64,000 bases of DNA from the NCBI RefSeq assembly GCF_023155855.1, contig NZ_JAKNUT010000005.1, positions 248,001-312,000 on the forward strand, given 5' to 3'. The stretch comes from Microbacterium aoyamense. Lineage in GTDB: Bacteria; Actinomycetota; Actinomycetes; Actinomycetales; Microbacteriaceae. The notes below the pieces were generated by a model. The model had not been told where the DNA came from. It did no database searches and saw only the letters and a list, made by a program, of their open reading frames with translations. Of the stretch, positions 1 through 64,000 are shown piece after piece. Position 1 is the stretch's first letter, and every line of letters starts with the position of its first letter. The position numbers and the translations under genes were made by a program.

Positions 1-133
1 GCAGGAGCGTGTGCCCGGAGCCGGTGAGGTCGTGCAGGAACTTGGGCGCATCGGCTCGCGACAGCGGCCACAGTCGGCTGCCGATGCCCCCGGCCGGGAT
101 GACGGCGTAGAAATCCTCGATCGTCTCGGTCAT
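1..133 (-). CDS. manC: Mannose-1-phosphate guanylyltransferase, N-terminal part only
   Basis: Makes GDP-mannose from mannose-1-phosphate and GTP in the cytoplasm, for glycan precursors. The reading frame starts at the ATG complementary to 131-133 and leaves the window after 44 residues. Residues 9-20 read YAVIPAGGIGSR followed by LWPLSR, the nucleotidyltransferase signature with the GGxGxRLxPLS pattern that binds the nucleotide. The next residues (ADAPKFLHDL) match the conserved AxPKxFL segment. It is divergent from sdhC and shares a 204-bp spacer with it. Assignment to ManC rather than a glucose-1-phosphate enzyme rests on the LWPLSR-PKFL pattern. The C-terminal two thirds cannot be seen. 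Confidence 0.85.
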   Translation of the reverse strand, partial: MTETIEDFYAVIPAGGIGSRLWPLSRADAPKFLHDLTGSGHTLL

Positions 134-171
134 CCCCCCAGGCTATCGGGGCCGTCGCGCTCGAGCAGTTA

Positions 172-204
172 TCTCGACATCGAGACAAACTTAGGTGCAC
201 CTAA
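172..204. promoter_or_regulatory. Twin palindromes upstream of sdhCDAB
   Basis: Two perfect inverted repeats lie five bases apart in the manC-sdhC spacer. The first is TCTCGA-CA-TCGAGA at 172-185, the general shape of MarR-type sites. The second is TTAGGTGCACCTAA at 191-204, whose half site TTAGGT equals the half site of DtxR/IdeR-type metal regulators but with a 2-base rather than 7-base centre. Further down the leader are ATGAC-GCGG-GTCAT (274-287) and a possible -10 TAGGAT near 229-234. Which regulator binds is inference. Confidence 0.55.
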
Positions 205-337
205 TCGCCGCTCCACCGCGGTCGGCGATAGGATCGAGCAAGCGCCCGCGTGACGCCGGTGACCCGAATCCGCATGACGCGGGTCATCTTGGGGCATTCT
301 TCGTCCCCGCTTCATGATCGAGTCAGGGAGGACGGCC

Positions 338-775
338 GTGTCGGCACCAGCCCGCGTGACACCGTCAGTTTCAGAGACGACGTCCAAAGTCCCCCGCGGC
401 ACGCTGTACCGCGGCAACGAAGGCATGTGGTCGTGGGTGCTGCACCGCATCACGGGTGTCGCGATCTTCTTCTTCCTGCTGGTGCACGTGCTCGACACGG
501 CGCTCATCAGGGTCTCGCCCGAGGCGTACGACGCCGTCATCGGCACGTACAAGAACCCGATCATGGCGCTCGGCGAGGTCGTGCTCGTCGCCGCGATCGC
601 CTATCACGCCTACAACGGCCTGCGCATCATCGCCGTCGACCTGTGGCCGTGGGCGACGCGCCACCAGCGGCAGCTCTGGTGGGGCGTCCTGGGCGTCTGG
701 GCCGTGACGATGGCGGGCTTCGCGCCGCGTCACCTCATGCTCGCCTTCGCACCTGGCACGGGAGGGGGTCACTGA
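338..775 (+). CDS. sdhC: Succinate dehydrogenase cytochrome b subunit
   Basis: Membrane anchor subunit of complex II that helps bind haem b and quinone. From the GTG at 338 it is 145 residues with three hydrophobic segments. HRITG at 36-40 and His50 in LLVHVLDTA fit the SdhC family, and AIAYHAYNGLR carries another conserved His. An ATG at 314 is in frame, but AGGGAGG at 325-331 lies 6 bases before the GTG and clearly favours 338. The stop overlaps the sdhD start by one base (TGATG), so the subunits are probably translationally coupled. Confidence 0.93.
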   Translation: MSAPARVTPSVSETTSKVPRGTLYRGNEGMWSWVLHRITGVAIFFFLLVHVLDTALIRVSPEAYDAVIGTYKNPIMALGEVVLVAAIAYHAYNGLRIIAVDLWPWATRHQRQLWWGVLGVWAVTMAGFAPRHLMLAFAPGTGGGH

Positions 776-1224
776 TGACCGCGATCGCCGATCCTCGTTC
801 CCCGCGCGTCACCGTCCGCCGCAAGGGGCCCAACCTCGAGAAGTGGGGTTGGATCTACATGCGCGTGTCGGGCGTGCTGCTGGTCGTGCTCATCTTCGGA
901 CACCTCTTCGTCAACCTCATGGTCGGCGAAGGCATCCACGGCATCGACTTCGCCTTCGTCGCGGGCAAGTACGCCACCCCGTTCTGGCAGTGGTGGGACG
1001 TCCTGATGCTGTGGCTCGCGCTCATCCACGGCGCGAACGGCATGCGCACGATCGTCAACGACTACGTCACGCACGACCGCACACGCCGCGTCCTCGTGTG
1101 GGCCCTGTGGCTCGCCGCGGCCTTCCTCATCGTCCTCGGCACGCTGGTCGTCTTCACGTTCGACCCGTGCCTCGGCTTCGACGCGTCGACGGCCTCCGAC
1201 ACCATGATCTCCATCTGCTCGTAG
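775..1224 (+). CDS. sdhD: Succinate dehydrogenase hydrophobic membrane anchor subunit
   Basis: Second membrane anchor of complex II, 149 residues. It has a short positively charged N-terminus (VTVRRKGPNLEKWGW), then three membrane spans. LALIHGANGMRTI carries the His expected to ligand haem b, and HLFVNLMVG lies in the first span. The ATG overlaps the sdhC stop by one base, and the start follows GGAGGGGG at 761-768. Position between sdhC and sdhA confirms the role. Only 39 bases separate it from sdhA, so all four genes are one transcription unit. Confidence 0.92.
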   Translation: MTAIADPRSPRVTVRRKGPNLEKWGWIYMRVSGVLLVVLIFGHLFVNLMVGEGIHGIDFAFVAGKYATPFWQWWDVLMLWLALIHGANGMRTIVNDYVTHDRTRRVLVWALWLAAAFLIVLGTLVVFTFDPCLGFDASTASDTMISICS

Positions 1225-1263
1225 TTCGGGCATCCCCGACGACGACTCCTGAAAGCACCCTCT

Positions 1264-3090
1264 GTGAGCACCCAGACAACCGACAGCTACGTCAAGGACG
1301 GCGTCCACTACCACGAGTTCGACATCGTCATCGTGGGCGCCGGCGGCGCCGGCATGCGTGCCGCGATCGAGGCGGGCCCCGGCGCGCGCACGGCCGTCAT
1401 CACGAAGCTCTACCCGACCCGCTCGCACACGGGCGCCGCGCAGGGCGGCATGGCCGCGGCGCTCGCGAACGTCGAGGAGGACTCGTGGGAGTGGCACACC
1501 TTCGACACCGTCAAGGGCGGCGACTACCTCGTCGACCAGGATGCCGCCGAGATCCTCGCGAAAGAGGCGATCGACGCCGTCATCGACCTCGAGAACATGG
1601 GTCTGCCCTTCAACCGCACCCCCGAGGGCAAGATCGATCAGCGCCGTTTCGGCGGCCACACGGCCGACCACGGCAAGACTCCGGTGCGCCGCGCGTGCTA
1701 CGCCGCCGACCGCACGGGCCACATGATCCTGCAGACGCTGTTCCAGAACTGCGTCAAGCTCGGCATCAACTTCTTCAACGAGTTCTACGTCCTCGACCTC
1801 ATCACGGTGAAGAAGGACGACGGCTCGACCGAGATCGCCGGCGTCGTCGCGTACGAGCTCGCGACCGGCGACCTGCACGTCTTCCACTCCAAGGCCGTCG
1901 TCTTCGCGACGGGCGGCTTCGGCAAGATCTTCAAGACGACCTCCAACGCCCACACCCTCACCGGTGACGGCGTCGGGATCATCTGGCGCAAGGGCCTGCC
2001 GCTCGAGGACATGGAGTTCTTCCAGTTCCACCCGACGGGTCTGGCAGGCCTCGGCATCCTGCTCACGGAGGGCGCCCGCGGTGAGGGCGCGATCCTGCGC
2101 AACGCGAGCGGCGAGCGGTTCATGGAGCGCTACGCGCCCACGATCAAGGACCTCGCACCGCGCGACATCGTGAGCCGCTGCATGGTGCAGGAGGTCGCCG
2201 AGGGCCGCGGCGCCGGTCCGCATCGCGACTACGTCCTGCTGGACTGCACCCACCTCGGTGCCGAGGTCCTCGAGACGAAGCTGCCCGACATCACGGAGTT
2301 CGCGCGCACCTACCTGGGTGTGGATCCCGTCGTCGAGCCCGTGCCCGTCATGCCGACCGCGCACTACGCGATGGGCGGCATCCCGACCAACAACGACGCG
2401 CAGGTGCTGAGCGACAACACGACGGTCGTCCCGGGGCTCTACGCCGCCGGCGAGTGCGCGTGCGTCTCGGTGCACGGCTCGAACCGCCTGGGCACCAACT
2501 CCCTCCTCGACATCAACGTGTTCGGCAAGCGCGCCGGTCGCAACGCGGTCGAATACGTCAAGACGGCCGAGTTCGTACCGCTGCCGGAAGACCCCGCCAA
2601 GGCGGTGCGCGACATGATCGAGGGCCTGCGCGGCAACACCGGCACCGAGCGGATCGCGGTTCTGCGCAAGAAGCTGCAGGACGAGATGGACCGCAAGGCC
2701 CAGGTGTTCCGCACCGACGAGTCGCTCGGCGAAGTGCTCGAGGTCATCGAAGAGCTCCGCGAGCGCTACCGGAACATCCACGTCGACGACAAGGGCAAGC
2801 GGTTCAACACCGACCTGCTCGAGGCCGTCGAGCTCGGATTCCTGCTCGACATCGCCGAGGTCGTCGTGGTGACGGCGAAGAACCGCGAGGAGAGCCGCGG
2901 CGGTCACATGCGCGACGACTTCCCCACGCGCGACGACGAGAAGTACATGCAGCACACGATGGCGTACCTGTCGGGGGATGCCGGATCGTCGAACGCCGAG
3001 GACCACATCCGGCTCGACTGGAAGCCCGTCGTGTTCACGAAGAACGAGGCCGGCGAGTTGCGCTACCCGCCGTTGGAGAGGAAGTACTGA
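1264..3090 (+). CDS. sdhA: Succinate dehydrogenase flavoprotein subunit
   Basis: Catalytic subunit of complex II: oxidises succinate to fumarate through covalently bound FAD at the inner face of the membrane. 608 residues, normal length. The dinucleotide fold [11 protein letters not shown] lies near residues 22-32, and [11 protein letters not shown] includes the His that typically carries [18 protein letters not shown] and FQFHPTGL hold the substrate-binding and proton-transfer His/Arg positions. The GTG start at 1264 gives an N-terminus [19 protein letters not shown] typical of actinobacterial SdhA. Its stop overlaps the sdhB ATG by one base. Confidence 0.96.
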
Positions 3091-3872
3091 TGTCGACAGC
3101 CCTCGTCGAGCCCGGTGCGATCGAGACGATCGAAGCCGAGACCACGAACGACACCGGCATCCAGTCGTTCCTCGTCACGTTCATCATCCGCCGCTTCGAC
3201 CCCGAAGTCGACGAGGAGCCGCGCTGGGTGGACTACGACGTCGAGCTCTACTCGACGGACCGCGTGCTCGACGCGCTGCACAAGATCAAGTGGGAGGTCG
3301 ACGGCTCGCTGACCTTCCGCCGCTCGTGCGCACACGGCATCTGCGGGTCCGACGCGATGCGCATCAACGGCCGCAACCGCCTCGCGTGCAAGACCCTCAT
3401 CAAGGATCTCGACATCTCGCAGCCCATCTACGTCGAGGCGATCAAGGGCCTTCCGCTCGAGAAGGACCTCGTCGTCGACATGGAGCCGTTCTTCGCGTCC
3501 TACCGCGAGGTCCAGCCGTTCCTCATCGCGAACTCGAAGCCCGAGCCGGGCAAGGAGCGCATCCAGTCGATCGTCGACCGCGAGGTCTTCGACGACACCA
3601 CGAAGTGCATCCTGTGCGCTGCGTGCACGTCGTCCTGCCCGGTCTTCTGGACCGACGGGCAGTACTTCGGCCCCGCCGCGATCGTCAACGCGCATCGCTT
3701 CATCTTCGACTCGCGCGACGACGCCGGCGACGTGCGTCTCGACATCCTCAACGACAAGGAAGGCGTGTGGCGCTGCCGTACGACCTTCAACTGCACCGAG
3801 GCATGCCCCCGCGGCATCGAGGTGACGAAGGCGATCGCCGAGGTAAAGCAGGCGGTGCTGCGAGGTCGCTGA
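3090..3872 (+). CDS. sdhB: Succinate dehydrogenase iron-sulfur subunit
   Basis: Electron-transfer subunit linking SdhA FAD to the membrane quinone site. 260 residues. The [2Fe-2S] ligands sit in CAHGICGSDAM plus the downstream NRLAC, the [4Fe-4S] cluster in CILCAACTSSCP, and the last cluster uses CRTTFNCTEACPRGI. All expected cysteines are present, so the complex should be functional. It ends the sdh operon. The next gene starts 45 bases later with no obvious strong terminator between. Confidence 0.96.
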   Translation: MSTALVEPGAIETIEAETTNDTGIQSFLVTFIIRRFDPEVDEEPRWVDYDVELYSTDRVLDALHKIKWEVDGSLTFRRSCAHGICGSDAMRINGRNRLACKTLIKDLDISQPIYVEAIKGLPLEKDLVVDMEPFFASYREVQPFLIANSKPEPGKERIQSIVDREVFDDTTKCILCAACTSSCPVFWTDGQYFGPAAIVNAHRFIFDSRDDAGDVRLDILNDKEGVWRCRTTFNCTEACPRGIEVTKAIAEVKQAVLRGR

Positions 3873-3917
3873 CCTCGATTGCGCGTGCACTGGCGTCGCC
3901 TGTGCCACGATGAGCGG

Positions 3918-5093
3918 ATGGATCGTCCCCCCGCTCCGCTGCGCGCGTCGCGCCTGGCCGTCACCGCCGCCTACGTCTCGCAAGGGCTCGGGTACGCCGT
4001 CGTCGTGACGTCGCTGCCCGCCGTCAAGGCGCGCCAACAGGTCGACGACGTCACCGTCTCGATCATCGTCCTGGGAGTCTCGCTCGCCGCGGCTGCGGGA
4101 TCGATCGTCGCCAATGCGATCGCCGTGCGGTGGGGCAGTCGCGCGGCGCTGGCTTTCGGCCTCTTCGTGCAGGCGCTGTTCCTTCCCGTGATCGCCCTGC
4201 CCACTCCCTTCCCGGTCTTCTTCGCCGCCTTCCTGCTGTTCGGTGTGGGCCTCGGCTGCGTCGACGCGGCCGCGGCGATGCAGGGTGTGGCCGTGCAGCG
4301 CGCATACGGCAGGCACCTGCTCGGCGGATTCTTCGCGGCCGCGACAGCGGCGGCGATCGTCGGAGCCCTGCTGGTCTCGTTCGTCGCGTTCTCGTCGCTC
4401 GGTGCGGGCATCGCGCTGGCGGCGGCGGGCGCCATCGCCCTGCTCGCCGGTCTCGTGGTCGTGCGTTTCGCAGCCCGCGAGGTCCCCGTCGACGAGGCGC
4501 TCCCCGTCGGCGAGCGCGCGAAGCTCCCCCGCGCGGGCATCTGGGTGTTCGGCTTCGTCATCCTCGCCGTCTTCATCTCGGATTCGGCGATCAGCACGTG
4601 GAGCACCGTCTATCTGCAGGACGAACTGCTGACGCTGGCCTGGGTCGCGCCGCTCGGCTACGCGGCCTACCAGGGGGTCGTGCTGATCACGCGCCTCGTC
4701 ACCGACCGACTCGTGACACGACTCGGCCGCCGGCCGCTGGTCTTCTCCGCGGCGGTGATCTCTGCGATCGGGTGCGTCGTCGTGGCCCTCCTGCCGTTCC
4801 CGGCCGCGGCGATCACGGGCTTCGCACTCGCGGGCGTCGCGAGCGGCATCCTGATCCCCGTCACGTTCGGCGCCGCCGGAGAACTCGCCCCGGAGCACAG
4901 CGACCAGGTCATCGCCCGCGTCAACATCTTCAACTACGCCGGATCGATCTTCGGCGCGGTCGTGCTGGGGCTCCTCGCCGACGGACCGGGTCTCGGGATC
5001 GCGTTCCTCATCCCCGCCGTCGCGCTCTTCGCGATCCTGTTCTTCGTGCCGCGATTCCGCAACACTCCTGAGGCAGCGCCGTCACCCCACTGA
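3918..5093 (+). CDS. Major facilitator superfamily permease
   Basis: Twelve-span membrane transporter, 391 residues, substrate unknown. N-terminal spans contain VVVTSLPAVKAR and VRWGSRAALAFG, a degenerate form of the MFS loop 2-3 signature. The second half repeats it as RLVTRLGRRPLVFSA. The predicted ATG at 3918 is preferred to an in-frame TTG at 3879, because the CACGAT hexamer ending 6 bases before the ATG could be the -10 of a leaderless transcript. The fold is closest to set/FucP-like MFS members of unknown substrate. The neighbours give no functional hint. Confidence 0.8.
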   Translation: MDRPPAPLRASRLAVTAAYVSQGLGYAVVVTSLPAVKARQQVDDVTVSIIVLGVSLAAAAGSIVANAIAVRWGSRAALAFGLFVQALFLPVIALPTPFPVFFAAFLLFGVGLGCVDAAAAMQGVAVQRAYGRHLLGGFFAAATAAAIVGALLVSFVAFSSLGAGIALAAAGAIALLAGLVVVRFAAREVPVDEALPVGERAKLPRAGIWVFGFVILAVFISDSAISTWSTVYLQDELLTLAWVAPLGYAAYQGVVLITRLVTDRLVTRLGRRPLVFSAAVISAIGCVVVALLPFPAAAITGFALAGVASGILIPVTFGAAGELAPEHSDQVIARVNIFNYAGSIFGAVVLGLLADGPGLGIAFLIPAVALFAILFFVPRFRNTPEAAPSPH

Positions 5094-5132
5094 GGTGACG
5101 CGAGCACCGATCCGTGTCGATAGCCTGGCATC

Positions 5133-6392
5133 GTGACCGACACCCGCGGCAAGCGTCCCAAAGAGGCGGCCGCCGAAGCGCGTGCGCACGAGGAGACCCT
5201 GCGCGAGCGGTGGGAGGCGACGCAGGAGAGCCTGCGCGAGCGCTTCGACGAGCCGATCAACCGCGCGACCCTGATCACGCAGCGCACCCTCGCGTGGTTC
5301 CCGGTCCGGGTCTGGCGGCACTTCCTGCAGCACAACGGCTTCCTGCTCGCCGCCGGGGTCAGCTATCAGGCGCTCTTCGCCTTCTTCGCGGCGATCTACG
5401 TCGCGTTCGCGATCACGGGGCTGTGGCTCGGCGGAAGCCCCGAAGCGATCGATGCGCTGATCCAGGCCATCAACAACTACATCCCCGGGCTCATCTCCGA
5501 CACGCCGGGTAGCGGGCTGTTCACCACCGAGCAGGTCACCCAGATCGCGACGAGCAGCACCACGACGCTCGGAATCACGGGCGTCATCGCGCTCGGCACC
5601 CTGATCTGGACCGCGATCGGCTTCGTCACCTATGCGCGGCGCGCCGTCCGCGACATCTTCGGGATCGCTCCGGACCGTCGCAGCTACTTCCTGCTGAAGG
5701 CACGCGACCTGCTCGCCGCCGCCATCTTCGGTGTGGCGCTGCTCTTCGGCGCGGCAGCCACCTCGGTCGGAACGTGGGCCCTCGGACTCCTGTACAGCCT
5801 TCTCGGCGCGGGCGAACAGACCCCCAGCTACGACTTCAGTGTGCGCCTCGCATCCATCGTCGTCTCGTTCGCCCTGTACTCGGGCGCCCTCGTCGCCCTC
5901 GTCAAGTTCCTCACGGGCACGCAGCTGAAGTGGCGACGGATCTGGCCGGGTGCGCTGCTCGGCGGTGGCGCGATCACCGTGCTCCAGGTCGGGGCCGGCT
6001 GGCTGCTCATCTACACGCCGAGCAACCCGCTTCTGGCGACGTTCGCGATCTTCGTCGGTCTGCTGCTGTGGTTCCGGATCATCGGCATCATCATCCTCGT
6101 GGCCTCCGCGTGGATCGCGGTGGCCGCGGCCGACAAGGACGTTCCCCTCATTCCGGTGACCGAGGCCGAGCGTCTACGGCAGGAGCACGCCGCACTGCTC
6201 GTGGCCGCGCAAGTGCGCCTGCGCACCGCGAAGGACGAGCGCGCGAGCGCGCCGTGGTTCCGCATCCCGTTCGCCGATCGAGCGGTCGCGCACGCGCAGT
6301 CCGAACTCGCGCAGGTCGAGGCATCCACTCCCCCACCCGCGCCGACGAAGAAGCGCAAGCCGTCGACCTCGCGCGTCGGAGGCGCCGGATAG
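5133..6392 (+). CDS. YihY/UPF0761 family inner-membrane protein
   Basis: 419 residues. A charged N-terminal helix of about 55 residues (rich in Glu/Arg) precedes six membrane spans, then a basic C-terminal tail ending in KKRKPSTSR. The core contains FLLAAGVSYQALFAFFA, the conserved start of the YihY/BrkB domain, followed by the DIFG and SYFLLKARDLL segments. Members were once called ribonuclease BN by mistake; the true function is unknown, with a transport role suggested. The GTG start at 5133 has TAGCCT at 5121-5126, exactly 6 bases upstream, so a leaderless transcript is likely. Confidence 0.85.
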   Translation: MTDTRGKRPKEAAAEARAHEETLRERWEATQESLRERFDEPINRATLITQRTLAWFPVRVWRHFLQHNGFLLAAGVSYQALFAFFAAIYVAFAITGLWLGGSPEAIDALIQAINNYIPGLISDTPGSGLFTTEQVTQIATSSTTTLGITGVIALGTLIWTAIGFVTYARRAVRDIFGIAPDRRSYFLLKARDLLAAAIFGVALLFGAAATSVGTWALGLLYSLLGAGEQTPSYDFSVRLASIVVSFALYSGALVALVKFLTGTQLKWRRIWPGALLGGGAITVLQVGAGWLLIYTPSNPLLATFAIFVGLLLWFRIIGIIILVASAWIAVAAADKDVPLIPVTEAERLRQEHAALLVAAQVRLRTAKDERASAPWFRIPFADRAVAHAQSELAQVEASTPPPAPTKKRKPSTSRVGGAG

Positions 6393-6402
6393 GCTGAAAA
6401 GC

Positions 6403-7251
6403 GTGTCTCGCCGCGTCCGCATCGCCTCTGTCAACGTCAACGGAATCCGCGCGGCGACGCGCAAGGGAATGCTCGAGTGGCTCGCCGATGCCGACGTCGA
6501 CATCATGGCGCTGCAAGAGGTGCGGGCCCCCGCCGACGAACTCGCGAAGGCTCTGCCCGGGTGGGAGCTCGTGAACGACGAAGCCCTCGCCAAGGGGCGC
6601 GCGGGCGTCGCGGTGGCATCGCGATCGAGCTCCGTCGAGGTGCGACGCGTGCTCAGCGACGATGAGACACTCGACTCCGCCGGTCGCTGGATCGAGGTCG
6701 ATTTCGACATCGACGGCGAGCGCCTCGCGGTGGTGTCCGCGTACGTCCCGACGGGCGAGGCCGGAACGCCGAAGCAGGACGCCAAGTGGGCGTTCCTCGA
6801 CGCGATGGAGAGTCGGATGCCGCGGCTCGCCGCCGAATCGCCGCTCGCGCTCGTCATGGGCGACCTGAACGTCGGGCATCGCGAACTCGACATCCGCAAT
6901 TGGAAGGGCAACGTCAAGAAGGCGGGCTTCCTGCCGCGCGAGCGGGCGTACTTCGACCGCTTCCTCGGTTCCGGCGTTTCGGTCACGGGCGTCGACGGCT
7001 CGACCGGGCCCGGGCTCGGGTGGGTCGACGTCGGCCGACGCTTCGCCGGTGAGGTCGACGGGCCGTACTCGTGGTGGTCCAACCGCGGCAAGGCGTTCGA
7101 CAACGACACCGGCTGGCGCATCGACTACCACCTCGCGACGGCAGGGCTCGCGCAGCGCGTGACCGACTACCGCATCGTGCGCGCCTCGGCGTGGGACACC
7201 CGGTTCAGCGATCACGCTCCCGTCGTCGCGGACTACACGCTCGGGCTCTGA
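6403..7251 (+). CDS. xth: Exodeoxyribonuclease III / AP endonuclease
   Basis: Cuts the DNA backbone at abasic sites and removes 3'-blocked ends in base-excision repair. 282 residues of the EEP nuclease superfamily. Motifs in order: SVNVNGIRA near the start, MALQEVR with the metal-binding Glu, AYVPTG, VMGDLNVGH with the catalytic Asp-Asn pair, GWRIDYHLA, and the C-terminal SDHAPVVADY with the Asp-His pair. All catalytic residues are present. The GTG start lies 7 bases after a TAGGCT hexamer, suggesting a leaderless message. The 3' end overlaps the convergent oxidoreductase gene by 19 bases. Confidence 0.93.
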   Translation: MSRRVRIASVNVNGIRAATRKGMLEWLADADVDIMALQEVRAPADELAKALPGWELVNDEALAKGRAGVAVASRSSSVEVRRVLSDDETLDSAGRWIEVDFDIDGERLAVVSAYVPTGEAGTPKQDAKWAFLDAMESRMPRLAAESPLALVMGDLNVGHRELDIRNWKGNVKKAGFLPRERAYFDRFLGSGVSVTGVDGSTGPGLGWVDVGRRFAGEVDGPYSWWSNRGKAFDNDTGWRIDYHLATAGLAQRVTDYRIVRASAWDTRFSDHAPVVADYTLGL

Positions 7252-8249
7252 CCGATCCGCACGAGCACGGTGCCGCGCTTGCGGCCGGTGTCGACGTACT
7301 CGTGCGCCGCACGGATGTCGTCGAACTCGAAGACGCGGTCCAGCACCGGCTGGATCTCGCCCGCCGCCATGCGCGCGGCGAGGTCGCCGAGCATGGCGCC
7401 CGTGATGACCCCGACGCTCTCGATGCGGCGGATACCCCCGCGAACGGGTCGCAGCTTCGCGCCGGTCATGCCGACCAGGTCGGTGATGACGAGCAGCAGC
7501 GCTCCCCCGGGCACGATCGCCCTCCTCGAGCGGGCGTACGGGGCGTTGCCGACGCATTCGACGACGATGTCGTACACCGGGCCGGCGTCGGTGAAGTCCG
7601 CACGGGCGTAGTCGACGACGTCGGTCGCGCCGAGGCCGCGCACGATCTCCGCGTTGCGCGCGCTCGTGACCCCGGTCACGATGGCGCCCGCGCGCACCGC
7701 GAGCTGCACCGCCGCTGAGCCGACGGCGCCGGACGCCCCGTTGACGAGAACCTTCTGCCCCGGCGCCACCCCGGCGGTGTCGAGGAAGGTCCGCGCGGTG
7801 CCGAAACCGAACGGCACGGTCGCGGCATCCTGCAGGGACAGCTCGTCCGGGATGCGTGCGATCGATCCTGCCGCGCGCACCGTGACGAACTCGGCGTGGC
7901 AGCCGAACCTCGCCCCGCGCAGGAGCACGACACGGTCACCGGGCGCGAAGTCCGTGACGTCGGCCCCCACCTGTTCGACCACGCCCGAGGCATCCATCCC
8001 CAGCACGGGGTGCTTCGGCGTGCGCCACCCCAGGGCGGCTGTCACGGGTAGCTTCAGGCCGCGCGGCACATCGCGCGCCCGCACGCGGTGGTCGGCGATG
8101 CTCACACTCGCATAGTGCACGCGCACGAGCACCTCGTGGGACGCGGGCACCGGTCTGGTCACACGCTCGAGCGCGACCTCCTGCGGGCCGCCGAAGCGGT
8201 GGAACGCTGCGGCGCGCATGGTCTCGGTGCGGGTCTCGTTGATGGTCAT
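7233..8249 (-). CDS. Quinone oxidoreductase-like NAD(P)-dependent oxidoreductase
   Basis: Zinc-free medium-chain dehydrogenase/reductase, 338 residues. The N-terminal GroES-like domain (FGGPQEVALERV, VLVRVHYASVSIADH) leads to the Rossmann motif VNGASGAVGSAAVQLA, which binds NADPH. It ends with the family's KRGTVLVRIG. No zinc-ligand cysteine cluster is seen. AAGGAGTG sits just before the ATG. It faces a TetR-family gene across a spacer with two tandem palindromes, so it is probably derepressed by a small electrophile or similar ligand. Its true substrate is unknown. Confidence 0.88.
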   Translation of the reverse strand: MTINETRTETMRAAAFHRFGGPQEVALERVTRPVPASHEVLVRVHYASVSIADHRVRARDVPRGLKLPVTAALGWRTPKHPVLGMDASGVVEQVGADVTDFAPGDRVVLLRGARFGCHAEFVTVRAAGSIARIPDELSLQDAATVPFGFGTARTFLDTAGVAPGQKVLVNGASGAVGSAAVQLAVRAGAIVTGVTSARNAEIVRGLGATDVVDYARADFTDAGPVYDIVVECVGNAPYARSRRAIVPGGALLLVITDLVGMTGAKLRPVRGGIRRIESVGVITGAMLGDLAARMAAGEIQPVLDRVFEFDDIRAAHEYVDTGRKRGTVLVRIGQSPSV

Positions 8250-8265
8250 GGTGCACTCCTTTTGC

Positions 8266-8292
8266 CTTACGCTGTAAGTCTTACGTCGTAAG
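8266..8292. promoter_or_regulatory. Tandem TetR-type operators
   Basis: Two perfect palindromes of the form CTTAC-N3-GTAAG: CTTACGCTGTAAG at 8266-8278 and CTTACGTCGTAAG at 8280-8292, with centres 14 bases apart. They sit 17 bases upstream of the oxidoreductase ATG and about 94 bases upstream of the divergent TetR gene, where a repressor would block both promoters. Such TTAC-N3-GTAA cores are typical TetR-family sites. Binding by the adjacent regulator is inferred from position. Confidence 0.75.
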
Positions 8293-8385
8293 GTAGCGTG
8301 GAGCGGACGCGATGTCCAGCACTTTCCGCGCGCTGCAGCGGGTCGTCGGCCGACGTCGATAGCGTGGACGAGAAAGGCGGTGGAC

Positions 8386-9066
8386 ATGCCGGGAGCCGTG
8401 AAGGCCTCGCGACGCGAGCCGCTCACGCGGGAGCGGGTGTTCCGCGCAGCCATCGAACTCGCCGACGAGGAGGGCCTCGAGGGCCTCACGATGCGGCGGC
8501 TCGCCGAACGCCTGTCGGTCGAGGCGATGTCGATCTACCACCACGTGCGCGGCAAAGACGCGGTCCTGTCGGGAGCGCTCGAACTCGTGTACGCCGACGT
8601 CACCGCCGAAGCCGCCGCCGAACCCGCGCCGCCGACGGAGGGGTGGCGACCGCTGCTCCGCCAGCGCATCCTCGTGGCCCGCCGCATCCTGCTCCGCCAC
8701 CCGTGGGCCCCGCGTGCGCTCGAGACGCACGGAGTGATGACCCGCTCGCTCGCAACGTGGGTCGACGGCAACATCGCGGCGATGCGATCGGGCGGTCTGT
8801 CGTACGACCTCATCCATCACGCGATGCACACCCTCGGCAGCCGCCAGTGGGGGTTCTCGCAGGAGCTCATCCTCGCCGACTCGTCCGATGCCAAGGTCGA
8901 CCCTGAGGCCGCAGCGGCGATGGCGCCATGGATGCCCCACGTCATCGAGATGCTGCAGGACGTCGTGCACGACGACCCCGACAGCATCATCGGCTGGTGC
9001 GATGACCAGGCCGAGTTCGAGTTCGCGCTCGACGTGCTGCTGGACGGGATCGAGGCGCGGCGCTGA
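8386..9066 (+). CDS. TetR family transcriptional repressor
   Basis: 226 residues from the ATG at 8386; an in-frame GTG at 8380 is possible, but AAAGG ends 8-9 bases before the ATG. The N-terminal HTH reads LTRERVFRAAIELAD, then TMRRLAERLSVEAMSIYHHVRGKDAVL, the recognition-helix pattern of the family. The C-terminal part (AMHTLGSRQWGF, CDDQAEFEFALDVLLDG) matches the TetR_C ligand-binding fold of tetracycline-repressor-like proteins. It is divergent from the oxidoreductase, with two matching operators between, so it most likely represses that gene and itself. Confidence 0.9.
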   Translation: MPGAVKASRREPLTRERVFRAAIELADEEGLEGLTMRRLAERLSVEAMSIYHHVRGKDAVLSGALELVYADVTAEAAAEPAPPTEGWRPLLRQRILVARRILLRHPWAPRALETHGVMTRSLATWVDGNIAAMRSGGLSYDLIHHAMHTLGSRQWGFSQELILADSSDAKVDPEAAAAMAPWMPHVIEMLQDVVHDDPDSIIGWCDDQAEFEFALDVLLDGIEARR

Positions 9067-9096
9067 GCCGCGGCATCCCTTCTCTAGACTGGACGG

Positions 9097-10101
9097 ATGA
9101 GCAAACCCCGTCTGTACTCCGGCATGCAGCCCTCGGCCGACTCGCTTCAGGTCGGCAACTACATCGGGGCGCTCATGCAGTGGCGGGATCTGCAGGAGGC
9201 GTACGACGCGTTCTTCTCGGTCGTCGACCTGCACGCGCTCACCCAGCCGAACGATCCGGCCGAGCTGCGCGAGAAGACCCGGCGCACGGCCGCGCAGTAC
9301 ATCGCCGCCGGCATCGAGCCGTCCAAGTCGACGCTGTACGTGCAGTCGCACGTGCCGGCGCATCCCGAGCTCGCGTGGATCCTCTCGACCATCACGGGCT
9401 TCGGTGAGGCCGGACGCATGACGCAGTTCAAGGACAAGTCGTCGCGGTACGGCGCCGACACGACCTCGGTCGGGCTCTTCACCTACCCGATCCTGATGGC
9501 GGCCGACATCCTGCTGTACCAGACCGACATCGTGCCGGTCGGCGACGACCAGAAGCAGCACGTCGAGCTCACCCGCGACCTGGCCGAGCGCTTCAACGCG
9601 CGGTACGGCGAGACCTTCAAGGTGCCGATGCCCGTCATCCAGCAGGACACCGCGCGCATCTATGATCTGCAGAACCCCACGGCGAAGATGTCGAAGTCGG
9701 CGGAGTCGGATGCCGGAACCCTCTGGCTTCTGGACGACCCGTCCGTCTCGGCGAAGAAGGTCATGCGGGCGGTGACCGACTCGGAGGGGGCGGTGCGCTA
9801 CGACCGCTCCGAGAAGCCGGGGGTCTCGAACCTGCTCGTGATCTATGCGGCGCTGACCGGCCGGCAGATCCCGTCGATCGAGGACGAGTACGCGGGCCGC
9901 GGCTACGGCGACTTCAAGAAGGGTCTCGCCGAGGTCGTCGTCAACGAGTTCGGGCCTGTGCGCCAGCGCGCGCTGGATCTGCTCGACGATCCTGCCGAGC
10001 TCGACCGGGTGCTCGCGGCGAACGCCGCGAAGGCCGAGGCCGTCGCCGACGCGACGCTCGACGACGTCTACGACAAGGTCGGCTTGCTCCGCCGCCGCTG
10101 A
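9097..10101 (+). CDS. trpS: Tryptophanyl-tRNA synthetase
   Basis: Class I aminoacyl-tRNA synthetase that charges tRNA-Trp. 334 residues, normal length for the bacterial enzyme. QPSADSLQVGNYIGAL near residues 8-23 is the HIGH-type ATP-binding region, and AKMSKSAES near residue 201 is the KMSKS loop. PVGDDQKQHVELTRD is the conserved tryptophan-pocket segment. TAGACT at 9085-9090 lies exactly 6 bases before the ATG, consistent with a leaderless transcript. It is separate from other translation genes here. It is the only trpS in the window. Confidence 0.96.
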   Translation: MSKPRLYSGMQPSADSLQVGNYIGALMQWRDLQEAYDAFFSVVDLHALTQPNDPAELREKTRRTAAQYIAAGIEPSKSTLYVQSHVPAHPELAWILSTITGFGEAGRMTQFKDKSSRYGADTTSVGLFTYPILMAADILLYQTDIVPVGDDQKQHVELTRDLAERFNARYGETFKVPMPVIQQDTARIYDLQNPTAKMSKSAESDAGTLWLLDDPSVSAKKVMRAVTDSEGAVRYDRSEKPGVSNLLVIYAALTGRQIPSIEDEYAGRGYGDFKKGLAEVVVNEFGPVRQRALDLLDDPAELDRVLAANAAKAEAVADATLDDVYDKVGLLRRR

Positions 10102-10161
10102 GCTGGGCGCCGCGCGCCCTGTCGCTCCGCGCACCCGGTTCCGCTCCACGCCCGTGTCTGC

Positions 10162-10247
10162 GCGCACAACTCCTGCATTCCGACGCTCGACCCGGACGGA
10201 AGTATCCGAAGCGGCGAGGAACTGCACGGATTGCAGGAGTTGTGCGC
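10162..10247. repeat. Inverted-repeat element, copy 1 (downstream of the DUF559 gene)
   Basis: Perfect 16-bp arms GCGCACAACTCCTGCA (10162-10177) and its complement TGCAGGAGTTGTGCGC (10232-10247) enclose a 54-bp spacer. The right arm ends 5 bases from the stop codon of the DUF559-type gene. The same arms with a 53-bp unrelated spacer occur again at 11185-11269 on the other side of that gene. The rest of the 10102-10252 gap holds nothing else recognisable. Confidence 0.85.
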
Positions 10248-10252
10248 CGCCC

Positions 10253-11092
10253 TCAGGACCGCCGACCTGCGGCACGCCCCGCCCGTAGCGCGTCGCGGAG
10301 CACTTCCACGACCCATTCCGGGCGGTACAGGATGTCCTCCGCGAGCAGACGAATCGTCGAGAATCCCTGTCGTGCCGCCTCGGCGTCCCTTCGGCGGTCG
10401 CGCTTGTGCGCCTTCCAATCCGAGTGATGCGCCTCGCTGTCGCACTCGATGACGAGCCAGCCCCCGACCAGGAAGTCGACCCGACCGACAGCGGGAATGT
10501 CCACCTGCAACTCCGGCGACTCTCCGAGGCCTCGCAGGATGAGGCGCACGAGAGTCTCCGTGCCGGACTCGCTGCGCGGATCCAGATGGCGACGAAGCAC
10601 GTGGCAGCGTTGCGGCAACCGGGTGAAAACCTCGGCGATGCCTGCGTCATCGACCCAGCCCTGGTGCCACGCGCTGTCAAGCGACGCGATGGCCGCTCGC
10701 GGATCCTGGCACACGACGGCCTGCGCAAGCGCCTCGATCAGATCGGCATCGAGCCGGCCCGCCGGCGACGCGCTGTCGCGCCAATGACACACCACGCCGC
10801 TCGCACGGGCCGGCAGTCGACTGGCAGCGCGATCCGCCTGCACGTGCTGCCGCTGCGCGGAGCGGACGAAGATGCCCCTCTCGGCGAGGAGAGAGACGCA
10901 GTCCACGCGGACGCCCAAGGCCGCCGCCGCTCGAAACGTGGGCGTCACGTCCGCCCGGATGTATCGACCCTTCCGCACCCGAACCAGTCCGCCGCTCGCC
11001 ACGAGTCTGTCGATTCGGCTTCGACTGAGGCTCATCGCGCGCAGTTCGGCGTAGGTGTGGACGACGGGAGGTGGGCCAGGAACTCTCTTCAC
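10253..11092 (-). CDS. AbiEi-like wHTH plus DUF559/Vsr-type nuclease domain protein
   Basis: 279 residues from a GTG at 11092; the start is uncertain, an internal ATG at 11037 being the alternative. An N-terminal winged helix (SLSRSRIDRLVASGGL, then VRVRKGRYI) resembles the AbiEi antitoxin domain. The C-terminal third has GRVDFLVGGWLVIECDS, HHSDWKAHKRDRRRD and a GFSTIRLLAEDIL tail, the D...ExD pattern of DUF559/Vsr-like PD-(D/E)xK nucleases. No partner toxin gene is adjacent. Such proteins are multicopy in Microbacteriaceae and their function is unknown. The gene is bracketed by two matching inverted-repeat elements. Confidence 0.72.
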   Translation of the reverse strand: MKRVPGPPPVVHTYAELRAMSLSRSRIDRLVASGGLVRVRKGRYIRADVTPTFRAAAALGVRVDCVSLLAERGIFVRSAQRQHVQADRAASRLPARASGVVCHWRDSASPAGRLDADLIEALAQAVVCQDPRAAIASLDSAWHQGWVDDAGIAEVFTRLPQRCHVLRRHLDPRSESGTETLVRLILRGLGESPELQVDIPAVGRVDFLVGGWLVIECDSEAHHSDWKAHKRDRRRDAEAARQGFSTIRLLAEDILYRPEWVVEVLRDALRAGRAAGRRS

Positions 11093-11184
11093 GACCCGAG
11101 GGTGCGCCGCGGAGCGGATTGTCCGTGGTCGATCGTGCGGGTCGGTGGAAGGGTTCCCGTGCGACTCGGGCTGGGGAGGAGTGG

Positions 11185-11269
11185 GCGCACAACTCCTGCA
11201 ATGTGGCGGCCGCGATCCACCTGGACCCATCAACCAGCTCCAACGCCGGGGTTTGCAGGAGTTGTGCGC
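11185..11269. repeat. Inverted-repeat element, copy 2 (upstream of the DUF559 gene)
   Basis: Same 16-bp arms as copy 1: GCGCACAACTCCTGCA at 11185-11200 and TGCAGGAGTTGTGCGC at 11254-11269, with a 53-bp spacer. The arms are identical in both copies but the spacers are not. That suggests the arms themselves are under selection or are the recognised part. It lies between the DUF559-type gene (start 11092) and the GNAT gene (start 11307). Confidence 0.85.
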
Positions 11270-11306
11270 GCAAGGACTCGGCGTCCGTCGCGGGTAGCCT
11301 GGGCCG

Positions 11307-11864
11307 ATGCAACCGGTCACGCTGCGCACGGAGCGACTCGTGCTGTCGCTCCCGACGGCGGGTGACATCGATGAGATATACGCGGCCTGTCAGGATCCCG
11401 ACATCCAGCGCTATACGACGGTTCCGTCGCCCTACGAGCGGAAGCACGCCGAAGGGTTCGTGCCGCACGTCGCGACGAGCTGGCAGGCCGGCACCGAGCT
11501 GACGTGGGCCATCCGCGACGGATCGACCCTCGCGGGGCTCATCGGGCTCTACCGCGTCGCGAACGGCGCAGGCGAGATCGGCTATTGGATGGCGCCGGAG
11601 TCCCGCGGCCGCGGCCTGCTCACGGAGGCAGCCCTCGCGGTCGTGGACTGGGGCTTCGACGAGCTCGACCTGCAGCGCATCGAGTGGCGCGCGGTCGTCG
11701 GCAACACCGGTTCGGCGCGCGCTGCGCAGAAGCTCGGATTCACCTACGAAGGGATGCTGCGCCAAGCGCTCAGCAGCCCGCGCGGCCGCGACGACGGCTG
11801 GATCGCCGGGCTGCTCACGGATGACGACCGCACCCCGAAGCCCTGGCCGGTGCTCGAGGCCTGA
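11307..11864 (+). CDS. GNAT family N-acetyltransferase, RimJ/RimL-like
   Basis: 185 residues. LRTERLVLSLPTAGDIDEIY is the usual N-terminus of the RimJ/RimL-type branch. GEIGYWMAPESRGRGLLTEA carries the acetyl-CoA pyrophosphate loop (RGRGLLTEA), and IEWRAVVGNTGSARAAQKLGF is motif B. The substrate may be a ribosomal protein N-terminus or a small amine; the sequence does not say. TAGCCT at 11295-11300 precedes the ATG by 6 bases, suggesting a leaderless message. It is a single gene between the repeat element and the Fpg-type gene. Confidence 0.88.
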   Translation: MQPVTLRTERLVLSLPTAGDIDEIYAACQDPDIQRYTTVPSPYERKHAEGFVPHVATSWQAGTELTWAIRDGSTLAGLIGLYRVANGAGEIGYWMAPESRGRGLLTEAALAVVDWGFDELDLQRIEWRAVVGNTGSARAAQKLGFTYEGMLRQALSSPRGRDDGWIAGLLTDDDRTPKPWPVLEA

Positions 11865-11915
11865 CGCAGCCGGCAGGCATGGCCGCGCGTGGGCACCGCG
11901 TGAAAGGATGGCCGC

Positions 11916-12776
11916 ATGCCCGAGATGCCGGAAGTGCAGGGACTCGTCGAGTTCCTCCGCGGCCGCGTGAGGGGCCTCGAGATCACGAAGGCCACCGTCG
12001 CGAACATCGCCGCGCTCAAGACGTACGATCCGCCGATCACGGCACTGCAAGGCGCGACGATCACGGGCGTCGAGCGCCACGGCAAGTTCGTCGACATCGC
12101 GACCAGCGGTCCGCACCTCGTCTTCCATCTCGCGAAAGCCGGCTGGCTGCGGTTCACCGATGCGCTCGCCCCGACGCTCATCCGCCCGGGCAAGACGCCC
12201 ATCGCCCTGCGCATCGCGCTCAGTGACGGCTCGGGCTTCGATCTCACCGAGGCGGGCACGAAGAAGTCGCTCGCGTATTACATCGTGAACAACCCCGCCG
12301 ACGTGCCCGGCGTGGCCCGGCTCGGTCCCGACCCGCTCGACGACACGTTCGACCGCGACGCCCTGGCAGCGCTCCTGAAGGAGCGCCGGACCCAGATCAA
12401 GGGCGTCCTGCGCGACCAGTCGATCATCGCCGGCGTCGGCAACGCCTACTCCGACGAGATCCTCCACGCCGCGAAGATGTCACCGTATGCACTGGCCTCG
12501 AGCCTGAGCGACGACGACGTCGATCGCCTCTTCGCGGCGATGCGCCAGACGTTGACGGATGCCGTGGCCGAGGCATCCGGAAAGCCGCCCGCCGAGCTCA
12601 AGGACGCCAAGCGCCGCGGGATGCAGGTGCACGGCCGCCGCGGCGAGAAGTGTCCGATCTGCGGCGACGAGGTGCGCAGCGTCTTCTTCGCCGACAACTC
12701 GCTCGAGTACTGCGCGACGTGCCAGACGGGCGGCAAGATCCTGGCCGACCGCCGACTCAGCAGGCTCCTCAAGTAG
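11916..12776 (+). CDS. Fpg/Nei family DNA glycosylase
   Basis: Base-excision repair glycosylase/AP-lyase for oxidised bases, 286 residues. After processing, the catalytic Pro2-Glu3 come from MPEMPEV, matching the family's MPE(L/G)PEV start. VERHGKFVDIA includes the conserved Lys. The helix-two-turn-helix region carries GVGNAYSDEIL, and the C-terminal zinc finger is CPICGDE...CATCQTGG (C-X2-C...C-X2-C). All catalytic and zinc residues are present. Fpg versus Nei specificity cannot be decided by eye. An AAGGAT hexamer ends 6 bases before the ATG. Confidence 0.9.
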   Translation: MPEMPEVQGLVEFLRGRVRGLEITKATVANIAALKTYDPPITALQGATITGVERHGKFVDIATSGPHLVFHLAKAGWLRFTDALAPTLIRPGKTPIALRIALSDGSGFDLTEAGTKKSLAYYIVNNPADVPGVARLGPDPLDDTFDRDALAALLKERRTQIKGVLRDQSIIAGVGNAYSDEILHAAKMSPYALASSLSDDDVDRLFAAMRQTLTDAVAEASGKPPAELKDAKRRGMQVHGRRGEKCPICGDEVRSVFFADNSLEYCATCQTGGKILADRRLSRLLK

Positions 12777-12801
12777 CCGGCTTCGACAGGCTCGGCACGG
12801 G

Positions 12802-14340
12802 TCAGACGTCGTTCGTGCCCGCGAGGACCCGGGCATCCTCATCGACCCAGTCGTAGGACTTCGAGACCGCTTTGCGCCACATGCGCACGCGCCGCTCACG
12901 CTCCTCTTCACCCATGCGTGGCTCGAAGCGCACACCCTCGCGCCAGTGCGTGCGGAGCTCGTCGCGGTCCTTCCAGACGCCCGTCGCGAGGCCCGCCGCG
13001 TACGCGGCGCCGAGCGCCGTCGTCTCGATGACCTCGGGCCGCACGACGGGGATGCCGAGGATGTCGGCCTGGAACTGCATCATGAGCTCGTCGCGCGAGC
13101 CTCCGCCGTCGACGCGGAGCTCGTCCAGGGCCGTGCCGGTGTCGGCGACGATCGCGTCGATGACATCCCGCGACTGGAATCCGGCGGCTTCGAGGGCCGC
13201 CCGGGCGATGTGCGCCTTGTTGACGTAACGCGTGAGACCGACGAGCGCGCCGCGCGCATCGGGTCTCCAGTACGGGGCGAACAGGCCCGAGAACGCCGGG
13301 ACGAAGTACGCTCCCCCGCTGTCTTCCACCGTCGACGCGAGGCGCGAGACCTCGGGCGCCGACGAGATGATGCCGAGGTTGTCGCGCAGCCATTGCACGA
13401 GCGAGCCGGTGACGGCGATGGACCCCTCGAGCGCGTACCGCGCGGGCTCGTCGCCGCATTGGTAGGCGAGCGTCGTGACGAGTCCGTTCTGCGAGCGCAC
13501 GATGTCGGTGCCGGTGTTGACGAGCAGGAAGTTGCCCGTGCCGTACGTGTTCTTCGACTGCCCCGCGTCGAACGCCGCCTGCCCGAAGGTCGCGGCCTGC
13601 TGGTCGCCGAGGATGCCCGCGATCGGCACGCCACGGGCGGCGACCGGCTCGTGCACCTCGCCGACGACGCCCGAGGACGGCACGATCTCGGGCAGCATCG
13701 CGCGCGGGATGCCGAACGCCTCGAGCAGTTCGTCGTCCCATGCGAGCGTCTCGAGGTCCATGAGCAGCGTGCGGCTCGCGTTCGTGACGTCCGTGACGTG
13801 GATGCCGCGGCGCGTGTCGCCCGTCAGATTCCAGATCACCCACGTGTCGGGCGTGCCGAACAGCAGATGTCCGGCCTCGGCATCTGCGCGCGCCCCCGGC
13901 ACGTGCTCGAGGATCCATGCGATCTTCGACGCCGAGAAGTATGTCGCGAGCGGCAGCCCGGTCTTGGCGGCGAAGCGGTCGGTGCCGCCGCTCGCCGCGA
14001 GGCGGTCGATCGCCTGCTGTGTGCGGGTGTCCTGCCAGACGATCGCGTTCGCCACGGGGCGACCCGTGCGCTTGTCCCACACGATCGCCGTCTCGCGCTG
14101 GTTCGTGATGCCGAGTCCCGCGATGTCCCCCGCCCCGAGGCCTGCCGAGTCGAGGGCCGTCGCAATGACCCACTGCGCGTTGGTCCAGATCTCGATGGGG
14201 TCGTGCTCGACCCACCCCGCGCGCGGGAAGATCTGCTCGTGCTCGCGCTGCGCCGTGGTGACGATTGCACCCTTCGCATCGAAGACGATCGCACGGGTCG
14301 ATGTCGTCCCCTGGTCCAGGGCCAGGACGTGCTCTGCCAT
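12802..14340 (-). CDS. glpK: Glycerol kinase
   Basis: Phosphorylates glycerol to glycerol-3-phosphate with ATP in the cytoplasm. 512 residues, family length. The N-terminal phosphate loop [13 protein letters not shown], then [19 protein letters not shown] and [10 protein letters not shown], are diagnostic of Glp[13 protein letters not shown] and [13 protein letters not shown] are the later FGGY-kinase motifs, and ATP binding continues at [13 protein letters not shown]. Transcribed 33 bases downstream of glpD, in one operon. No glycerol facilitator or GlpR is visible in the window. Confidence 0.96.
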
Positions 14341-14373
14341 TCCGCCTCCTCGCGGGTGAGTGACACCGCCAGG

Positions 14374-16077
14374 CTAGCGGGCGTCGACTGCTGACCAGGA
14401 CGGGTCGGCCGCGTGCACCTTCGCGAGCGCGCGACCTGTTTCGATGGCGACGGATGCGGCATCCCACCTCATCACGGGGGCGATCGCCTCGGCGATCTCG
14501 GTCGCCGAGGCGTGCGACACGCGACCGGTGAACGCGAGGGACGTCCGCCGCTGCAGGATGTCGTCGAGGTGCACGACGCCCTCGGTTCGCGCGAGGTGAC
14601 GCAGTTCGCCCGTGCTGTAGCCGGGCACCGTCTCGAGCGGGCGGTCCTCGGCATCCAGTCCTGCGATGACATCCGCCGCGACCGTGCCGTAACGGTCGAG
14701 CAGGGTCGCCGTGCGGGCGCTGCCGATCCCGCTGTCGTGCGCGTCGATCCACTGCCGGCGCGCACGCTCGGTCGCGGGGAACCCGCGGCCACCGCCGATC
14801 GCGAGACCCTTCGTCGTGCGGCGGCGCGGCCGCGCCAGCAGATCCAGGACGCGGTCCGCGAGGTGCTCGGCCGATGCGCGGAAAGTCGTCCACTTACCGC
14901 CGACGAGGCTCAGCACGGTCGGGCCGTTCGTGCCTGCGAGGAGCTCGGCTTCGATGCGGTAGTCGCGCGAGACGAAGCCGGGCGCGAGGTCGCCGTGACC
15001 GGGCAGCGGGCGCACACCCGAGAAGCGGTACACGATCTCGCTGCGGTCGATCTCGACGGCCGGCAGCACCTGATTCACGAGGGCGAAGAAGTAGTCGACC
15101 TCGGCCTCGGTGCACACGATCGGGTCGGCCATGTCGTGCTCGAGGTCGGTCGTGCCCACCAGCACCCGGCCCTTGAGCGGGTAGATGAGCACGATGCGGC
15201 CGTCGGTCGCCTCGAAGAACAGCTCGCGACCACCCGTCGCCGCCAGCAGCGCGGGGTTGTCGAGAACGATGTGCGAGCCCTTCGTACCGCCCATGTAGGC
15301 CGTCGGGTCACCGAGTGCGAGGTTCGTGACATCGGTCCACGGACCCGATGCGTTGACGACGACGGATGCCGTGAACTCGACCTCTTCGCCGGACTCGGCG
15401 TCGCGCAGCACGACCTTCTCGCCGTCCGCACCGACCGCTGCGGTGTAGTTGGCGGCGCGCGCCTCGCCGGCACCTGCCGCCAGGCCGTCGGCCAGCAAGT
15501 CGATCGCGAGGCGTTCCGGGTCGTGCAGCGAGGCATCCCAATACGTGGCCGTGTACCTCACTGCAGGGTTGAGCTGCGGCAGCTGGGCGAGCGATCGCCG
15601 GCGACCGTGGAAGGCGTGCCGGGGCACGCGGCCGCCGCCCCGCGAGAAGGAGTCGTAGATCACGAGGCCGATCTTGATGAGGATCGCACCGCGCTCTCGC
15701 GGTCTGCCCGCACCATGGCGCAGGAACCGCAGGGGCGCACTCAGGATGCCCGAGAACGTCGAGTAGATCGGGATCGTCGTCTGCAGCGGTCGGACGAAGT
15801 GCGGCGCGGTGCGCAACAGCGCGTTCCGCTCGGTCACGGCTTCGTGCACGAGCCGGAACTCGCCGTTCTCGAGGTAGCGGATGCCGCCGTGGATCATGTG
15901 CGACGACGCAGCCGATGCGCCGCTGACGAAGTCCGCGCGCTCGACCAGCGCGACATCCACCCCCTGCAGCGCGAGATCGCGGAACGTCGCGAGTCCGTTG
16001 ATCCCGCCGCCGATGATGAGCACGTCCGCGTAGGGTCGCTCGCGCAACGCGGCGAACCCGATCCTGCGATCCGACAT
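14374..16077 (-). CDS. glpD: Glycerol-3-phosphate dehydrogenase, FAD-dependent
   Basis: Oxidises glycerol-3-phosphate to dihydroxyacetone phosphate at the membrane, passing electrons to quinone. 567 residues. The FAD fold is VLIIGGGINGLATFRDLA, followed by ERADFVSGASAASSHMIHGGIRYLE, the conserved G3P-dehydrogenase block. The mid-region VVVNASGPWTDVTN and the later YRFSGVRPLPGHGD are also family hallmarks. It is the first gene of the glpD-glpK operon; its promoter lies in the spacer shared with the divergent FMN riboswitch leader. Confidence 0.95.
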   Translation of the reverse strand: MSDRRIGFAALRERPYADVLIIGGGINGLATFRDLALQGVDVALVERADFVSGASAASSHMIHGGIRYLENGEFRLVHEAVTERNALLRTAPHFVRPLQTTIPIYSTFSGILSAPLRFLRHGAGRPRERGAILIKIGLVIYDSFSRGGGRVPRHAFHGRRRSLAQLPQLNPAVRYTATYWDASLHDPERLAIDLLADGLAAGAGEARAANYTAAVGADGEKVVLRDAESGEEVEFTASVVVNASGPWTDVTNLALGDPTAYMGGTKGSHIVLDNPALLAATGGRELFFEATDGRIVLIYPLKGRVLVGTTDLEHDMADPIVCTEAEVDYFFALVNQVLPAVEIDRSEIVYRFSGVRPLPGHGDLAPGFVSRDYRIEAELLAGTNGPTVLSLVGGKWTTFRASAEHLADRVLDLLARPRRRTTKGLAIGGGRGFPATERARRQWIDAHDSGIGSARTATLLDRYGTVAADVIAGLDAEDRPLETVPGYSTGELRHLARTEGVVHLDDILQRRTSLAFTGRVSHASATEIAEAIAPVMRWDAASVAIETGRALAKVHAADPSWSAVDAR

Positions 16078-16206
16078 GGCACCCCTTCCCCTCCTCCAGG
16101 CTACGTCCGGATCGGGATGCCTCAGCCCACCCGCGCCGGTTCACCGCATTCATCCAGCGTCATGGAATGAACCCGACCGCGAGGCGTTGGGTAGACTCGT
16201 GAGCAT

Positions 16207-16351
16207 TACGTGCTCCGGGGTCGGTGGGAATCCGAACCGGCGGTCATAGTCCGCGAGCCGACGCAGATCCTGCCGAGGCTGATCCGGTGGAACTCCGGAA
16301 CCGACGGTGATGCGATGGTCAGCCATCGCTAGTCCGGATGGGAGGCGCACG
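16207..16351 (+). ncRNA. FMN riboswitch (RFN element)
   Basis: The conserved RFN blocks are all readable in order: ACGTGCTCCGGGGTCGG, GAATCCGAACCGGCGGT, ATAGTCCGCGA, GATCCGGTGGAACTCCGG, AACCGACGGTGA, then a variable hairpin (GCGATGG...CCATCGC) and AGTCCGGATGGGAGG with the closing GCGCACG. It binds FMN and lowers rib gene expression. Downstream, perfect hairpins TCCGAC-GAGT-GTCGGA (16358-16373) and TCCGAG-AA-CTCGGA (16401-16414) reach the ribD ribosome site, so control is probably at translation. This accounts for most of the 352-bp gap between glpD and ribD. Confidence 0.96.
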
Positions 16352-16429
16352 AAGGCATCCGACGAGTGTCGGACGCCGCATCTTCCCGTTGCCCCCGGAG
16401 TCCGAGAACTCGGAACCAGGATGGAACGG

Positions 16430-17452
16430 ATGACGGCGAACGACGCGGAGCGGCAGGCCATGCGCCGTGCGCTCGAGCTCGCTGAACGCGGCCCCCGCGG
16501 GATCAACCCGCAGGTAGGCGCCGTGCTCCTGTCGCCGACGGGCGACGTGATCGCCGAGGGCTGGCACCGAGGCGCCGGAACGCCGCACGCCGAGGTCGAC
16601 GCGCTCGCGAAGACCGATGCCGCGCGCGGCGCGACGGCCGTCGTGACCCTCGAGCCGTGCAACCACACCGGGCGCACGGGGCCCTGCTCCGAGGCCCTCA
16701 TCGCCGCCGGAGTCGCGCGGGTCGTCTATGCCGTGGACGATCCCGGCGAGCACTCGTCCGGCGGTGCCGAGCGCCTGCGTGACGCGGGAGTGGACGTGGA
16801 TGCCGGCGTGCTGGCCGAGGAGGCGGAAGACCTGCTCGCGTCGTGGCTCACGCTGCAGCGGCTCGGTCGCCCGCACGTCACCGTCAAGTGGGCGCAGAGC
16901 CTCGACGGGCGTGCGGCCGCGGACGACGGCACGAGCCAGTGGATCACGGGTCCGGACGCGCGGGCCGATGTGCATCGCCGCCGCGCGGAGGCCGACGCGA
17001 TCGTCGTCGGCACCGGCACCCTGCTCGCCGACGATCCCGCACTGACCGCGCGGCAGGCCGACGGCACGCTCTACGACAACCAGCCCATCCCCGTCGTCCT
17101 CGGCGCCCGCGCCGTGCCCTCGGTGGCGGCAGTTACGCGGCATCCGCGTCCCTACTTCCAGCGATCGGGCGACGACCTGGCAGCCGTCCTCGCCGAACTC
17201 GGCGGCCTCGGCGTGCAGCGCGTCTTCATCGAGGGCGGTCCGACGCTCGCGAGCGCGTTCGTGCGCGCCGGCCTCGCCGACGAGATCCTCGCCTACGTCG
17301 CACCCGTGCTGCTCGGCGGCGGTCGACTCGCCCTCGGCGACGTCGGTGTCGGCACGATCGCACAGGCGCGACGGCTGGCTGTGGCATCCATCCAGACCCT
17401 CGGCGACGACCTCTTGATCGTCGCCCGCCCCGCCTCCGAAGGAGCCAGCTGA
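16430..17452 (+). CDS. ribD: Bifunctional pyrimidine deaminase/reductase of riboflavin synthesis
   Basis: Second and third steps of riboflavin synthesis. 340 residues from the ATG at 16430, which has AGGA at 16418-16421; an ATG at 16421 is possible but lies within that site. The deaminase domain has the zinc motif HAEVDAL and EPCNHTGRTGPCSEALI (HAE...PCxxxGxxxxC). The reductase domain starts near residue 145 with VTVKWAQSLDGR and includes SQWITGPDARADVHRRRAEADAI and VFIEGGPTLASAF. First gene of the riboswitch-controlled operon; it overlaps ribE by one base. Confidence 0.95.
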   Translation: MTANDAERQAMRRALELAERGPRGINPQVGAVLLSPTGDVIAEGWHRGAGTPHAEVDALAKTDAARGATAVVTLEPCNHTGRTGPCSEALIAAGVARVVYAVDDPGEHSSGGAERLRDAGVDVDAGVLAEEAEDLLASWLTLQRLGRPHVTVKWAQSLDGRAAADDGTSQWITGPDARADVHRRRAEADAIVVGTGTLLADDPALTARQADGTLYDNQPIPVVLGARAVPSVAAVTRHPRPYFQRSGDDLAAVLAELGGLGVQRVFIEGGPTLASAFVRAGLADEILAYVAPVLLGGGRLALGDVGVGTIAQARRLAVASIQTLGDDLLIVARPASEGAS

Positions 17453-18090
17453 TGTTCACGGGAATCGTCGAAGAGATCGGCGCCGTCACGGCCGTCGAGC
17501 CGTCGGGTGACGGCGTACGGGTCACGGTCCGGGCGCCGAAGGCGGTGTCGGATGCCGCGCACGGCGACTCGATCGCGGTGAGCGGCGTGTGCCTCACCGT
17601 CGTCGATCAGGGCGAGGACTGGTTCACCGCCGACGTCATGCGCCAGACATTGGACATGTCGACCCTCGCGGGCGTCGCGCCCGGCCGTGTCGTCAACCTC
17701 GAGCGGGCGACCGCCGCGCACGGACGCCTGGGCGGCCACATCGTCCAGGGGCACATCGACGGCACGGGCCGGATCCTCGACGTGCGTCCTGGCGCTGAGT
17801 GGCGCGTGCTGCGGGTCGAACTGCCCGCCGAGCTCGCCCCGCTCGTCGTCGACAAGGGCTCGATCGCCGTCGACGGCGTCTCGCTCACCGTCTCGGCCGC
17901 GTCCCCGGCCGACGAGCCGCAGCAGTGGTTCGAGGTCTCGCTCATCCCCGAGACGCTCGCCGCGACGACGCTCGGCGCCCGCGAGGTCGGCGACGCCGTC
18001 AACCTCGAGACCGACATCCTGGCCCGCCACGTGCAGCGGCTGCTCGCTTTCACCCCTCAGAAGAACTCGAACGAAGGAGGCTCGCGATGA
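17452..18090 (+). CDS. ribE: Riboflavin synthase alpha subunit
   Basis: Dismutates two 6,7-dimethyl-8-ribityllumazines into riboflavin. 212 residues made of two homologous lumazine-binding barrels. The first begins MFTGIVEEIGAV, with SGVCLTV as its core; the second has GHIVQGHIDGTG and DGVSLTVSAA. The N-terminal MFTGIVEE is invariant in the family. The ATG overlaps the ribD stop by one base and the stop overlaps the ribBA start by four (ATGA), showing tight translational coupling. Confidence 0.95.
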   Translation: MFTGIVEEIGAVTAVEPSGDGVRVTVRAPKAVSDAAHGDSIAVSGVCLTVVDQGEDWFTADVMRQTLDMSTLAGVAPGRVVNLERATAAHGRLGGHIVQGHIDGTGRILDVRPGAEWRVLRVELPAELAPLVVDKGSIAVDGVSLTVSAASPADEPQQWFEVSLIPETLAATTLGAREVGDAVNLETDILARHVQRLLAFTPQKNSNEGGSR

Positions 18091-19358
18091 GCCTTTCCAC
18101 CATCCCCGAAGCCCTTGCGGCCCTGCAGCAGGGCAAGCCCGTCATCGTCGCCGACGATGAGAACCGCGAGAACGAGGGCGACATCATCATCTCGGCCGAG
18201 CTCGCGACGACCGAATGGCTCGCCTGGACGATCCGCTGGTCCAGCGGATTCCTCTGCGCACCGATGCCCGCCGACTGGGCGGATCGGCTCGATCTGCCGC
18301 CGATGGTCGCGCAGAACGAGGACTCGCGCGGCACCGCCTACACGGTCAGCGTCGACGCCGCCGACCGCGTGTCGACGGGCATCAGCGCGGCCGACCGCTC
18401 GCACACGCTCAACGTGCTCGCCGACCCCGCGTCGACGCCGCTGAGCGTCATCCGTCCGGGCCACATCCTGCCGCTCCGCGCCGTGGACGGCGGTGTGCGC
18501 GAGCGCGCCGGTCACACCGAGGCGGCCGTCGACCTCATGAAGCTCGCGGGTCTGCAGCCCGTCGGCGCGATCGGCGAGGTCGTGGCCGAGGACGGTTCCA
18601 TGATGCGCCTGCCCGGCCTGATCGAGCTCGGCGAGCGCGAGGGTCTTCCCGTCATCACGATCGAGCAGCTCATCGCGTACCTCGACGAGGTGCAGCCGGT
18701 GGATGCCGCGCCCGCACACAAACGTCGGGTGAGCCTGCGTGCCGAATCGCACGTCCCGACCTCGCACGGCGAGTTCCGATTCCTCGCCTACAAGGACCGC
18801 ATCACGGGCACCGACCACCTCGCCGTCGTCTCGGGCGACCTGACCGACGACGCACCGCTCGTGCGCGTGCACTCGGAGTGCCTGACGGGCGAAGCGTTCG
18901 GGTCGCTCAAGTGCGAATGCGGCCCGCAGCTCGAAGCCGCTCTCGACGCGATCGAGCAGGACGGCGGCGTCGTCATCTACATGCGCGGCCACGAGGGCCG
19001 GGGCATCGGGCTCATCAACAAGCTCCGCGCCTACAGCCTGCAGGAGCGCGGCCTCGACACGGTCGACGCCAACCTCGCCTTGGGCCTCCCGGCCGATGCC
19101 CGCGATTACGCGGCGGCCGCCGGCATCCTCTCCGACCTCGGGGTCGAGCGCGTGCGACTGCTGACCAACAACACCGACAAGGTCAAGCAGCTGCGCGACT
19201 TCGGTCTCGACATCGTCGAGCAGGTGCCGCTCATCGTGGGCGTCGGCCCCAACAACCACCAGTACCTCGAGACGAAGCGGGATCGCATGGGCCACATCAT
19301 CGACGAGGGCGAGCTGCGCGACGCGCTCGCCGATCTGCACGAAGGCGCAGAGCGATGA
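18087..19358 (+). CDS. ribBA: Fused DHBP synthase and GTP cyclohydrolase II
   Basis: 423 residues. The N-terminal half is 3,4-dihydroxy-2-butanone-4-phosphate synthase ([20 protein letters not shown] with the acidic metal loop; [13 protein letters not shown]). The C-terminal half from about residue 210 is GTP cyclohydrolase [22 protein letters not shown] has the three zinc cysteines (ECLTGE...KCEC), and [11 protein letters not shown] is the catalytic loop. Such fusions are usual in actinobacteria and feed both precursors into the ribE/ribH steps. GAAGGAGG ends 6 bases before the ATG. Confidence 0.96.
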
Positions 19359-19831
19359 GCGGCGTCGGAGCACCCCAGCCCGGCGAACCCGTCGACGCGA
19401 CGGGGCTTTCGGTCGTCGTCATCGCCGGCACGTGGCACGACGCGATCAGCGACGGGCTCATCGCGGGCGCCGAGCGCGCGCTCGAGGCATCCCACGCCTC
19501 CTGGCGACTCGTTCGCGTGCCCGGCTCGTTCGAGCTTCCGGTCGTCGCGAAGGCGGCGCTGGATGCCGGTGCCGACGCCGTCGTGGCGCTCGGCGTCATC
19601 ATCCGCGGTGGTACGCCCCACTTCGAGTTCGTGTCGTCCGCCGCGACCGACGGACTCACGCGCGTCGCGCTCGACACCGGCAAGCCCGTCGGCTTCGGCG
19701 TCCTGACGCTCGACGACGAGAAGCAGGGCCTCGATCGAGCCGGCCTCGAGGGCTCGAAGGAGGACAAGGGCTACGAGGCGGCGGATGCCGCGGTCCGCAC
19801 GGCGCTCGTGCTCCGGGCGCTCCGGGGCTGA
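19355..19831 (+). CDS. ribH: 6,7-dimethyl-8-ribityllumazine synthase
   Basis: Condenses DHBP with the ribityl-pyrimidine to form the riboflavin synthase substrate. 158 residues, icosahedral-type family. Signature segments: [48 protein letters not shown] with the catalytic His, and [17 protein letters not shown]. The ATG overlaps the ribBA stop by four bases. It is the last gene of the operon; the following 52-base gap has a short AAGG-TCTG-CCTT repeat but no strong terminator. Confidence 0.95.
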
Positions 19832-19883
19832 CCAAGGTCTGCCTTGCTAGCGACGAGGCATCCTCGCGGCCTACCGTGACGGC

Positions 19884-20240
19884 ATGGAGATCCTGCGTCA
19901 CGTCGTCGTGTTCGTCCACATCACCGGTTTCGCGCTGCTGTTCGGTGGCTGGGCCGTCGAAGCGTTCACTCGCCGCTTCCAGATCAACAAGGTCATGAAC
20001 TGGGGTCTCGTGATCGCGGCCGTGGCGGGCCTGATCCTGGCTGCGCCGTGGGGCATCTCGTACGAGCTCAACTACGTGAAGCTCGGCGTCAAGCTCGTGG
20101 TCCTGCTCGCGATCGGCGCGCTCATGGGCATCGGCGCGTCGCGGGCCCGCAAGGCCGGCACCTCGGTCTCCCCCGGCCTGTTTTGGGCGATCGGCATCCT
20201 GACGCTGCTCAACGCGGCGCTCGCGGTCATCTGGCGCTGA
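19884..20240 (+). CDS. Small four-span membrane protein, unknown function
   Basis: 118 residues with four predicted membrane helices (about 5-25, 40-58, 65-83, 97-116). VFVHITGFALLFGGWAVEAF opens with a His inside the first helix, as in CopD-like and other haem- or copper-associated small proteins, but no firm family was recognised. TACCGT at 19872-19877 lies 6 bases before the ATG, so it probably has its own leaderless promoter rather than belonging to the rib operon. Convergent with the next gene. Confidence 0.7.
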   Translation: MEILRHVVVFVHITGFALLFGGWAVEAFTRRFQINKVMNWGLVIAAVAGLILAAPWGISYELNYVKLGVKLVVLLAIGALMGIGASRARKAGTSVSPGLFWAIGILTLLNAALAVIWR

Positions 20241-20267
20241 GATCCGGATGCCTCGGCCGGGCCTCCT

Positions 20268-20654
20268 TCAGGTCACGAGGTCGCCGACGAAAACAATGAC
20301 CGCGCCGAGCGACGTGACCGCGATCGGTGTTCCGAGATAGATCGTGCCCCACACCGTCAGGGCTCGGAGGAATCGTGGACCTCTGCGGCCCGGGCCGAGC
20401 AGCATGCTGACCGCGGAGAACACCACGGCGAACGCGAGCAGGACGAACCACGCGAACGGCATCGCGAACAGCGCCGGGACGACCGGGAACGCGATGAAGA
20501 ACCATCCCGTCGCGGTCGACGACGGGATCGCGGCGCCGACGGCGGAGAAGAGCACGATCGTGGAATTGATGATCGTCAGGACCCGGAACCAGCGGACGTG
20601 CCAGAGCCCCGGGTCGCTCGTGACCGGCGGGGCGACGGCGTGTTCGGCGCTCAT
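20268..20654 (-). CDS. Small membrane protein, unknown function
   Basis: 128 residues with three or four hydrophobic segments (about 28-47, 52-84, 100-124) after a soluble N-terminus containing WHVRWFRVLTIINS. No family recognised. Its ATG overlaps the TetR stop by four bases, so it is translated with that regulator and with the upstream ABC exporter operon. A role as an accessory of the exporter or its regulator is a guess from position only. Confidence 0.65.
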   Translation of the reverse strand: MSAEHAVAPPVTSDPGLWHVRWFRVLTIINSTIVLFSAVGAAIPSSTATGWFFIAFPVVPALFAMPFAWFVLLAFAVVFSAVSMLLGPGRRGPRFLRALTVWGTIYLGTPIAVTSLGAVIVFVGDLVT

Positions 20655-21328
20655 GCCCCCACCTCGGCGACGAGATCGAGCAGCTCGCGCAGCGGTTTGC
20701 GCAGAACCCGCATCCGCACGAGCGGCAGCGACAGCTTGAGCAGTCGCAGGCCCCTCGACAGGAGCCGCTGCGTTCGCTCTTGACCCGGGGAGGAGTCGTA
20801 GACCCAGAAGAGCGCGAGCAGCAGGTGACCGAGCATGAGCGCCGCCGGCAGATCCTTCTCGAACTCCGCAGGGATCTTGTCGGATGCTCCCGCCACGGCG
20901 TCTCGGAAGAGCCCCACGACGATCTCACGGGACGGCCCCGAGTCGCCCGAGAGGGGGTTGATCGACGACCGCGGCGAGACGGCCGCCGAGAGGAACTCCG
21001 ACGCGAAGCGGTGATACGGCCCGAGCTGACTCAGGCCCGTCCGGAACACGATCCCCAGCCGCTCCACCAGGTCGTCGCTCGCCTCGAGCAGCGGCAGCGC
21101 CGCCTCCCGGTGGGCCGTCTGGACGTCGAGGTAGAGCTCCTGCACGAGATCGTTCTTCGACGCGAAGTGGTAGTTCGTCGTGCCGACAGAGACGCCCGCT
21201 TCGCCGGCGATGAGCCGGATCGTGGTCTGGTCGTAGCCGCGTTCGCGGAACGATCGGAGTGCGACATCGCGGATCGCCGCACGCGTGCGGTCGCTCTTCG
21301 TGGTTGCTGCGACTTCAGAACTGGACAT
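20651..21328 (-). CDS. TetR family transcriptional regulator of the ABC-2 exporter
   Basis: 225 residues. The N-terminal HTH KSDRTRAAIRDVALRSFRER, then TTIRLIAGEAGVSVGTTNYHF with GVSxGTxYxHF as the recognition helix. The C-terminal region is helical and ends with a basic LVRMRVLRKPLREL segment. It follows the two permease genes by 40 bases in the same direction, and that gap holds a palindrome touching its start codon. It likely senses the exported compound and represses the cluster or itself; the ligand is unknown. Confidence 0.88.
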   Translation of the reverse strand: MSSSEVAATTKSDRTRAAIRDVALRSFRERGYDQTTIRLIAGEAGVSVGTTNYHFASKNDLVQELYLDVQTAHREAALPLLEASDDLVERLGIVFRTGLSQLGPYHRFASEFLSAAVSPRSSINPLSGDSGPSREIVVGLFRDAVAGASDKIPAEFEKDLPAALMLGHLLLALFWVYDSSPGQERTQRLLSRGLRLLKLSLPLVRMRVLRKPLRELLDLVAEVGA

Positions 21329-21361
21329 GTTCAGAATCTACTCCGAGATCTGAACGCGTTC
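21329..21361. promoter_or_regulatory. Palindromic operator at the TetR start
   Basis: GTTCAGA at 21329-21335 and TCTGAAC at 21349-21355 form a 7-bp inverted repeat with a 13-base centre, directly against the TetR start codon. The overlapping GAACGCGTTC (21352-21361) is a perfect 10-bp palindrome. This is a plausible auto-regulatory site; binding is inferred. Confidence 0.55.
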
Positions 21362-21368
21362 AAGAACC

Positions 21369-22196
21369 TCAGTCGAGGAAGAGGGCGCGCAGCCGCTTCG
21401 TCGTGAAGACGAGCCCCACCGCGATCATGACGACGAAGTAGAACACGTGCACCCACATCACGGGCTGCAGCGAACCCGTCGTGAGACCGCGGATGAGCTC
21501 GACCGCGTGCCACAGCGGGAATGCCTGGATGATGCCCTGCACCCAGTCGGGGTACACCGTGATCGGGTAGAGCGTCGCCGAGAAGAGGAACATCGGCAGC
21601 AGCACGATGTTGATCCAGTCCATCTGCTGGAAGGTCTTCATGTAGCTCGTGACCGCCATGCCGAGGCTCGCGAAGCCGAAGGCGATGAGGAGCACTGCCG
21701 GGATCGCGAGGATCGCCGTCCAGGCGAGGTTGAGCCCGAGGAACTGCATGATGATCATGAAGCCCGTCGCGTACAGGAGGCCGCGCAGCAGTGCGTAGAG
21801 GATCTCGCCGAGCGCGACGTCGAGCGGGCCGAGGGATGTCGCGAGCATTCCCTCGTAGAGCTTGCCGTAGTTGAGCTTGAAGAAGACGTTCCACGTCGAG
21901 TCGTAGATCGCACCGTTCATAGCCGAGACCGCCAGCAGCGCCGGCGCGATGAACGCCGCGTACGGCACTTCGACGCCTCCCGAGGTCGTCACCGGCCCGA
22001 CCATCGCTCCGAGGCCGATGCCCATCGACAGCAGGTAGAAGACGGGCTCGAAGAACCCCGACACGACGACGACCCAGCTCGACGAGCGCGCCGCGACCAG
22101 ACCGCGCTGCACGACGGCCTGGGGGTTGCCCGCCCACAGCGCGCGCACGCCACCGCGGCGGGCCGTCGCATCCATCGTCATCTCGGCAGTGCTCAT
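21369..22196 (-). CDS. ABC-2 type exporter permease (second of two)
   Basis: 275 residues with six membrane spans. The core reads FFEPVFYLLSMGIGLGAMVG, typical of the NodJ/DrrB-type permease family, followed by the substrate-domain pattern YAAFIAPALLAVSAMNGA and the late YDSTWNVFFKLNYGKLYEGMLAT block. The ATG overlaps the preceding permease stop by four bases. With its partner permease and the ATPase it forms an exporter of drug, lipid or polyketide type; the substrate is unknown. Confidence 0.87.
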   Translation of the reverse strand: MSTAEMTMDATARRGGVRALWAGNPQAVVQRGLVAARSSSWVVVVSGFFEPVFYLLSMGIGLGAMVGPVTTSGGVEVPYAAFIAPALLAVSAMNGAIYDSTWNVFFKLNYGKLYEGMLATSLGPLDVALGEILYALLRGLLYATGFMIIMQFLGLNLAWTAILAIPAVLLIAFGFASLGMAVTSYMKTFQQMDWINIVLLPMFLFSATLYPITVYPDWVQGIIQAFPLWHAVELIRGLTTGSLQPVMWVHVFYFVVMIAVGLVFTTKRLRALFLD

Positions 22197-23053
22197 GACG
22201 CGAGCCTCTTCTGGAAGATCCGGCGGCAGACGATGTAGCCGCCGATGGCCAGCACGAGCAGGAAGAGCACGTGCGCCCACAGCAGCGCCGGCGAGATCGG
22301 CATGCCGTAGCTCACGACGCGGCCGAGCTCGGTCGCATGCCACAGGGGCGAGATCCAGGCGATCCAGCGCAGTTCGATCGGCAGGTTCGTGAGCGGGTAG
22401 AACGTGGCGGAGAAGAGGAACATCGGCATGAAGACGAAGCGCTGGACGAGCGCGAACTGACCCTTGTCTTCGGTGATGGATGCCGCGTATGCCGCATAGG
22501 GAATGCCGAACGAGAGGCCCGCGAGCACGCCGATCGGGATCATGAGCCACCCCGTGAGCGGGTTCGGTACGGCCTGGAACGCCCAGATGAAGAGGTAGTA
22601 GGCGACGACCGCGAGGCCCATGCGCGCGGCGGCGGCCATGATGACGCCCCCGGCGATCTGCCCCGGCGACAACGGGGACGCGCTGAAGCCGAAGAACAGC
22701 CGCCGCCACTTGAATCCCGAGATGACGGGATACGACAGCTCTTCGGAAGCCACGGCGACCGACGCCGTCATGAGCAGGGCCGGCGCGACGAAGACGAGGT
22801 AGCTGACCTCTTGCCCACCCTGCTCGATCGGCAGCTGGATGATGGCAGCGAGACCCACGGCGAGACCGAGGAGGTAGACGATCGGCTGCCCGACGGCGCC
22901 GACGACGATCGTCCAGCCATAGGCGCGCATCGAGCGCACCATGTGCTCGGTGACGTACCAGAGCCCTCGCGCGCGGGGCTTGCGGCCCCATTCGAGCGCC
23001 TCGGCACGGGCCGCTTCGACGGACGGATCGACGGTGACGGGAAGATCGCTCAT
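22193..23053 (-). CDS. ABC-2 type exporter permease (first of two)
   Basis: 286 residues with six membrane spans after a soluble N-terminus of about 45 residues. YGWTIVVGAVGQPIVYLLGLAVGL and YLVFVAPALLMTASVAVASEE mark the NodJ/DrrB-type family, and GFKWRRLFFGFSASPLSP is the conserved cytoplasmic loop. The two permeases are clearly paralogous, so the exporter is a heterodimer. The start overlaps the ATPase stop by four bases (ATGA). Confidence 0.87.
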   Translation of the reverse strand: MSDLPVTVDPSVEAARAEALEWGRKPRARGLWYVTEHMVRSMRAYGWTIVVGAVGQPIVYLLGLAVGLAAIIQLPIEQGGQEVSYLVFVAPALLMTASVAVASEELSYPVISGFKWRRLFFGFSASPLSPGQIAGGVIMAAAARMGLAVVAYYLFIWAFQAVPNPLTGWLMIPIGVLAGLSFGIPYAAYAASITEDKGQFALVQRFVFMPMFLFSATFYPLTNLPIELRWIAWISPLWHATELGRVVSYGMPISPALLWAHVLFLLVLAIGGYIVCRRIFQKRLAS

Positions 23054-23991
23054 TCGATCAGCGTCCGTCCCGTGAGGCGCAGGAAGACGTCCTCGAGCGA
23101 CGACCGGCGCACGAGCGAGGTGACGGGCTCGAGGCCTGACGCGGTGATGCGCTCGAGCGCCGCCTCGCCGTCGGCGGTGTAGATGAGGATGCGGTCGGGC
23201 AGCACTTCGACCCGGTCACCGAAGCCGTGCAGCTGCGGCGCATACTGCTCGTTGCGGTCCGAGCCGAACCGCACTTCGAGCACCTCTCGGCTCGAGTGCT
23301 CGCGGATGAGCGAAGCGGGCGTGCCTTCGGCCATGATCCGGCCCTTGTCGACGACGATCAGCCGATCGCAGAGCTGCTCGGCCTCGTCCATGTAGTGGGT
23401 CGTGAGCACGAGCGTCGTGCCGCGCTCCTTGAGGCGGAACAGGCGGTCCCACAGCACGTGCCGCGCCTGCGGGTCGAGCCCTGTCGTCGGCTCGTCGAGC
23501 AGCAGGATGCGGGGGTCGTTGATGAGGCCGCGCGCGATCGTGAGGCGGCGCTTCATGCCGCCCGACAGCGCATCGACCTTGCTCTTGGCCTTGTCCTCGA
23601 GCTGCGCGAACGCGAGCAGCTCGTCGGCCTTGCGCGAGCACTCCTTGCCCGGGATCCCGAAGTACCGCCCGTACATGTAGAGGTTCTCGCGCGCGTTGAG
23701 CTCGCCGTCGAGGTTGTCCTGCTGCGGCACGACGCCCAGACGCGAACGGATCTCGGGGCCATAGGAATCGGGGTCGAGGCCCAGGATCGACAGGTCGCCG
23801 GCCGTACGCGTGGACACGGCACCGATCATCTTCATCGTCGTGGACTTGCCCGCACCGTTGGGGCCCAGGAGGCCGAAGGACTCGCCGGGTGCGACCTCGA
23901 ACGACAGGCCGTCGACGGCCAGGAAGTCCTCTTTGCCCTTGACCTTGTAGGTCTTGACGAGGTTCGATGCGGAGATCACGGGTGCGGGCAC
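23050..23991 (-). CDS. ABC exporter ATP-binding protein, DrrA/NodI type
   Basis: 313 residues. Walker A GLLGPNGAGKST near residue 42, signature LSGGMKRRLTIARGL, Walker B ILLLDEPTTGLDPQAR, and the H-loop LVLTTHYMDEAEQL. A C-terminal extension of about 85 residues after GTPASLIREH is typical of DrrA/NodI ATPases. First gene of a five-gene operon (ATPase, two permeases, TetR, small membrane protein). Its promoter lies in the 23992-24074 spacer, close to the two GTCAA-type palindromes. Confidence 0.93.
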   Translation of the reverse strand: MPAPVISASNLVKTYKVKGKEDFLAVDGLSFEVAPGESFGLLGPNGAGKSTTMKMIGAVSTRTAGDLSILGLDPDSYGPEIRSRLGVVPQQDNLDGELNARENLYMYGRYFGIPGKECSRKADELLAFAQLEDKAKSKVDALSGGMKRRLTIARGLINDPRILLLDEPTTGLDPQARHVLWDRLFRLKERGTTLVLTTHYMDEAEQLCDRLIVVDKGRIMAEGTPASLIREHSSREVLEVRFGSDRNEQYAPQLHGFGDRVEVLPDRILIYTADGEAALERITASGLEPVTSLVRRSSLEDVFLRLTGRTLIE

Positions 23992-24028
23992 CGGACTACC
24001 CTAACGCCGCGTGCGGACACGGCTGAGC

Positions 24029-24073
24029 GTCAATGCAGGTTGACGACTGGCAAAGCCGTCAACTACGGTTGAC
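24029..24073. promoter_or_regulatory. Two GTCAA-N6-TTGAC palindromes and promoter
   Basis: GTCAATGCAGGTTGAC (24029-24044) and GTCAACTACGGTTGAC (24058-24073) share GTCAA-N6-TTGAC; the second is a perfect GTCAAC-N4-GTTGAC. They begin 29 bases apart. TTGACG (24040-24045) and TACGGT (24064-24069) could be -35 and -10 with an 18-base spacer, giving transcription from about 24075. Both palindromes therefore overlap the promoter of the small HTH gene. The site also lies just upstream of the divergent ABC ATPase gene. Confidence 0.65.
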
Positions 24074-24074
24074 G

Positions 24075-24329
24075 ATGGATGCCGCACCCGCGGCATCCAT
24101 CGAAGGGAACACCGTGAGCGGCGACGACATCCGCACCCTCATCGGCGCCGCGCCCGAGCGCGAGCCGATCGCCGAGCTGCACCGCCTCGCCGGCGTGCGA
24201 CGCGAACTCGCCCGCGCCGAGGAGGTGCAGGTGCGCAAGGCCCGCAACCTGGGCTACTCATGGCAGGCGATCGCCGCGGCCCTGGGCGTGACGAAGCAGG
24301 CCGCGCACAAGAAGTACGGTCGTAAGTGA
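24075..24329 (+). CDS. Small helix-turn-helix protein
   Basis: 84 residues from the ATG at 24075; a GTG at 24114 with AAGGGA in front would give 71 residues. The C-terminus carries the HTH: ARNLGYSWQAIAAALGVTKQAAHKKYGRK, where WQAIAAALGVTKQAAHKK is the helix-turn-helix proper. Such short proteins are common in actinobacteria and lack a ligand domain. It is 29 bases upstream of the fused ABC exporter and sits under two palindromes that overlap its promoter. It likely autoregulates itself and the exporter. Confidence 0.72.
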   Translation: MDAAPAASIEGNTVSGDDIRTLIGAAPEREPIAELHRLAGVRRELARAEEVQVRKARNLGYSWQAIAAALGVTKQAAHKKYGRK

Positions 24330-24358
24330 CACCCCCCGCGCAAGATCGAGGTACCGCT

Positions 24359-26326
24359 ATGTCCATGAACCGCTCCGGCCGCGGTCGCCGCCGCGAACAG
24401 CAGGACGGCCCCCGCGCGAGCCTGAAGCAGCTCATCCCCTTCCTGCTGGAGCACAAAGGAGTCCTGGCGGTCGTCGCCGTCCTCAGCGTCTTCGGCGCGG
24501 TCGCGACGCTCGCGCAGCCCCTCGTCGTGGGTCAAGTCATCGAGCGCGTGCAGAACGAGATCCCGCTCGGCAACCTGCTGTGGGCGATCGTGGCGCTGGT
24601 CGTCGCGTCGTCGCTCATCTCGGGCTTCCAGCACTACCTGCTCCAGCGCACGGGCACGGCCGTCGTCTATTCGAGCCGCCGCAAGCTCATCGCCCGCATC
24701 CTGCACCTGCCGATCAGCGAGTTCGACGCCCGTCGCACGGGCGACCTGGTCTCGCGCGTCGGCACCGACACGACGCTCCTGTACGCCGTCCTGACGCAGG
24801 GATTGGCGGATGCCGTCGGCAACGCGCTCCTCTTCGTCGGCGCGATCATCGCGATGGCGCTGATCGATTGGATGCTGCTCGCGCTCATCGTCGCCGTGAT
24901 CGGGGTCTCGGTCGTCGGCGTCACGCTGCTGTCGGGCCGCATCCGCACCGCGACCGCCGAGCAGCAGGAGAAGGTCGGCGAACTCGCATCGAGCGTCGAG
25001 CGCGCGGTCGGTTCGATCCGCACGGTGCGCGCTGCGGGCGCGTCCGATCGCGAGATCGCGTCGATCACCCGGACCGCGACCGACGTCTACGGCGTCGGCG
25101 TGCGCATCGCGAAGGTCTCGGCCCTCGTCGTGCCCATCGCGGGCATCGCCCTGCAGGTGTCGCTGCTCGTCGTCCTCGGCGTCGGCGGGTTCCGCGTGGC
25201 ATCCGGAGCCATCTCCATCGCGTCGCTCGTGACGTTCGTGATGTTCCTGTTCCTGCTCATCGCGCCGCTCGGCTCGTTCTTCGGCGCGATCACCTCGGTC
25301 AATCAGGCGCTCGGCGCGCTCGGCCGCATCCAGGAGGTGCTCGACCTGCCGACCGAGTCGCAGGGCGATGCGGCGCTCGCGGCCTCGCTCTCCTCTCCTC
25401 AGCCAAGCGCGGTTGCCGAGCAGAGGACTGAATCGCCCGGCACCGTCCTCGCCTCGTCAGATCCCCTTGCCCGGGCAGAGGGCGCACCGGCGATCGAGTT
25501 CCGCGATGTGCGGTTCGCCTATCCCGAAGCCGTCGTCGCCGCGCGGCGCAAGGCCGAGTCCGAAGCACTCAGCGCCCTCGAGGCAGCCCACGTCGACACT
25601 TCGAGCGTGACGCTGCCCGACGCGCCCGGAGGCGCCGTTCCCGACCGCGATGTGCTGCGGGGGGTCTCGTTCGCGGTGCCGCGCGGCGCGCGGGTCGCAC
25701 TGGTCGGCCCGTCGGGCGCGGGCAAGAGCACGACGCTCGCGCTCATCGAGCGCTTCTACGACCCGACGGCGGGCGCGATCCTGCTCGACGGCGTGGACGT
25801 GCGCGCGATCGATCGCGCGGCGCTGCGCGCCCAGCTCGGCTATGTGGAGCAGGATGCCCCGACCCTCGCCGGCACGATCGGAGACAATCTGCGCCTCGCG
25901 TCGCCCGAGGCATCCGATCAGGAATGCGAAGCCGTGCTGCGGGCCGTCAACCTCGGCGAGGTGCTCGACCGAAGTGACCTCGGCCTCGACGCCCCGGTCG
26001 GCGAATCGGGCGTCATGCTCTCGGGCGGCGAGCGCCAGCGGCTGGCGATCGCCCGCGCGTTGCTGGCCGCTCCCCCGATCCTGCTGCTCGACGAGTCGAC
26101 GTCATCCCTCGACGGGCTCAACGAGCAGCGCATGCGCGAGGCGATCGATGCCGTCACTGCGGGCCGGACGCTCATCGTGATCGCGCACCGCCTGTCGACC
26201 GTCGTCGACAGCGACCTGATCGTCGTGATGGATCACGGGTCGGTCGTCGGTCAGGGCACGCACTCCGAGCTCGTCCAGTCCACACCGCTGTACCGCGATC
26301 TCGCGAAGCACCAACTGCTCGTGTGA
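24359..26326 (+). CDS. ABC exporter with fused membrane and ATPase domains
   Basis: 655 residues from the ATG at 24359 with GAGG in front. Six membrane spans (about residues 28-325) include FDARRTGDLVSRVGTDT, the usual intracellular coupling loop. The nucleotide domain has Walker A GPSGAGKST near 450, LSGGERQRLAIARAL near 554, Walker B LLLDESTSSLDG and IAHRLSTV. Two features are odd: a long Ser/Glu/Pro linker (about 335-376) and an insertion of about 38 residues just after the A-loop FAYPEA. Half-transporter of the multidrug/lipid type; partner unknown. Confidence 0.9.
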   Translation: MSMNRSGRGRRREQQDGPRASLKQLIPFLLEHKGVLAVVAVLSVFGAVATLAQPLVVGQVIERVQNEIPLGNLLWAIVALVVASSLISGFQHYLLQRTGTAVVYSSRRKLIARILHLPISEFDARRTGDLVSRVGTDTTLLYAVLTQGLADAVGNALLFVGAIIAMALIDWMLLALIVAVIGVSVVGVTLLSGRIRTATAEQQEKVGELASSVERAVGSIRTVRAAGASDREIASITRTATDVYGVGVRIAKVSALVVPIAGIALQVSLLVVLGVGGFRVASGAISIASLVTFVMFLFLLIAPLGSFFGAITSVNQALGALGRIQEVLDLPTESQGDAALAASLSSPQPSAVAEQRTESPGTVLASSDPLARAEGAPAIEFRDVRFAYPEAVVAARRKAESEALSALEAAHVDTSSVTLPDAPGGAVPDRDVLRGVSFAVPRGARVALVGPSGAGKSTTLALIERFYDPTAGAILLDGVDVRAIDRAALRAQLGYVEQDAPTLAGTIGDNLRLASPEASDQECEAVLRAVNLGEVLDRSDLGLDAPVGESGVMLSGGERQRLAIARALLAAPPILLLDESTSSLDGLNEQRMREAIDAVTAGRTLIVIAHRLSTVVDSDLIVVMDHGSVVGQGTHSELVQSTPLYRDLAKHQLLV

Positions 26327-26368
26327 CTGCGAGCCGCGTCACTGCCGAACTCACATACTCTCCGCGAC

Positions 26369-26458
26369 CCCACACGGTTCCTGCACGCGAATCGTGTGGG
26401 TTCGACGAGAACGTGTGGGTACGGATGCCCCGGCCCGCCGCGATGGCGGGGCCGGGGC
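26369..26458. terminator. Paired hairpins between convergent genes
   Basis: Two strong hairpins fill the spacer between the ABC exporter (ends 26326) and PEP carboxykinase (ends 26474). The first pairs CCCACACGGTTC (26369-26380) with GAATCGTGTGGG (26389-26400), one mismatch, 8-base loop. The second pairs GCCCCGGCCCGCC (26427-26439) with GGCGGGGCCGGGGC (26445-26458), one bulge, 5-base loop. Neither has a U-tract, but a bidirectional terminator is the natural reading. A TTCGACGAGAA word follows the first hairpin at 26401-26411. Confidence 0.7.
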
Positions 26459-26473
26459 ATCCGGAATCCGACG

Positions 26474-28351
26474 TCAGGCGCGCTGCAGGCGGTACCGCAG
26501 TGCGGCCAGCTCGGCCCACAGGGGCGCGGGCACGCGGCCTTCGAAGGTCTGGTAGAACTCCTCGGTCAGCTCGGCCTCGCGCAGCCACGAGTCGACGTCG
26601 ATCGCGAAGAGCGCGTCGAGGTCCGCCTGCGGCACCTCGATGCCGTCGAGGTCGATGTCGTCCGTGAGCGGCAGGCGCCCGATGGGGCTGTCGACGGCGG
26701 CGACCTCGCCCTCGATGCGACGGATGATCCAGTCGACGACGCGCGCGTTGTCGCCGAAGCCGGGCCAGAGGAAGCGGCCGTCGGCGCCCTTGCGGAACCA
26801 GTTGACCTGGAAGATGCGCGGCGCGCGGTCGAAGCGGAGCTTCTGGCCGATCTTGAGCCAGTGGCCGAAGTAGTCGGCCATGTTGTAGCCGCAGAACGGC
26901 AGCATCGCGAAGGGATCGCGGCGCAGTTCGCCGACCGTGCCCTCGGCGGCGGCCGTGCGCTCGGACGAGATGTTCGAGCCCATGAAGACGCCGTGCGTCC
27001 AGTCCGTCGCCTCGACGACCAACGGCACGTTGGTCGCGCGGCGTCCGCCGAAGAGGATCGCGTCGAGCGGCACGCCCTCGGGCGAGTCCCAGTCGTCGGC
27101 GATCTGCGGGCACTGGGCGGCGGCGACGGTGAAGCGCGAGTTCGGGTGCGCGGCGGGACGACCGGATGCCGGGGTCCACGCGTTGCCCTCCCAGTCGGTG
27201 AGCTCGGCGGGCGCCTCGTCGGTCAGGCCCTCCCACCACACGTCGCCGTCGGGGCGCAGCGCGACGTTCGTGAAGATCGTGTTGCCCCACAGCGTCTCGA
27301 CCGCGGCGACGTTCGTCGACTCGCCCGTTCCGGGCGCCACGCCGAAGAAGCCGGCCTCGGGGTTGATCGCCCACAGGCGGCCGTCCTCACCGGGACGGAG
27401 CCACGCGATGTCGTCACCGAGCGTCTCGACGCGCCAGCCCGGGATCGTGGGGCGCAGCATCGCGAGGTTCGTCTTGCCGCACGCCGACGGGAATGCTGCC
27501 GCGACGTGGTAGCGGCGACCGGCGGGGTCGATGACCCGGATGAGCAGCATGTGCTCGGCGAGCCATCCCTCGTTGCGGCCGATGACCGACGCGATGCGCA
27601 GCGCGAAGCACTTCTTCGCGAGGATCGCGTTGCCGCCGTATCCCGAACCGAACGACCACACCTCGAGCGTCTCGGGGAAGTGCACGATGTACTTCTCGTC
27701 GTTGCACGGCCACGCGACGTCCGCTTCGCCCGCGGCCAACGGGGCGCCGACGGTGTGCACCGTCTTGACCCACGCGGCTCCGTCGGCGATCTCGGCGAGC
27801 ACAGCGGTGCCGACGCGCGTCATGATGCCGATCGAGGTGACGGCGTACGCGCTGTCCGTGATCTGCACGCCGATGTGCGAGAGCGGTCCGCCCACGGCTC
27901 CCATCGAGAACGGCACGACGTACATCGTGCGGCCGCGCATCGAGCCCTCGAAGAGCGGCGTGATCGTCGCGCGGATCTCGTCCGGAGCGGCCCAGTTGTT
28001 CGTGGGGCCGGCGTCCTCGGGACGCTCCGACGCGATGAACGTGCGCCCCTCGGTGCGGGCGACGTCACTCGGGTGCGAACGGGCGAGGTATGAGCCGGGG
28101 CGCCACTCGGGGTTGAGCTTGATGAGCTTGCCCTCGTCGACCATCTCGCGAAGGAGCGCGTCGTTCTCTGCACGCGAGCCGTCGACCCAGTGGACGCGGG
28201 CGGGCTGCGTCAGCGCGGCGATCTCGTCGACCCACGCCATCAGCTCGGCGAGACCTTCGCCGACGGGGCGCATGCCGAAGGAACGGGTCATGGCGGGCAT
28301 CGGTGCTCCGGAAGTCGGGGTGGGGCGCGTGAAGATGTCGGCCAGTGCCAT
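26474..28351 (-). CDS. pckG: Phosphoenolpyruvate carboxykinase, GTP-dependent
   Basis: Converts oxaloacetate and GTP to PEP and CO2 for gluconeogenesis. 625 residues, the length of the GTP class. [19 protein letters not shown] and [13 protein letters not shown] (the kinase P-loop, with the reactive Cys) are diagnostic, as are GDDIAWLRP with the metal Asp, [15 protein letters not shown] and [14 protein letters not shown]. The start is the ATG at 28351 with AGAGGAG in front. Divergent from the RamB-type regulator, which is a likely controller of carbon-source response. Confidence 0.97.
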
Positions 28352-28472
28352 GGGTCGCTCCTCTGCGATCGAGTGAACAGATTTAGGTTCTCCTCCACTT
28401 TGACGCGGGATGGATGCCTCTTCCCACCGGATCACGTGTCAAGAGTTGCGATTCTTTCCGTATCATGAAGGA

Positions 28473-29912
28473 ATGCCGACCGCGATCGAACTGTCCACGC
28501 TGGGCCACCGCATCCGCCACCACCGCGTGTCGAACGGATACACCCTCGACGAGCTCGGCGAGCGGGTCGGCATCGCCGGCAGCCAACTGAGTCTGATCGA
28601 GAACGGCAAGCGCGAACCGAAGCTCTCCGTCCTGCAGGCCATCGCCACGGCGACCGGCGTCGAGGTCACGGACCTGCTGTCGAACGAGCCGCCCAATCGC
28701 CGCGCGGCTCTCGAGATCGAGCTCGAACGCGCGCAGGCGGGATCGGTCTTCCGTCGGCTCGGCATCGCACCGGTCAAGGTCACGAAGGGCATGCCCGACG
28801 AGACGATCGAGTCGGTGCTCGGCCTTCACCGTGAGTTGCAGCGTCGCGAGCGCGAGGCGATCGCGACGCCCGAAGAGGCCCGGCGCGCCAACACCGGGAT
28901 GCGCCTGCGCATGCGCGAGGTCGACAACCACCTGCCCGAGATCGAGAAGCTCGCCGAGAAGCAGCTGTGGGCGGCGGGGCACCGTACGGGGGCTCTGACG
29001 CACCGCACCGTGAGCATCATGGCCGAGCAGCTCGGCTTCGAGCTCATCTACGCGGGCGACCTGCCCCACTCCGCCCGCTCGGTCACCGACCTCGAGAACG
29101 GCCGCATCTATCTGCCCCCGGCATCCATCCCCGGCGGCCACGGCCTGCGGTCGATGGCGCTGCAGGCCATGGCCCACCGCCTGCTCGGCCACACTCCACC
29201 GACCGACTACGCCGACTTCCTGCAGCAGCGGCTCGAGATCAACTATTACGCGGCCTGCTGCCTCATGCCCGAGACCGCCTCGGTCGCGTTCCTCACGCAG
29301 GCGAAGAAGGATCGCAACCTCGCCGTCGAGGACTTCCGCGATGCGTTCGGGGTCACGCACGAAGCGGCCGGCATGCGCATGACCAACCTGCTGACGGTGC
29401 ACCTCGGCATCCCGCTGCACTTCCTCCGCGTCGACGGATCCGGGGCGATCTCACGCGTGTACGAGAACGACGGACTGCCCCTGCCCCTCGATGTGACCGG
29501 TGCCGTCGAAGGCCAGATCGTGTGCCGCAGGTTCCTCGCGCGCGCCGCGTTCGAGGAGCAGAACCGCACGACCGAGCACTACCAGTACACAGACACTCCG
29601 GGCGGGACGTTCTGGTGCTCGACCCAGACCGGCACGACGGCCGACGGCGAGTTCTCGATCACGGTCGGCGTGCCGTTCGACGACGCGAAGTGGTTCCGCG
29701 GGCGCGAGACGCCGATGCGCGGCGTCTCGACGTGCCCCGACGAGTCGTGCTGCCGAAAGCCCGCCCCCGACCTCACCGAGCGCTGGGCCGGGAAGGCCTG
29801 GCCCAGCGCCCGCGTGCACCAGTACATGTTCTCGCCGCTTCCGCGCGGCGCGTTCCCGGGAGTGGATGACGGCGAGGTGTACGACTTCCTCGAACGCCAC
29901 GCTCAGGGCTGA
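28473..29912 (+). CDS. ramB: RamB-type short-chain fatty acyl transcriptional regulator
   Basis: 479 residues. An XRE HTH at residues 8-62 (LGHRIRHHRVSNGYTLDELG, then VGIAGSQLSLIENGKREP) precedes a long region with an ImmA/IrrE-like fold (QAMAHRLLGHTPPTDYADF) and a C-terminal cysteine-rich ScfR-type domain (STCPDESCCRKP). RamB of Corynebacterium represses acetate and glyoxylate genes. TATCAT at 28461-28466 ends 6 bases before the ATG, so the message is probably leaderless. Near-palindrome AAGAGT-TGCG-ATTCTT at 28441-28456 lies in the promoter. It is divergent from pckG. Confidence 0.85.
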   Translation: MPTAIELSTLGHRIRHHRVSNGYTLDELGERVGIAGSQLSLIENGKREPKLSVLQAIATATGVEVTDLLSNEPPNRRAALEIELERAQAGSVFRRLGIAPVKVTKGMPDETIESVLGLHRELQRREREAIATPEEARRANTGMRLRMREVDNHLPEIEKLAEKQLWAAGHRTGALTHRTVSIMAEQLGFELIYAGDLPHSARSVTDLENGRIYLPPASIPGGHGLRSMALQAMAHRLLGHTPPTDYADFLQQRLEINYYAACCLMPETASVAFLTQAKKDRNLAVEDFRDAFGVTHEAAGMRMTNLLTVHLGIPLHFLRVDGSGAISRVYENDGLPLPLDVTGAVEGQIVCRRFLARAAFEEQNRTTEHYQYTDTPGGTFWCSTQTGTTADGEFSITVGVPFDDAKWFRGRETPMRGVSTCPDESCCRKPAPDLTERWAGKAWPSARVHQYMFSPLPRGAFPGVDDGEVYDFLERHAQG

Positions 29913-30790
29913 AGCTTCTCCCCCGGCGGCGCCCATCTGCTCCACGCGAGCACGTAGATCACGAGGCTCGCGACGAGACCCGCGACGACCCAGAGCACGA
30001 CGAGATAGTCGACCCACGACCCGATGGGCGGTGCGCCCGGGAGGAATCCGCGCAGGGGGAGCGTCGCGAACAGCATCGCGGCGATCCAGCTCATGAGCGT
30101 GACCTCGGCCTTCTTCTCTCCGCGATACACGCGGATGGCGACGGTGAGTCCCACGACCGTGAGAACGATCATGAGAGCCAGGATGACGAGCCCGAACGCG
30201 ATCGTCGCCGCCGAACGCTCGGCGGTGAGCAGAATGCGGTCGACGGGCTCGCCGTCCACCTCGACGCGACTGTCGCCGGGAACCTGTTCCTCCGTGAAGG
30301 TCCAGCCGGGCACGTGCGCTTCGCCGCACAGATTCACCGGGATGTCCGAGCGCCGGTCGCCCTCGCCGGCGATCATCACGAGCGTGAAGTCCGCGACGTG
30401 CCGGTCGAACGGCCACCGCTCGATCTCGCCGCTCGAGATGAGCCGTACGGAGACGCGCGAAGGGGGATCGCCGGGCTCGAAGTCGAACGTCGACTCGGCG
30501 TCGGCACCGTCGACGAAGAGCGTCACGGGCTCGACGGGAAGTCCGTCTTCACCGCCGGCCGAGCCGAAAGATCGGATCGTGAAGGTCACGGCCGTGCGCT
30601 CGGCCGAGGCATCCACCGCCGTCGGGATCATCTCGATCTGCGCATGACCGGGCGCGGGCTCATCGACGCAGCCCTCGCGATCGCGATCGCTGATCGCATA
30701 GAGCGCGACCACGACCCCGTACACGAGCACGAACGCGACGATGATCACGGCGACGAGTCGCCGCCCGCTCAGCTTCGCCCCCGCCGCCAC
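29903..30790 (-). CDS. DUF4436 family membrane protein
   Basis: 295 residues: one N-terminal span (about 11-32), an extracytoplasmic domain of about 160 residues with two cysteines (DREGCVDEP and VNLCGEAHV), then three C-terminal spans (about 195-222, 232-250, 262-284). The layout and WVDYLVVLWVVAGLVASL match DUF4436, known mainly from actinobacteria, function unknown. The 3' end overlaps the convergent ramB gene by 10 bases. The nearest upstream neighbour, the winged-helix protein, is 24 bases away in the same direction. Confidence 0.75.
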   Translation of the reverse strand: MAAGAKLSGRRLVAVIIVAFVLVYGVVVALYAISDRDREGCVDEPAPGHAQIEMIPTAVDASAERTAVTFTIRSFGSAGGEDGLPVEPVTLFVDGADAESTFDFEPGDPPSRVSVRLISSGEIERWPFDRHVADFTLVMIAGEGDRRSDIPVNLCGEAHVPGWTFTEEQVPGDSRVEVDGEPVDRILLTAERSAATIAFGLVILALMIVLTVVGLTVAIRVYRGEKKAEVTLMSWIAAMLFATLPLRGFLPGAPPIGSWVDYLVVLWVVAGLVASLVIYVLAWSRWAPPGEKLQP

Positions 30791-30814
30791 GGGTTCAGTG
30801 TGGCAGAACGGCCC

Positions 30815-31900
30815 TCACGCGGTCACGAAACGGCGGTAGCGCGCGAGGGCGTCGACGACCTCGGCGTGGGTCGCTGCATCCGGCGCGAACAGCTCGGGCA
30901 GCGGATCGTCCTCGTGCCGCCCCACTGCCAGCGAATGCGTCCAGACGCCGATGATCGCTCCGCGCGCCAGGATCACGGGGCGAACCATCCCGTTGACCCC
31001 CGGACCGACGGCGGCGAGGAACTCGGGTGAGCACGAGACCGTGCGATCGGCGTACGAGATGTAGTACTCCTCGAACGGCGGCAGCGCGACGACCTCGTGC
31101 GCGTTCGGCGAGCGGCGCGGTCGCGGACCGGCGGCGACGTAGGTCTGCTCTGGTCCGTCATCGGTGACGATGAGGCGATCGGATGCCGCGGCCGCGCTCT
31201 CCGCGGCCCGCGCGACGCCGAGCGGCAGGCCGCTCCACCACGCGAAGTCGCGCGCGCCCGCGGGCCCGTGCGACGCGATGAAGCGGACGAAGAACTCGGC
31301 GAGCGGATCGGCGGGGGCCGCGGCATCCGGAATCCACTCGTCGACGAGCACGAAGTACTGCTCCCGCGTCGGTGCACCGTCGCGCGGGACGACGGGACCC
31401 TGCACGATCACGGGATTCATCGAGAGCCGGGTGAGCACGTGGTAGCTGCGCTGACCGGCGGTCGGCACGCCGCCGGCGTCGAAGGCGGCGAAGAGCTCCT
31501 TACGGGTGAGCTGATCGCGTCCGCGCAGCGCGGCGCGGGCGATGCGCTCGGCGCGGACGACGACCTCGTCGTCGATGCCCTCCCGACGGTGGACGGCCGC
31601 CCCCTGGCGGATCTGCCGCTCCCCCGTGAGGCCCAGGACCCAGCCGAGGTCGGCGGCGGGGATCGCATGGATCGTGCCGCGCATCGTCCAGGACCGCACG
31701 ATCTCGCCGCGATCGAACGCGGCGTCGACCTCGCGCATCGTCGGATCGCCCTTCGTGCGCGCGGCGAGCGCGAGTCTGCCACCCCAGAACTCCTGCGCCT
31801 GCACAGCCAGCATGTGCCGGGCGGCGTCGGTGACGTTCTGCGCAGGCGCACTCAGCCGATGCGAGCGCAGACGCTCCTCGATGACCTTCTCGCGCCTCAT
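30815..31900 (-). CDS. Winged helix DNA-binding domain (HTH_42) protein
   Basis: 361 residues from the ATG at 31900, with AGGA 9 bases in front; a GTG at 31918 is the alternative. MLAVQAQEFWGGRLALAART and SWTMRGTIHAIPAADLGWVL match the winged-helix family PF06224, related to the AlkX/YcaQ-type DNA glycosylases, and REQYFVLVDEWIP plus GMVRPVILARGAIIGVW are the later conserved blocks. The family includes DNA-crosslink glycosylases, but whether this paralogue is catalytic is unclear. Same direction as the DUF4436 gene. Confidence 0.75.
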   Translation of the reverse strand: MRREKVIEERLRSHRLSAPAQNVTDAARHMLAVQAQEFWGGRLALAARTKGDPTMREVDAAFDRGEIVRSWTMRGTIHAIPAADLGWVLGLTGERQIRQGAAVHRREGIDDEVVVRAERIARAALRGRDQLTRKELFAAFDAGGVPTAGQRSYHVLTRLSMNPVIVQGPVVPRDGAPTREQYFVLVDEWIPDAAAPADPLAEFFVRFIASHGPAGARDFAWWSGLPLGVARAAESAAAASDRLIVTDDGPEQTYVAAGPRPRRSPNAHEVVALPPFEEYYISYADRTVSCSPEFLAAVGPGVNGMVRPVILARGAIIGVWTHSLAVGRHEDDPLPELFAPDAATHAEVVDALARYRRFVTA

Positions 31901-31951
31901 GCCGCCATCCTGACGCACAACGCGGACACGGAGCGTCCGTGACGACGCGCG

Positions 31952-33454
31952 TCAGCTGTACGGGTTCGCGGTGAGCGTGTACTTGGTCTGGAGGTACTCG
32001 TGGATGCCTTCGGCTCCGCCCTCGCGGCCGAGCCCCGACATCTTCCAGCCGCCGAAGGGTGCGGCCGCGTTCGAGACGACGCCGACGTTGAGGCCCATCA
32101 TCCCGGTCTCGAGGCGGTCGATCATGCGCTGCCCGCGGCTGAGGCTCTCGGTGAAGACGTACGACACGAGTCCGTACTCCGTGTCGTTCGCGATGCGCAC
32201 GGCGTCGTCCTCGGTGTCGAACGGGACGATCGCGAGCACGGGTCCGAAGATCTCCTCCCGCAGGATGTCGCTGCCGGCCTGCACGTCGGTGATAACGGTC
32301 GGCTCGTAGAAGGTGCCCGCGCTCAGGGTGTCGTCGCCGTCGGGGCGCTGCCCGCCCGTGCGCAGCGTCGCACCGCGCTCGATCGCGTCGCCGACGAGCT
32401 CCTCGGCCTTCGCGACGGCCTTGTCGTCGATGAGCGGGCCGATCTGCACGCCGTCCTCGGTGCCGCGGCCGATCCGCATGGCCTGGACGCGCTCGGTCAC
32501 ACGGTTCGCGAACTCCTCCGCCACCGACCGGTGCACGATGAACCGGTTCGCCGCCGTGCACGCCTGACCGATGTTGCGGAACTTCGCGAGCATCGCCCCG
32601 TCGACCGCTTTGTCGAGGTCCGCGTCCTCGAACACCACGAACGGCGCATTGCCCCCGAGCTCCATCGACGTGCGCAGCACGCCCTGCGCCGCCTGCTCAA
32701 GCAGGCGCTGGCCCACCGACGTCGAGCCGGTGAACGACAGCTTGCGCAGCCGCGGGTCGCGGATGATCGGCTCCGACACGGCGCCCGATGTCGAGGTCGT
32801 GAAGACGTTGACGACGCCCGCAGGGAGCCCTGCGTCTTGGAGCAGCTTCGCGAAGTACAGGGTCGTGAGGGGCGTGAGCTCGGCCGGCTTGATGACGACG
32901 GTGCAGCCTGCGGCGAGCGCCGGCGCGATCTTGCGCGTCGCCATCGCGAGCGGGAAGTTCCACGGCGTGATGAGGAAGCACGGACCGACCGGGTGCTGCG
33001 ACACGATCATGCGACCGGTGCCCTCGGGGTTCGCTCCGTAGCGGCCCTGGACTCGAGCGGTCTCTTCGCTGAACCAGCGCAGGAACTCGCCGCCGTACCC
33101 GACCTCGCCACGCGCCTCGGCGAGCGGTTTGCCCATCTCGATCGTCATCAGCAGCGCGAAGTCCTCCTTGCGCTCCTGCAGCAGATCGAACGCGCGGCGC
33201 AGGATCTCGGCGCGCTCGCGCGCCGGGGTCTTCGCCCAGTCGTCGGCCGCGGCGACGGCGGCGTCGAGCGCCGCCTTGCCGTCCTCGGGCGACGCGTCGG
33301 CGATCGTCTTGACGACGCGACCCGTCGCGGGGTCGAACACGCGCAGCGTGCGATCGCCGGTCGCGGCGCGCCATTCGCCGCCGATGAACAGGCCGTCCGG
33401 AACGGAGGCCAGCAGGTCGGTCTCGCGGGTCTCGGTCACGGTGCTCGCCGCCAT
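31952..33454 (-). CDS. gabD: Succinate-semialdehyde dehydrogenase-like aldehyde dehydrogenase
   Basis: NAD(P)-dependent aldehyde dehydrogenase, 500 residues. Motifs: ITPWNFPLAMATRKIAPALA, FTGSTSVGQRLL for the coenzyme, MELGGNAPFVVFEDADLD with catalytic Glu, and IGQACTAANRF with catalytic Cys. EEIFGPVLAIVPF and PFGGWKMSGLGREGG are the C-terminal blocks. The sequence resembles GabD-type succinate-semialdehyde dehydrogenases most, but neighbours (NIPSNAP protein, ThDP decarboxylase, aromatic cluster) allow an aryl-aldehyde substrate. GAAGGAG lies in front. A perfect 12-bp palindrome is 73 bases upstream. Confidence 0.85.
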   Translation of the reverse strand: MAASTVTETRETDLLASVPDGLFIGGEWRAATGDRTLRVFDPATGRVVKTIADASPEDGKAALDAAVAAADDWAKTPARERAEILRRAFDLLQERKEDFALLMTIEMGKPLAEARGEVGYGGEFLRWFSEETARVQGRYGANPEGTGRMIVSQHPVGPCFLITPWNFPLAMATRKIAPALAAGCTVVIKPAELTPLTTLYFAKLLQDAGLPAGVVNVFTTSTSGAVSEPIIRDPRLRKLSFTGSTSVGQRLLEQAAQGVLRTSMELGGNAPFVVFEDADLDKAVDGAMLAKFRNIGQACTAANRFIVHRSVAEEFANRVTERVQAMRIGRGTEDGVQIGPLIDDKAVAKAEELVGDAIERGATLRTGGQRPDGDDTLSAGTFYEPTVITDVQAGSDILREEIFGPVLAIVPFDTEDDAVRIANDTEYGLVSYVFTESLSRGQRMIDRLETGMMGLNVGVVSNAAAPFGGWKMSGLGREGGAEGIHEYLQTKYTLTANPYS

Positions 33455-33526
33455 CGGTGCTCCTTCGTCGCAGTTCGGGATGCCGCGGCATCCATCGTCA
33501 CTTCATTCTGTCGACACCGGAGAGGC

Positions 33527-33555
33527 GGTTCGATGTACAGGTCGTACATCGAACC
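33527..33555. promoter_or_regulatory. Perfect 12-bp palindrome upstream of the aldehyde dehydrogenase
   Basis: GGTTCGATGTAC (33527-33538) and GTACATCGAACC (33544-33555) form a perfect 12-bp inverted repeat around AGGTC. It lies between the aldehyde dehydrogenase start (33454) and the end of the NIPSNAP gene (33584), both transcribed leftward. AT content and the perfect symmetry fit a repressor site better than a terminator, since no T-run follows in the direction of transcription. Confidence 0.7.
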
Positions 33556-33583
33556 GGGCGCACTGTCCGTGCGGGAGCGTGAG

Positions 33584-33880
33584 TCAGAACGCGTCGGCGA
33601 AGGCGATGTTGTAGACGGCCACGCGCTGCGGGACCCCGGCGAACGCCTCGGCACGGGCATCCGACGCCATGTACTCCTTCTCGAGAGCGAGGAACGCCTC
33701 CTGGTCGCCCTCGGCGCTGACCGCCCACACGAACTCGTTCGACTCGCGAAGCCCGTAGGCGAACTCGATCGCGAAGCCCGCCTCGGGCCGGACGCGCGGC
33801 ATGCACCCCTGCCACCACGCGACGAACGCGTCGTATTCCCCTTCGACGAGCGTGTAACGGCGCAGCTGAATCGTCTTCAT
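33584..33880 (-). CDS. NIPSNAP-family small protein
   Basis: 98 residues, ferredoxin-like alpha/beta fold expected. KTIQLRRYTLVEGEYDAFVAWW at the N-terminus matches the NIPSNAP start (E/L-R-x-Y-T-L-x-P/E-G), and VYNIAF near the end fits the second strand repeat. Function is unknown; relatives are dimeric alpha-beta barrel proteins often near catabolic genes. It is divergent from the ThDP enzyme and upstream of the aldehyde dehydrogenase. CAGTAT lies 7 bases before the ATG, so it may be leaderless. Confidence 0.75.
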   Translation of the reverse strand: MKTIQLRRYTLVEGEYDAFVAWWQGCMPRVRPEAGFAIEFAYGLRESNEFVWAVSAEGDQEAFLALEKEYMASDARAEAFAGVPQRVAVYNIAFADAF

Positions 33881-33970
33881 GACTTCTATACTGGCCGTGT
33901 CCGGCGGCTCGTTCCGCCGGTGCTCGAAAAAAGGGCACGCCAGACACATACGGTCTCGATCCGTCTCGTC

Positions 33971-33986
33971 TGGAAAGGCATTTCCA
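33971..33986 (+). promoter_or_regulatory. Hairpin enclosing the ribosome site of the ThDP enzyme
   Basis: TGGAAA-GGCA-TTTCCA is a perfect 6-bp stem with a 4-base loop. Its left arm and loop contain GAAAGG, the ribosome-binding site, and its right end is the first base of the ATG at 33986. It could reduce translation initiation unless melted. A second perfect hairpin CCGGCGG-N6-CCGCCGG lies upstream at 33901-33920. Confidence 0.5.
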
Positions 33987-35629
33987 TGCCCACCGTGTCC
34001 GCCCACGTCGCCGTCACCCTCGCCCGCCACATCGACCACGTCTTCGGGGTGATGGGCAACGGAAACGCCTGGTTCCTCGACGCGCTCGAGCGCTCGACTC
34101 CCGCCACCTACACCGCGGTCCGTCATGAAGCCGGGGCGGTCGTCGCCGCCGATGCCTTCCACCGCGCATCGGGCCGTCTCGCCGCCGCGACCGCGACCTA
34201 CGGCGCCGGATTCACCAACACGCTCACGGCCCTCGCCGAAGCCGTCCAGGCGCACGTGCCCCTCGTCCTCGTCGTCGGCGATGAACCCACCTCGGGCCCA
34301 CGACCGTGGGACGTCGACCAGATCGCGCTCGCGGCCGCGGTCGGCGCGCGCACGTACACGGTCGGACACGCGGATGCCGCGGCGACGACCGTCATCGCGA
34401 TCGAGCACGCCCTCACCTACCGCGTGCCCACCGTGCTCGCGATCCCCTACGACGTCGCGACGCTCGAGGCGGGTGCCGTGCCGGACACGGCGGAGCCGCG
34501 GCTGCCCGCGCCGCTCGCCCCGACAGCGTTCGGGGGCGCGGCGATCACCGGGCTCGCGCGGGAACTCTCCGCCGCCGAGCGCCCCTTCCTGCTCGCGGGC
34601 CGCGGAGCCTGGGTCGCGGGCGCGAGCGCCGCGCTCGGAGTCCTCGCCGACGCGACCGGCGCGATCACGGCATCCACCGCTCTCGGCCGCGGGATCTTCC
34701 CGCGCGAGGAGTTCGACCTCGGTGTCACGGGAGGATTCGGAGCCGAGGACGCGATGGAGCTCGTCCGCGAGGCCGACGTCGCGGTCGTGTTCGGGGCATC
34801 GCTCAATCAGTTCACGATGCGGTTCGGTGAACTCTTCTCCCCCGGGACGCGCGTCGTTCAGGTCGACGTCGCGCCCACCGCGACGCATCCCCACGTGGGC
34901 GGGTACATCCGCGGCGATGCGCGGGTCGTCGCCGAAGCGCTCGTCGCAGCCCTCGCAGGAGCCACGTCGTCGGGATGGCGCGAGTCCGTCGCGGCCCCGG
35001 CGCTGCGGGCGCAGGATGCCGGCGACGGCATCGCTCCCGACGGCCGGCTCGATCCGCGGACCGTCGCGGCGCGCATCGGGGAACTCCTGCCGCAGGACCG
35101 GGTCGTCGTCTCGGACGGCGGGCACTTCATCGGCTGGGCGAACATGTACTGGCCCGTCGCGTCGCCCGACCGTATGATGATGGTCGGCACGGCCTATCAG
35201 TCCATCGGGCTCGGATTCCCGTCGGTACCCGGCGCCGCACTCGCGCAGCCCACCTCGACCGTCGTGCTGACGACCGGCGACGGCGGCGGGCTCATGGCGC
35301 TCGCCGACCTCGAGTCCGCCGTCCGGGTCGCGGGCGGTCGCGGGCTCGCGGTCGTGTGGAACGACGGCGCGTACGGCGCCGAGGTGAACCTCTACGGCCT
35401 CAAGGGTGTGGCGACCGGGCCCATGATGATCCCCGACGTGGACTTCGCCGGCCTCGCACGCGCCGTCGGCGCCGAGGGGGTCGTGGTCAGGACGATGCAA
35501 GACCTCGAACGGCTCGCGACGTGGACGACGGAGGATGCGGCATCCCGCCCCTATCTGCTGCTCGACGTGCGCATCTCGGGTGCCGTCGTCGCGCCCTACC
35601 AGCAGGAGATCATCCGCGTGAACTCCTGA
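33986..35629 (+). CDS. ThDP-dependent decarboxylase/acetolactate synthase-like enzyme
   Basis: 547 residues of the three-domain ThDP family. VRHEAGAVVAADAFHRASG in the N-terminal domain holds the catalytic Glu. The C-terminal cofactor motif is TTGDGGGLMALADLES, with the downstream VVWNDGAYG Asn (GDG-x-N motif). The central domain starts near LLAGRGAWVAGASAAL. Reactions in the family include benzoylformate, phenylpyruvate, oxalyl-CoA and acetolactate chemistry; which one applies cannot be read by eye. The neighbouring aldehyde dehydrogenase and aromatic island favour a 2-oxoacid decarboxylase. The start follows GAAAGG. Confidence 0.75.
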   Translation: MPTVSAHVAVTLARHIDHVFGVMGNGNAWFLDALERSTPATYTAVRHEAGAVVAADAFHRASGRLAAATATYGAGFTNTLTALAEAVQAHVPLVLVVGDEPTSGPRPWDVDQIALAAAVGARTYTVGHADAAATTVIAIEHALTYRVPTVLAIPYDVATLEAGAVPDTAEPRLPAPLAPTAFGGAAITGLARELSAAERPFLLAGRGAWVAGASAALGVLADATGAITASTALGRGIFPREEFDLGVTGGFGAEDAMELVREADVAVVFGASLNQFTMRFGELFSPGTRVVQVDVAPTATHPHVGGYIRGDARVVAEALVAALAGATSSGWRESVAAPALRAQDAGDGIAPDGRLDPRTVAARIGELLPQDRVVVSDGGHFIGWANMYWPVASPDRMMMVGTAYQSIGLGFPSVPGAALAQPTSTVVLTTGDGGGLMALADLESAVRVAGGRGLAVVWNDGAYGAEVNLYGLKGVATGPMMIPDVDFAGLARAVGAEGVVVRTMQDLERLATWTTEDAASRPYLLLDVRISGAVVAPYQQEIIRVNS

Positions 35630-35678
35630 CGCGGGACCCGCTGCAGTGGTTCGAGCGTGAAGGTCGGGCGCCCTCGCC

Positions 35679-36017
35679 CTAGTCGACGGGTGCGCTGTCG
35701 GAGTCCGGAGCACGCCACTCCGCGATGAAGTCGGCGACGCTCTTGGTGTCGAGGTCGTGCCGCACCCGAGCGAGAAGGCGGTCGGACTCCTGCACGGTGC
35801 CGGCCGAGACGCGCAGCACTTCGTTGCCGGACTCGCGCCTCGTCACGACGAGGTCGAGGACGGACGGGCCCGATTCGAGGTCGTTCGTCATGAGCCCCGC
35901 AGCGAGCGTCGCGAGAGTGCGCAGCGCTTTCGCCCCGACCGAGCCGTGCTTGGGCAGGATCGCCGCATCGAGATACAGGGATGCCGGTTCGAACCCGTCG
36001 GGATGATCGGTCGTCAT
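35679..36017 (-). CDS. Small unknown protein at the end of the hydroxylase operon
   Basis: 112 residues from the ATG at 36017; a GTG at 36032 is possible. Mixed alpha/beta composition, acidic, no signal peptide, no membrane span, no recognised family. Its middle (LAAGLMTNDLESGPSVLDLV) suggests a helix followed by a strand. It lies 20 bases downstream of the flavin hydroxylase in the same direction, so it may be cotranscribed with the aromatic uptake and hydroxylation genes. Function unknown. Confidence 0.6.
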   Translation of the reverse strand: MTTDHPDGFEPASLYLDAAILPKHGSVGAKALRTLATLAAGLMTNDLESGPSVLDLVVTRRESGNEVLRVSAGTVQESDRLLARVRHDLDTKSVADFIAEWRAPDSDSAPVD

Positions 36018-36037
36018 GCTTCGAGTCTGCACGAGCC

Positions 36038-37900
36038 TCAGCGCGCGGGGAGGAAGGCGCCCTCCAAGAACGCCGAGAACTCGTCGGACGCGTCGAGAGG
36101 CAGCACGGCCGCGACGTACTGATCAGGCCGCACCACGATCACGACGCCATCGCGCGAGAGGCCTCGCTCCTCGAAGATGTCGGTGGGCGTCCAGGTGCTC
36201 GGCGCGGCCGCGAAGACCTTCTCCCAGTCGGTCAACCCCAGGGGGCCGGTGCGCGGGAGGAAGACCTCGGGCACGGTCGAGATGTCGACCTCCTCGAACC
36301 GCGGTTGGTAGATGGCCTTCACGTCGAAGACGGCGTCCACGTCGGCGTCGGCGGGGGTGAATCGCCGCAGCGACGGTTCGACGCGCTGAGCCCACGCGGT
36401 GAGCGCCGCGCCGTCGACATCGGCGAAGGCGTAGACCCGCCACCGGCCGTCCGCCTTCGCGTGATGGCCGAGGTGCACGGCGTTCCCGTCGCTCACACGA
36501 ACGACAGGGCTGCTCTTGAACCGCTTGCCGATCGGGAACCCGCTGGCGAGATCCTGATGCGCGTCGTCGCCGACGATCCGGGACGGGCCGTAGCGCGTCA
36601 TGAACCCCGACGGGAACTCGGCGGTCGCGAGGTAGTAGGTCGCGAGCTCCTGCGGATCCGAGATCTCGCCGGGCTTGCGGGCCATGAGCGACGACCACTC
36701 GCGGTCGAAGTCGATGAGCTCCTGCGCGACCGGTCGGCGCTCGGCGGCGTACGTCGCGAGCAGCGCCTCGGGAGCGCGGCCCGTCAGCACCGAGCCGAGC
36801 TTCCAGCCGAGGTTGAAGCCGTCCTGCATCGAGACGTTCATGCCCTGCCCGGCCTTCGCGCTGTGCGTGTGGCAGGCGTCGCCCGTGAGGAAGACCCGCG
36901 GGCGGCCCTCGCCGTCGGGCGTGACGTCGTCGAAGCCGTCGGTCACGCGGTGGCCGACTTCGTAGACGCTGTGCCACGCGACCTCTTTGACGTCGAGTGT
37001 GTACGGATGCAGGATCTCGCCCGCACGGCGGATGATCTCGTCGATCGGCGTCTGCCGCACGCGGTGGTCGTCGTCGTCGGCGACTTCGCCGAGATCGACG
37101 TAGATGCGCGACAGGTAGCCGCCCTCGCGGGGGATGTGCAGGATGTTCCCCGCCGACGAGTTGATGGCGCACTTCGTCCGCCAGTCGGGGAAGTCCGTGT
37201 TCACCACGACGTCCATGACCCCCCACGCGTGCGCGGAGATGTCACCGACGTGGGTGCGACCGATCGCGTCGCGCACGCGACTGCGGGCGCCGTCGCATCC
37301 CGCCACGTACTTCGCGCGGATCGTGCGCTCCTCACCGTCGCGCCGCCCGCCGACGTAGCTGACGCGCACGTCGACGCCGTCGTCATCGATCTCGAGTCCT
37401 GTGAACTCGACGCCGTAGTCGGGCGCGATGCGCGCCGGCCCGTGCGCGGCCGACTCTGCGAAGTAGTCGAGCACACGAGCCTGGTTGACGATGAGGTGCG
37501 GGAACTCGCTGATCTTCAGCGCGTAGTCGTCGGTGCGCGAGGTGCGGACGATGTTCTCGGGGTGCTCCGGATCGGGCCCCCAGAAGTTCATGTAGGCGAT
37601 GTTGTAGGCCTCGGCGACGATGCGCTCGGCGAAGCCGAAGGCCTGGAACGTCTCGACGCTGCGAGGCTGGATGCCGTCGGCCTGGCCCAGCACGAGCCGA
37701 CCCTCACGACGCTCGATGATGCGCGTCGTGAGGGTCGGGTACTGCGAGAGCTGAGCGGCGAGGAGCATGCCCGCCGGACCCGAGCCCACGATGAGGACGT
37801 CGACCTCATCGGGGAGATCGTCAGGGCGATCGATCCCCGTGCCGGCGGCGGGCTGCACCCGCGGATCGCCCGACACGTACCCGTGGTGATGGAACTGCAT
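36038..37900 (-). CDS. FAD-dependent aromatic hydroxylase, MobA/phenol-hydroxylase type
   Basis: 620 residues, the length of the class A flavin hydroxylases of the phenol 2-monooxygenase/3-hydroxybenzoate 4-monooxygenase branch. N-terminal MQFHHHGYVSGDPRV and VDVLIVGSGPAGMLLAAQL bind FAD. YVAGCDGARSRVRDAIG is the DG motif and RVFLTGDACHTHSAKAGQG the GD motif. A C-terminal thioredoxin-like domain ends at SAFLEGAFLPAR. MobA-type enzymes put a hydroxyl on C4 of a 3-hydroxylated ring. Here the likely product is 3,4-dihydroxyphenylacetate for the divergent pathway; that is inference. Confidence 0.8.
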   Translation of the reverse strand: MQFHHHGYVSGDPRVQPAAGTGIDRPDDLPDEVDVLIVGSGPAGMLLAAQLSQYPTLTTRIIERREGRLVLGQADGIQPRSVETFQAFGFAERIVAEAYNIAYMNFWGPDPEHPENIVRTSRTDDYALKISEFPHLIVNQARVLDYFAESAAHGPARIAPDYGVEFTGLEIDDDGVDVRVSYVGGRRDGEERTIRAKYVAGCDGARSRVRDAIGRTHVGDISAHAWGVMDVVVNTDFPDWRTKCAINSSAGNILHIPREGGYLSRIYVDLGEVADDDDHRVRQTPIDEIIRRAGEILHPYTLDVKEVAWHSVYEVGHRVTDGFDDVTPDGEGRPRVFLTGDACHTHSAKAGQGMNVSMQDGFNLGWKLGSVLTGRAPEALLATYAAERRPVAQELIDFDREWSSLMARKPGEISDPQELATYYLATAEFPSGFMTRYGPSRIVGDDAHQDLASGFPIGKRFKSSPVVRVSDGNAVHLGHHAKADGRWRVYAFADVDGAALTAWAQRVEPSLRRFTPADADVDAVFDVKAIYQPRFEEVDISTVPEVFLPRTGPLGLTDWEKVFAAAPSTWTPTDIFEERGLSRDGVVIVVRPDQYVAAVLPLDASDEFSAFLEGAFLPAR

Positions 37901-37934
37901 GGGACTCCCTCGTCGCTACCAGGCTACGTCCGGC

Positions 37935-39311
37935 TCAGGCCTTCGAGAGCCCGTAGATCGGGCTCACCGCCTGCTCCGCCTCGTGGTCGGGGCCGAGCGG
38001 GATGCCCGACCGATCGCGCAGCAGGAGCGTCGCGACCAGGCCGATCAGCGTCATCCCCGCGAGGTACCACGTGACCGACATCGTGGTACCTGTCGCCTGC
38101 ACCAGCGCCGTCGCGATCGTGGGGGCGAACGCGCCGCCGAGGATCGCGCCGATCGCGTACGAGATCGAGACGCCCGAGAAGCGGATGGATGCCGGGAACA
38201 GCTCCGAGTACAGAGCCGCCTGCGGGCCGTAGGTGAGGCCCAGGCCGATCGTGAGGATTGCGAGCCCCGCGAACATGAGGCCGATCTCGCCGGTGTTGAC
38301 CAGCGGGAACAGCGTGAAGACGCCGACGAGCTGCAGGATCCAGCCGATGATGTAGGTCGTCCGGCGGCCGATGCGGTCGCTGATCCACCCGGCGAAGAAC
38401 GTCGAGAGCAGCCAGGTGACCGCCGACCCCGCGACGGCCCACAGAACCGGTCCGCGTTCGAGCGCGAGGGGCCCCTCGGGGTTGGTCGCGTAGTTCTGGA
38501 TGTAGCCGCCCGTCGTCATGTAGCCCACGGCGTTGTTGCCGGCGAACACGAGCGCCGCGATCACGACGAGCAGAGCGTGCTTCTTGAAGAGCTGCACGAT
38601 CGGCATCTGCGCCTTCTCGCGACGCTCGGCGAGCTCGGTGAAGACCGGGCTCTCCTCGACGCGGCGACGCACGTACCAGCCGACGAGGATCAGCACGACG
38701 CTCAGCAGGAACGGCACGCGCCAGCCCCACGCGAGGAAGGCGTCGCCCGGGGCGATCATCGCCATCAGCGCCATGACGCCCGAGGCCAGCAGCAGTCCGA
38801 GCGGCACACCGATCTGCGGCGACGCGCCGAAGACGCCTCGTCGCTTCTTGGGCGCGTGCTCGACGGCCATGAGCACCGCACCGCCCCACTCGCCGCCCGC
38901 CGACAGACCCTGCAGGATGCGCAGCAGCACGAGCAGGATGGGCGCCGCGATGCCGATCGCCTCATACGTCGGCAGGACGCCGATCAGCGCCGTCGCGACG
39001 CCCATGAGGATCAGCGTCCACATGAGCACGACCTTGCGCCCGTACTTGTCGCCGAAGTGGCCGGCGAGGAACGCACCGAGCGGGCGGAACAGGAAGCTGA
39101 TGCCGACCGTCGCGAAGCCCACGAGCACGCTGTTGGCGCCGAGCGGCGCGAAGAACAGCTGCCCGAAGACGAGGCCCACGGCCGTCGCGTAGATGAAGAA
39201 GTCGTACCACTCGACCGTCGTGCCGACGACGGTGGCGAAGACGACGCGTCGCCGATCGGCCGCCGTCGCGATCGTGCCTGTCGGGGTGAACCCGGGTTGC
39301 TGTGCGCTCAT
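37935..39311 (-). CDS. MFS aromatic-acid/metabolite:H+ symporter (MHS family)
   Basis: 458 residues, twelve spans. TVEWYDFFIYATAVGLVFG, FLFRPLGAFLAGHFGDKYGRK and LRILQGLSAGGEWGGAVLMAVEHAP are hallmark MHS-family blocks (shikimate, ketoglutarate and aromatic-acid symporters). It is the first gene of the leftward arm, 34 bases before the hydroxylase, so it probably imports the hydroxylated phenylacetate or a related acid. GAGGGAG lies in front of the ATG. Divergent from the catabolic operon across 115 bp. Confidence 0.88.
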   Translation of the reverse strand: MSAQQPGFTPTGTIATAADRRRVVFATVVGTTVEWYDFFIYATAVGLVFGQLFFAPLGANSVLVGFATVGISFLFRPLGAFLAGHFGDKYGRKVVLMWTLILMGVATALIGVLPTYEAIGIAAPILLVLLRILQGLSAGGEWGGAVLMAVEHAPKKRRGVFGASPQIGVPLGLLLASGVMALMAMIAPGDAFLAWGWRVPFLLSVVLILVGWYVRRRVEESPVFTELAERREKAQMPIVQLFKKHALLVVIAALVFAGNNAVGYMTTGGYIQNYATNPEGPLALERGPVLWAVAGSAVTWLLSTFFAGWISDRIGRRTTYIIGWILQLVGVFTLFPLVNTGEIGLMFAGLAILTIGLGLTYGPQAALYSELFPASIRFSGVSISYAIGAILGGAFAPTIATALVQATGTTMSVTWYLAGMTLIGLVATLLLRDRSGIPLGPDHEAEQAVSPIYGLSKA

Positions 39312-39387
39312 GTGTGTGACTCCCTCGTCGTGCCGACATCTCTGTGCGGGTCGGGATGTGCGAACACTTGCCCGATGACGACCGATC

Positions 39388-39407
39388 ATATACGATTTCG
39401 AATACGA
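39388..39407. promoter_or_regulatory. Control region of the divergent catabolic arms
   Basis: In the 115-bp spacer between importer and FAH-RraA genes, ATACGA occurs twice (39390-39395 and 39402-39407) around TTTCG, 12 bases apart on the same face of the helix. Embedded TTCGAA is self-complementary. The stretch is AT-rich against its surroundings. GntR/FCD-family regulators commonly bind such short paired sites, and one is encoded inside the operon. Assignment is by position. Confidence 0.45.
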
Positions 39408-39426
39408 CGCAAGAGCGAGGGAGCTC

Positions 39427-40896
39427 ATGACACACGAAGAGGATGCCGCGGCACTGCCCGTCCGACCGGGCAAGATCATCGCGATCCACCTGAGCTACGC
39501 CTCCCGCGCCGATCAGCGCGGACGCCGCCCCGCGCACCCGTCGTACTTCTTCAAGCCGTCGAGTTCGGTGGCCCCGTCGGGCGCCACGATCGAGCGACCC
39601 GCCGGCACCGAGCTGTTGGCGTTCGAGGGCGAGATCGCGCTCGTCATCGGCACCGATGCCCGCCGGGTCTCGGCCGACGAGGCGTGGGCGCACGTCGCCT
39701 CCGTGACGGCGGCGAACGACTTCGGCCTGTACGACCTGCGCGCGAACGACAAGGGCTCCAACGTCCGGTCCAAGGGCGGCGACGGCTACACGCCCCTCGG
39801 CCCGCGCGTCATCGATGCGGCCACGGTCGACCCTGCCGCACTGCGCGTCCGGACCTGGGTCAACGGCACCCTCGCGCAAGACGACACGACGGCCGGGCTG
39901 ATCTTCCCGCTCCCCCAGCTCGTGGCCGATCTCTCCCAGCACTTCACGCTCGAGGCCGGGGATGTCATCCTCACGGGTACGCCGGCCGGTTCCTCCGTCG
40001 TCACCCCCGGTGACGTCGTCGAGGTCGAGGTCGAGGCTCTCGGGTCGGGCGCCTCGAGCGGTCGCCTGGTCACGACCGTCGTGCAGGGGTCGGCGGTGTT
40101 CGACGCGTCCCTCGGTTCGCTCCCCACCGTCGACGACACGCAGCGCGCCGAGGCGTGGGGCTCGCGCGAAGCCGCGGGGCTCCCGCCCGCCGACGAACGC
40201 GGACTGTCGCCGGAACTGCGGGCGAAGCTCGAGTCCCTCCCCGTGGCTGCGCTGTCGCAGCAGCTGCGCAAGCGCGGCCTGAACGACGTCACGATCGACG
40301 GCGTGCGGCCGCTGCATCCGTCCGCCAAGCTCGTCGGCCCGGCGCGCACCCTGCGCTTCGTGCCGCACCGCGAAGACCTCTTCGCATCGCACGGCGGCGG
40401 CTACAACGCCCAGAAGCGCGCGTTCGATGCCGTCGGAGCCGGCGAAGTCATCGTGATCGAAGCCCGCGGCGAGGCGGGTTCCGGCACGCTCGGCGACATC
40501 CTCGCCCTTCGCGCGCACGCGAACGGCGCCGCCGGAATCGTGACCGACGGCGGCGTCCGCGATCTCGATGCCATCACGGCCGTCGGAATCCCCGTCTACA
40601 CGGTCGGCGCCCACCCCGCGGTGCTGGGCCGCAAGCACGTCCCGTGGGACGTCGACCTCACGATCGCGTGCGGCGGTGCGACGGTGCAGCCCGGCGACGT
40701 CATCGTCGGCGACGCAGACGGCGTGATCGTCATCCCACCCGCGCTGGTCGACGACGTCGTCGAGGCGGCGCTCGCGCAGGAGGAAGAGGATGCCTGGATC
40801 GCCGAGCAGGTGCGGGCGGGGCATCCCGTCGACGGACTCTTCCCGATGAACACCGAGTGGAGAGCGAGGTACGACGCATGGCGCGCCGAGAACTGA
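39427..40896 (+). CDS. Fused FAH-family isomerase/decarboxylase and RraA-like domain
   Basis: 489 residues with two unrelated domains. Residues about 15-215 are a fumarylacetoacetate hydrolase fold: FEGEIALVIG (metal Glu pair), ANDFGLYDLRANDKGSNVR, GDGYTPLGPRV and GDVILTGTPAG, as in HpcE/HpaG. Residues about 260-480 are RraA/HMG-aldolase-like: GSGTLGDILALRAHANGAAG and IVTDGGVRDLDAI with the catalytic Arg-Asp, then GDVIVGDADGVIVIP. In E. coli the homoprotocatechuate decarboxylase/isomerase is two FAH domains; here the second is replaced. First gene of the operon. Confidence 0.85.
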   Translation: MTHEEDAAALPVRPGKIIAIHLSYASRADQRGRRPAHPSYFFKPSSSVAPSGATIERPAGTELLAFEGEIALVIGTDARRVSADEAWAHVASVTAANDFGLYDLRANDKGSNVRSKGGDGYTPLGPRVIDAATVDPAALRVRTWVNGTLAQDDTTAGLIFPLPQLVADLSQHFTLEAGDVILTGTPAGSSVVTPGDVVEVEVEALGSGASSGRLVTTVVQGSAVFDASLGSLPTVDDTQRAEAWGSREAAGLPPADERGLSPELRAKLESLPVAALSQQLRKRGLNDVTIDGVRPLHPSAKLVGPARTLRFVPHREDLFASHGGGYNAQKRAFDAVGAGEVIVIEARGEAGSGTLGDILALRAHANGAAGIVTDGGVRDLDAITAVGIPVYTVGAHPAVLGRKHVPWDVDLTIACGGATVQPGDVIVGDADGVIVIPPALVDDVVEAALAQEEEDAWIAEQVRAGHPVDGLFPMNTEWRARYDAWRAEN

Positions 40897-41612
40897 ACCT
40901 CGACGCCCTTGGCGAATCCGGGCTCGAGCATGCCACCAGGGCGACGCTCGGCAAGTCGCAGCAGGCGTACCTCTGGATCAAGGAGCGCATCGCGTCCCAG
41001 GAATTCACTCCCGGCTATCGTCTCGTGCTGAGCTCGATCGCCGGCGAACTCGACATGAGCGTCGTGCCCGTGCGCGAGGCGATCCGCCGGCTCGAGGCCG
41101 AGGGGCTCGTGATGTTCGAGCGCAACGTGGGCGCACGTGTGTCGATGGTGGACGACTCGCAGTACCGGTTCAGCATGCAGTCGCTGTCGATTCTCGAGGG
41201 AGCGGCCACGGCGCTCGCCGCGCGGCGTCTCACCGCCGACGACATCCGGCATGCCCGCAGCATCAACGACCTCATGGTCGAGACGCTCGACCACTTCGAC
41301 CCGCGGGCGTTCACGCGACTCAATCAGGAGTTCCACTCGGCGCTGTACGAGAAGTGCCCGAACCCGCGGATGCTCGACCTCGTGCACTCGGAATGGGCGC
41401 GGCTCGGTCACCTGCGCGACTCGACATTCAGCTTCGTCCCCGGCCGTGCCGCCGAGTCGGTGCGCGAACACGAGAACATCGTGCAACTCATCGAGACGTC
41501 GGCTCCGCTCGGCGAGATCGAGAAAGCGGCCCGGCGGCATCGCTCGGCCACGCTCGACGCCTACATGATCCACGAGCACCCCGACGAGGCCCTCGGCCTC
41601 CCGGCGTTCTGA
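40878..41612 (+). CDS. GntR family regulator with FCD ligand domain
   Basis: 244 residues. The winged HTH covers about residues 24-90 (QAYLWIKERIASQEFTPG, VVPVREAIRRLEAEGLV). The FCD domain follows, with the metal-coordinating pattern NQEFHSALYEKC, SVREHENIVQLIE and ARRHRSATL. FCD regulators usually sense small organic acids. The gene overlaps the FAH-RraA gene by 19 bases and precedes the semialdehyde dehydrogenase. It likely controls both arms, probably as a repressor relieved by a pathway acid. Confidence 0.9.
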   Translation: MARRELNLDALGESGLEHATRATLGKSQQAYLWIKERIASQEFTPGYRLVLSSIAGELDMSVVPVREAIRRLEAEGLVMFERNVGARVSMVDDSQYRFSMQSLSILEGAATALAARRLTADDIRHARSINDLMVETLDHFDPRAFTRLNQEFHSALYEKCPNPRMLDLVHSEWARLGHLRDSTFSFVPGRAAESVREHENIVQLIETSAPLGEIEKAARRHRSATLDAYMIHEHPDEALGLPAF

Positions 41613-41635
41613 CCCACTCCACCGAAGGAGCACGC

Positions 41636-43150
41636 ATGGCCCCGCACATCCCGGCAGATCTGCCCGACCGCATCCGTCACTACATCGACGGCGAGTTCAC
41701 GGACTCCGTCGACGGCGACACCTTCGACGTGCTCGATCCCGTATCGAACGAGACGTACGTCACCGCCGCGGCGGGCAAGAAGGCCGACGTCGACCTCGCC
41801 GTCGCCGCGGCGCGACGCGCTTTCACCGAGGGGCCGTGGCCGCGGATGCTGCCTCGCGAGCGGTCCCGCATCCTGCACCGCATCGCCGACATCGTCGAAT
41901 CGCGCGACGCGCGGCTCGCCGAGCTCGAGTCGTTCGACTCCGGCCTGCCGATCACGCAGGCGCTCGGCCAGGCACGTCGGGCGGCCGAGAACTTCCGCTT
42001 CTTCGCGGACCTGATCGTCGCCCAGACCGACGACGCGTTCAAGGTCCCCGGTCGTCAGCTCAACTACGTCAACCGCAAGCCGATCGGCGTCGCGGGCCTC
42101 ATCACGCCCTGGAACACGCCGTTCATGCTCGAGTCGTGGAAGCTGGGCCCGGCGCTCGCGACGGGCAACACCGTCGTCCTCAAGCCCGCCGAGTTCACCC
42201 CGCTGTCGGCATCGCTGTGGGCGGGGATCTTCGAAGAGGCGGGACTCCCGAAAGGCGTGTTCAACCTCGTCAACGGACTCGGGGAGGATGCCGGCGATGC
42301 GCTCGTGAAGCATCCCGACGTTCCGCTCATCTCGTTCACGGGCGAGAGCTCTACGGGCCAGTTGATCTTCGCGAACGCCGCTCCCTACCTCAAGGGCCTC
42401 TCGATGGAGCTCGGCGGCAAGTCGCCGGCGATCGTGTTCGCCGACGCCGATCTCGAGGCGGCGATCGACGCGACGATCTTCGGCGTCTTCTCGCTCAACG
42501 GCGAGCGCTGCACCGCCGGCAGTCGCATCCTCGTCGAGCGTTCGATCTACGACGAGTTCGTCGAGCGGTACGCAGCACAGGCGTCGCGCGTGATCGTGGG
42601 CGATCCGCACGACCCGAAGACGGAGGTCGGGGCGCTCGTGCATCCCGAGCACTTCGCGAAGGTCATGTCCTATATCGAGATCGGCAAGTCCGAAGGCCGG
42701 CTCGTTGCGGGCGGTGGACGACCCGAAGGCTTCCCGACGGGCAACTTCGTGCAGCCGACGGTCTTCGCCGACGTCGCGCCGGACGCGAGGATCTTCCAGG
42801 AGGAGATCTTCGGGCCTGTCGTGGCGATCACCCCGTTCGACGACTGGGAGGACGCCCTCGCCCTCGCGAACGACACGAAGTACGGTCTCGCCGCCTACCT
42901 GTGGACGAACGATCTGCGGGGCGCGCACAACTTCGCGCAGTCGCTCGAGGCGGGAATGGTCTGGCTCAACTCGAACAACGTCCGCGACCTGCGCACACCG
43001 TTCGGCGGAGTGAAGGCGTCGGGCCTGGGCCATGAGGGCGGCTACCGCTCGATCGACTTCTACACCGACCAGCAAGCCGTGCACATCACGCTCGCGTACG
43101 AGCCTCACAACCCCACGTTCGGCAAGGGCGACGCGCCCGCCGCCCATTGA
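41636..43150 (+). CDS. hpaE: 5-carboxymethyl-2-hydroxymuconate semialdehyde dehydrogenase
   Basis: Oxidises the ring-cleavage product of homoprotocatechuate, NAD-dependent, cytoplasmic. 504 residues of the aldehyde dehydrogenase family. ITPWNTPFMLESWKLGPALA, FTGESSTGQLIF, MELGGKSPAIVFADADLEAA (catalytic Glu) and LNGERCTAGSRIL (catalytic Cys) are present. PRQLNYVNRKPIGV and TPFGGVKASGLGHEGG are typical of HpaE. Adjacency to the extradiol dioxygenase, hydratase and aldolase makes the assignment firm. GAAGGAG precedes the ATG at 41636. Confidence 0.92.
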   Translation: MAPHIPADLPDRIRHYIDGEFTDSVDGDTFDVLDPVSNETYVTAAAGKKADVDLAVAAARRAFTEGPWPRMLPRERSRILHRIADIVESRDARLAELESFDSGLPITQALGQARRAAENFRFFADLIVAQTDDAFKVPGRQLNYVNRKPIGVAGLITPWNTPFMLESWKLGPALATGNTVVLKPAEFTPLSASLWAGIFEEAGLPKGVFNLVNGLGEDAGDALVKHPDVPLISFTGESSTGQLIFANAAPYLKGLSMELGGKSPAIVFADADLEAAIDATIFGVFSLNGERCTAGSRILVERSIYDEFVERYAAQASRVIVGDPHDPKTEVGALVHPEHFAKVMSYIEIGKSEGRLVAGGGRPEGFPTGNFVQPTVFADVAPDARIFQEEIFGPVVAITPFDDWEDALALANDTKYGLAAYLWTNDLRGAHNFAQSLEAGMVWLNSNNVRDLRTPFGGVKASGLGHEGGYRSIDFYTDQQAVHITLAYEPHNPTFGKGDAPAAH

Positions 43151-43178
43151 TCCGCCCACGCACGCAAGGACGCATGAC

Positions 43179-44342
43179 ATGAGCCACCGTGACGAGATGA
43201 CCCTCACCTCCTCGGGCTACTACGTGAGCCAGGAGGCACCGATCTCCTCGAGCGACCCGATCCCTGTGCCCGAGGCCTCTCCGCCCGACATCCTGCGCTG
43301 CGCGTATATGGAGCTCGTCGTCACCGACCTCGCGGCGTCGCGCGTCTTCTACGTCGACATCCTCGGTCTGCACGTGACGGAGGAGGACGACGACGCGATC
43401 TATCTGCGCTCGACGGAGGAGTTCATCCACCACAACCTCGTCCTGCGCAGGGGTTCGCTCGCCGCTGTCGCCGCGTTCTCGTATCGTGTGCGCAGCGACG
43501 ACGACCTCGACAAGGCCGTCGCCTTCTACACCGAGCTCGGCTGCGATGTGCGCCGCGAACCCGGCGGCTTCACGAAGGGCATCGGCGACTCGGTCCGCGT
43601 CATCGATCCGCTCGGGTTCCCGTACGAGTTCTTCTACGCGACGGACCACCAGGAGCGGCTGTCCTGGCGCTACGACCTCCACGTTCCGGGCGAGCTCGTG
43701 CGCCTCGACCACTTCAACCAGATCACGCCCGACGTTCCTCGCGCGGTGGGCTTCATGCAGTCGCTGGGGTTCCGCGTCACAGAGGACATCCAGGACGAAG
43801 AGGGCACGGTGTACGCCGCGTGGATGCGCCGCAAGCCCACCGTGCACGACACCGCGATGACCGGCGGCGATGGGCCGCGGATGCACCACGTCTGCTTCGC
43901 GACCCACGAGAAGCACAACATCCTCGCCATCTGCGACAAGCTCGGCGCCCTCCGCCGATCCGACGCGATCGAGCGCGGCCCCGGTCGTCACGGCGTGTCG
44001 AACGCGTTCTACCTCTACCTGCGCGACCCCGACGGGCACCGCGTCGAGGTGTACACGCAGGACTACTACACGGGCGATCCCGACAACCCGGTCGTGACGT
44101 GGGACGTCCACGACAACCAGCGTCGCGACTGGTGGGGCAACCCCGTCGTGCCGTCCTGGTACACCGACGGATCACTCGTCCTCGACCTCGACGGCAACCC
44201 ACAACCCGTCGTCGCCCGCACCGACTCGAGCGAGATGGCGGTGACGATCGGAGCCGACGGCTTCAGCTACACGAGGCCCCAGGACGACGCCGCGATGCCG
44301 GAGTGGAAGCAGGGCGAGTACAAGCTGGGTCATCAGCTGTGA
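43179..44342 (+). CDS. hpaD: 3,4-dihydroxyphenylacetate 2,3-dioxygenase
   Basis: Extradiol ring-cleavage enzyme of the vicinal-oxygen-chelate type, with Fe(II) or Mn(II). 387 residues; closely patterned on the Brevibacterium homoprotocatechuate dioxygenase. The metal triad is visible as His in RLDHFNQITPD, His in MHHVCFATHEKHN and Glu in GHRVEVYTQDYYTGDPDNP. Two repeated modules (about 35-150 and 160-300) make up the core, and a C-terminal tail follows. The start is the ATG at 43179 with AAGGA upstream. Its stop overlaps the next gene's GTG by four bases. Confidence 0.94.
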   Translation: MSHRDEMTLTSSGYYVSQEAPISSSDPIPVPEASPPDILRCAYMELVVTDLAASRVFYVDILGLHVTEEDDDAIYLRSTEEFIHHNLVLRRGSLAAVAAFSYRVRSDDDLDKAVAFYTELGCDVRREPGGFTKGIGDSVRVIDPLGFPYEFFYATDHQERLSWRYDLHVPGELVRLDHFNQITPDVPRAVGFMQSLGFRVTEDIQDEEGTVYAAWMRRKPTVHDTAMTGGDGPRMHHVCFATHEKHNILAICDKLGALRRSDAIERGPGRHGVSNAFYLYLRDPDGHRVEVYTQDYYTGDPDNPVVTWDVHDNQRRDWWGNPVVPSWYTDGSLVLDLDGNPQPVVARTDSSEMAVTIGADGFSYTRPQDDAAMPEWKQGEYKLGHQL

Positions 44343-45127
44343 CGCTGCACTCCGACGAGATCGCGGCGATCGCGGACGAGCTCGCCGCGGCCGACCGCGC
44401 TCACGGCGTCATCCCCCGCATCACGGCACGGTTCCCCGAAGCGACGATCGAGGATTCCTACGCGATCCAGGGGGTGTGGCGCGATGCGAACATCGCGGCC
44501 GGCCGCACGCTCGTGGGTCGCAAGATCGGTCTCACCTCGAAGGCGATGCAGGATGCCACGGGCATCACCGAGCCCGACTACGGGGTCATGTTCGACGACA
44601 CCGTCTACCCGAGCGGCTCCGACATCCCCGTCGAACACTTCTCGAACGTCCGCATCGAGGTGGAGCTCGCCTTCGTGCTGAAGGTCCCGCTCGAGGGACC
44701 GGACTGCACGCTGGAGGACGCACTCGCGGCGATCGACTACGCCGTGCCGGCGCTCGAGATCCTCAACTCCCACATCGAACTCGAGGGCCGCACGATCATC
44801 GACACGATCGCCGACAACGCCGCGTACGGCGCGATGGTGCTCGGCGAGGTGCGCAAGCGCCCCGACGAGATCGACCTGCGGTGGGTGCCCGGCCTGCTCT
44901 ACCGCAACGGCGAGATCACCGAGACGGGCGTGGCCGCCGGCGTGCTCGACCACCCCGCGCGGGGCGTGGCGTGGCTCGCGAACAAGTTCCATCAGCACGG
45001 TGCACGCCTTGAAGCGGGCGAGATCATCCTGGCAGGCTCGTTCACACGCCCGATGTGGGTGTCGCGGGGCGACGAGGTCCTGTGCGACTACGGACCGATG
45101 GGGACGATCTCATGCCGCTTCGTCTGA
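44339..45127 (+). CDS. hpaH: 2-oxohept-3-enedioate hydratase
   Basis: Adds water to 2-oxohept-3-ene-1,7-dioate, giving the aldolase substrate. 262 residues of the MhpD/HpaH family, related to FAH folds. The start is a GTG at 44339 overlapping hpaD. VGRKIGLTSKAMQDATGI, YGVMFDDTVYPSG, VEVELAFVLKVPL region (metal Glu residues) and IILAGSFTRPMWVSRGD fit HpaH. Conserved acidic residues are intact. It overlaps hpaI by 16 bases, so translation is coupled through the operon. Confidence 0.92.
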   Translation: MTLHSDEIAAIADELAAADRAHGVIPRITARFPEATIEDSYAIQGVWRDANIAAGRTLVGRKIGLTSKAMQDATGITEPDYGVMFDDTVYPSGSDIPVEHFSNVRIEVELAFVLKVPLEGPDCTLEDALAAIDYAVPALEILNSHIELEGRTIIDTIADNAAYGAMVLGEVRKRPDEIDLRWVPGLLYRNGEITETGVAAGVLDHPARGVAWLANKFHQHGARLEAGEIILAGSFTRPMWVSRGDEVLCDYGPMGTISCRFV

Positions 45128-45912
45128 CGCCCACCCTTCGCGAACGACTCCGCACGGCGGAGCGACCGCTCGCCGGCATGTGGGCCAGCTCGGGCAGCGC
45201 ACTCGTCGCCGAGATCTGCGCCGGCTCGGGTCTGGACTGGCTCCTCATCGACATGGAGCACTCCCCCAACGGCCTCGAGTCCGTGCTCGCTCAGCTGCAG
45301 GCCGTCGCGGCCTACCCGATCACGCCCGTCGTCCGCGTGCCGATCGGCGACATCGTGACGATCAAGCAGGTGCTCGACCTCGGCGCACAGAACCTGCTCG
45401 TGCCCATGATCTCGTCGGCCGCCGAGGCCGAGGAAGTCGTCGCATCCGTTCGCTATCCCCCGCGCGGTCGCCGCGGCGTGGGCTCGGCGCTCGCCCGCTC
45501 CGCGCGCTGGAACCGCGTCGACGACTACCTCGCCGACGCCGACGACCACACGTCGCTCTTCGTGCAGATCGAGACGACGACGGGCGTCGAGGCCGCCGGC
45601 GAGATCGCGGCGGTCGACGGTGTGGACGGCATCTTCGTCGGACCGTCCGACCTCGCGGCGTCGATGGGGCTCCTCGGCCAGCAGGGGCATCCCGACGTCG
45701 AGGCCGCCGTCCTGCGCACGTTCGAGGCCGTCCTGGCGGCGGGCAAGCCCGTCGGCGTCAACGCCTTCGATCCCGCGACCGCTGATCGGTACCTCGCGGC
45801 CGGGGCGAGGTTCGTGCTCGTCGGCGCCGACGTCGCGCTGCTCGCACGAGGCTCCGAAGCACTCGCCGCGCGGTTCGGAGCTTCCGGCGATGTCAAGGGC
45901 ACGTCCTACTGA
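45112..45912 (+). CDS. hpaI: 2,4-dihydroxyhept-2-enedioate aldolase
   Basis: Class II pyruvate aldolase: cleaves the hydrated product to pyruvate and succinic semialdehyde. 266 residues, TIM barrel. LLIDMEHSPNGLESV has the catalytic His, TPVVRVPIGD the Arg, FVQIETTTGVE the metal Glu and GIFVGPSDLAASMG the metal Asp. Succinic semialdehyde would be oxidised by a dehydrogenase such as the gabD-like one at 31952-33454, also in the window. The ATG at 45112 is inside hpaH. Last gene of the catabolic operon. Confidence 0.93.
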   Translation: MPLRLTPTLRERLRTAERPLAGMWASSGSALVAEICAGSGLDWLLIDMEHSPNGLESVLAQLQAVAAYPITPVVRVPIGDIVTIKQVLDLGAQNLLVPMISSAAEAEEVVASVRYPPRGRRGVGSALARSARWNRVDDYLADADDHTSLFVQIETTTGVEAAGEIAAVDGVDGIFVGPSDLAASMGLLGQQGHPDVEAAVLRTFEAVLAAGKPVGVNAFDPATADRYLAAGARFVLVGADVALLARGSEALAARFGASGDVKGTSY

Positions 45913-45935
45913 CGCTGAACTGCGATGCTGGGCTC

Positions 45936-46733
45936 ATGCAGAGAGACGTGTCGAGCCGCATCATCCTGGACGTGACCGAACCCGCCGACCTCGTGTTCTC
46001 GGTCGCCGTGTCGGGCCACTACGCGCCCAATCACGAAGTGTTCGCCGCCGCGGTCGACGGTGTGCCGATCCCGAGCACCGAGATCTTCGACGTGCACGGC
46101 ACTCGGCTGCACCGGGTGGATGCGGGAGTCGGGCGGCTCGAAGTCGACTACTCCGCTCTCCTCCTCGGTGCCGGGGACACGGCGATCGCCCACGACGTGG
46201 ACGTGCTCACCTACCTCCGGCCGAGCCGATACGCGCAGAGCGACGAACTCGCCGCCACCGCCGCGGCCGAGTTCGGGGGCATCGACGACGACGCCGAGCT
46301 CCTCGCCGCGGTCTCGTCGTGGGTGGGGACCCGCCTCGCCTACGTGCCCGGGTCGTCCCTCCCGACCGACGGCGCGACCCGCACACTTCTCGCCCGCCAG
46401 GGCGTGTGCCGCGACTACGCTCACCTCTGCGTGGCGCTCCTGCGGGCGAGGGGCGTCCCTTCCCGGGTCGTCTCGGTCTACGCCCCGGGACTCTCGCCGA
46501 TGGACTTCCACGCCGTGACCGAAGCCTGGGTGGATGACGCGTGGCGAGTCGTGGACGCCACGACCCTCGCGCCCCGCTCGACGCTCGTCCGCATCGCAAC
46601 GGGTCGGGATGCCGCAGACACGGCGTTCCTCAACGTGCTCTCGGGCCGCGCGGATCTCGTCGACGTCACGGTCACCGCGACGGTCGATTCCCTTCCCGAC
46701 GACGATGTCACGCAACTGGTATCGATCAGCTGA
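45936..46733 (+). CDS. Transglutaminase-like cysteine peptidase domain protein
   Basis: 265 residues. A beta-rich N-terminal part (about 1-100) precedes the transglutaminase core with Cys in RQGVCRDYAHLCVALLRARG, His in FHAVTEAWVDDAW and Asp in RVVDATTLAP, the complete catalytic triad. No signal peptide, so it acts in the cytoplasm. Substrate unknown; the family includes peptidases and protein cross-linkers. A weak GATGCT hexamer ends 6 bases before the ATG. It starts 24 bases after the hpa operon but probably has its own promoter. Confidence 0.83.
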   Translation: MQRDVSSRIILDVTEPADLVFSVAVSGHYAPNHEVFAAAVDGVPIPSTEIFDVHGTRLHRVDAGVGRLEVDYSALLLGAGDTAIAHDVDVLTYLRPSRYAQSDELAATAAAEFGGIDDDAELLAAVSSWVGTRLAYVPGSSLPTDGATRTLLARQGVCRDYAHLCVALLRARGVPSRVVSVYAPGLSPMDFHAVTEAWVDDAWRVVDATTLAPRSTLVRIATGRDAADTAFLNVLSGRADLVDVTVTATVDSLPDDDVTQLVSIS

Positions 46734-46753
46734 AGCCGCAATACAGTGATGCC

Positions 46754-47299
46754 ATGAAGAAATGGGTCGTCCGCTTCGTCTCGCTGCTGGTCTTCAACGT
46801 CGTCGTGCTCCTCATCATCGGCTGGCTCACGCCGGCGAGAGTCGGGTGGGCCGCGATCTGGGCGGGAATCATCCTCACCGCCGCCACGATCTGGATCAAG
46901 CCGCTCATCACGAAGTGGTTCCAGTCGATGGCCGCGAGGTCGGCGGGGCAGCGTACGAAGGCGGGCGAGAAGGTCGTCCAGTTCTTCCTCGTGCTGCTGG
47001 TCGCCTTCATCGTGTGGATCCTCACCGTGCTGCTCTCGGGTGTGAGCGCCGGCAACTGGTTCTGGGGCTACATCCTCCCGCCCGTGATCCTCGTCATCGG
47101 CTGGGCGATCTACGACGCGATCGACGACCGTGTCGAGGCGCACGCCGGCGCGCTCTACGACAGGGCCACCGGCTCGAAGAGCGCACCCGCGACCGCGGAG
47201 GCTGCGGCTGTGCCGTCGCCCGAGGCGCAGGCGGGTGCGCGTGAACTGAAGGACGGACTCACCGACGAGCAGCGGAAGATGCTCGACGAGTTGGGCTGA
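46754..47299 (+). CDS. Small integral membrane protein, unknown function
   Basis: 181 residues with four hydrophobic segments (about 6-25, 30-48, 72-93, 100-118), then a charged cytoplasmic tail rich in Ala/Glu/Asp that ends LTDEQRKMLDELG. The first two helices resemble phage-holin or YkvI-like small membrane proteins, but no family is certain. TACAGT at 46742-46747 ends 6 bases before the ATG, so the gene probably is leaderless. Nothing in the neighbourhood suggests a job. Confidence 0.65.
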   Translation: MKKWVVRFVSLLVFNVVVLLIIGWLTPARVGWAAIWAGIILTAATIWIKPLITKWFQSMAARSAGQRTKAGEKVVQFFLVLLVAFIVWILTVLLSGVSAGNWFWGYILPPVILVIGWAIYDAIDDRVEAHAGALYDRATGSKSAPATAEAAAVPSPEAQAGARELKDGLTDEQRKMLDELG

Positions 47300-47302
47300 A
47301 CC

Positions 47303-47329
47303 TGTCGATTCGGCGCGCGTTCGATCGTC
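47303..47329 (+). promoter_or_regulatory. ECF42-type promoter of the DGPF-sigma operon
   Basis: TGTCGA at 47303-47308 and CGTC at 47326-47329 are spaced by 17 bases, matching the reported ECF42 target promoter (TGTCGA in the -35, CG(A/T)C in the -10). It lies 41 bases before the DGPF gene. The operon's own sigma factor would therefore drive it, a positive loop. Confidence 0.7.
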
Positions 47330-47369
47330 ATCCCTGTGTCAGAGACTCCACGACGAAAGGAATGACATC

Positions 47370-47753
47370 ATGCGCTACGCGCTCCTGCTCCACTACCCCG
47401 AGATGACCGCCGACGACCTCGGCCCCGAAGCTCTCGCCGAGGGCATGCGCGAGTTCGACGAGTACGCGAAGGCGCTGGATGCGGCGGGCGTGCTCGTGAG
47501 CGCCGAGGTCCTCCAACCCTCGACCCTCACGACGACGGTGCGCGCGATCGACGGATCGCTGCGCGTGCAGGACGGCCCGTTCGCCGACACGAAGGAGCAG
47601 CTCGGCGGGACGTTCGTCATCGATGTCGCCGACCTCGATGCGGCGATCGAATGGGCGGGCAAGGCTCCGTCCGTCTCGTGGGGAGCGGTCGAGGTGCGGC
47701 CGTCCGGCACGTACTTCGCGAACGGCCGCTGGACGCAGTTCGACTACCGATGA
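47370..47753 (+). CDS. DGPF (YCII-related) domain protein
   Basis: 127 residues, ferredoxin-like dimeric alpha-beta barrel. The signature RVQDGPFADTKEQLGG (DGPF) gives the family name, with MRYALLLHYPE at the N-terminus and a VIDVADLDAAIEWA helix. DGPF proteins are nearly always next to ECF42 sigma factors, sometimes in several copies; their molecular role is unknown. GAAAGGAATGACATC carries the ribosome site. Its stop overlaps the sigma gene's ATG by four bases. Confidence 0.93.
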   Translation: MRYALLLHYPEMTADDLGPEALAEGMREFDEYAKALDAAGVLVSAEVLQPSTLTTTVRAIDGSLRVQDGPFADTKEQLGGTFVIDVADLDAAIEWAGKAPSVSWGAVEVRPSGTYFANGRWTQFDYR

Positions 47754-48799
47754 CCTCGCCCGACGAGGTGCGCGCCGTCGCCGAACGAACGGCGCGCGCC
47801 TCGTACGGTCGCATCCTGGCTCTGCTCGCGGCATCCACTCGCGACCTCGCGCTCAGCGAAGACGCGCTGGCCGACGCCTTCGAGCGCGCGCTGCGCACGT
47901 GGCCGGATGCCGGCATCCCGAGCAACCCCGACGGATGGATCCTCACCGTGGCCCGCAATCGACTGCGCGACGTCCTCTCTTCGGCCGCGCACCGCACGGG
48001 CGTCGAGGTCGACCTGGACGGGGCAGCGAGCGCCGACGCGGGACCCGAGGCGATCGCGGCGGGTCGGGACGGGATCCCCGACAAACGGCTCGAGCTGCTC
48101 TTCGCCTGTGCGCACCCCGCGATCGACCCGGCCGTGCGCACGCCGCTCATGCTGCAGGCTGTCATGGGTTTCGACGCCGCGCAGATCGCTCGGGCCTTCG
48201 ACGTCGAGCCCGCGACGATGGCACAGCGGCTCGTGCGCGCGAAGCGCCGCATCCGCGACGCGGGCATCCCCTTCCGCGTTCCGTCCCGCGCGGAGATGCC
48301 GGAACGTCTCTCGACGGTGCTCGAGGCGATCTACGGCGCCTACGCGATCGGCTGGCTCGATCAGGGCGATGACGTGCGGCGATCTCTGGCCGATGAAGCA
48401 CGCTGGCTCGCCGTGCTGACCGCGAGTCTGCTCGACGACGAACCCGAGGCCTGGGGGCTCGCCGCACTGCTCACCTACGCCCAGTCGCGCGCGCCCGCGC
48501 GGATCGGCGCGGACTGGCCGCCGCTCGACGAGCAGGACGCTGCGCTCTGGGATGCCGCCCTCATCGCCGAGGCCGCGGCTCTCCTCCGGCGGGCGTCGGC
48601 GCTCGGCGCCCCACTCGGCCGCTTCCAGCTCGAGGCGGCGATCCAGGCGGTGCACTGCGACCGTCGGCGAACGGGCGTCGTCGACCTGGATGCCCTCGAG
48701 AAGCTGTACGCGGGGCTCGTCGCGATCGCCCCGACCCGCGGGGCGCACGATGCGCTGACGGCGGTGCGCGCGCGGCGCGGCGCACCGCGGCATCCATGA
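47750..48799 (+). CDS. ECF42-type RNA polymerase sigma factor
   Basis: 349 residues. Sigma-70 region 2 is at about 18-85 (ALSEDALADAFERALRTWPD, GWILTVARNRLRDVL) and region 4 at about 115-180 (MLQAVMGFDAAQIARAFDVEPATMAQRLVRAKRRIRDAG). The C-terminal half (about 190-345) is the helical TPR-like extension that defines ECF42 and is needed for activity. No anti-sigma factor gene is adjacent, as usual for this group. It is translated with the DGPF protein. Confidence 0.92.
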   Translation: MTSPDEVRAVAERTARASYGRILALLAASTRDLALSEDALADAFERALRTWPDAGIPSNPDGWILTVARNRLRDVLSSAAHRTGVEVDLDGAASADAGPEAIAAGRDGIPDKRLELLFACAHPAIDPAVRTPLMLQAVMGFDAAQIARAFDVEPATMAQRLVRAKRRIRDAGIPFRVPSRAEMPERLSTVLEAIYGAYAIGWLDQGDDVRRSLADEARWLAVLTASLLDDEPEAWGLAALLTYAQSRAPARIGADWPPLDEQDAALWDAALIAEAAALLRRASALGAPLGRFQLEAAIQAVHCDRRRTGVVDLDALEKLYAGLVAIAPTRGAHDALTAVRARRGAPRHP

Positions 48800-48855
48800 C
48801 GACCGCGTAACAAAGCGACCCCCGCGGCCCTTCCTGCCCCGCCAACACGACAAAA

Positions 48856-48868
48856 TGGACTGAGTCCA
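48856..48868. promoter_or_regulatory. 13-bp palindrome upstream of the amino-acid transporter
   Basis: TGGACT-G-AGTCCA is a perfect inverted repeat at 48856-48868, 53 bases before the TTG start of the binding protein. A CAAAAT sequence at 48851-48855 and on could be the -10, so the palindrome would overlap the transcription start. An amino-acid-responsive repressor site is the natural inference; no regulator gene is adjacent. Confidence 0.55.
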
Positions 48869-48921
48869 GCGTGCCGACAGCACGAGCGCGCCGTGGACCC
48901 CGAATCTCTGGAGGCACCGTC

Positions 48922-49779
48922 TTGTCCCGTCGCACCCCCTTCCTTCGCACCGCCGCCGTCGGCATCGCCCTCGCCGCGCTCGCCCTCACGGGCTGCGCCT
49001 CGGGCGGCGCCCCCAGCGGCGGCGAGACGGACGCCCCCGCTGCAGAAGACGGCTACATCACTCCGGGCAAGCTCACCATCGCGACGGGCGACGTCGTCTA
49101 CGAGCCGTACGTCGTCGGCGAAGACCCGTCGTCGGGCGAAGGCTTCGAGTCGGCCCTCGCGTACGCCATCGCCGATGAGCTCGGCTTCGCACCCGACGAC
49201 GTCGAGTGGGTCGGAACGAGCTTCGAAGCCGCGATCGCGCCCGGGCCGAAGAACTTCGACTTCAACATCCAGCAGTACACGATCACCGACGAGCGCAAGC
49301 AGGCCGTCGACTTCTCGTCGCCGTACTATGCGGCGAGCCAGGCGATCGTGGCGATCGAGGGCGGTCCGGCCGAAGGCGTCGACACGCTCGATGGTCTCAA
49401 GGGGCTGACGATCGGCGCCATGGCGGGCTCGACGAGCGCCCAGACGGTCGAAGAGGTCATTCAACCCGACGTCGCTCCGCAGCTGTACGGCTCGAACGAA
49501 GACGCCGTCGCCGCCATCAGCGCGGGGCAGATCGATGCCATCGTCGTCGATGTGCCGAGCGCCTTCCTCGCGACGGAGATGTACATCGACAACTCGTTCA
49601 TCGTCGGCCAGCTGCCCAAGGGCGACATCGCCGACGAGTGGGGTGTCGTGCTCGGCAAGGACTCCCCGCTCACGGAGCGCGTCAGTGCGGCGATCGACGC
49701 GTTGCGCGCGAACGGCACGCTGGAGGCGCTGACTGCGGAGTGGATGGACAAGTACGAGAGCGTCACGCTGCTGCAGTAA
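48922..49779 (+). CDS. Amino-acid ABC transporter substrate-binding lipoprotein
   Basis: 285 residues from a TTG at 48922; GGAGG ends 7 bases in front, better than a GTG at 48871. The signal peptide SRRTPFLRTAAVGIALAALA ends in the lipobox LTGC, so it is anchored outside the membrane. The rest is a periplasmic-binding type II fold (SBP family 3): LTIATGDVVYEPYV, FESALAYAIADELG, FDFNIQQYTITDERKQAVDF, LKGLTIGAMAGSTSAQ. Polar amino acids are the usual ligands. It begins the transporter operon. Confidence 0.93.
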   Translation: MSRRTPFLRTAAVGIALAALALTGCASGGAPSGGETDAPAAEDGYITPGKLTIATGDVVYEPYVVGEDPSSGEGFESALAYAIADELGFAPDDVEWVGTSFEAAIAPGPKNFDFNIQQYTITDERKQAVDFSSPYYAASQAIVAIEGGPAEGVDTLDGLKGLTIGAMAGSTSAQTVEEVIQPDVAPQLYGSNEDAVAAISAGQIDAIVVDVPSAFLATEMYIDNSFIVGQLPKGDIADEWGVVLGKDSPLTERVSAAIDALRANGTLEALTAEWMDKYESVTLLQ

Positions 49780-49801
49780 CGCCCTCCGGTACGGTCGACG
49801 G

Positions 49802-50647
49802 GTGAGCACCCACACCCCGAGCGCGCTCGAACTCGAGCGCCGCGCGTTCCGCGCGCGCCAGTCGCAGCGCTCGGTGCTCGTCGCGATCGCCTCGACCCTG
49901 GCGTTCGCGGCCATCGTGTGGATCACGGTCATCGCGACGCCCGGTTGGTCAGCGGTGCAGCAGGCGTTCTTCAACCCGCAGATCGCTCTCGATTCCCTCC
50001 CCCGCATCTGGGAGGGGTTCCTGGTCAACCTGCAGGTGCTGGCGTTCTCGCTCGTGACGGTCTCGATCGTCGCGCTGCTCATCGCGGTGCTGCGGACCCT
50101 GCCCGGGCCGGTGTTCCTCCCGCTGCGCGTACTCGCCGCGGCATACACCGACATCTTCCGTGGACTGCCGTTCATCATCGTGCTCTACATCGTGGGCTTC
50201 GGCATCCCGACGCTCACGAACACGCGCATCCCACTCGTCCTCCTCGGCACGCTCGCCGTGACGCTCACCTACTCGGCATACGTCGCCGAGGTCATCCGCG
50301 CGGGGATCGAGGCCGTGCATCCCTCGCAGCGTCTCGCGGCACGTGCACTCGGCCTCGGCTACACGCAGACGCTGCGCCGCGTCGTGCTCCCCCAAGCGCT
50401 GCGCAAGATCACTCCGCCGCTCATGAACGACTTCGTCGCGATGCAGAAGGATGTCGGCCTCATCTCGATCCTGGGCATCATGGATGCCGTGCTCGCCGCG
50501 AAGATCGAAGCCTCGCAGACGTACAACTTCACGCCGTACGTCGTCGCCGGCATCCTGTTCGTCCTCCTCGCGATCCCGACGATCCGTCTCACGGACTGGT
50601 ACACCGCGCGCCTCCGTCGTCGCGAGCAGACGGGGGCGATCCTGTGA
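49802..50647 (+). CDS. Amino-acid ABC transporter permease
   Basis: 281 residues with a long first helix and about six spans. DIFRGLPFIIVLYIVGFGIP is the His/Glu/Gln permease TRAP-like signature, and VIRAGIEAVHPSQRLAARALGL is the EAA loop that contacts the ATPase. It probably forms a homodimer, as no second permease is present. The GTG start at 49802 has TACGGT at 49790-49795, 6 bases in front, so an internal leaderless promoter may help supply it. Its stop overlaps the ATPase start by four bases. Confidence 0.93.
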   Translation: MSTHTPSALELERRAFRARQSQRSVLVAIASTLAFAAIVWITVIATPGWSAVQQAFFNPQIALDSLPRIWEGFLVNLQVLAFSLVTVSIVALLIAVLRTLPGPVFLPLRVLAAAYTDIFRGLPFIIVLYIVGFGIPTLTNTRIPLVLLGTLAVTLTYSAYVAEVIRAGIEAVHPSQRLAARALGLGYTQTLRRVVLPQALRKITPPLMNDFVAMQKDVGLISILGIMDAVLAAKIEASQTYNFTPYVVAGILFVLLAIPTIRLTDWYTARLRRREQTGAIL

Positions 50648-51378
50648 CCGCCCTGCTGCGCGCCGAGGACCTGTGGAAGTCCTTCGACGACCGCGCCGTG
50701 CTCCAGGGCGTCTCGGTCGAACTCGCCGCCCACGAGGTCGTCGCAGTGATCGGCGCGAGCGGCTCGGGCAAGTCCACGCTCCTGCGCTGCCTCAGCCTGC
50801 TCGAGCCGATCGACGACGGTCGCATCCTGCTCGGCGACGACGACATCTCCGACCCCCGCGTCGATGCCAACCGCGTGCGTTCCCGATTCGGCGTCGTCTT
50901 CCAGAGCTACAACCTCTTCCCGCACATGTCGGTGCTCGACAACGTGACGCTCGCCTCGCGCGTCGTCCGAAAAGAGGCGAAGAAGGATGCCGAGGCTCGC
51001 GCGCTTCTGCTGCTCGACCGCGTCGGGCTCGCGGACAAGGCCCGCGAGCACCCCGACCGCCTCTCCGGCGGGCAGCAGCAGCGCGCCGCCATCGTGCGCG
51101 CGATCGCGACGGACCCCGAGGTTCTGCTGCTGGACGAGATCACTTCGGCGCTCGACCCCGAGCTCGTGGGCGAAGTGCTCGAGCTCGTCCGGCAGCTCGC
51201 CGAGGACGGCGCGACGATCCTCATGGCGACGCACGAGATGGCGTTCGCGCGCGACGTCGCCCACCGCGTGGTGTTCCTCGACGGCGGCCGCATCGTCGAG
51301 CAGGGCCCGCCCGCCGAGCTCTTCGGGGCACCGCGCGAAGCGCGCACGCGCGAGTTCCTCGCCCGCTTCACCGCGTAG
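50644..51378 (+). CDS. Amino-acid ABC transporter ATP-binding protein
   Basis: 244 residues, GTG start overlapping the permease stop. Walker A GASGSGKST near residue 36, Q-loop VVFQSYNLFPHMSVLDNV, signature LSGGQQQRAAIVRAIA, Walker B LLLDEITSALDP and H-loop MATHEMAFARDV. The FQxxNLFPHMxxLxN pattern marks the GlnQ/HisP branch. The Walker B Glu is followed by Ile rather than the commoner Pro (DEIT), as in other ABC members. It completes the binding protein-permease-ATPase set. Confidence 0.95.
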   Translation: MTALLRAEDLWKSFDDRAVLQGVSVELAAHEVVAVIGASGSGKSTLLRCLSLLEPIDDGRILLGDDDISDPRVDANRVRSRFGVVFQSYNLFPHMSVLDNVTLASRVVRKEAKKDAEARALLLLDRVGLADKAREHPDRLSGGQQQRAAIVRAIATDPEVLLLDEITSALDPELVGEVLELVRQLAEDGATILMATHEMAFARDVAHRVVFLDGGRIVEQGPPAELFGAPREARTREFLARFTA

Positions 51379-51460
51379 CCCTGGCATCCATCCCCGCGGC
51401 TCCGTCGCCCACCGCGGCATGCTTTTCGCGGCGCTCCGCGGTCCACTCTCCGCGGAGTTG

Positions 51461-51528
51461 CGTCGGAGAATGTCACCGAAGTCGGAGGATTCCACGTGAA
51501 TTCTCCGACCGACCGCCGATTCTCCGAC
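51461..51528. repeat. 68-bp palindromic repeat, copy A
   Basis: 68 bases that recur at 51623-51690 with 3 mismatches. The ends GTCGGAGAAT and ATTCTCCGAC are inverted, and a second pair GTCGGAGGATT / AATTCTCCGAC with one mismatch lies inside, so the DNA can fold into nested stems. It is in the 375-base gap between the convergent transporter ATPase and folD genes; outside the two copies the gap has nothing recognisable. Confidence 0.9.
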
Positions 51529-51622
51529 GCGACCCGCCGACCCGTGAGTGGCTCGCCCGTTGCGTGGCCCGACTCCGTCATCCGTCCCCTGCCCGCCCAA
51601 CGCAACGCCCCGCGAGCCGCTG

Positions 51623-51690
51623 CGTCGGAGAATGTCGCCGAAGTCGGAGGATTCCACGTGAATCCTCCGACCGACCGCGGATTCTCCGAC
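51623..51690. repeat. 68-bp palindromic repeat, copy B
   Basis: Second copy, 65 of 68 bases identical to 51461-51528, same orientation, starts 162 bases apart. In this copy the inner arms GTCGGAGGATT (51642-51652) and AATCCTCCGAC (51660-51670) are perfect, with a CCACGTG loop. One difference from copy A (T to C in the right inner arm) restores pairing. That suggests the structure is kept by selection or that copy A has decayed. Confidence 0.9.
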
Positions 51691-51753
51691 CGGACGACGT
51701 AGCCGCCGGGCGGCAGGTGGGTCGATTGCCGTGTCAGACCCTGAACGCGGGGA

Positions 51754-52635
51754 TCAGGATGCCGCGCGCTCGGCCGCTTCGACGACGTTCGTCATGAGCA
51801 GGGCCACCGTCATAGGCCCGACACCGCCGGGGTTGGGTGAGACGTAGCCTGCCACCTCGACGACATCCGGATGCACGTCGCCGTAGACGCGGCTCTTGCC
51901 CGTCTCGGGGTCGATCTCGCGCGTCACGCCCACGTCGAGCACAGCCGCGCCGGGCATGACGTGTTCGGGCAGCACGATGTGCTTGACGCCCGCTGCGGCG
52001 ACGATGACATCGGCGAGCGCGAGGTGCGCGGCGAGGTCGGTCGTTCCCGTGTGGGTGAGGGTGACCGTGGCGTTGATCTCGCGGCGCGTCAGCAGCAGAC
52101 CGATCGATCGGCCGATCGTCACGCCCCGGCCGACTACGACGACGTGCTTGCCGTTCAGGTCGTAGTCGTTGCGCAGCAGCAGCTCGATGACGCCGCGCGG
52201 CGTGCACGGCAGGGGCGTCGTGATCGGCGCGTTGACGTTGAGCACGAGGCGGCCGAGGTTCGTCGGGTGCAGGCCGTCGGCATCCTTCGCCGGATCGATC
52301 CGCTCGAGGATCGCGTCGGTGTCGAGGTGCTTGGGCAGGGGCAGCTGGACGATGTAGCCGTGGCATCCATCGTCCGCATTCAACCCGTCGATGACGGCTT
52401 CGACCTCGGCCTGCGTCGCGTCAGCGGGCAGCTCGATCTGGATCGAGTTCATGCCGATCGCCTCGGACTCGCGATGCTTCATCCCGACGTAGAGCTGCGA
52501 TGCCGGATCCGCGCCGACGAGCACCGTCGCGATCCCCGGGACGATTCCGCGCGCGCGCAGTGCATCGACGCGCTCCTTCAGTTCGGCCTTGATCTCGGCC
52601 GCCGCGGCCTTTCCGTCGAGTCTGATCGCTGTCAT
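51754..52635 (-). CDS. folD: Methylenetetrahydrofolate dehydrogenase/cyclohydrolase
   Basis: Interconverts 5,10-methylene- and 10-formyl-tetrahydrofolate through the methenyl form, cytoplasmic. 293 residues. [17 protein letters not shown] holds the catalytic Lys, [13 protein letters not shown] the folate site (QLPLP), and [11 protein letters not shown] and [14 protein letters not shown] the NADP site. [13 protein letters not shown] is the C-terminal block. Transcribed 129 bases after glyA in the same direction, so the pair serves one-carbon metabolism, probably under the ZTP riboswitch upstream of glyA. Confidence 0.96.
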
Positions 52636-52681
52636 CTCGCGCCTCCTTCACGTCCCTCACCGGTCCGGACCATCCGCCGAA

Positions 52682-52751
52682 CCCGGGCATTCTCGTCGAA
52701 ACCGACTCCGCCGCCCCCGGATTCGACGAGAGAACCCGGGTTCGACGAGAA
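52682..52751. repeat. Inverted-repeat hairpin between glyA and folD
   Basis: CCCGGGCATTCTCGTCGAA (52682-52700) pairs with the segment at 52722-52740 (16 of 19 positions), and TTCGACGAGAA follows at 52741-52751. The word TTCGACGAGAA also occurs at 26401-26411 beside another hairpin. It fills most of the 129-base glyA-folD gap, so it could attenuate read-through into folD or belong to a dispersed repeat family. Confidence 0.6.
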
Positions 52752-52764
52752 GTGGATGCCGGGC

Positions 52765-54039
52765 CTACTGCTGCAGGCCGGGGTAGAGCGGGAACGCGGC
52801 CGTCAGCGCGGCGACGCGGGCGCGCAGCGCCTCGACGTCTGCACCCGGCAACAGCGCGAGGGCGATGACGTCGGCGACCTCGGTGAACTCCGTATCGCCG
52901 AAGCCGCGCGTCGCGAGGGCGGGCGTGCCGATGCGCAGACCGGACGTGACCATCGGCGGGCGCGGGTCGTTGGGAACGGCGTTGCGATTGACCGTGATGT
53001 GGATGTCGTGCAGCAGGTCTTCCGCCTGCTTGCCGTCGATCTCGGCGTCGCGCAGGTCGACGAGCACGAGGTGCACGTCGGTGCCTCCCGAGCGCACGGC
53101 GATGCCGGCGTCCTTGACGTCCTGCTGCGAAAGTCGCTCGGCGATCAGGTGCGCGCCGCTGAGGACCCGCTCCTGACGCTCCTTGAACTCGGGCGTTGCG
53201 GCGAGCTTGAACGCCGTCGCCTTGGCGGCGATCACGTGCATCAGGGGTCCGCCCTGCTGGCCGGGGAAGACCGCGGTGTTGATCTTCTTCGCGATGTCGG
53301 GGTCGTTCGTGAGGATGAAGCCCGAACGCGGGCCGCCGATCGTCTTGTGCACCGTCGACGAGACGACGTGCGCGTGCGGCACCGGGTTCGGGTGCAGGCC
53401 CGCCGCGACGAGACCGGCGAAGTGCGCCATGTCGACCCACAGGAGCGCGCCGACCTCGTCGGCGATCGAGCGGAACGCGGCGAAATCGAGCTGGCGGGGG
53501 TAGGCCGACCAGCCGGCGATGATCACCTTGGGCTTGTGCTCGAGGGCGAGCCGGCGCACCTCGTCCATGTCGATCGTGGAGGTCTCGGGATCGACGCCGT
53601 ACGCGACGATGTCGTACAGGCGGCCCGAGAAGTTGATCTTCATGCCGTGCGTCAGGTGACCGCCCTGATCGAGCGAGAGGCCGAGCAGCGTGTCGCCGGG
53701 GCGGGCGATCGCGTGCAGCACGGCGGCGTTCGCCGTCGCGCCGGAGTGCGGCTGGACGTTGGCGAACTCCGCGCCGAAGAGCGACTTCGCACGCTGGATC
53801 GCCAGCTCCTCGGCGACATCCACCTCTTCGCAGCCGCCGTAGTAGCGACGACCCGGGTAGCCCTCGGCGTACTTGTTCGTGAGCACCGAGCCCTGCGACT
53901 GCAGCACCGAGACGGGGACGAAGTTCTCGGACGCGATCATCTCGAGATAGCCGCGCTGACGCTCGAGCTCGCGCTCGAGGACCTGGGCGATCTCGGGGTC
54001 GACCTCGGCGAGCGGGGCGTTGAAGTACTGATCGGTCAT
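52765..54039 (-). CDS. glyA: Serine hydroxymethyltransferase
   Basis: PLP enzyme that makes glycine and 5,10-methylene-tetrahydrofolate from serine and THF. 424 residues. [39 protein letters not shown] and [15 protein letters not shown] are family blocks; the PLP Lys is in [27 protein letters not shown] and [10 protein letters not shown] complete the set. The ATG at 54039 has AAGGAG 7-8 bases in front and is preceded by a ZTP riboswitch, as expected for purine-linked one-carbon supply. First gene of glyA-folD. Confidence 0.97.
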
Positions 54040-54094
54040 GACGATCTCCTTGACGACGGCTTGCGGTTTCGCGCACCACGGATGGGTGCAGAAC

Positions 54095-54171
54095 ATCGGC
54101 CCAGGCGCGCGGTCGAATGCCGTTGTCAGCCGCTCCCCGGTGGTGGTCCACCTCAACGCCAGTCGCGACGT
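54095..54171 (-). ncRNA. ZTP riboswitch (pfl motif)
   Basis: Read on the minus strand the leader contains the pfl blocks in order: CGCGACTGGCG, GTGGACCACCACCGGGGAGCG and the conserved pseudoknot strand GCGCCTGGGC. This motif senses ZTP/ZMP, which rises when 10-formyl-folate is short, and turns on one-carbon genes. A TATGCT -10 lies at 54176-54181, putting the start near 54169. Downstream, GCACC-N7-GGTGC (about 54074-54090) and the AAGGAG of glyA make a plausible expression platform. Confidence 0.93.
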
Positions 54172-54266
54172 TCCGAGCATAACGGATCGCCCGCCTCGAC
54201 CGACCCTGTGCGTCAAGCACCGCAACCGGTAGAGTGATGTCATCCCCTTTTGTTAGGACGCTTTAC

Positions 54267-55859
54267 ATGAACCGTCGGCAACGACGCCTCACGTCCGCGA
54301 CCCTCGTGATCGTCCTCGCCGCGGCGCTGGCCGCGTGCGTTCCGGGCGGCCAGAATGGAGACACCGTGACTCTTCCCGCACTCGTCCCCCTCCCCGCCTC
54401 CGTCGACACGACGGCCGGTGCACCCTTCCGCTTCACCGACGAGACCGTGATCGACGGAGAGAAGGATGCCGCGGCCGCTCTGACCGCGCTGCTCGAAGCG
54501 CGCACGGGGATCCCCGGCGCGACCGGCGACGAGCCCGGAATCGTCCTGCGAATCGAGAGAGGCGGAGCGCCCGAGTCGTACGAACTCGTGGCGAACGAGG
54601 CATCCATCGTCGTCACGGGAGCGGATGCCGCGGGCCTGTTCTACGGCGTCCAGACCCTCGGGCAGCTCGTACGGCCCGACGGAGGGAGCTGGATCGTTCC
54701 GGCGGTGCGGATCGCGGATGCCCCGAGATTCGCGTATCGCGGGGTCATGCTCGATGTGGCACGGCACTTCCAGACCGTCGACACCATCAAGGCGTACATC
54801 GATCGCGCGTCGGGGCTGAAGTTCAACGCCCTGCACCTGCACCTCAGCGACGATCAGAGCTGGCGCCTCCAGCTCGCGTCGCGACCGCTGCTCACCGAGC
54901 TCTCGAGCAGCTCGTCGGTCGGCGGCGACCCCGGCGGCTTCTACACGAAGGCCGATTACGCGGACATCGTCGCCTACGCGTCGGCGCACCACATGATGGT
55001 CGTGCCCGAGTTCGACATGCCGGGCCACACGCACGCGATCACCCTCGCCTACCCCGAGCTGATGGAAGAGCCGGTCATCGACGACCATATGCGCGACATC
55101 GCCGCGACCCACGGTGGAGATCTGCCCGTCAACGGCGTCGACTACGAGGGCATGGCCGTCGGCTTCTCATCGCTCAAGATCCACGACGAGGCGACCTACG
55201 ACTTCGTCGCCGACGTCTTCGGCGAGCTGGCGGGCATCACCCCCGGGCCGTACCTCCACTTCGGCGGCGACGAGTCCCTCGCCACGAGCGACGAGGACTT
55301 CGACGTGTTCGTGAGTCGCGTGAGCGAGATCATCTCGAACCTGGGCAAGACCCCCGTGGCGTGGCACGAGGCAGGTTCGGCAGCAGGTCTCGCCGACGAC
55401 ACGGTCGGGCAGTACTGGGGGTACATGACGCCGACCGACGGCATGGATGACAAGGCTCGCGCGTTCGCGCAGGTCATCCTGTCGCCGGCCGACGCGATCT
55501 ACCTCGACATGAAGCCGACGGCGGCGAGCGACCTCGGACTGACGTGGGCGAACGGCCCGACGAGCGTCGAGCGCTCGTATTCGTGGGAACCGGCCGACAT
55601 CGTGCCCGGCGCCTCGATCCTCGGCGTCGAAGCGCCCATGTGGACCGAGACGATCACGAACCTCGACGACATCGACCGGATGGCGTTCCCGCGCATCGCG
55701 TCGGCCGCCGAAGCCGCGTGGTCGCCCGCCACGACCGAGAGCGACCTGCGCACGTGGGACTCGTTCCGCGAGCGCGTCGGCGCGATGGGTCCCCTGTGGA
55801 CGAGCCTCGGCATCGGCTTCGCGTCGTCCGACGAGATCCCCTGGGCGACCTCGGAGTGA
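54267..55859 (+). CDS. Secreted beta-N-acetylhexosaminidase, GH20 lipoprotein
   Basis: 530 residues from the ATG at 54267 with TAGGA 8 bases in front. Signal peptide NRRQRRLTSATLVIVLAAAL ends at a lipobox (LAAC), so the enzyme is tethered outside. A GH20b-like N-terminal domain precedes the barrel, with YRGVMLDVARHF, LHLHLSDDQSWRL, VPEFDMPGHTHA and LHFGGDES, the catalytic Asp-Glu pair. It cleaves terminal GlcNAc from chitin or peptidoglycan fragments. Its stop overlaps nagA by four bases. TAGAGT at 54230-54235 may be the -10. Confidence 0.93.
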   Translation: MNRRQRRLTSATLVIVLAAALAACVPGGQNGDTVTLPALVPLPASVDTTAGAPFRFTDETVIDGEKDAAAALTALLEARTGIPGATGDEPGIVLRIERGGAPESYELVANEASIVVTGADAAGLFYGVQTLGQLVRPDGGSWIVPAVRIADAPRFAYRGVMLDVARHFQTVDTIKAYIDRASGLKFNALHLHLSDDQSWRLQLASRPLLTELSSSSSVGGDPGGFYTKADYADIVAYASAHHMMVVPEFDMPGHTHAITLAYPELMEEPVIDDHMRDIAATHGGDLPVNGVDYEGMAVGFSSLKIHDEATYDFVADVFGELAGITPGPYLHFGGDESLATSDEDFDVFVSRVSEIISNLGKTPVAWHEAGSAAGLADDTVGQYWGYMTPTDGMDDKARAFAQVILSPADAIYLDMKPTAASDLGLTWANGPTSVERSYSWEPADIVPGASILGVEAPMWTETITNLDDIDRMAFPRIASAAEAAWSPATTESDLRTWDSFRERVGAMGPLWTSLGIGFASSDEIPWATSE

Positions 55860-56998
55860 CCACCGTCATCCACTCCGTGCGGCTCGTCGACGGCGGGCTC
55901 GTGACCGATGACGCGTGGGTCGCCTTCGACGGCGAGCGCGTCGCCGGCGCGGGGACGGGGGATGACTGGATGCCGCTCGCGAGCGGCGCCGGCGACACCG
56001 TCGTCGACGGCGAGGGGTGCTTCCTCACTCCCGGCTTCATCGACCTGCACGGGCACGGCGGTGGCGGATCGTCGTACGACGACGGCGCGGAGGCGATCCG
56101 CGCCGCGCGCGCCCTGCACCGCACCCACGGCACGACGCGCGCCGTGATCTCGCTCGTGACGGCGCCGATCGACGATCTCGCCCATCGCGTCGCGGTGATC
56201 GCCGACTTGGCCTCCAGCGACCCCGACATCCTCGGATCGCACCTCGAGGGCCCGTTCCTCGACCCCGGACACAAAGGGGCCCACGATCCGGCGCTGCTGC
56301 GGCATCCCGCCCCCGAAGACGTCGCCCTGCTGCTCGACGCCGGCCGCGGCACCGTGCGGCAGGTGACCCTTGCGCCTGAACTGCCCGGTGGCGTCGAGGC
56401 AGTTCGCGCGGTCGTCGCCGCGGGAGCGGTCGCCGCCGTCGGGCACACGGATGCGTCGATGGATGCCGCGGCCCGCGCGTTCGATGCGGGTGCGACGCTC
56501 CTCACCCACGCGTTCAACGCGATGCCGGGCCTCGCGCACCGCGCGCCCGGACCCGTGGGGGCAGCGACCGACGACCCCCGTGTCGTGCTCGAGCTCATCG
56601 CCGACGGCGTGCACGTGGATCCCGCCGTCGTGCGCATCGCCTTCGCCGCGGCGCCCGGCCGCATCGCGCTCGTGACGGATGCGATGGCCGCCGCAGGCGC
56701 CGCCGACGGCAGGTATCTGCTCGGAGCGCTCGAGGTCGACGTCGAGAACGGTACGGCACGGCTCGTCGAGGGCGGCGCGATCGCCGGCTCGACGTTGCTG
56801 CAGGATGCCGCGCTGCGCAATGTCGTCGGCTACGGCATCCCGCTTCCCGACGCGGTCGATGCGCTCACACGCACGCCTGCCCGCGTCCTCGGCCGCGACG
56901 ACCTCGGGCGCCTCGAGCCCGGGTGTCTCGCCGACGCCGTGCTGCTCGACGACGATCTGACCGTGCGCAGCGTGTGGCGCGCGGGGACCCGCCTCTAG
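55856..56998 (+). CDS. nagA: N-acetylglucosamine-6-phosphate deacetylase
   Basis: Removes acetate from GlcNAc-6-phosphate to give glucosamine-6-phosphate. 380 residues of the amidohydrolase superfamily; GTG start overlapping the hexosaminidase stop. Metal motif GFIDLHGHGGGG, SHLEGPFLDPGHKGAH with the metal Glu, VGHTDAS and THAFNAM with metal histidines, and VTDAMAAAGAADG with the catalytic Asp. The pair hexosaminidase-nagA forms a short GlcNAc-use operon. No nagB is in the window. Confidence 0.95.
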   Translation: MTTVIHSVRLVDGGLVTDDAWVAFDGERVAGAGTGDDWMPLASGAGDTVVDGEGCFLTPGFIDLHGHGGGGSSYDDGAEAIRAARALHRTHGTTRAVISLVTAPIDDLAHRVAVIADLASSDPDILGSHLEGPFLDPGHKGAHDPALLRHPAPEDVALLLDAGRGTVRQVTLAPELPGGVEAVRAVVAAGAVAAVGHTDASMDAAARAFDAGATLLTHAFNAMPGLAHRAPGPVGAATDDPRVVLELIADGVHVDPAVVRIAFAAAPGRIALVTDAMAAAGAADGRYLLGALEVDVENGTARLVEGGAIAGSTLLQDAALRNVVGYGIPLPDAVDALTRTPARVLGRDDLGRLEPGCLADAVLLDDDLTVRSVWRAGTRL

Positions 56999-57421
56999 AA
57001 AGACCGAGCGGCCGCTGCATCCCCCAGATCGCAGCGACCGCTTCCGTCTTCCCCAGATTCCCCAGAACCCGTCTGTCGAGATGGGCGGCCCGGAGAACCC
57101 TCCCCCGAGAATTCTCCGGACCCGCCTCCCGATGACGCGGGCGGAATCCGCCCGGCTCTTGCCACCGGCGCTCGCTCCCCTGCCCCCCGGCGGGAAGCGA
57201 GCAACGATCTCTTGCTGATGAGACGCGGGTGCGGCGGATCTATTACGCGGTTCCCAGGATTTCTTTCGACTTTTCTCTCAGCGCCCCGATCGCCCCCGAG
57301 AGCGCGACAAAATGCCCGGTTCAGGAGAGAATGGGCGAAGTCGCGTGATAGAACCCGCTTTCGCGCGTCTCTTCCGGTGGAGGCAGTGGGATGCCTCATG
57401 CCGAGCATTTCTGGGGAACGC
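56999..57421. other. 423-base gap before the fused sigma factor
   Basis: No gene is supported here. After nagA come a C-rich stretch with repeated CCCCAGAT (57028-57060), an inverted pair CCGGAGAA (57090-57097) / TTCTCCGG (57112-57119), and a strong hairpin CGGGCGGA / TCCGCCCG at 57138-57154 that may terminate nagA. A T-rich run (TTTCTTTCGACTTTTCTCTC) at 57263-57282 and GGGGAA at 57413-57418 lie before the sigma gene. Its promoter must be in the last 200 bases, but no canonical pair is clear. Confidence 0.6.
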
Positions 57422-59287
57422 ATGACGATGAACGACGACGCCGTCGGGGTGGCCGAACTGGGCGACTCCGACCTGGTGTTGCGCACGCGCTCGGGCGACC
57501 CGCAGGCATTCGCCGAGCTGTGGCGCCGCCACTACCGCTCCGGCGTCGCCGTCGCCCGCTCGGTGTCGTCATCGCTCGACGCCGACGACCTCGTCCAAGA
57601 GGCGTACACCCGCATCTACCAGTCCATCCAGAAGGGCGGAGGGCCCACGGGCTCGTTCCGCGCCTACCTGTTCACGAGCATCCGCAACACCGCGGCGGGC
57701 TGGGGTCGCGCGCGCAAGGAGACCGCGATCGACGAGCTCGACGCCGTCGAGGACCCCGCATCCAACGAGCACGCGACGGTCGAAGCGCTGGATCGCAGCC
57801 TCACACACCAGGCGTTCCGCAGTCTGCCGACGCGGTGGCAGGAGGTGCTCTGGTACTCCGAGATCGAGCAGATGAAGCCGGCCGAGATCGCGCCGCTCCT
57901 CGGGCTCAAGGCCACCGCCGTCGCACAGCTGACGTTCCGCGCCCGGGAAGGGCTGCGCGAAGCCTGGATCCAGGCACACCTGCGGTCGGTCCAAGACGGC
58001 TCCGACTGCCAGTGGACGATCGAGCGCCTCGGGGCGTATGCCCGTCACAACCTCGGCCGCCGTGATCTCGGCAAAGTCGACGCGCACCTCGCCGAATGCG
58101 CACGATGTGCGATCGTCGCGAGCGAGGCGAAAGAGGTCGGCAGCCGGCTCGCCCTCGTCCTTCTGCCACTCACGATCGGTGCCGCCGGGACGGCGGGCTA
58201 CCTCTCGATGCTGCAGGGCGGCGGAATCCCGGTGCTCGCGCTCGCCGCGATGCCGGGGAGCATCGAGGGCGCCGTCACCGTCCTCCCCGCGGCCCCCGTT
58301 CCGGTGGGCGCGTCCGCCGGGAGCGCGTCGGGCGCCGGGAGCGCGTCCGGGGGCGGCGCTGCGAGCGCCGGCGGCGGATTCGCTGCAGGCGGTGGCGCGG
58401 CTGCGGCCGGCACCGCGGCGACCGCGGGTGGCGCCTTCATCGGAATAGGCGCGACCATCGCGCTCGTCGCCGCGGCCATCGTCGTCGTGGGCGCCGTCGT
58501 CGCGGGGGCGATCATCCTTCCGCAGCTGACCACCCCGGTCGCCGACGGTCCGGGGTCATCCGCGATCGCCGACGAATCGCCCTCGCTGCCGGCCGGGTCG
58601 TCCGACTCGACCGAGCCGGTCGTCCAGGAGGACGTGCCGGACCAGGTCCCCGACCCGATCGAGCTCCCCATCGCCGACACGGCACCTGAGCCGCCCGCGA
58701 ACCCGGGAGCGTCGCCGACCGACCCGGTCGAACCGACCGATCCGACGGACCCGATCGATCCCGCCGCCCCGGTCGACCCCACCGATCCGACGGACCCCAC
58801 AGACCCGGTCGATCCCACGGATCCCACGGATCCCACGGATCCGGTCGACCCCACCGATCCGACCGACCCGGTCGACCCCACCGACCCGGTCGACCCCACC
58901 GACCCGGTCGACCCCACCGACCCGACGGACCCGGTCGACCCCACCGATCCGACCGACCCCACCGACCCGACGCTTCCCGCCGGATCACCGACGATCGGTT
59001 CGGCCACGTTCACTCTCGAACCGCGTGCGACGGTTCACGTGCCCCTCTCGGGCGCACCGGACTCCGTCGTCGCAGTGACGTTCGGAGGCCGCAGCCTCGG
59101 TACCGTGACGCTGAGCTCGGCGGGCACCGCGACAGTCGACCTGCCGCTGACCCTGCGCGACGTGATCTCGAACTCCCGACTGAGCGTGAACTACGCGGCG
59201 GGCGCCGACGCGGGCCCCGTGACGGAGAGCCGACTCACCGACTTCGTCAGCATCTGGGCACTCATCCTCGGCTTCTTCGGGCTCTGA
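57422..59287 (+). CDS. Membrane-anchored ECF sigma factor fused to zinc-finger anti-sigma segment and DPT-repeat stalk
   Basis: 621 residues from the ATG at 57422 (GGGGAACGC in front; earlier in-frame starts are less likely). Region 2 is at about 16-95 (DADDLVQEAYTRIYQ, GSFRAYLFTSIRNTAAGW) and region 4 at 130-185 (LPTRWQEVLWYSEIEQMKPA, IAPLLGLKATAVAQLTFRAR). Then His222-x3-Cys226-x2-Cys229, the zinc anti-sigma signature, two membrane segments (about 243-263 and 339-367) around a Gly/Ala-rich linker, an outside Asp-Pro-Thr/Val stalk (432-517) and a small C-terminal beta domain. It probably responds to cell-wall or envelope signals. Confidence 0.85.
   Translation: MTMNDDAVGVAELGDSDLVLRTRSGDPQAFAELWRRHYRSGVAVARSVSSSLDADDLVQEAYTRIYQSIQKGGGPTGSFRAYLFTSIRNTAAGWGRARKETAIDELDAVEDPASNEHATVEALDRSLTHQAFRSLPTRWQEVLWYSEIEQMKPAEIAPLLGLKATAVAQLTFRAREGLREAWIQAHLRSVQDGSDCQWTIERLGAYARHNLGRRDLGKVDAHLAECARCAIVASEAKEVGSRLALVLLPLTIGAAGTAGYLSMLQGGGIPVLALAAMPGSIEGAVTVLPAAPVPVGASAGSASGAGSASGGGAASAGGGFAAGGGAAAAGTAATAGGAFIGIGATIALVAAAIVVVGAVVAGAIILPQLTTPVADGPGSSAIADESPSLPAGSSDSTEPVVQEDVPDQVPDPIELPIADTAPEPPANPGASPTDPVEPTDPTDPIDPAAPVDPTDPTDPTDPVDPTDPTDPTDPVDPTDPTDPVDPTDPVDPTDPVDPTDPTDPVDPTDPTDPTDPTLPAGSPTIGSATFTLEPRATVHVPLSGAPDSVVAVTFGGRSLGTVTLSSAGTATVDLPLTLRDVISNSRLSVNYAAGADAGPVTESRLTDFVSIWALILGFFGL
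58715..58972 (+). repeat. In-frame DPT/DPV coding repeat
   Basis: About 86 codons consisting of the tripeptides Asp-Pro-Thr and Asp-Pro-Val in alternation, built from 9- and 18-base units such as GACCCCACCGATCCGACC. Units differ by third-base changes. Length is always a multiple of 9, so slippage would change stalk length but not frame. It encodes the extracellular stalk of the fused sigma factor. A long antisense reading frame (58198-59013, Gly-Ser-Val) is only a shadow. Confidence 0.9.
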
Positions 59288-59331
59288 CGCCCGCGGGCGG
59301 GCGCGGCATCCATCCCGCGTAGAATCGGCAG

Positions 59332-59715
59332 GTGACCGAGATGCGCCCCGTGACCCCCGCGCAGCCCGCGCCCGGAACGCGGGCGCCGCTGTCGGCGATC
59401 GACGTCCTCGCGTTCGCCTGCGAACTGTTCGCGTTCGGCACGCTCGCATTCTGGGGCTTCGTCTTCTGGCCGTTCCCGTGGAACATCGTGGTGGGCATCG
59501 CCGCCCCCGTTGCGGCGATCATCGTGTGGGCGCTCTTCGTGTCGCCGCGCGCCGTCTTCGCGGTGCATCCGTTCGTACGGGCCATCGTCGAACTGCTCGT
59601 CTACGTCTCGGCGACGATCGCGTGGTGGAGCATGGGCGCCGCGTGGGTCGGTCTCGTCTTCGGCGTCGTCGCCGTCACGGTCGGCGTCATGGCCGGCCGT
59701 CGCCGGTTCACGTGA
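59332..59715 (+). CDS. YrdB family (DUF2568) membrane protein
   Basis: 127 residues, GTG start, four membrane spans (about 25-45, 50-68, 80-96, 100-118). DVLAFACELFAFGTLAFWGF and NIVVGIAAPVAAIIVWALFVSP match the YrdB/DUF2568 family, function unknown. TAGAAT at 59320-59325 is 6 bases before the GTG, so it is probably leaderless. Its stop overlaps the GlcD-like gene's GTG by four bases, so the two are cotranslated. Confidence 0.83.
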   Translation: MTEMRPVTPAQPAPGTRAPLSAIDVLAFACELFAFGTLAFWGFVFWPFPWNIVVGIAAPVAAIIVWALFVSPRAVFAVHPFVRAIVELLVYVSATIAWWSMGAAWVGLVFGVVAVTVGVMAGRRRFT

Positions 59716-61094
59716 GCGCCGCATCGGTCGTCGCCCGCCTGCGCGAGGGACTCGGCGATCGCGTCGACACCTCGCCCGCCGCGCTGCAGACGGCGCGCGC
59801 CGACAAGTCCGGGCACGCGGCATCCGGTGCGCCGATCGCCGTCGTGCACGCGGCATCCGTCGCCGATGTCCAGGCGACGCTGCGGATCGCCACCGCGACC
59901 GGTACGCCGGTCGTGACCCGCGGCGCGGGAACAGGGCTCGCAGGCGGCGCGAATGCCGGCGCGGGCGAGATCTCGCTCTCGGTGCGCGGCATGGACCGCA
60001 TTCTCGAGGTGCGTGCCGACGACCAGCTCGCCGTCGTCGAGCCGGGCATCCTCAACGCCGATCTCAACGCCGCGCTCGCCGAGCACGGGCTGTGGTGGGC
60101 GCCCGACCCGGCGAGCCGCGCGATCTCGACGGTCGGCGGCAACATCGCGACGGGTGCAGGCGGGCTGCTGTGCGCGAAGTACGGCGTCGTGCGGGATGCC
60201 GTGCTCGGCGTCGACGTCGTCCTCGCCGACGGGCGACTGCTCACGCTCGGCCATCGCACCGTCAAGGGCGTCACGGGTCTGGATCTCACGTCGCTCGTGA
60301 TCGGCTCCGAGGGCACGCTCGGCGTCATCGTCGGCGCGACGCTCAAGCTCCGCCGCCTCGTGCCCGGCGACGTGTGCACGGTCGCCGCGACGTTCCCCGA
60401 CGTGCGGACGGCGGCCGAAGCATCCGCCGCCGTCACGGCGTCCGGCGTCCAGCCGTCGATCATGGAATTGATGGATGCCGCGTCCCTCGCGGCCGTGCAC
60501 GCCCTGCTCGATCTCGAGGCGCCCGCACCCGGAGCGGCGCAGCTCACGATCCAGACCGACGGTCCGGCCGCCGGCGCCGAGGCCGACACGATCGCCGACG
60601 TTCTGCGCGGAGCGGGCGGCATCGTCGCGGTGTCGCACGACCGCGAGGAGGGCGAGCGGCTGCTCGCGATCCGGCGGTCGATGCATCCCGCGATGGAAAC
60701 GCTCGGCACGACCCTCATCGAGGACGTCTCGGTGCCCCGCAGCGCGATGCCCGCGATGTTCGACGAGATCGCCAGGGTCGAGCGTGAGCGCGGCGTCACG
60801 ATCCCGACCGTCGCGCACGCCGGCGACGGCAACCTGCATCCGAACTTCATCTTCGACGCGGAACCCGACGAGTTCGGCGTGGTCGAGGCTCCCGCCTACA
60901 TCTGGGACGCCGCCGACGATCTGTTCCGCGCCGCCCTGCGCCTCGGCGGAACCCTCACGGGCGAGCACGGTGTCGGCGTCTTGAAGCGCCGATGGCTCGC
61001 CGACGAGCTCGGCGACGATCAGTGGCGACTGCAGCGCGAGATCACGCGCGTCTTCGACCCGCAGGGCATCCTCAACCCCGGCAAGGTCTTCTGA
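59712..61094 (+). CDS. FAD-linked oxidase, GlcD/D-lactate dehydrogenase type
   Basis: 460 residues, GTG start. The FAD-binding PCMH domain has VVTRGAGTGLAGGANAG and the PDPASRAISTVGGNIATGAGG loop; the C-terminal cap contains GDGNLHPNFIF and TLTGEHGVGVLKRRW, both of the FAD-oxidase C family. Substrate is probably glycolate, D-lactate or another 2-hydroxyacid; the residues do not settle it. No GlcE/GlcF partner is adjacent. Convergent with a small membrane gene. Confidence 0.88.
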   Translation: MSAASVVARLREGLGDRVDTSPAALQTARADKSGHAASGAPIAVVHAASVADVQATLRIATATGTPVVTRGAGTGLAGGANAGAGEISLSVRGMDRILEVRADDQLAVVEPGILNADLNAALAEHGLWWAPDPASRAISTVGGNIATGAGGLLCAKYGVVRDAVLGVDVVLADGRLLTLGHRTVKGVTGLDLTSLVIGSEGTLGVIVGATLKLRRLVPGDVCTVAATFPDVRTAAEASAAVTASGVQPSIMELMDAASLAAVHALLDLEAPAPGAAQLTIQTDGPAAGAEADTIADVLRGAGGIVAVSHDREEGERLLAIRRSMHPAMETLGTTLIEDVSVPRSAMPAMFDEIARVERERGVTIPTVAHAGDGNLHPNFIFDAEPDEFGVVEAPAYIWDAADDLFRAALRLGGTLTGEHGVGVLKRRWLADELGDDQWRLQREITRVFDPQGILNPGKVF

Positions 61095-61095
61095 C

Positions 61096-61755
61096 TCACG
61101 TCGAGGGCGGATAGACCTGCACGGGGTCGCTGACCGGCGCCGCACGGTTCGCGATGACAAGCGCGATGATCCCGAGCGCGACGGGAACCGCGAAGGCGCA
61201 CAGCCGTTCCAGTCCGAAGAAGAGGAAGATCCACTCGTCCGCGCGTGTGCTGAAGTCGATGCCCGCGGCGACGATGACCGCCTGGGTCAGGATCTGCGGC
61301 ACCACCACGATGACGAGGCCCCACAGGGGCATCCACCGCACGCGTCCGCGGAGCACGCCGGCACGCGCGATCTGCACGACGAAGACGATGGTCGCGGCGA
61401 GCGTCACGGTCCAGCTGATGTACCCCCACGCGCGGTAGAAGTCCAGCGCGCTCTCGACGGGCACCAGCCACGACACCATGCGCTGGACCAACGGCCACGC
61501 CGCGACGATCACCGCGGCAGTGACAGCGAGCGGCCGCCGCGACACGATGCTCCCGCTGCGGCCGAGACCGAACGCGAACACCAGCAGGGTCGCCGAGTAG
61601 GCCCCGACGGCGAGCCACGACATCACCTCGGCCAGCGGAATCGACAGCGAGAAGAAGGTCGGCTGCGCGAACGTCAGGACCGCGCCGGCGATCAGGAGCA
61701 CCCCGCCGACGGTGAGTGTGCGCCGCAGCGCTGCGGCGGAGGGTGCATCCGTCAT
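61096..61755 (-). CDS. Six-span membrane protein, unknown function
   Basis: 219 residues with about six hydrophobic segments (about 13-33, 40-63, 75-90, 108-128, 138-160, 178-203), N- and C-termini in the cytoplasm. No family recognised. It lies 14 bases downstream of the ROK kinase in the same direction, at the end of the sugar ABC operon, so it may be cotranscribed. Whether it takes part in sugar handling is unknown. Confidence 0.7.
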   Translation of the reverse strand: MTDAPSAAALRRTLTVGGVLLIAGAVLTFAQPTFFSLSIPLAEVMSWLAVGAYSATLLVFAFGLGRSGSIVSRRPLAVTAAVIVAAWPLVQRMVSWLVPVESALDFYRAWGYISWTVTLAATIVFVVQIARAGVLRGRVRWMPLWGLVIVVVPQILTQAVIVAAGIDFSTRADEWIFLFFGLERLCAFAVPVALGIIALVIANRAAPVSDPVQVYPPST

Positions 61756-61769
61756 GCCTTCAGCGTAGA

Positions 61770-62708
61770 TCAGGACGACGTGAGGGCCGCGGCTCCGTCG
61801 AGCTCCGTGTCGCGAACGTCGCCGATGAGCGCGGCTCCGAGCGCGGCCGCGGGCGAACCGGCGGGCAGGAGCTCGACCCGCTCCTCGAGGTGAAGAGATC
61901 GCATGAAGGGGGATGCCGCGGCACTCGCCGCGAGTTCGGCCGAGACATCCGCCATCAACCGGTCGCCGAGCGCGGTGACTCCCCCGCCCAGCACGACGGC
62001 GTCGACGTCGGCGGTCAGCACGAGCACGCGTACGGCCGCCGCGACGCCGCGCGCGAGACCTGATCGCAGCGCGATCGCGGCGGGATCGCCGGCATCGGCC
62101 GCGTCGAAGACGTCTCGGACGGGCAGCGCGCCGGGGCGCGCCCAGCGTTCGGCGATCGCTCCGCCGCCCGCGAAGGCCTCGATGCAGCCGAACTGCCCGC
62201 AGCGGCACAGCGGCCCGTGCGGATCGACCGAGATGTGGCCGACCTCTCCCGCCGTGCCGCGCGCTCCGCGCCAGAGTTCTCCGCCACGGACGATGCCCGC
62301 CGCGATGCCCGTGCCGAGGTTGAGGTAGCCGGTCGTGCCGACGCCGCCATGCAGGACGTAGGCGCCGAGCGCGGCCGCTTTGACGTCGTTCTCGACGCGG
62401 ACGGGCACTCCCAGAGCCGGGCCCACGACCGCCGCGAGGTCGAGTTCGGCGACGCCGAGGTTGACGGCGTGCACGACGCGCGCCGTACCCGGCTCGACCT
62501 GCCCCGGCATCCCGATCCCGACCGAGCGCACCGACGCGCGGTCGATCCCGCCCTCGCCGGTGAGTGCCGCGACGGCATCGAGCACCGTCTGCACAACGGC
62601 ATCCGACCCCCATCCTGTCGCGAGTCGCGCGCGTGCGGTGACGACGCCGGACTCGTCGATCGCGAGCGCGTCGGTCTTCGTGCCTCCGACGTCCAGCCCG
62701 ATCCTCAT
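61770..62708 (-). CDS. ROK family sugar kinase, probably N-acetylglucosamine kinase
   Basis: 312 residues. LDVGGTKTDALAIDE is the phosphate-binding start; VRVENDVKAAALGAYVL and GTGIAAGIVRGGELWRG are ROK motifs. The zinc site GHISVDP...CRCGQFGCIEAF is intact. ROK kinases phosphorylate glucose, GlcNAc or N-acetylmannosamine. GlcNAc is favoured by the nearby hexosaminidase, nagA and sugar ABC permeases, but glucose cannot be excluded. Transcribed with the permeases, 43 bases after the upstream one. Confidence 0.85.
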   Translation of the reverse strand: MRIGLDVGGTKTDALAIDESGVVTARARLATGWGSDAVVQTVLDAVAALTGEGGIDRASVRSVGIGMPGQVEPGTARVVHAVNLGVAELDLAAVVGPALGVPVRVENDVKAAALGAYVLHGGVGTTGYLNLGTGIAAGIVRGGELWRGARGTAGEVGHISVDPHGPLCRCGQFGCIEAFAGGGAIAERWARPGALPVRDVFDAADAGDPAAIALRSGLARGVAAAVRVLVLTADVDAVVLGGGVTALGDRLMADVSAELAASAAASPFMRSLHLEERVELLPAGSPAAALGAALIGDVRDTELDGAAALTSS

Positions 62709-62751
62709 CGGCCGTCCTCCCGTCGGAAGGCGGCTGCTTCGTGCGTGTGCA

Positions 62752-63717
62752 TCAGCCCTTGACCGCCCCTGCGACCAGTCCGCCGGTCATGCGTCCCTGC
62801 ACGATGAGGAAGAAGATGACGACCGGGATCGAGATGAGCGTGGCGCCCGCCATCACGGCACCCCAGTTGGTCGCCTCGGTGGCCGACTGGAACGAGTTCA
62901 GCCAGGTCGGGAGCGTAAGGTTGTAGCCCTTCATCAGCAGCAGCGCCATCGTGAACTCGTTCCACGCCTGGATGAAGGCGAAGATGCCCGTAGCGACGAG
63001 ACCCGGTGCCAGCAGGGGGAAGGTCACCTTCCAGAACGCCTGCGACTTCGTGCATCCATCGATCATCGCCGCTTCTTCGAGGTCCGCGGGGACACCGGCG
63101 ACGAATCCGCGGAGCGTCCAGATCGTGAACGGGATGACGGACGCGAGGTACACGATCCCCAGGCCCAGCATCGTGTTCATGAGGCGCCAGTCGTCGATCA
63201 TCCCGTAGAGGGTGAACATCATCGCTTCGCCCGGGATCATCTGGATCACCAGCACCGCGACGATGAACAGGCGCCGGCCCTTGAACGCGAACCGGGCGAG
63301 GGCGACCGACGCGAGGAAGGCGAAGAGCAGCGTCGCGACGAGGACCCCGAAGGTCACGATCGTCGAGGTCAGGAGCCCGTGTGGGAAGTCGGTCTGACCC
63401 GGCGCCGCCTCGCGCGTCCAGGCGGTGATGTAGTTGCGGAAGGTCAGGTCGAGCGGAAGCAGGCTCGGCGTGCGACTGATGATCTGGTTGCTCGGCGTGA
63501 GCGACATGTTGATCATCCAGTACACCGGGAAGACCGAGCATACGAAGACGATCAGCGCCGCGATGTTGAGGAACGTCCGCGTCACGACGCGCTTGCCGGA
63601 CGGCCGCCGGGCCTCGATGGAGCCTCGCCGGGGAGCCTTGGCCTTGCCGCCGCTCTCGAGGACCTCGTCGACACCGATCGTGCCGAGCTGCGTGCCCGCG
63701 TTGATCTGGGTGCTCAC
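62752..63717 (-). CDS. Sugar ABC transporter permease (MalG type)
   Basis: 321 residues, GTG start overlapping the previous permease stop by four bases. A cytoplasmic N-terminus of about 45 residues precedes six spans. The EAA loop is DLEEAAMIDGCTKSQAFWKV (EAAxIDG...), as in carbohydrate uptake permeases of the CUT1 family. FPVYWMINMSLTPSNQII marks the start of the permease core. With the partner permease and ROK kinase it likely imports an amino sugar or oligosaccharide; the ATPase is usually MsiK-like and encoded elsewhere. Confidence 0.92.
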   Translation of the reverse strand: MSTQINAGTQLGTIGVDEVLESGGKAKAPRRGSIEARRPSGKRVVTRTFLNIAALIVFVCSVFPVYWMINMSLTPSNQIISRTPSLLPLDLTFRNYITAWTREAAPGQTDFPHGLLTSTIVTFGVLVATLLFAFLASVALARFAFKGRRLFIVAVLVIQMIPGEAMMFTLYGMIDDWRLMNTMLGLGIVYLASVIPFTIWTLRGFVAGVPADLEEAAMIDGCTKSQAFWKVTFPLLAPGLVATGIFAFIQAWNEFTMALLLMKGYNLTLPTWLNSFQSATEATNWGAVMAGATLISIPVVIFFLIVQGRMTGGLVAGAVKG

Positions 63718-64000
63718 AGCTCCTCCTCCTTCAGGGTCGTGCGCACGTAGCGCCAGGAAAGGATCAGCAGCAGAGCGACCATGACCACGCCGATCGCGCT
63801 CGTGAAGCCGAAGTCGCCCGGCCCCTGACGGAACATGTACGTACCGAGCACGTTCGTCTCCGAGGCCAGGCCGCCGCGGGACTGCAGTGCGTAGACCTGC
63901 GTGAAGATGCGCAGGTTCCAGATGATCTCGAGGACGAGCACGACGACCAGCACACTGCGCAGGTACGGGAAGACGACGAAGCGGAAGCGCTTGATACCCG
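63714..64000 (-). CDS. Sugar ABC transporter permease (MalF type), C-terminal part
   Basis: Only the last 94 residues are inside the window. VVFPYLRSVLVVVLVLEIIWNLR carries the final MalF-type helices, and IFTQVYALQSRGGLASETNVLGTYMF is the usual loop with GG(x)xxxT. The C-terminus is YVRTTLKEEEL. It overlaps the next permease's GTG by four bases. The binding protein and the rest of the operon lie beyond 64000. Confidence 0.9.
   Translation of the reverse strand, partial: GIKRFRFVVFPYLRSVLVVVLVLEIIWNLRIFTQVYALQSRGGLASETNVLGTYMFRQGPGDFGFTSAIGVVMVALLLILSWRYVRTTLKEEEL

Follow-up and report, generated by a model that had tools for sequence, protein, structure and literature searches.

In a REPtron (TnpAREP/RAYT with REP/BIME), a nuclease gene is flanked by its own dispersed family of intergenic repeats, and these repeats vary from host to host, coevolving with the gene. 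The nuclease is of the HUH (Y1) type, and the repeats are hairpin palindromes with a guide tetranucleotide. The antitoxins AbiEi of S. agalactiae and Rv2827c of M. tuberculosis each bind inverted repeats of 23 bp and act as repressors of their own operons; the operator repeats lie 3 bp and 13 bp apart, respectively, and only at the promoter (PMC7319586). The EDxHD homing endonuclease I-Bth0305I is reported to dimerise on a target of nearly 60 bp (PMC3943268). Caulobacter VsrA, a DUF559 protein, is linked to a cytosine methyltransferase and mismatch repair, and the available portion of that report mentions no bracketing arms (PMC12907096).

The locus described here lies in a 64,000-nucleotide stretch of the genome of Microbacterium aoyamense, hereafter the window, and resembles each of these systems in part. 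Like a REPtron, it pairs a predicted nuclease gene with a dispersed family of intergenic repeats of its own that also stands on both sides of the gene, but the protein is AbiEi/Vsr-like by Pfam and fold with no HUH/Y1 motifs found, the repeats are separated, phased arms on double-stranded DNA with free interiors, and no copying of whole elements was observed in the principal family examined. The fold of residues 11–171 is shared with the AbiEi antitoxins, and by analogy binding to inverted repeats would be expected; the differences are that the protein is fused to a nuclease, that no abiEii toxin gene of an AbiE type IV toxin-antitoxin system adjoins (the neighbours read as TrpS-like and GNAT-like open reading frames), and that the repeats are 53–54 bp apart on both sides of the gene. 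The nuclease fold is that of I-Bth0305I and Vsr, and a long target and a putative dimer are further likenesses to I-Bth0305I, but the gene lies between two complete sites rather than in an intron or a target site. With Caulobacter VsrA it has the DUF559/Vsr-like nuclease in common. The initial annotation, made from the sequence, knew of no described system with this layout, and none was found in the open-access literature, although one may have been published elsewhere.

Layout of the Locus

An exact search finds the 16-mer GCGCACAACTCCTGCA at four places in the window, as two inverted pairs around one gene, and no further copy is present there even when three mismatches are allowed (shuffled sequences average 0.65 matches). 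The element 3′ of the gene comprises an arm at 10162–10177 (+), a free interior of 54 bp at 10178–10231, and a second arm at 10232–10247 (−) whose end is 5 bp from the gene's stop codon. The element 5′ of the gene has arms at 11185–11200 (+) and 11254–11269 (−) around a free interior of 53 bp at 11201–11253. The two interiors are mutually unrelated, and the complementarity of the arms reaches 19–21 bp. Counted core to core, from AACTCC to GGAGTT, the 3′ and 5′ elements measure 74 and 73 bp, respectively.

The enclosed AbiEi-like/Vsr-like (DUF559, MTES_1575) gene occupies 10253–11092 (−) and encodes 279 aa, as judged from the list of open reading frames, Pfam, and the predicted structure, with a GTG start that is probable from reading the sequence; the listed frame of 371 aa extends through the upstream element. 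A TrpS-like frame (9097–10101, +), whose C-terminal part has homologues in 29 of 30 relatives, stands as context outside the module, and a GNAT-like frame (11307–11864, +), supported by the list and by tblastn, is the context on the other side; both names are readings.

Domains and Fold of the Protein

Pfam searches of the window protein returned MTES_1575 (2.5e-7, below the cut-off), DUF559 (2e-4, above the cut-off), and AbiEi_4 (0.0015, below the cut-off). The AlphaFold model, built from a 27-row alignment, has a pLDDT of 94.5. Residues 11–171 of the model (10580–11062, −) resemble the AbiEi antitoxin 6y8q, with a VIA-align Z of 8.4 over 160 residues and a Foldseek E of 2e-5, and this match covers more than the winged helix-turn-helix (wHTH), taking in the domain that follows it. 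Residues 175–279 (10256–10570, −) match the catalytic domain of I-Bth0305I (3r3p, Z 15.0), NGO0050 (3hrl, 13.8), and Vsr (1cw0, 12.7); the rows of the fold search are mainly nuclease-domain matches, among which the absence of other families carries no meaning. The residues E179, D206, E216, D218, H223, and D232 are invariant in all 76 proteins of the clade. The Vsr-like fold and these conserved catalytic residues place the protein among DUF559/Vsr-like nucleases, for which catalysis is predicted. Assignment to a defence family was rejected, as searches with the window protein gave only weak AbiEi (5.4e-5) and helicase-associated matches in PADLOC and none in NCBIfam.

The initial annotation had described four identical 16-bp arms with unrelated 53–54-bp spacers and one gene between them, all of which is exact, and had assigned to the protein an AbiEi-like wHTH and a DUF559/Vsr-like fold, with which the predicted structure agrees, the AbiEi match being wider than the wHTH.

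Brackets around Related Genes

The layout in the window is one case of a wider rule, in which related genes are bracketed by paired inverted arms of their own sequence. Brackets were scored as the best set of four matching arms, with one inverted pair upstream and one downstream, at a threshold of 45. This score is reached by 55 of the 76 clade genes (close relatives), by 7 of 11 distant paralogues (27–33% identical), by 12 of 24 genes outside the genus, and by 57 of 80 loci of named genomes, a set that overlaps the 76 clade genes. The corresponding shuffles never reach it (0/1,520, 0/220, 0/480, and 0/1,600, respectively; 0/2,220 for the first three sets together), and random genomic intervals do so in 3 of 1,498 cases. 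The 21 clade genes under the threshold include L039 (42) and L051 (44), both of which were judged bracketed by eye; the brackets of L059, L065, and L022 are likewise visible by eye, and in these five the arm sequence varies from gene to gene. Convincing brackets were not found at L067 and L073.

An earlier test with exact words had found brackets at 51/76 clade genes and 5/11 distant paralogues against 7/4,350 shuffles, with 234/2,000 for swapped flanks, a rate that arises because many arms have AACTCC in common. At one locus, represented by 50 genes, the left and right flanks of the same species match in 37 of 50 cases versus 124 of 976 mixed-species pairs, and hence the two sides of a bracket change together. 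The genome of the window itself holds six paralogues, each with different bracket arms, so that mutually distinct systems coexist in one genome; two of the paralogues there, again with different arms, score 44 against shuffle maxima of 42 and 43. A second group of relatives (L264, L268–L270, L278, L279, L282–L286, L289, L292, and L293) carries TTCAGTC-type or GCAGGA-type arms in place of AACTCC.

Geometry and Conservation of the Elements

The arms are non-palindromic 14–16-mers that stand 43–68 bp apart. In three arm families, 146 of 151 distinct elements, again measured from AACTCC to GGAGTT, fall into length classes of 63–64 bp (73 elements), 73–75 bp (37), and 85–86 bp (36), and the steps of 10–12 bp fit whole turns of B-DNA, that is, about 6, 7, or 8 helical turns. 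Brackets at genes are 72–75 bp long in 73 of 84 cases and 63–64 bp in 8, and the upstream and downstream spacings of a gene are equal within 1 bp at 58 of 62 genes, as compared with 31 of 600 shuffles. The 86-bp class carries a central palindrome, CCGCGnGATnnCGCGG, which is found in all three arm families (32 elements of that length, for example L193, L198, L199, and L200) and is absent from the shorter classes; it is possibly a third binding site or a cleavage point.

When orthologous elements of the genomes G299 and G011 were compared, changed positions numbered 2/112 in the arms, the only count that includes L150, 24/196 in the interiors, and 153/712 in the flanks. The site shared by L150 and L151 has the same arms and a different interior, and at L143, L146, and L149 an element of G299 has no recognisable counterpart at the G011 site; site turnover between close species is high.

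Among 90 elements of a single arm family, matching interiors are limited to tandem copies, orthologous sites, and a few exceptions, and the dispersed copies within one genome do not share them. The exceptions are one pair 2.2 kb apart (L147), a weak 19-bp inverted match (L036), and short matches between genomes. The pair in G299 (L147:8719-11029) is an exact duplicate of an element with ~2.1 kb between the copies, and beside the second copy stands a half element that stops near the central motif of the element, which is single in G011 (L154). From the sequence of this one case, a break at the centre of the element is possible.

Dispersed Elements and Their Cognate Genes

The 14-mer core of the arms is present in 12 of 58 relatives at up to 24 copies per genome, and the reversed pattern gave three single matches elsewhere. 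The paired arm pattern occurs in 29 of 366 genomes of the genus, in which the reversed pattern has no match, and a close relative of the window protein (E 1e-30) is found in 27 of these 29 genomes as compared with 207 of the other 337. The 16-mer is dispersed rather than limited to DUF559 genes, and on this point the reading in the initial annotation was not borne out as given. The genomes G009 and G003 carry dispersed arms where no clade gene is detected at E 1e-30; we make no claim of orphan repeats from these, and an assembly gap is likely in G009 because TrpS was also not found there. In the window's genome, the strict pattern occurs as four pairs, two bracketing the gene and two 94-bp pairs elsewhere, so that the length class of the window gene is confined to the gene in its own genome under this pattern. 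G225 and G373 have no arm copies beyond the gene. In G299, 94-bp elements bracket a gene whose product is 46% identical to the window protein in an alignment, on which ground its reading as a distant paralogue was dropped; by eye, the alignment places R88 and no G89 in this product, as its TGC arms predict.

Six arm families were tested, and in each the pairs are present with the cognate gene and absent from all control genomes. The L051 arms occur at 4 places in G000, two of which are the brackets and a third of which, in coding DNA, is probably fortuitous, and in none of 14 other genomes; the L065 arms at 7 in G012, one of them at the gene, and in none of 14 others; and the L059 arms at 5 in G007, three of them at the gene, and in none of 14 others. 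All 10 genomes selected for the corresponding type of gene contain the CGAAACTCCTGA arms, with copies beyond the gene in 8 of them, and 0 of 10 controls contain the arms. The arms of L052, another paralogue of the window's genome, form 8 elements of exactly 66 bp, two of them at the gene (0/9 other genomes), and those of L315, from outside the genus, form 3 in G036, two of them at the gene (0/9).

A rough gene caller placed 71 of 83 dispersed elements in intergenic DNA, 10 inside its gene calls, and 2 at edges. The gaps that hold them are tandem in 35, divergent in 21, and convergent in 15 cases against a background of 206/103/64, and there is thus no orientation or promoter bias. Several side features were noted. 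Elements occur in clusters of 2–4 tandem copies, and L034, L035, L038, and L041 (G026) are tandem arrays of 3–4 whole elements with similar interiors. In the TCGGAGAATGTC family, the 66-bp elements at G000:C14:320851-320916 and at seven more places contain a nested second inverted motif, GTCGG..CCGAC, and each half of such an element may hold two sub-sites. One family from outside the genus, at G036:C1:1875807, 1877061, and 2238617, differs from the Microbacterium families in being a near-perfect 50-bp palindrome with a shared interior.

Covariation of Arms and Protein

In an alignment of 48 genes with AACTCC arms, loop residues 87–91 track the three bases that follow AACTCC. The triplets xGC and TCC go with R88, TCA with N or V at position 88, and TGA and GGA mostly with P88, while TCN and TTC arms go with G89. 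The corresponding loop of the window protein, residues 86–92 (ADRAASR; 10817–10837, −), has R88 and A89 at the positions that covary with arm bases +6 and +5. R88 is present in 26 of 29 genes when +6 is C versus 4 of the 41 others (Pagel LR 32.6, p 1.4e-6), and G89 in 26 of 28 when +5 is C or T versus 4 of 42 otherwise (Pagel p 1.8e-5); Pagel's test was run on all 70 genes with a tree of residues 100–279, and six control columns gave p values of 0.066–0.91. Because residues 88 and 89 had been chosen by scanning 231 columns, they were also tested in 22 held-out genes, each <92% identical to any training protein, which have relatives in the training set and in part among themselves: R88 occurs in 11/12 with C at +6 versus 1/10 without, and G89 in 8/8 with C or T at +5 versus 2/14 without.

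By a partial Mantel test, each of the three protein regions, and not the DNA-binding ones alone, correlates significantly with arm distance, and no one domain is singled out. The bases before AACTCC vary as a module that combines with different 3′ triplets, and mutual information picks out wHTH residues for them, among which are 14, 18, 24, 41, and 44. The covariation of residues 88 and 89 with +6 and +5, which persists once phylogeny is corrected for and recurs in held-out genes, argues that the protein most likely reads the arms. Recognition of the arms by the protein, which the initial annotation had suggested, gains support here: on this comparative evidence the arms are almost certainly recognition sites, binding by the protein is very probable, and each protein probably recognises its own arm "address".

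Proposed Mechanism and Alternative Explanations

We propose, with a probability of about 0.6, that the gene product is a self-addressed, site-specific DNA-binding nuclease that acts as a dimer across phased arms and regulates its own gene from the brackets. Computation shows the brackets, the private sequences of the arms, the quantised lengths, the conservation of the active site, and the arm–protein covariation; binding, dimerisation, and autoregulation are predicted from these. Taken with the inverted-repeat binding of AbiEi and Rv2827c and the dimerisation of I-Bth0305I, the phased arms, equal brackets, and covarying residues point to one protomer per arm, a dimer over the interior, and control of the gene by its own product from both ends. 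The AbiEi-like region of each protomer, the wHTH with its following domain, would bind one arm, and two protomers on two inverted arms, ~6, 7, or 8 turns apart, would lie on the same face of the DNA so that their Vsr-like nuclease domains could meet over the free interior. Sites upstream and downstream would allow tight self-control, with the promoter region blocked and the DNA looped across the gene. Further sites lie scattered through intergenic DNA of the genome, specificity and sites would change together from species to species, and, more speculatively, cutting and repair between arms may create or maintain the dispersed sites.

The paired arms could instead be ordinary operators of an autorepressor that has kept a nuclease fold, the dispersed sites regulating neighbouring genes. 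Such a regulon would agree with the conservation of arms at orthologous sites, with their covariation with protein residues, and with the AbiEi-type antitoxins, which bind inverted repeats and autoregulate (PMC7319586); we consider it unlikely, since the gene has a bracket 3′ of it as well, all 76 clade proteins keep the active site unchanged, site turnover is high between close species, and the orientation of the gaps around the 83 dispersed elements is close to background. A promoter–operator regulon was set aside because the dispersed sites have no orientation preference, and a regulatory role there is unsupported for want of promoter bias. Mobile repeats of the REP/BIME kind, that is, non-autonomous units that the nuclease copies in the way TnpAREP is believed to copy REPs, would account for a bracketed gene with dispersed, species-private repeats, for the tandem clusters of 2–4 copies, and for one element in G299 that is missing at the orthologous G011 site. 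Against this decidedly improbable reading stand the interiors of the 90 elements of one arm family, unshared among the dispersed copies of a genome; a copied transposable unit was rejected for that family on this ground, as was a MITE or insertion sequence, for which a shared interior in dispersed copies was sought. The G036 family, where the interior is shared, may differ, and copying may occur there.

RNA hairpins or bidirectional terminators whose stems are conserved would yield inverted repeats in intergenic DNA, but they fit poorly with lengths that step by about one helical turn regardless of arm sequence, with the lack of orientation preference, and with the covariation of the protein, and are highly improbable; an RNA family was also rejected, as the single Rfam match (E 0.53, 15.8 bits versus a gathering score of 60) lies away from the elements. 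GC-rich DNA often contains short inverted repeats, and yet an artefact of chance or composition in such intergenic sequence is refuted by the shuffle, random-interval, flank-swap, and reversed-pattern controls, all of which speak against it.

If the product is a self-addressed nuclease, a bolder and rather doubtful extension is that it represents a widespread actinobacterial nuclease family with a private double address and an amino-acid/base code in the AbiEi-like loop, whose copies are written or maintained by cutting and repair between arms. Were this true, it would be a new class of self-addressed nuclease–repeat system with specificity readable from sequence, convergent with REP/RAYT but differing from it in fold, type of repeat, and route of spreading. 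The code relating residues 88/89 to bases +6/+5 makes the family directly testable and possibly engineerable, and provides a hypothesis for a large gene family annotated merely as DUF559 or AbiEi-like.

Genomic Loci and Distribution

The 76 clade genes occupy few loci, with 50 in one cluster of neighbours, 17 in the trpS cluster, and 5 in a third, and these few conserved loci suggest mostly vertical inheritance. The idea of a mobile module was not borne out, given these few loci and interiors uncopied between dispersed sites. Both occupied and empty sites, for which the initial annotation had proposed a search, exist at trpS: among 29 relatives, 9 have the DUF559 gene there, 10 have trpS directly beside the GNAT gene and no DUF559 gene, and 10 have neither arrangement or a sequence that ends early. 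No homing event was seen, and no arms were found by eye in the ten empty trpS–GNAT gaps. A phage origin was discarded, as two peptide patterns revealed no relative in viral_contigs. Within the order, 64 of 149 genomes and 26 of 64 genera contain relatives, and the best 80 named loci all belong to Microbacterium or Microbacteriaceae.
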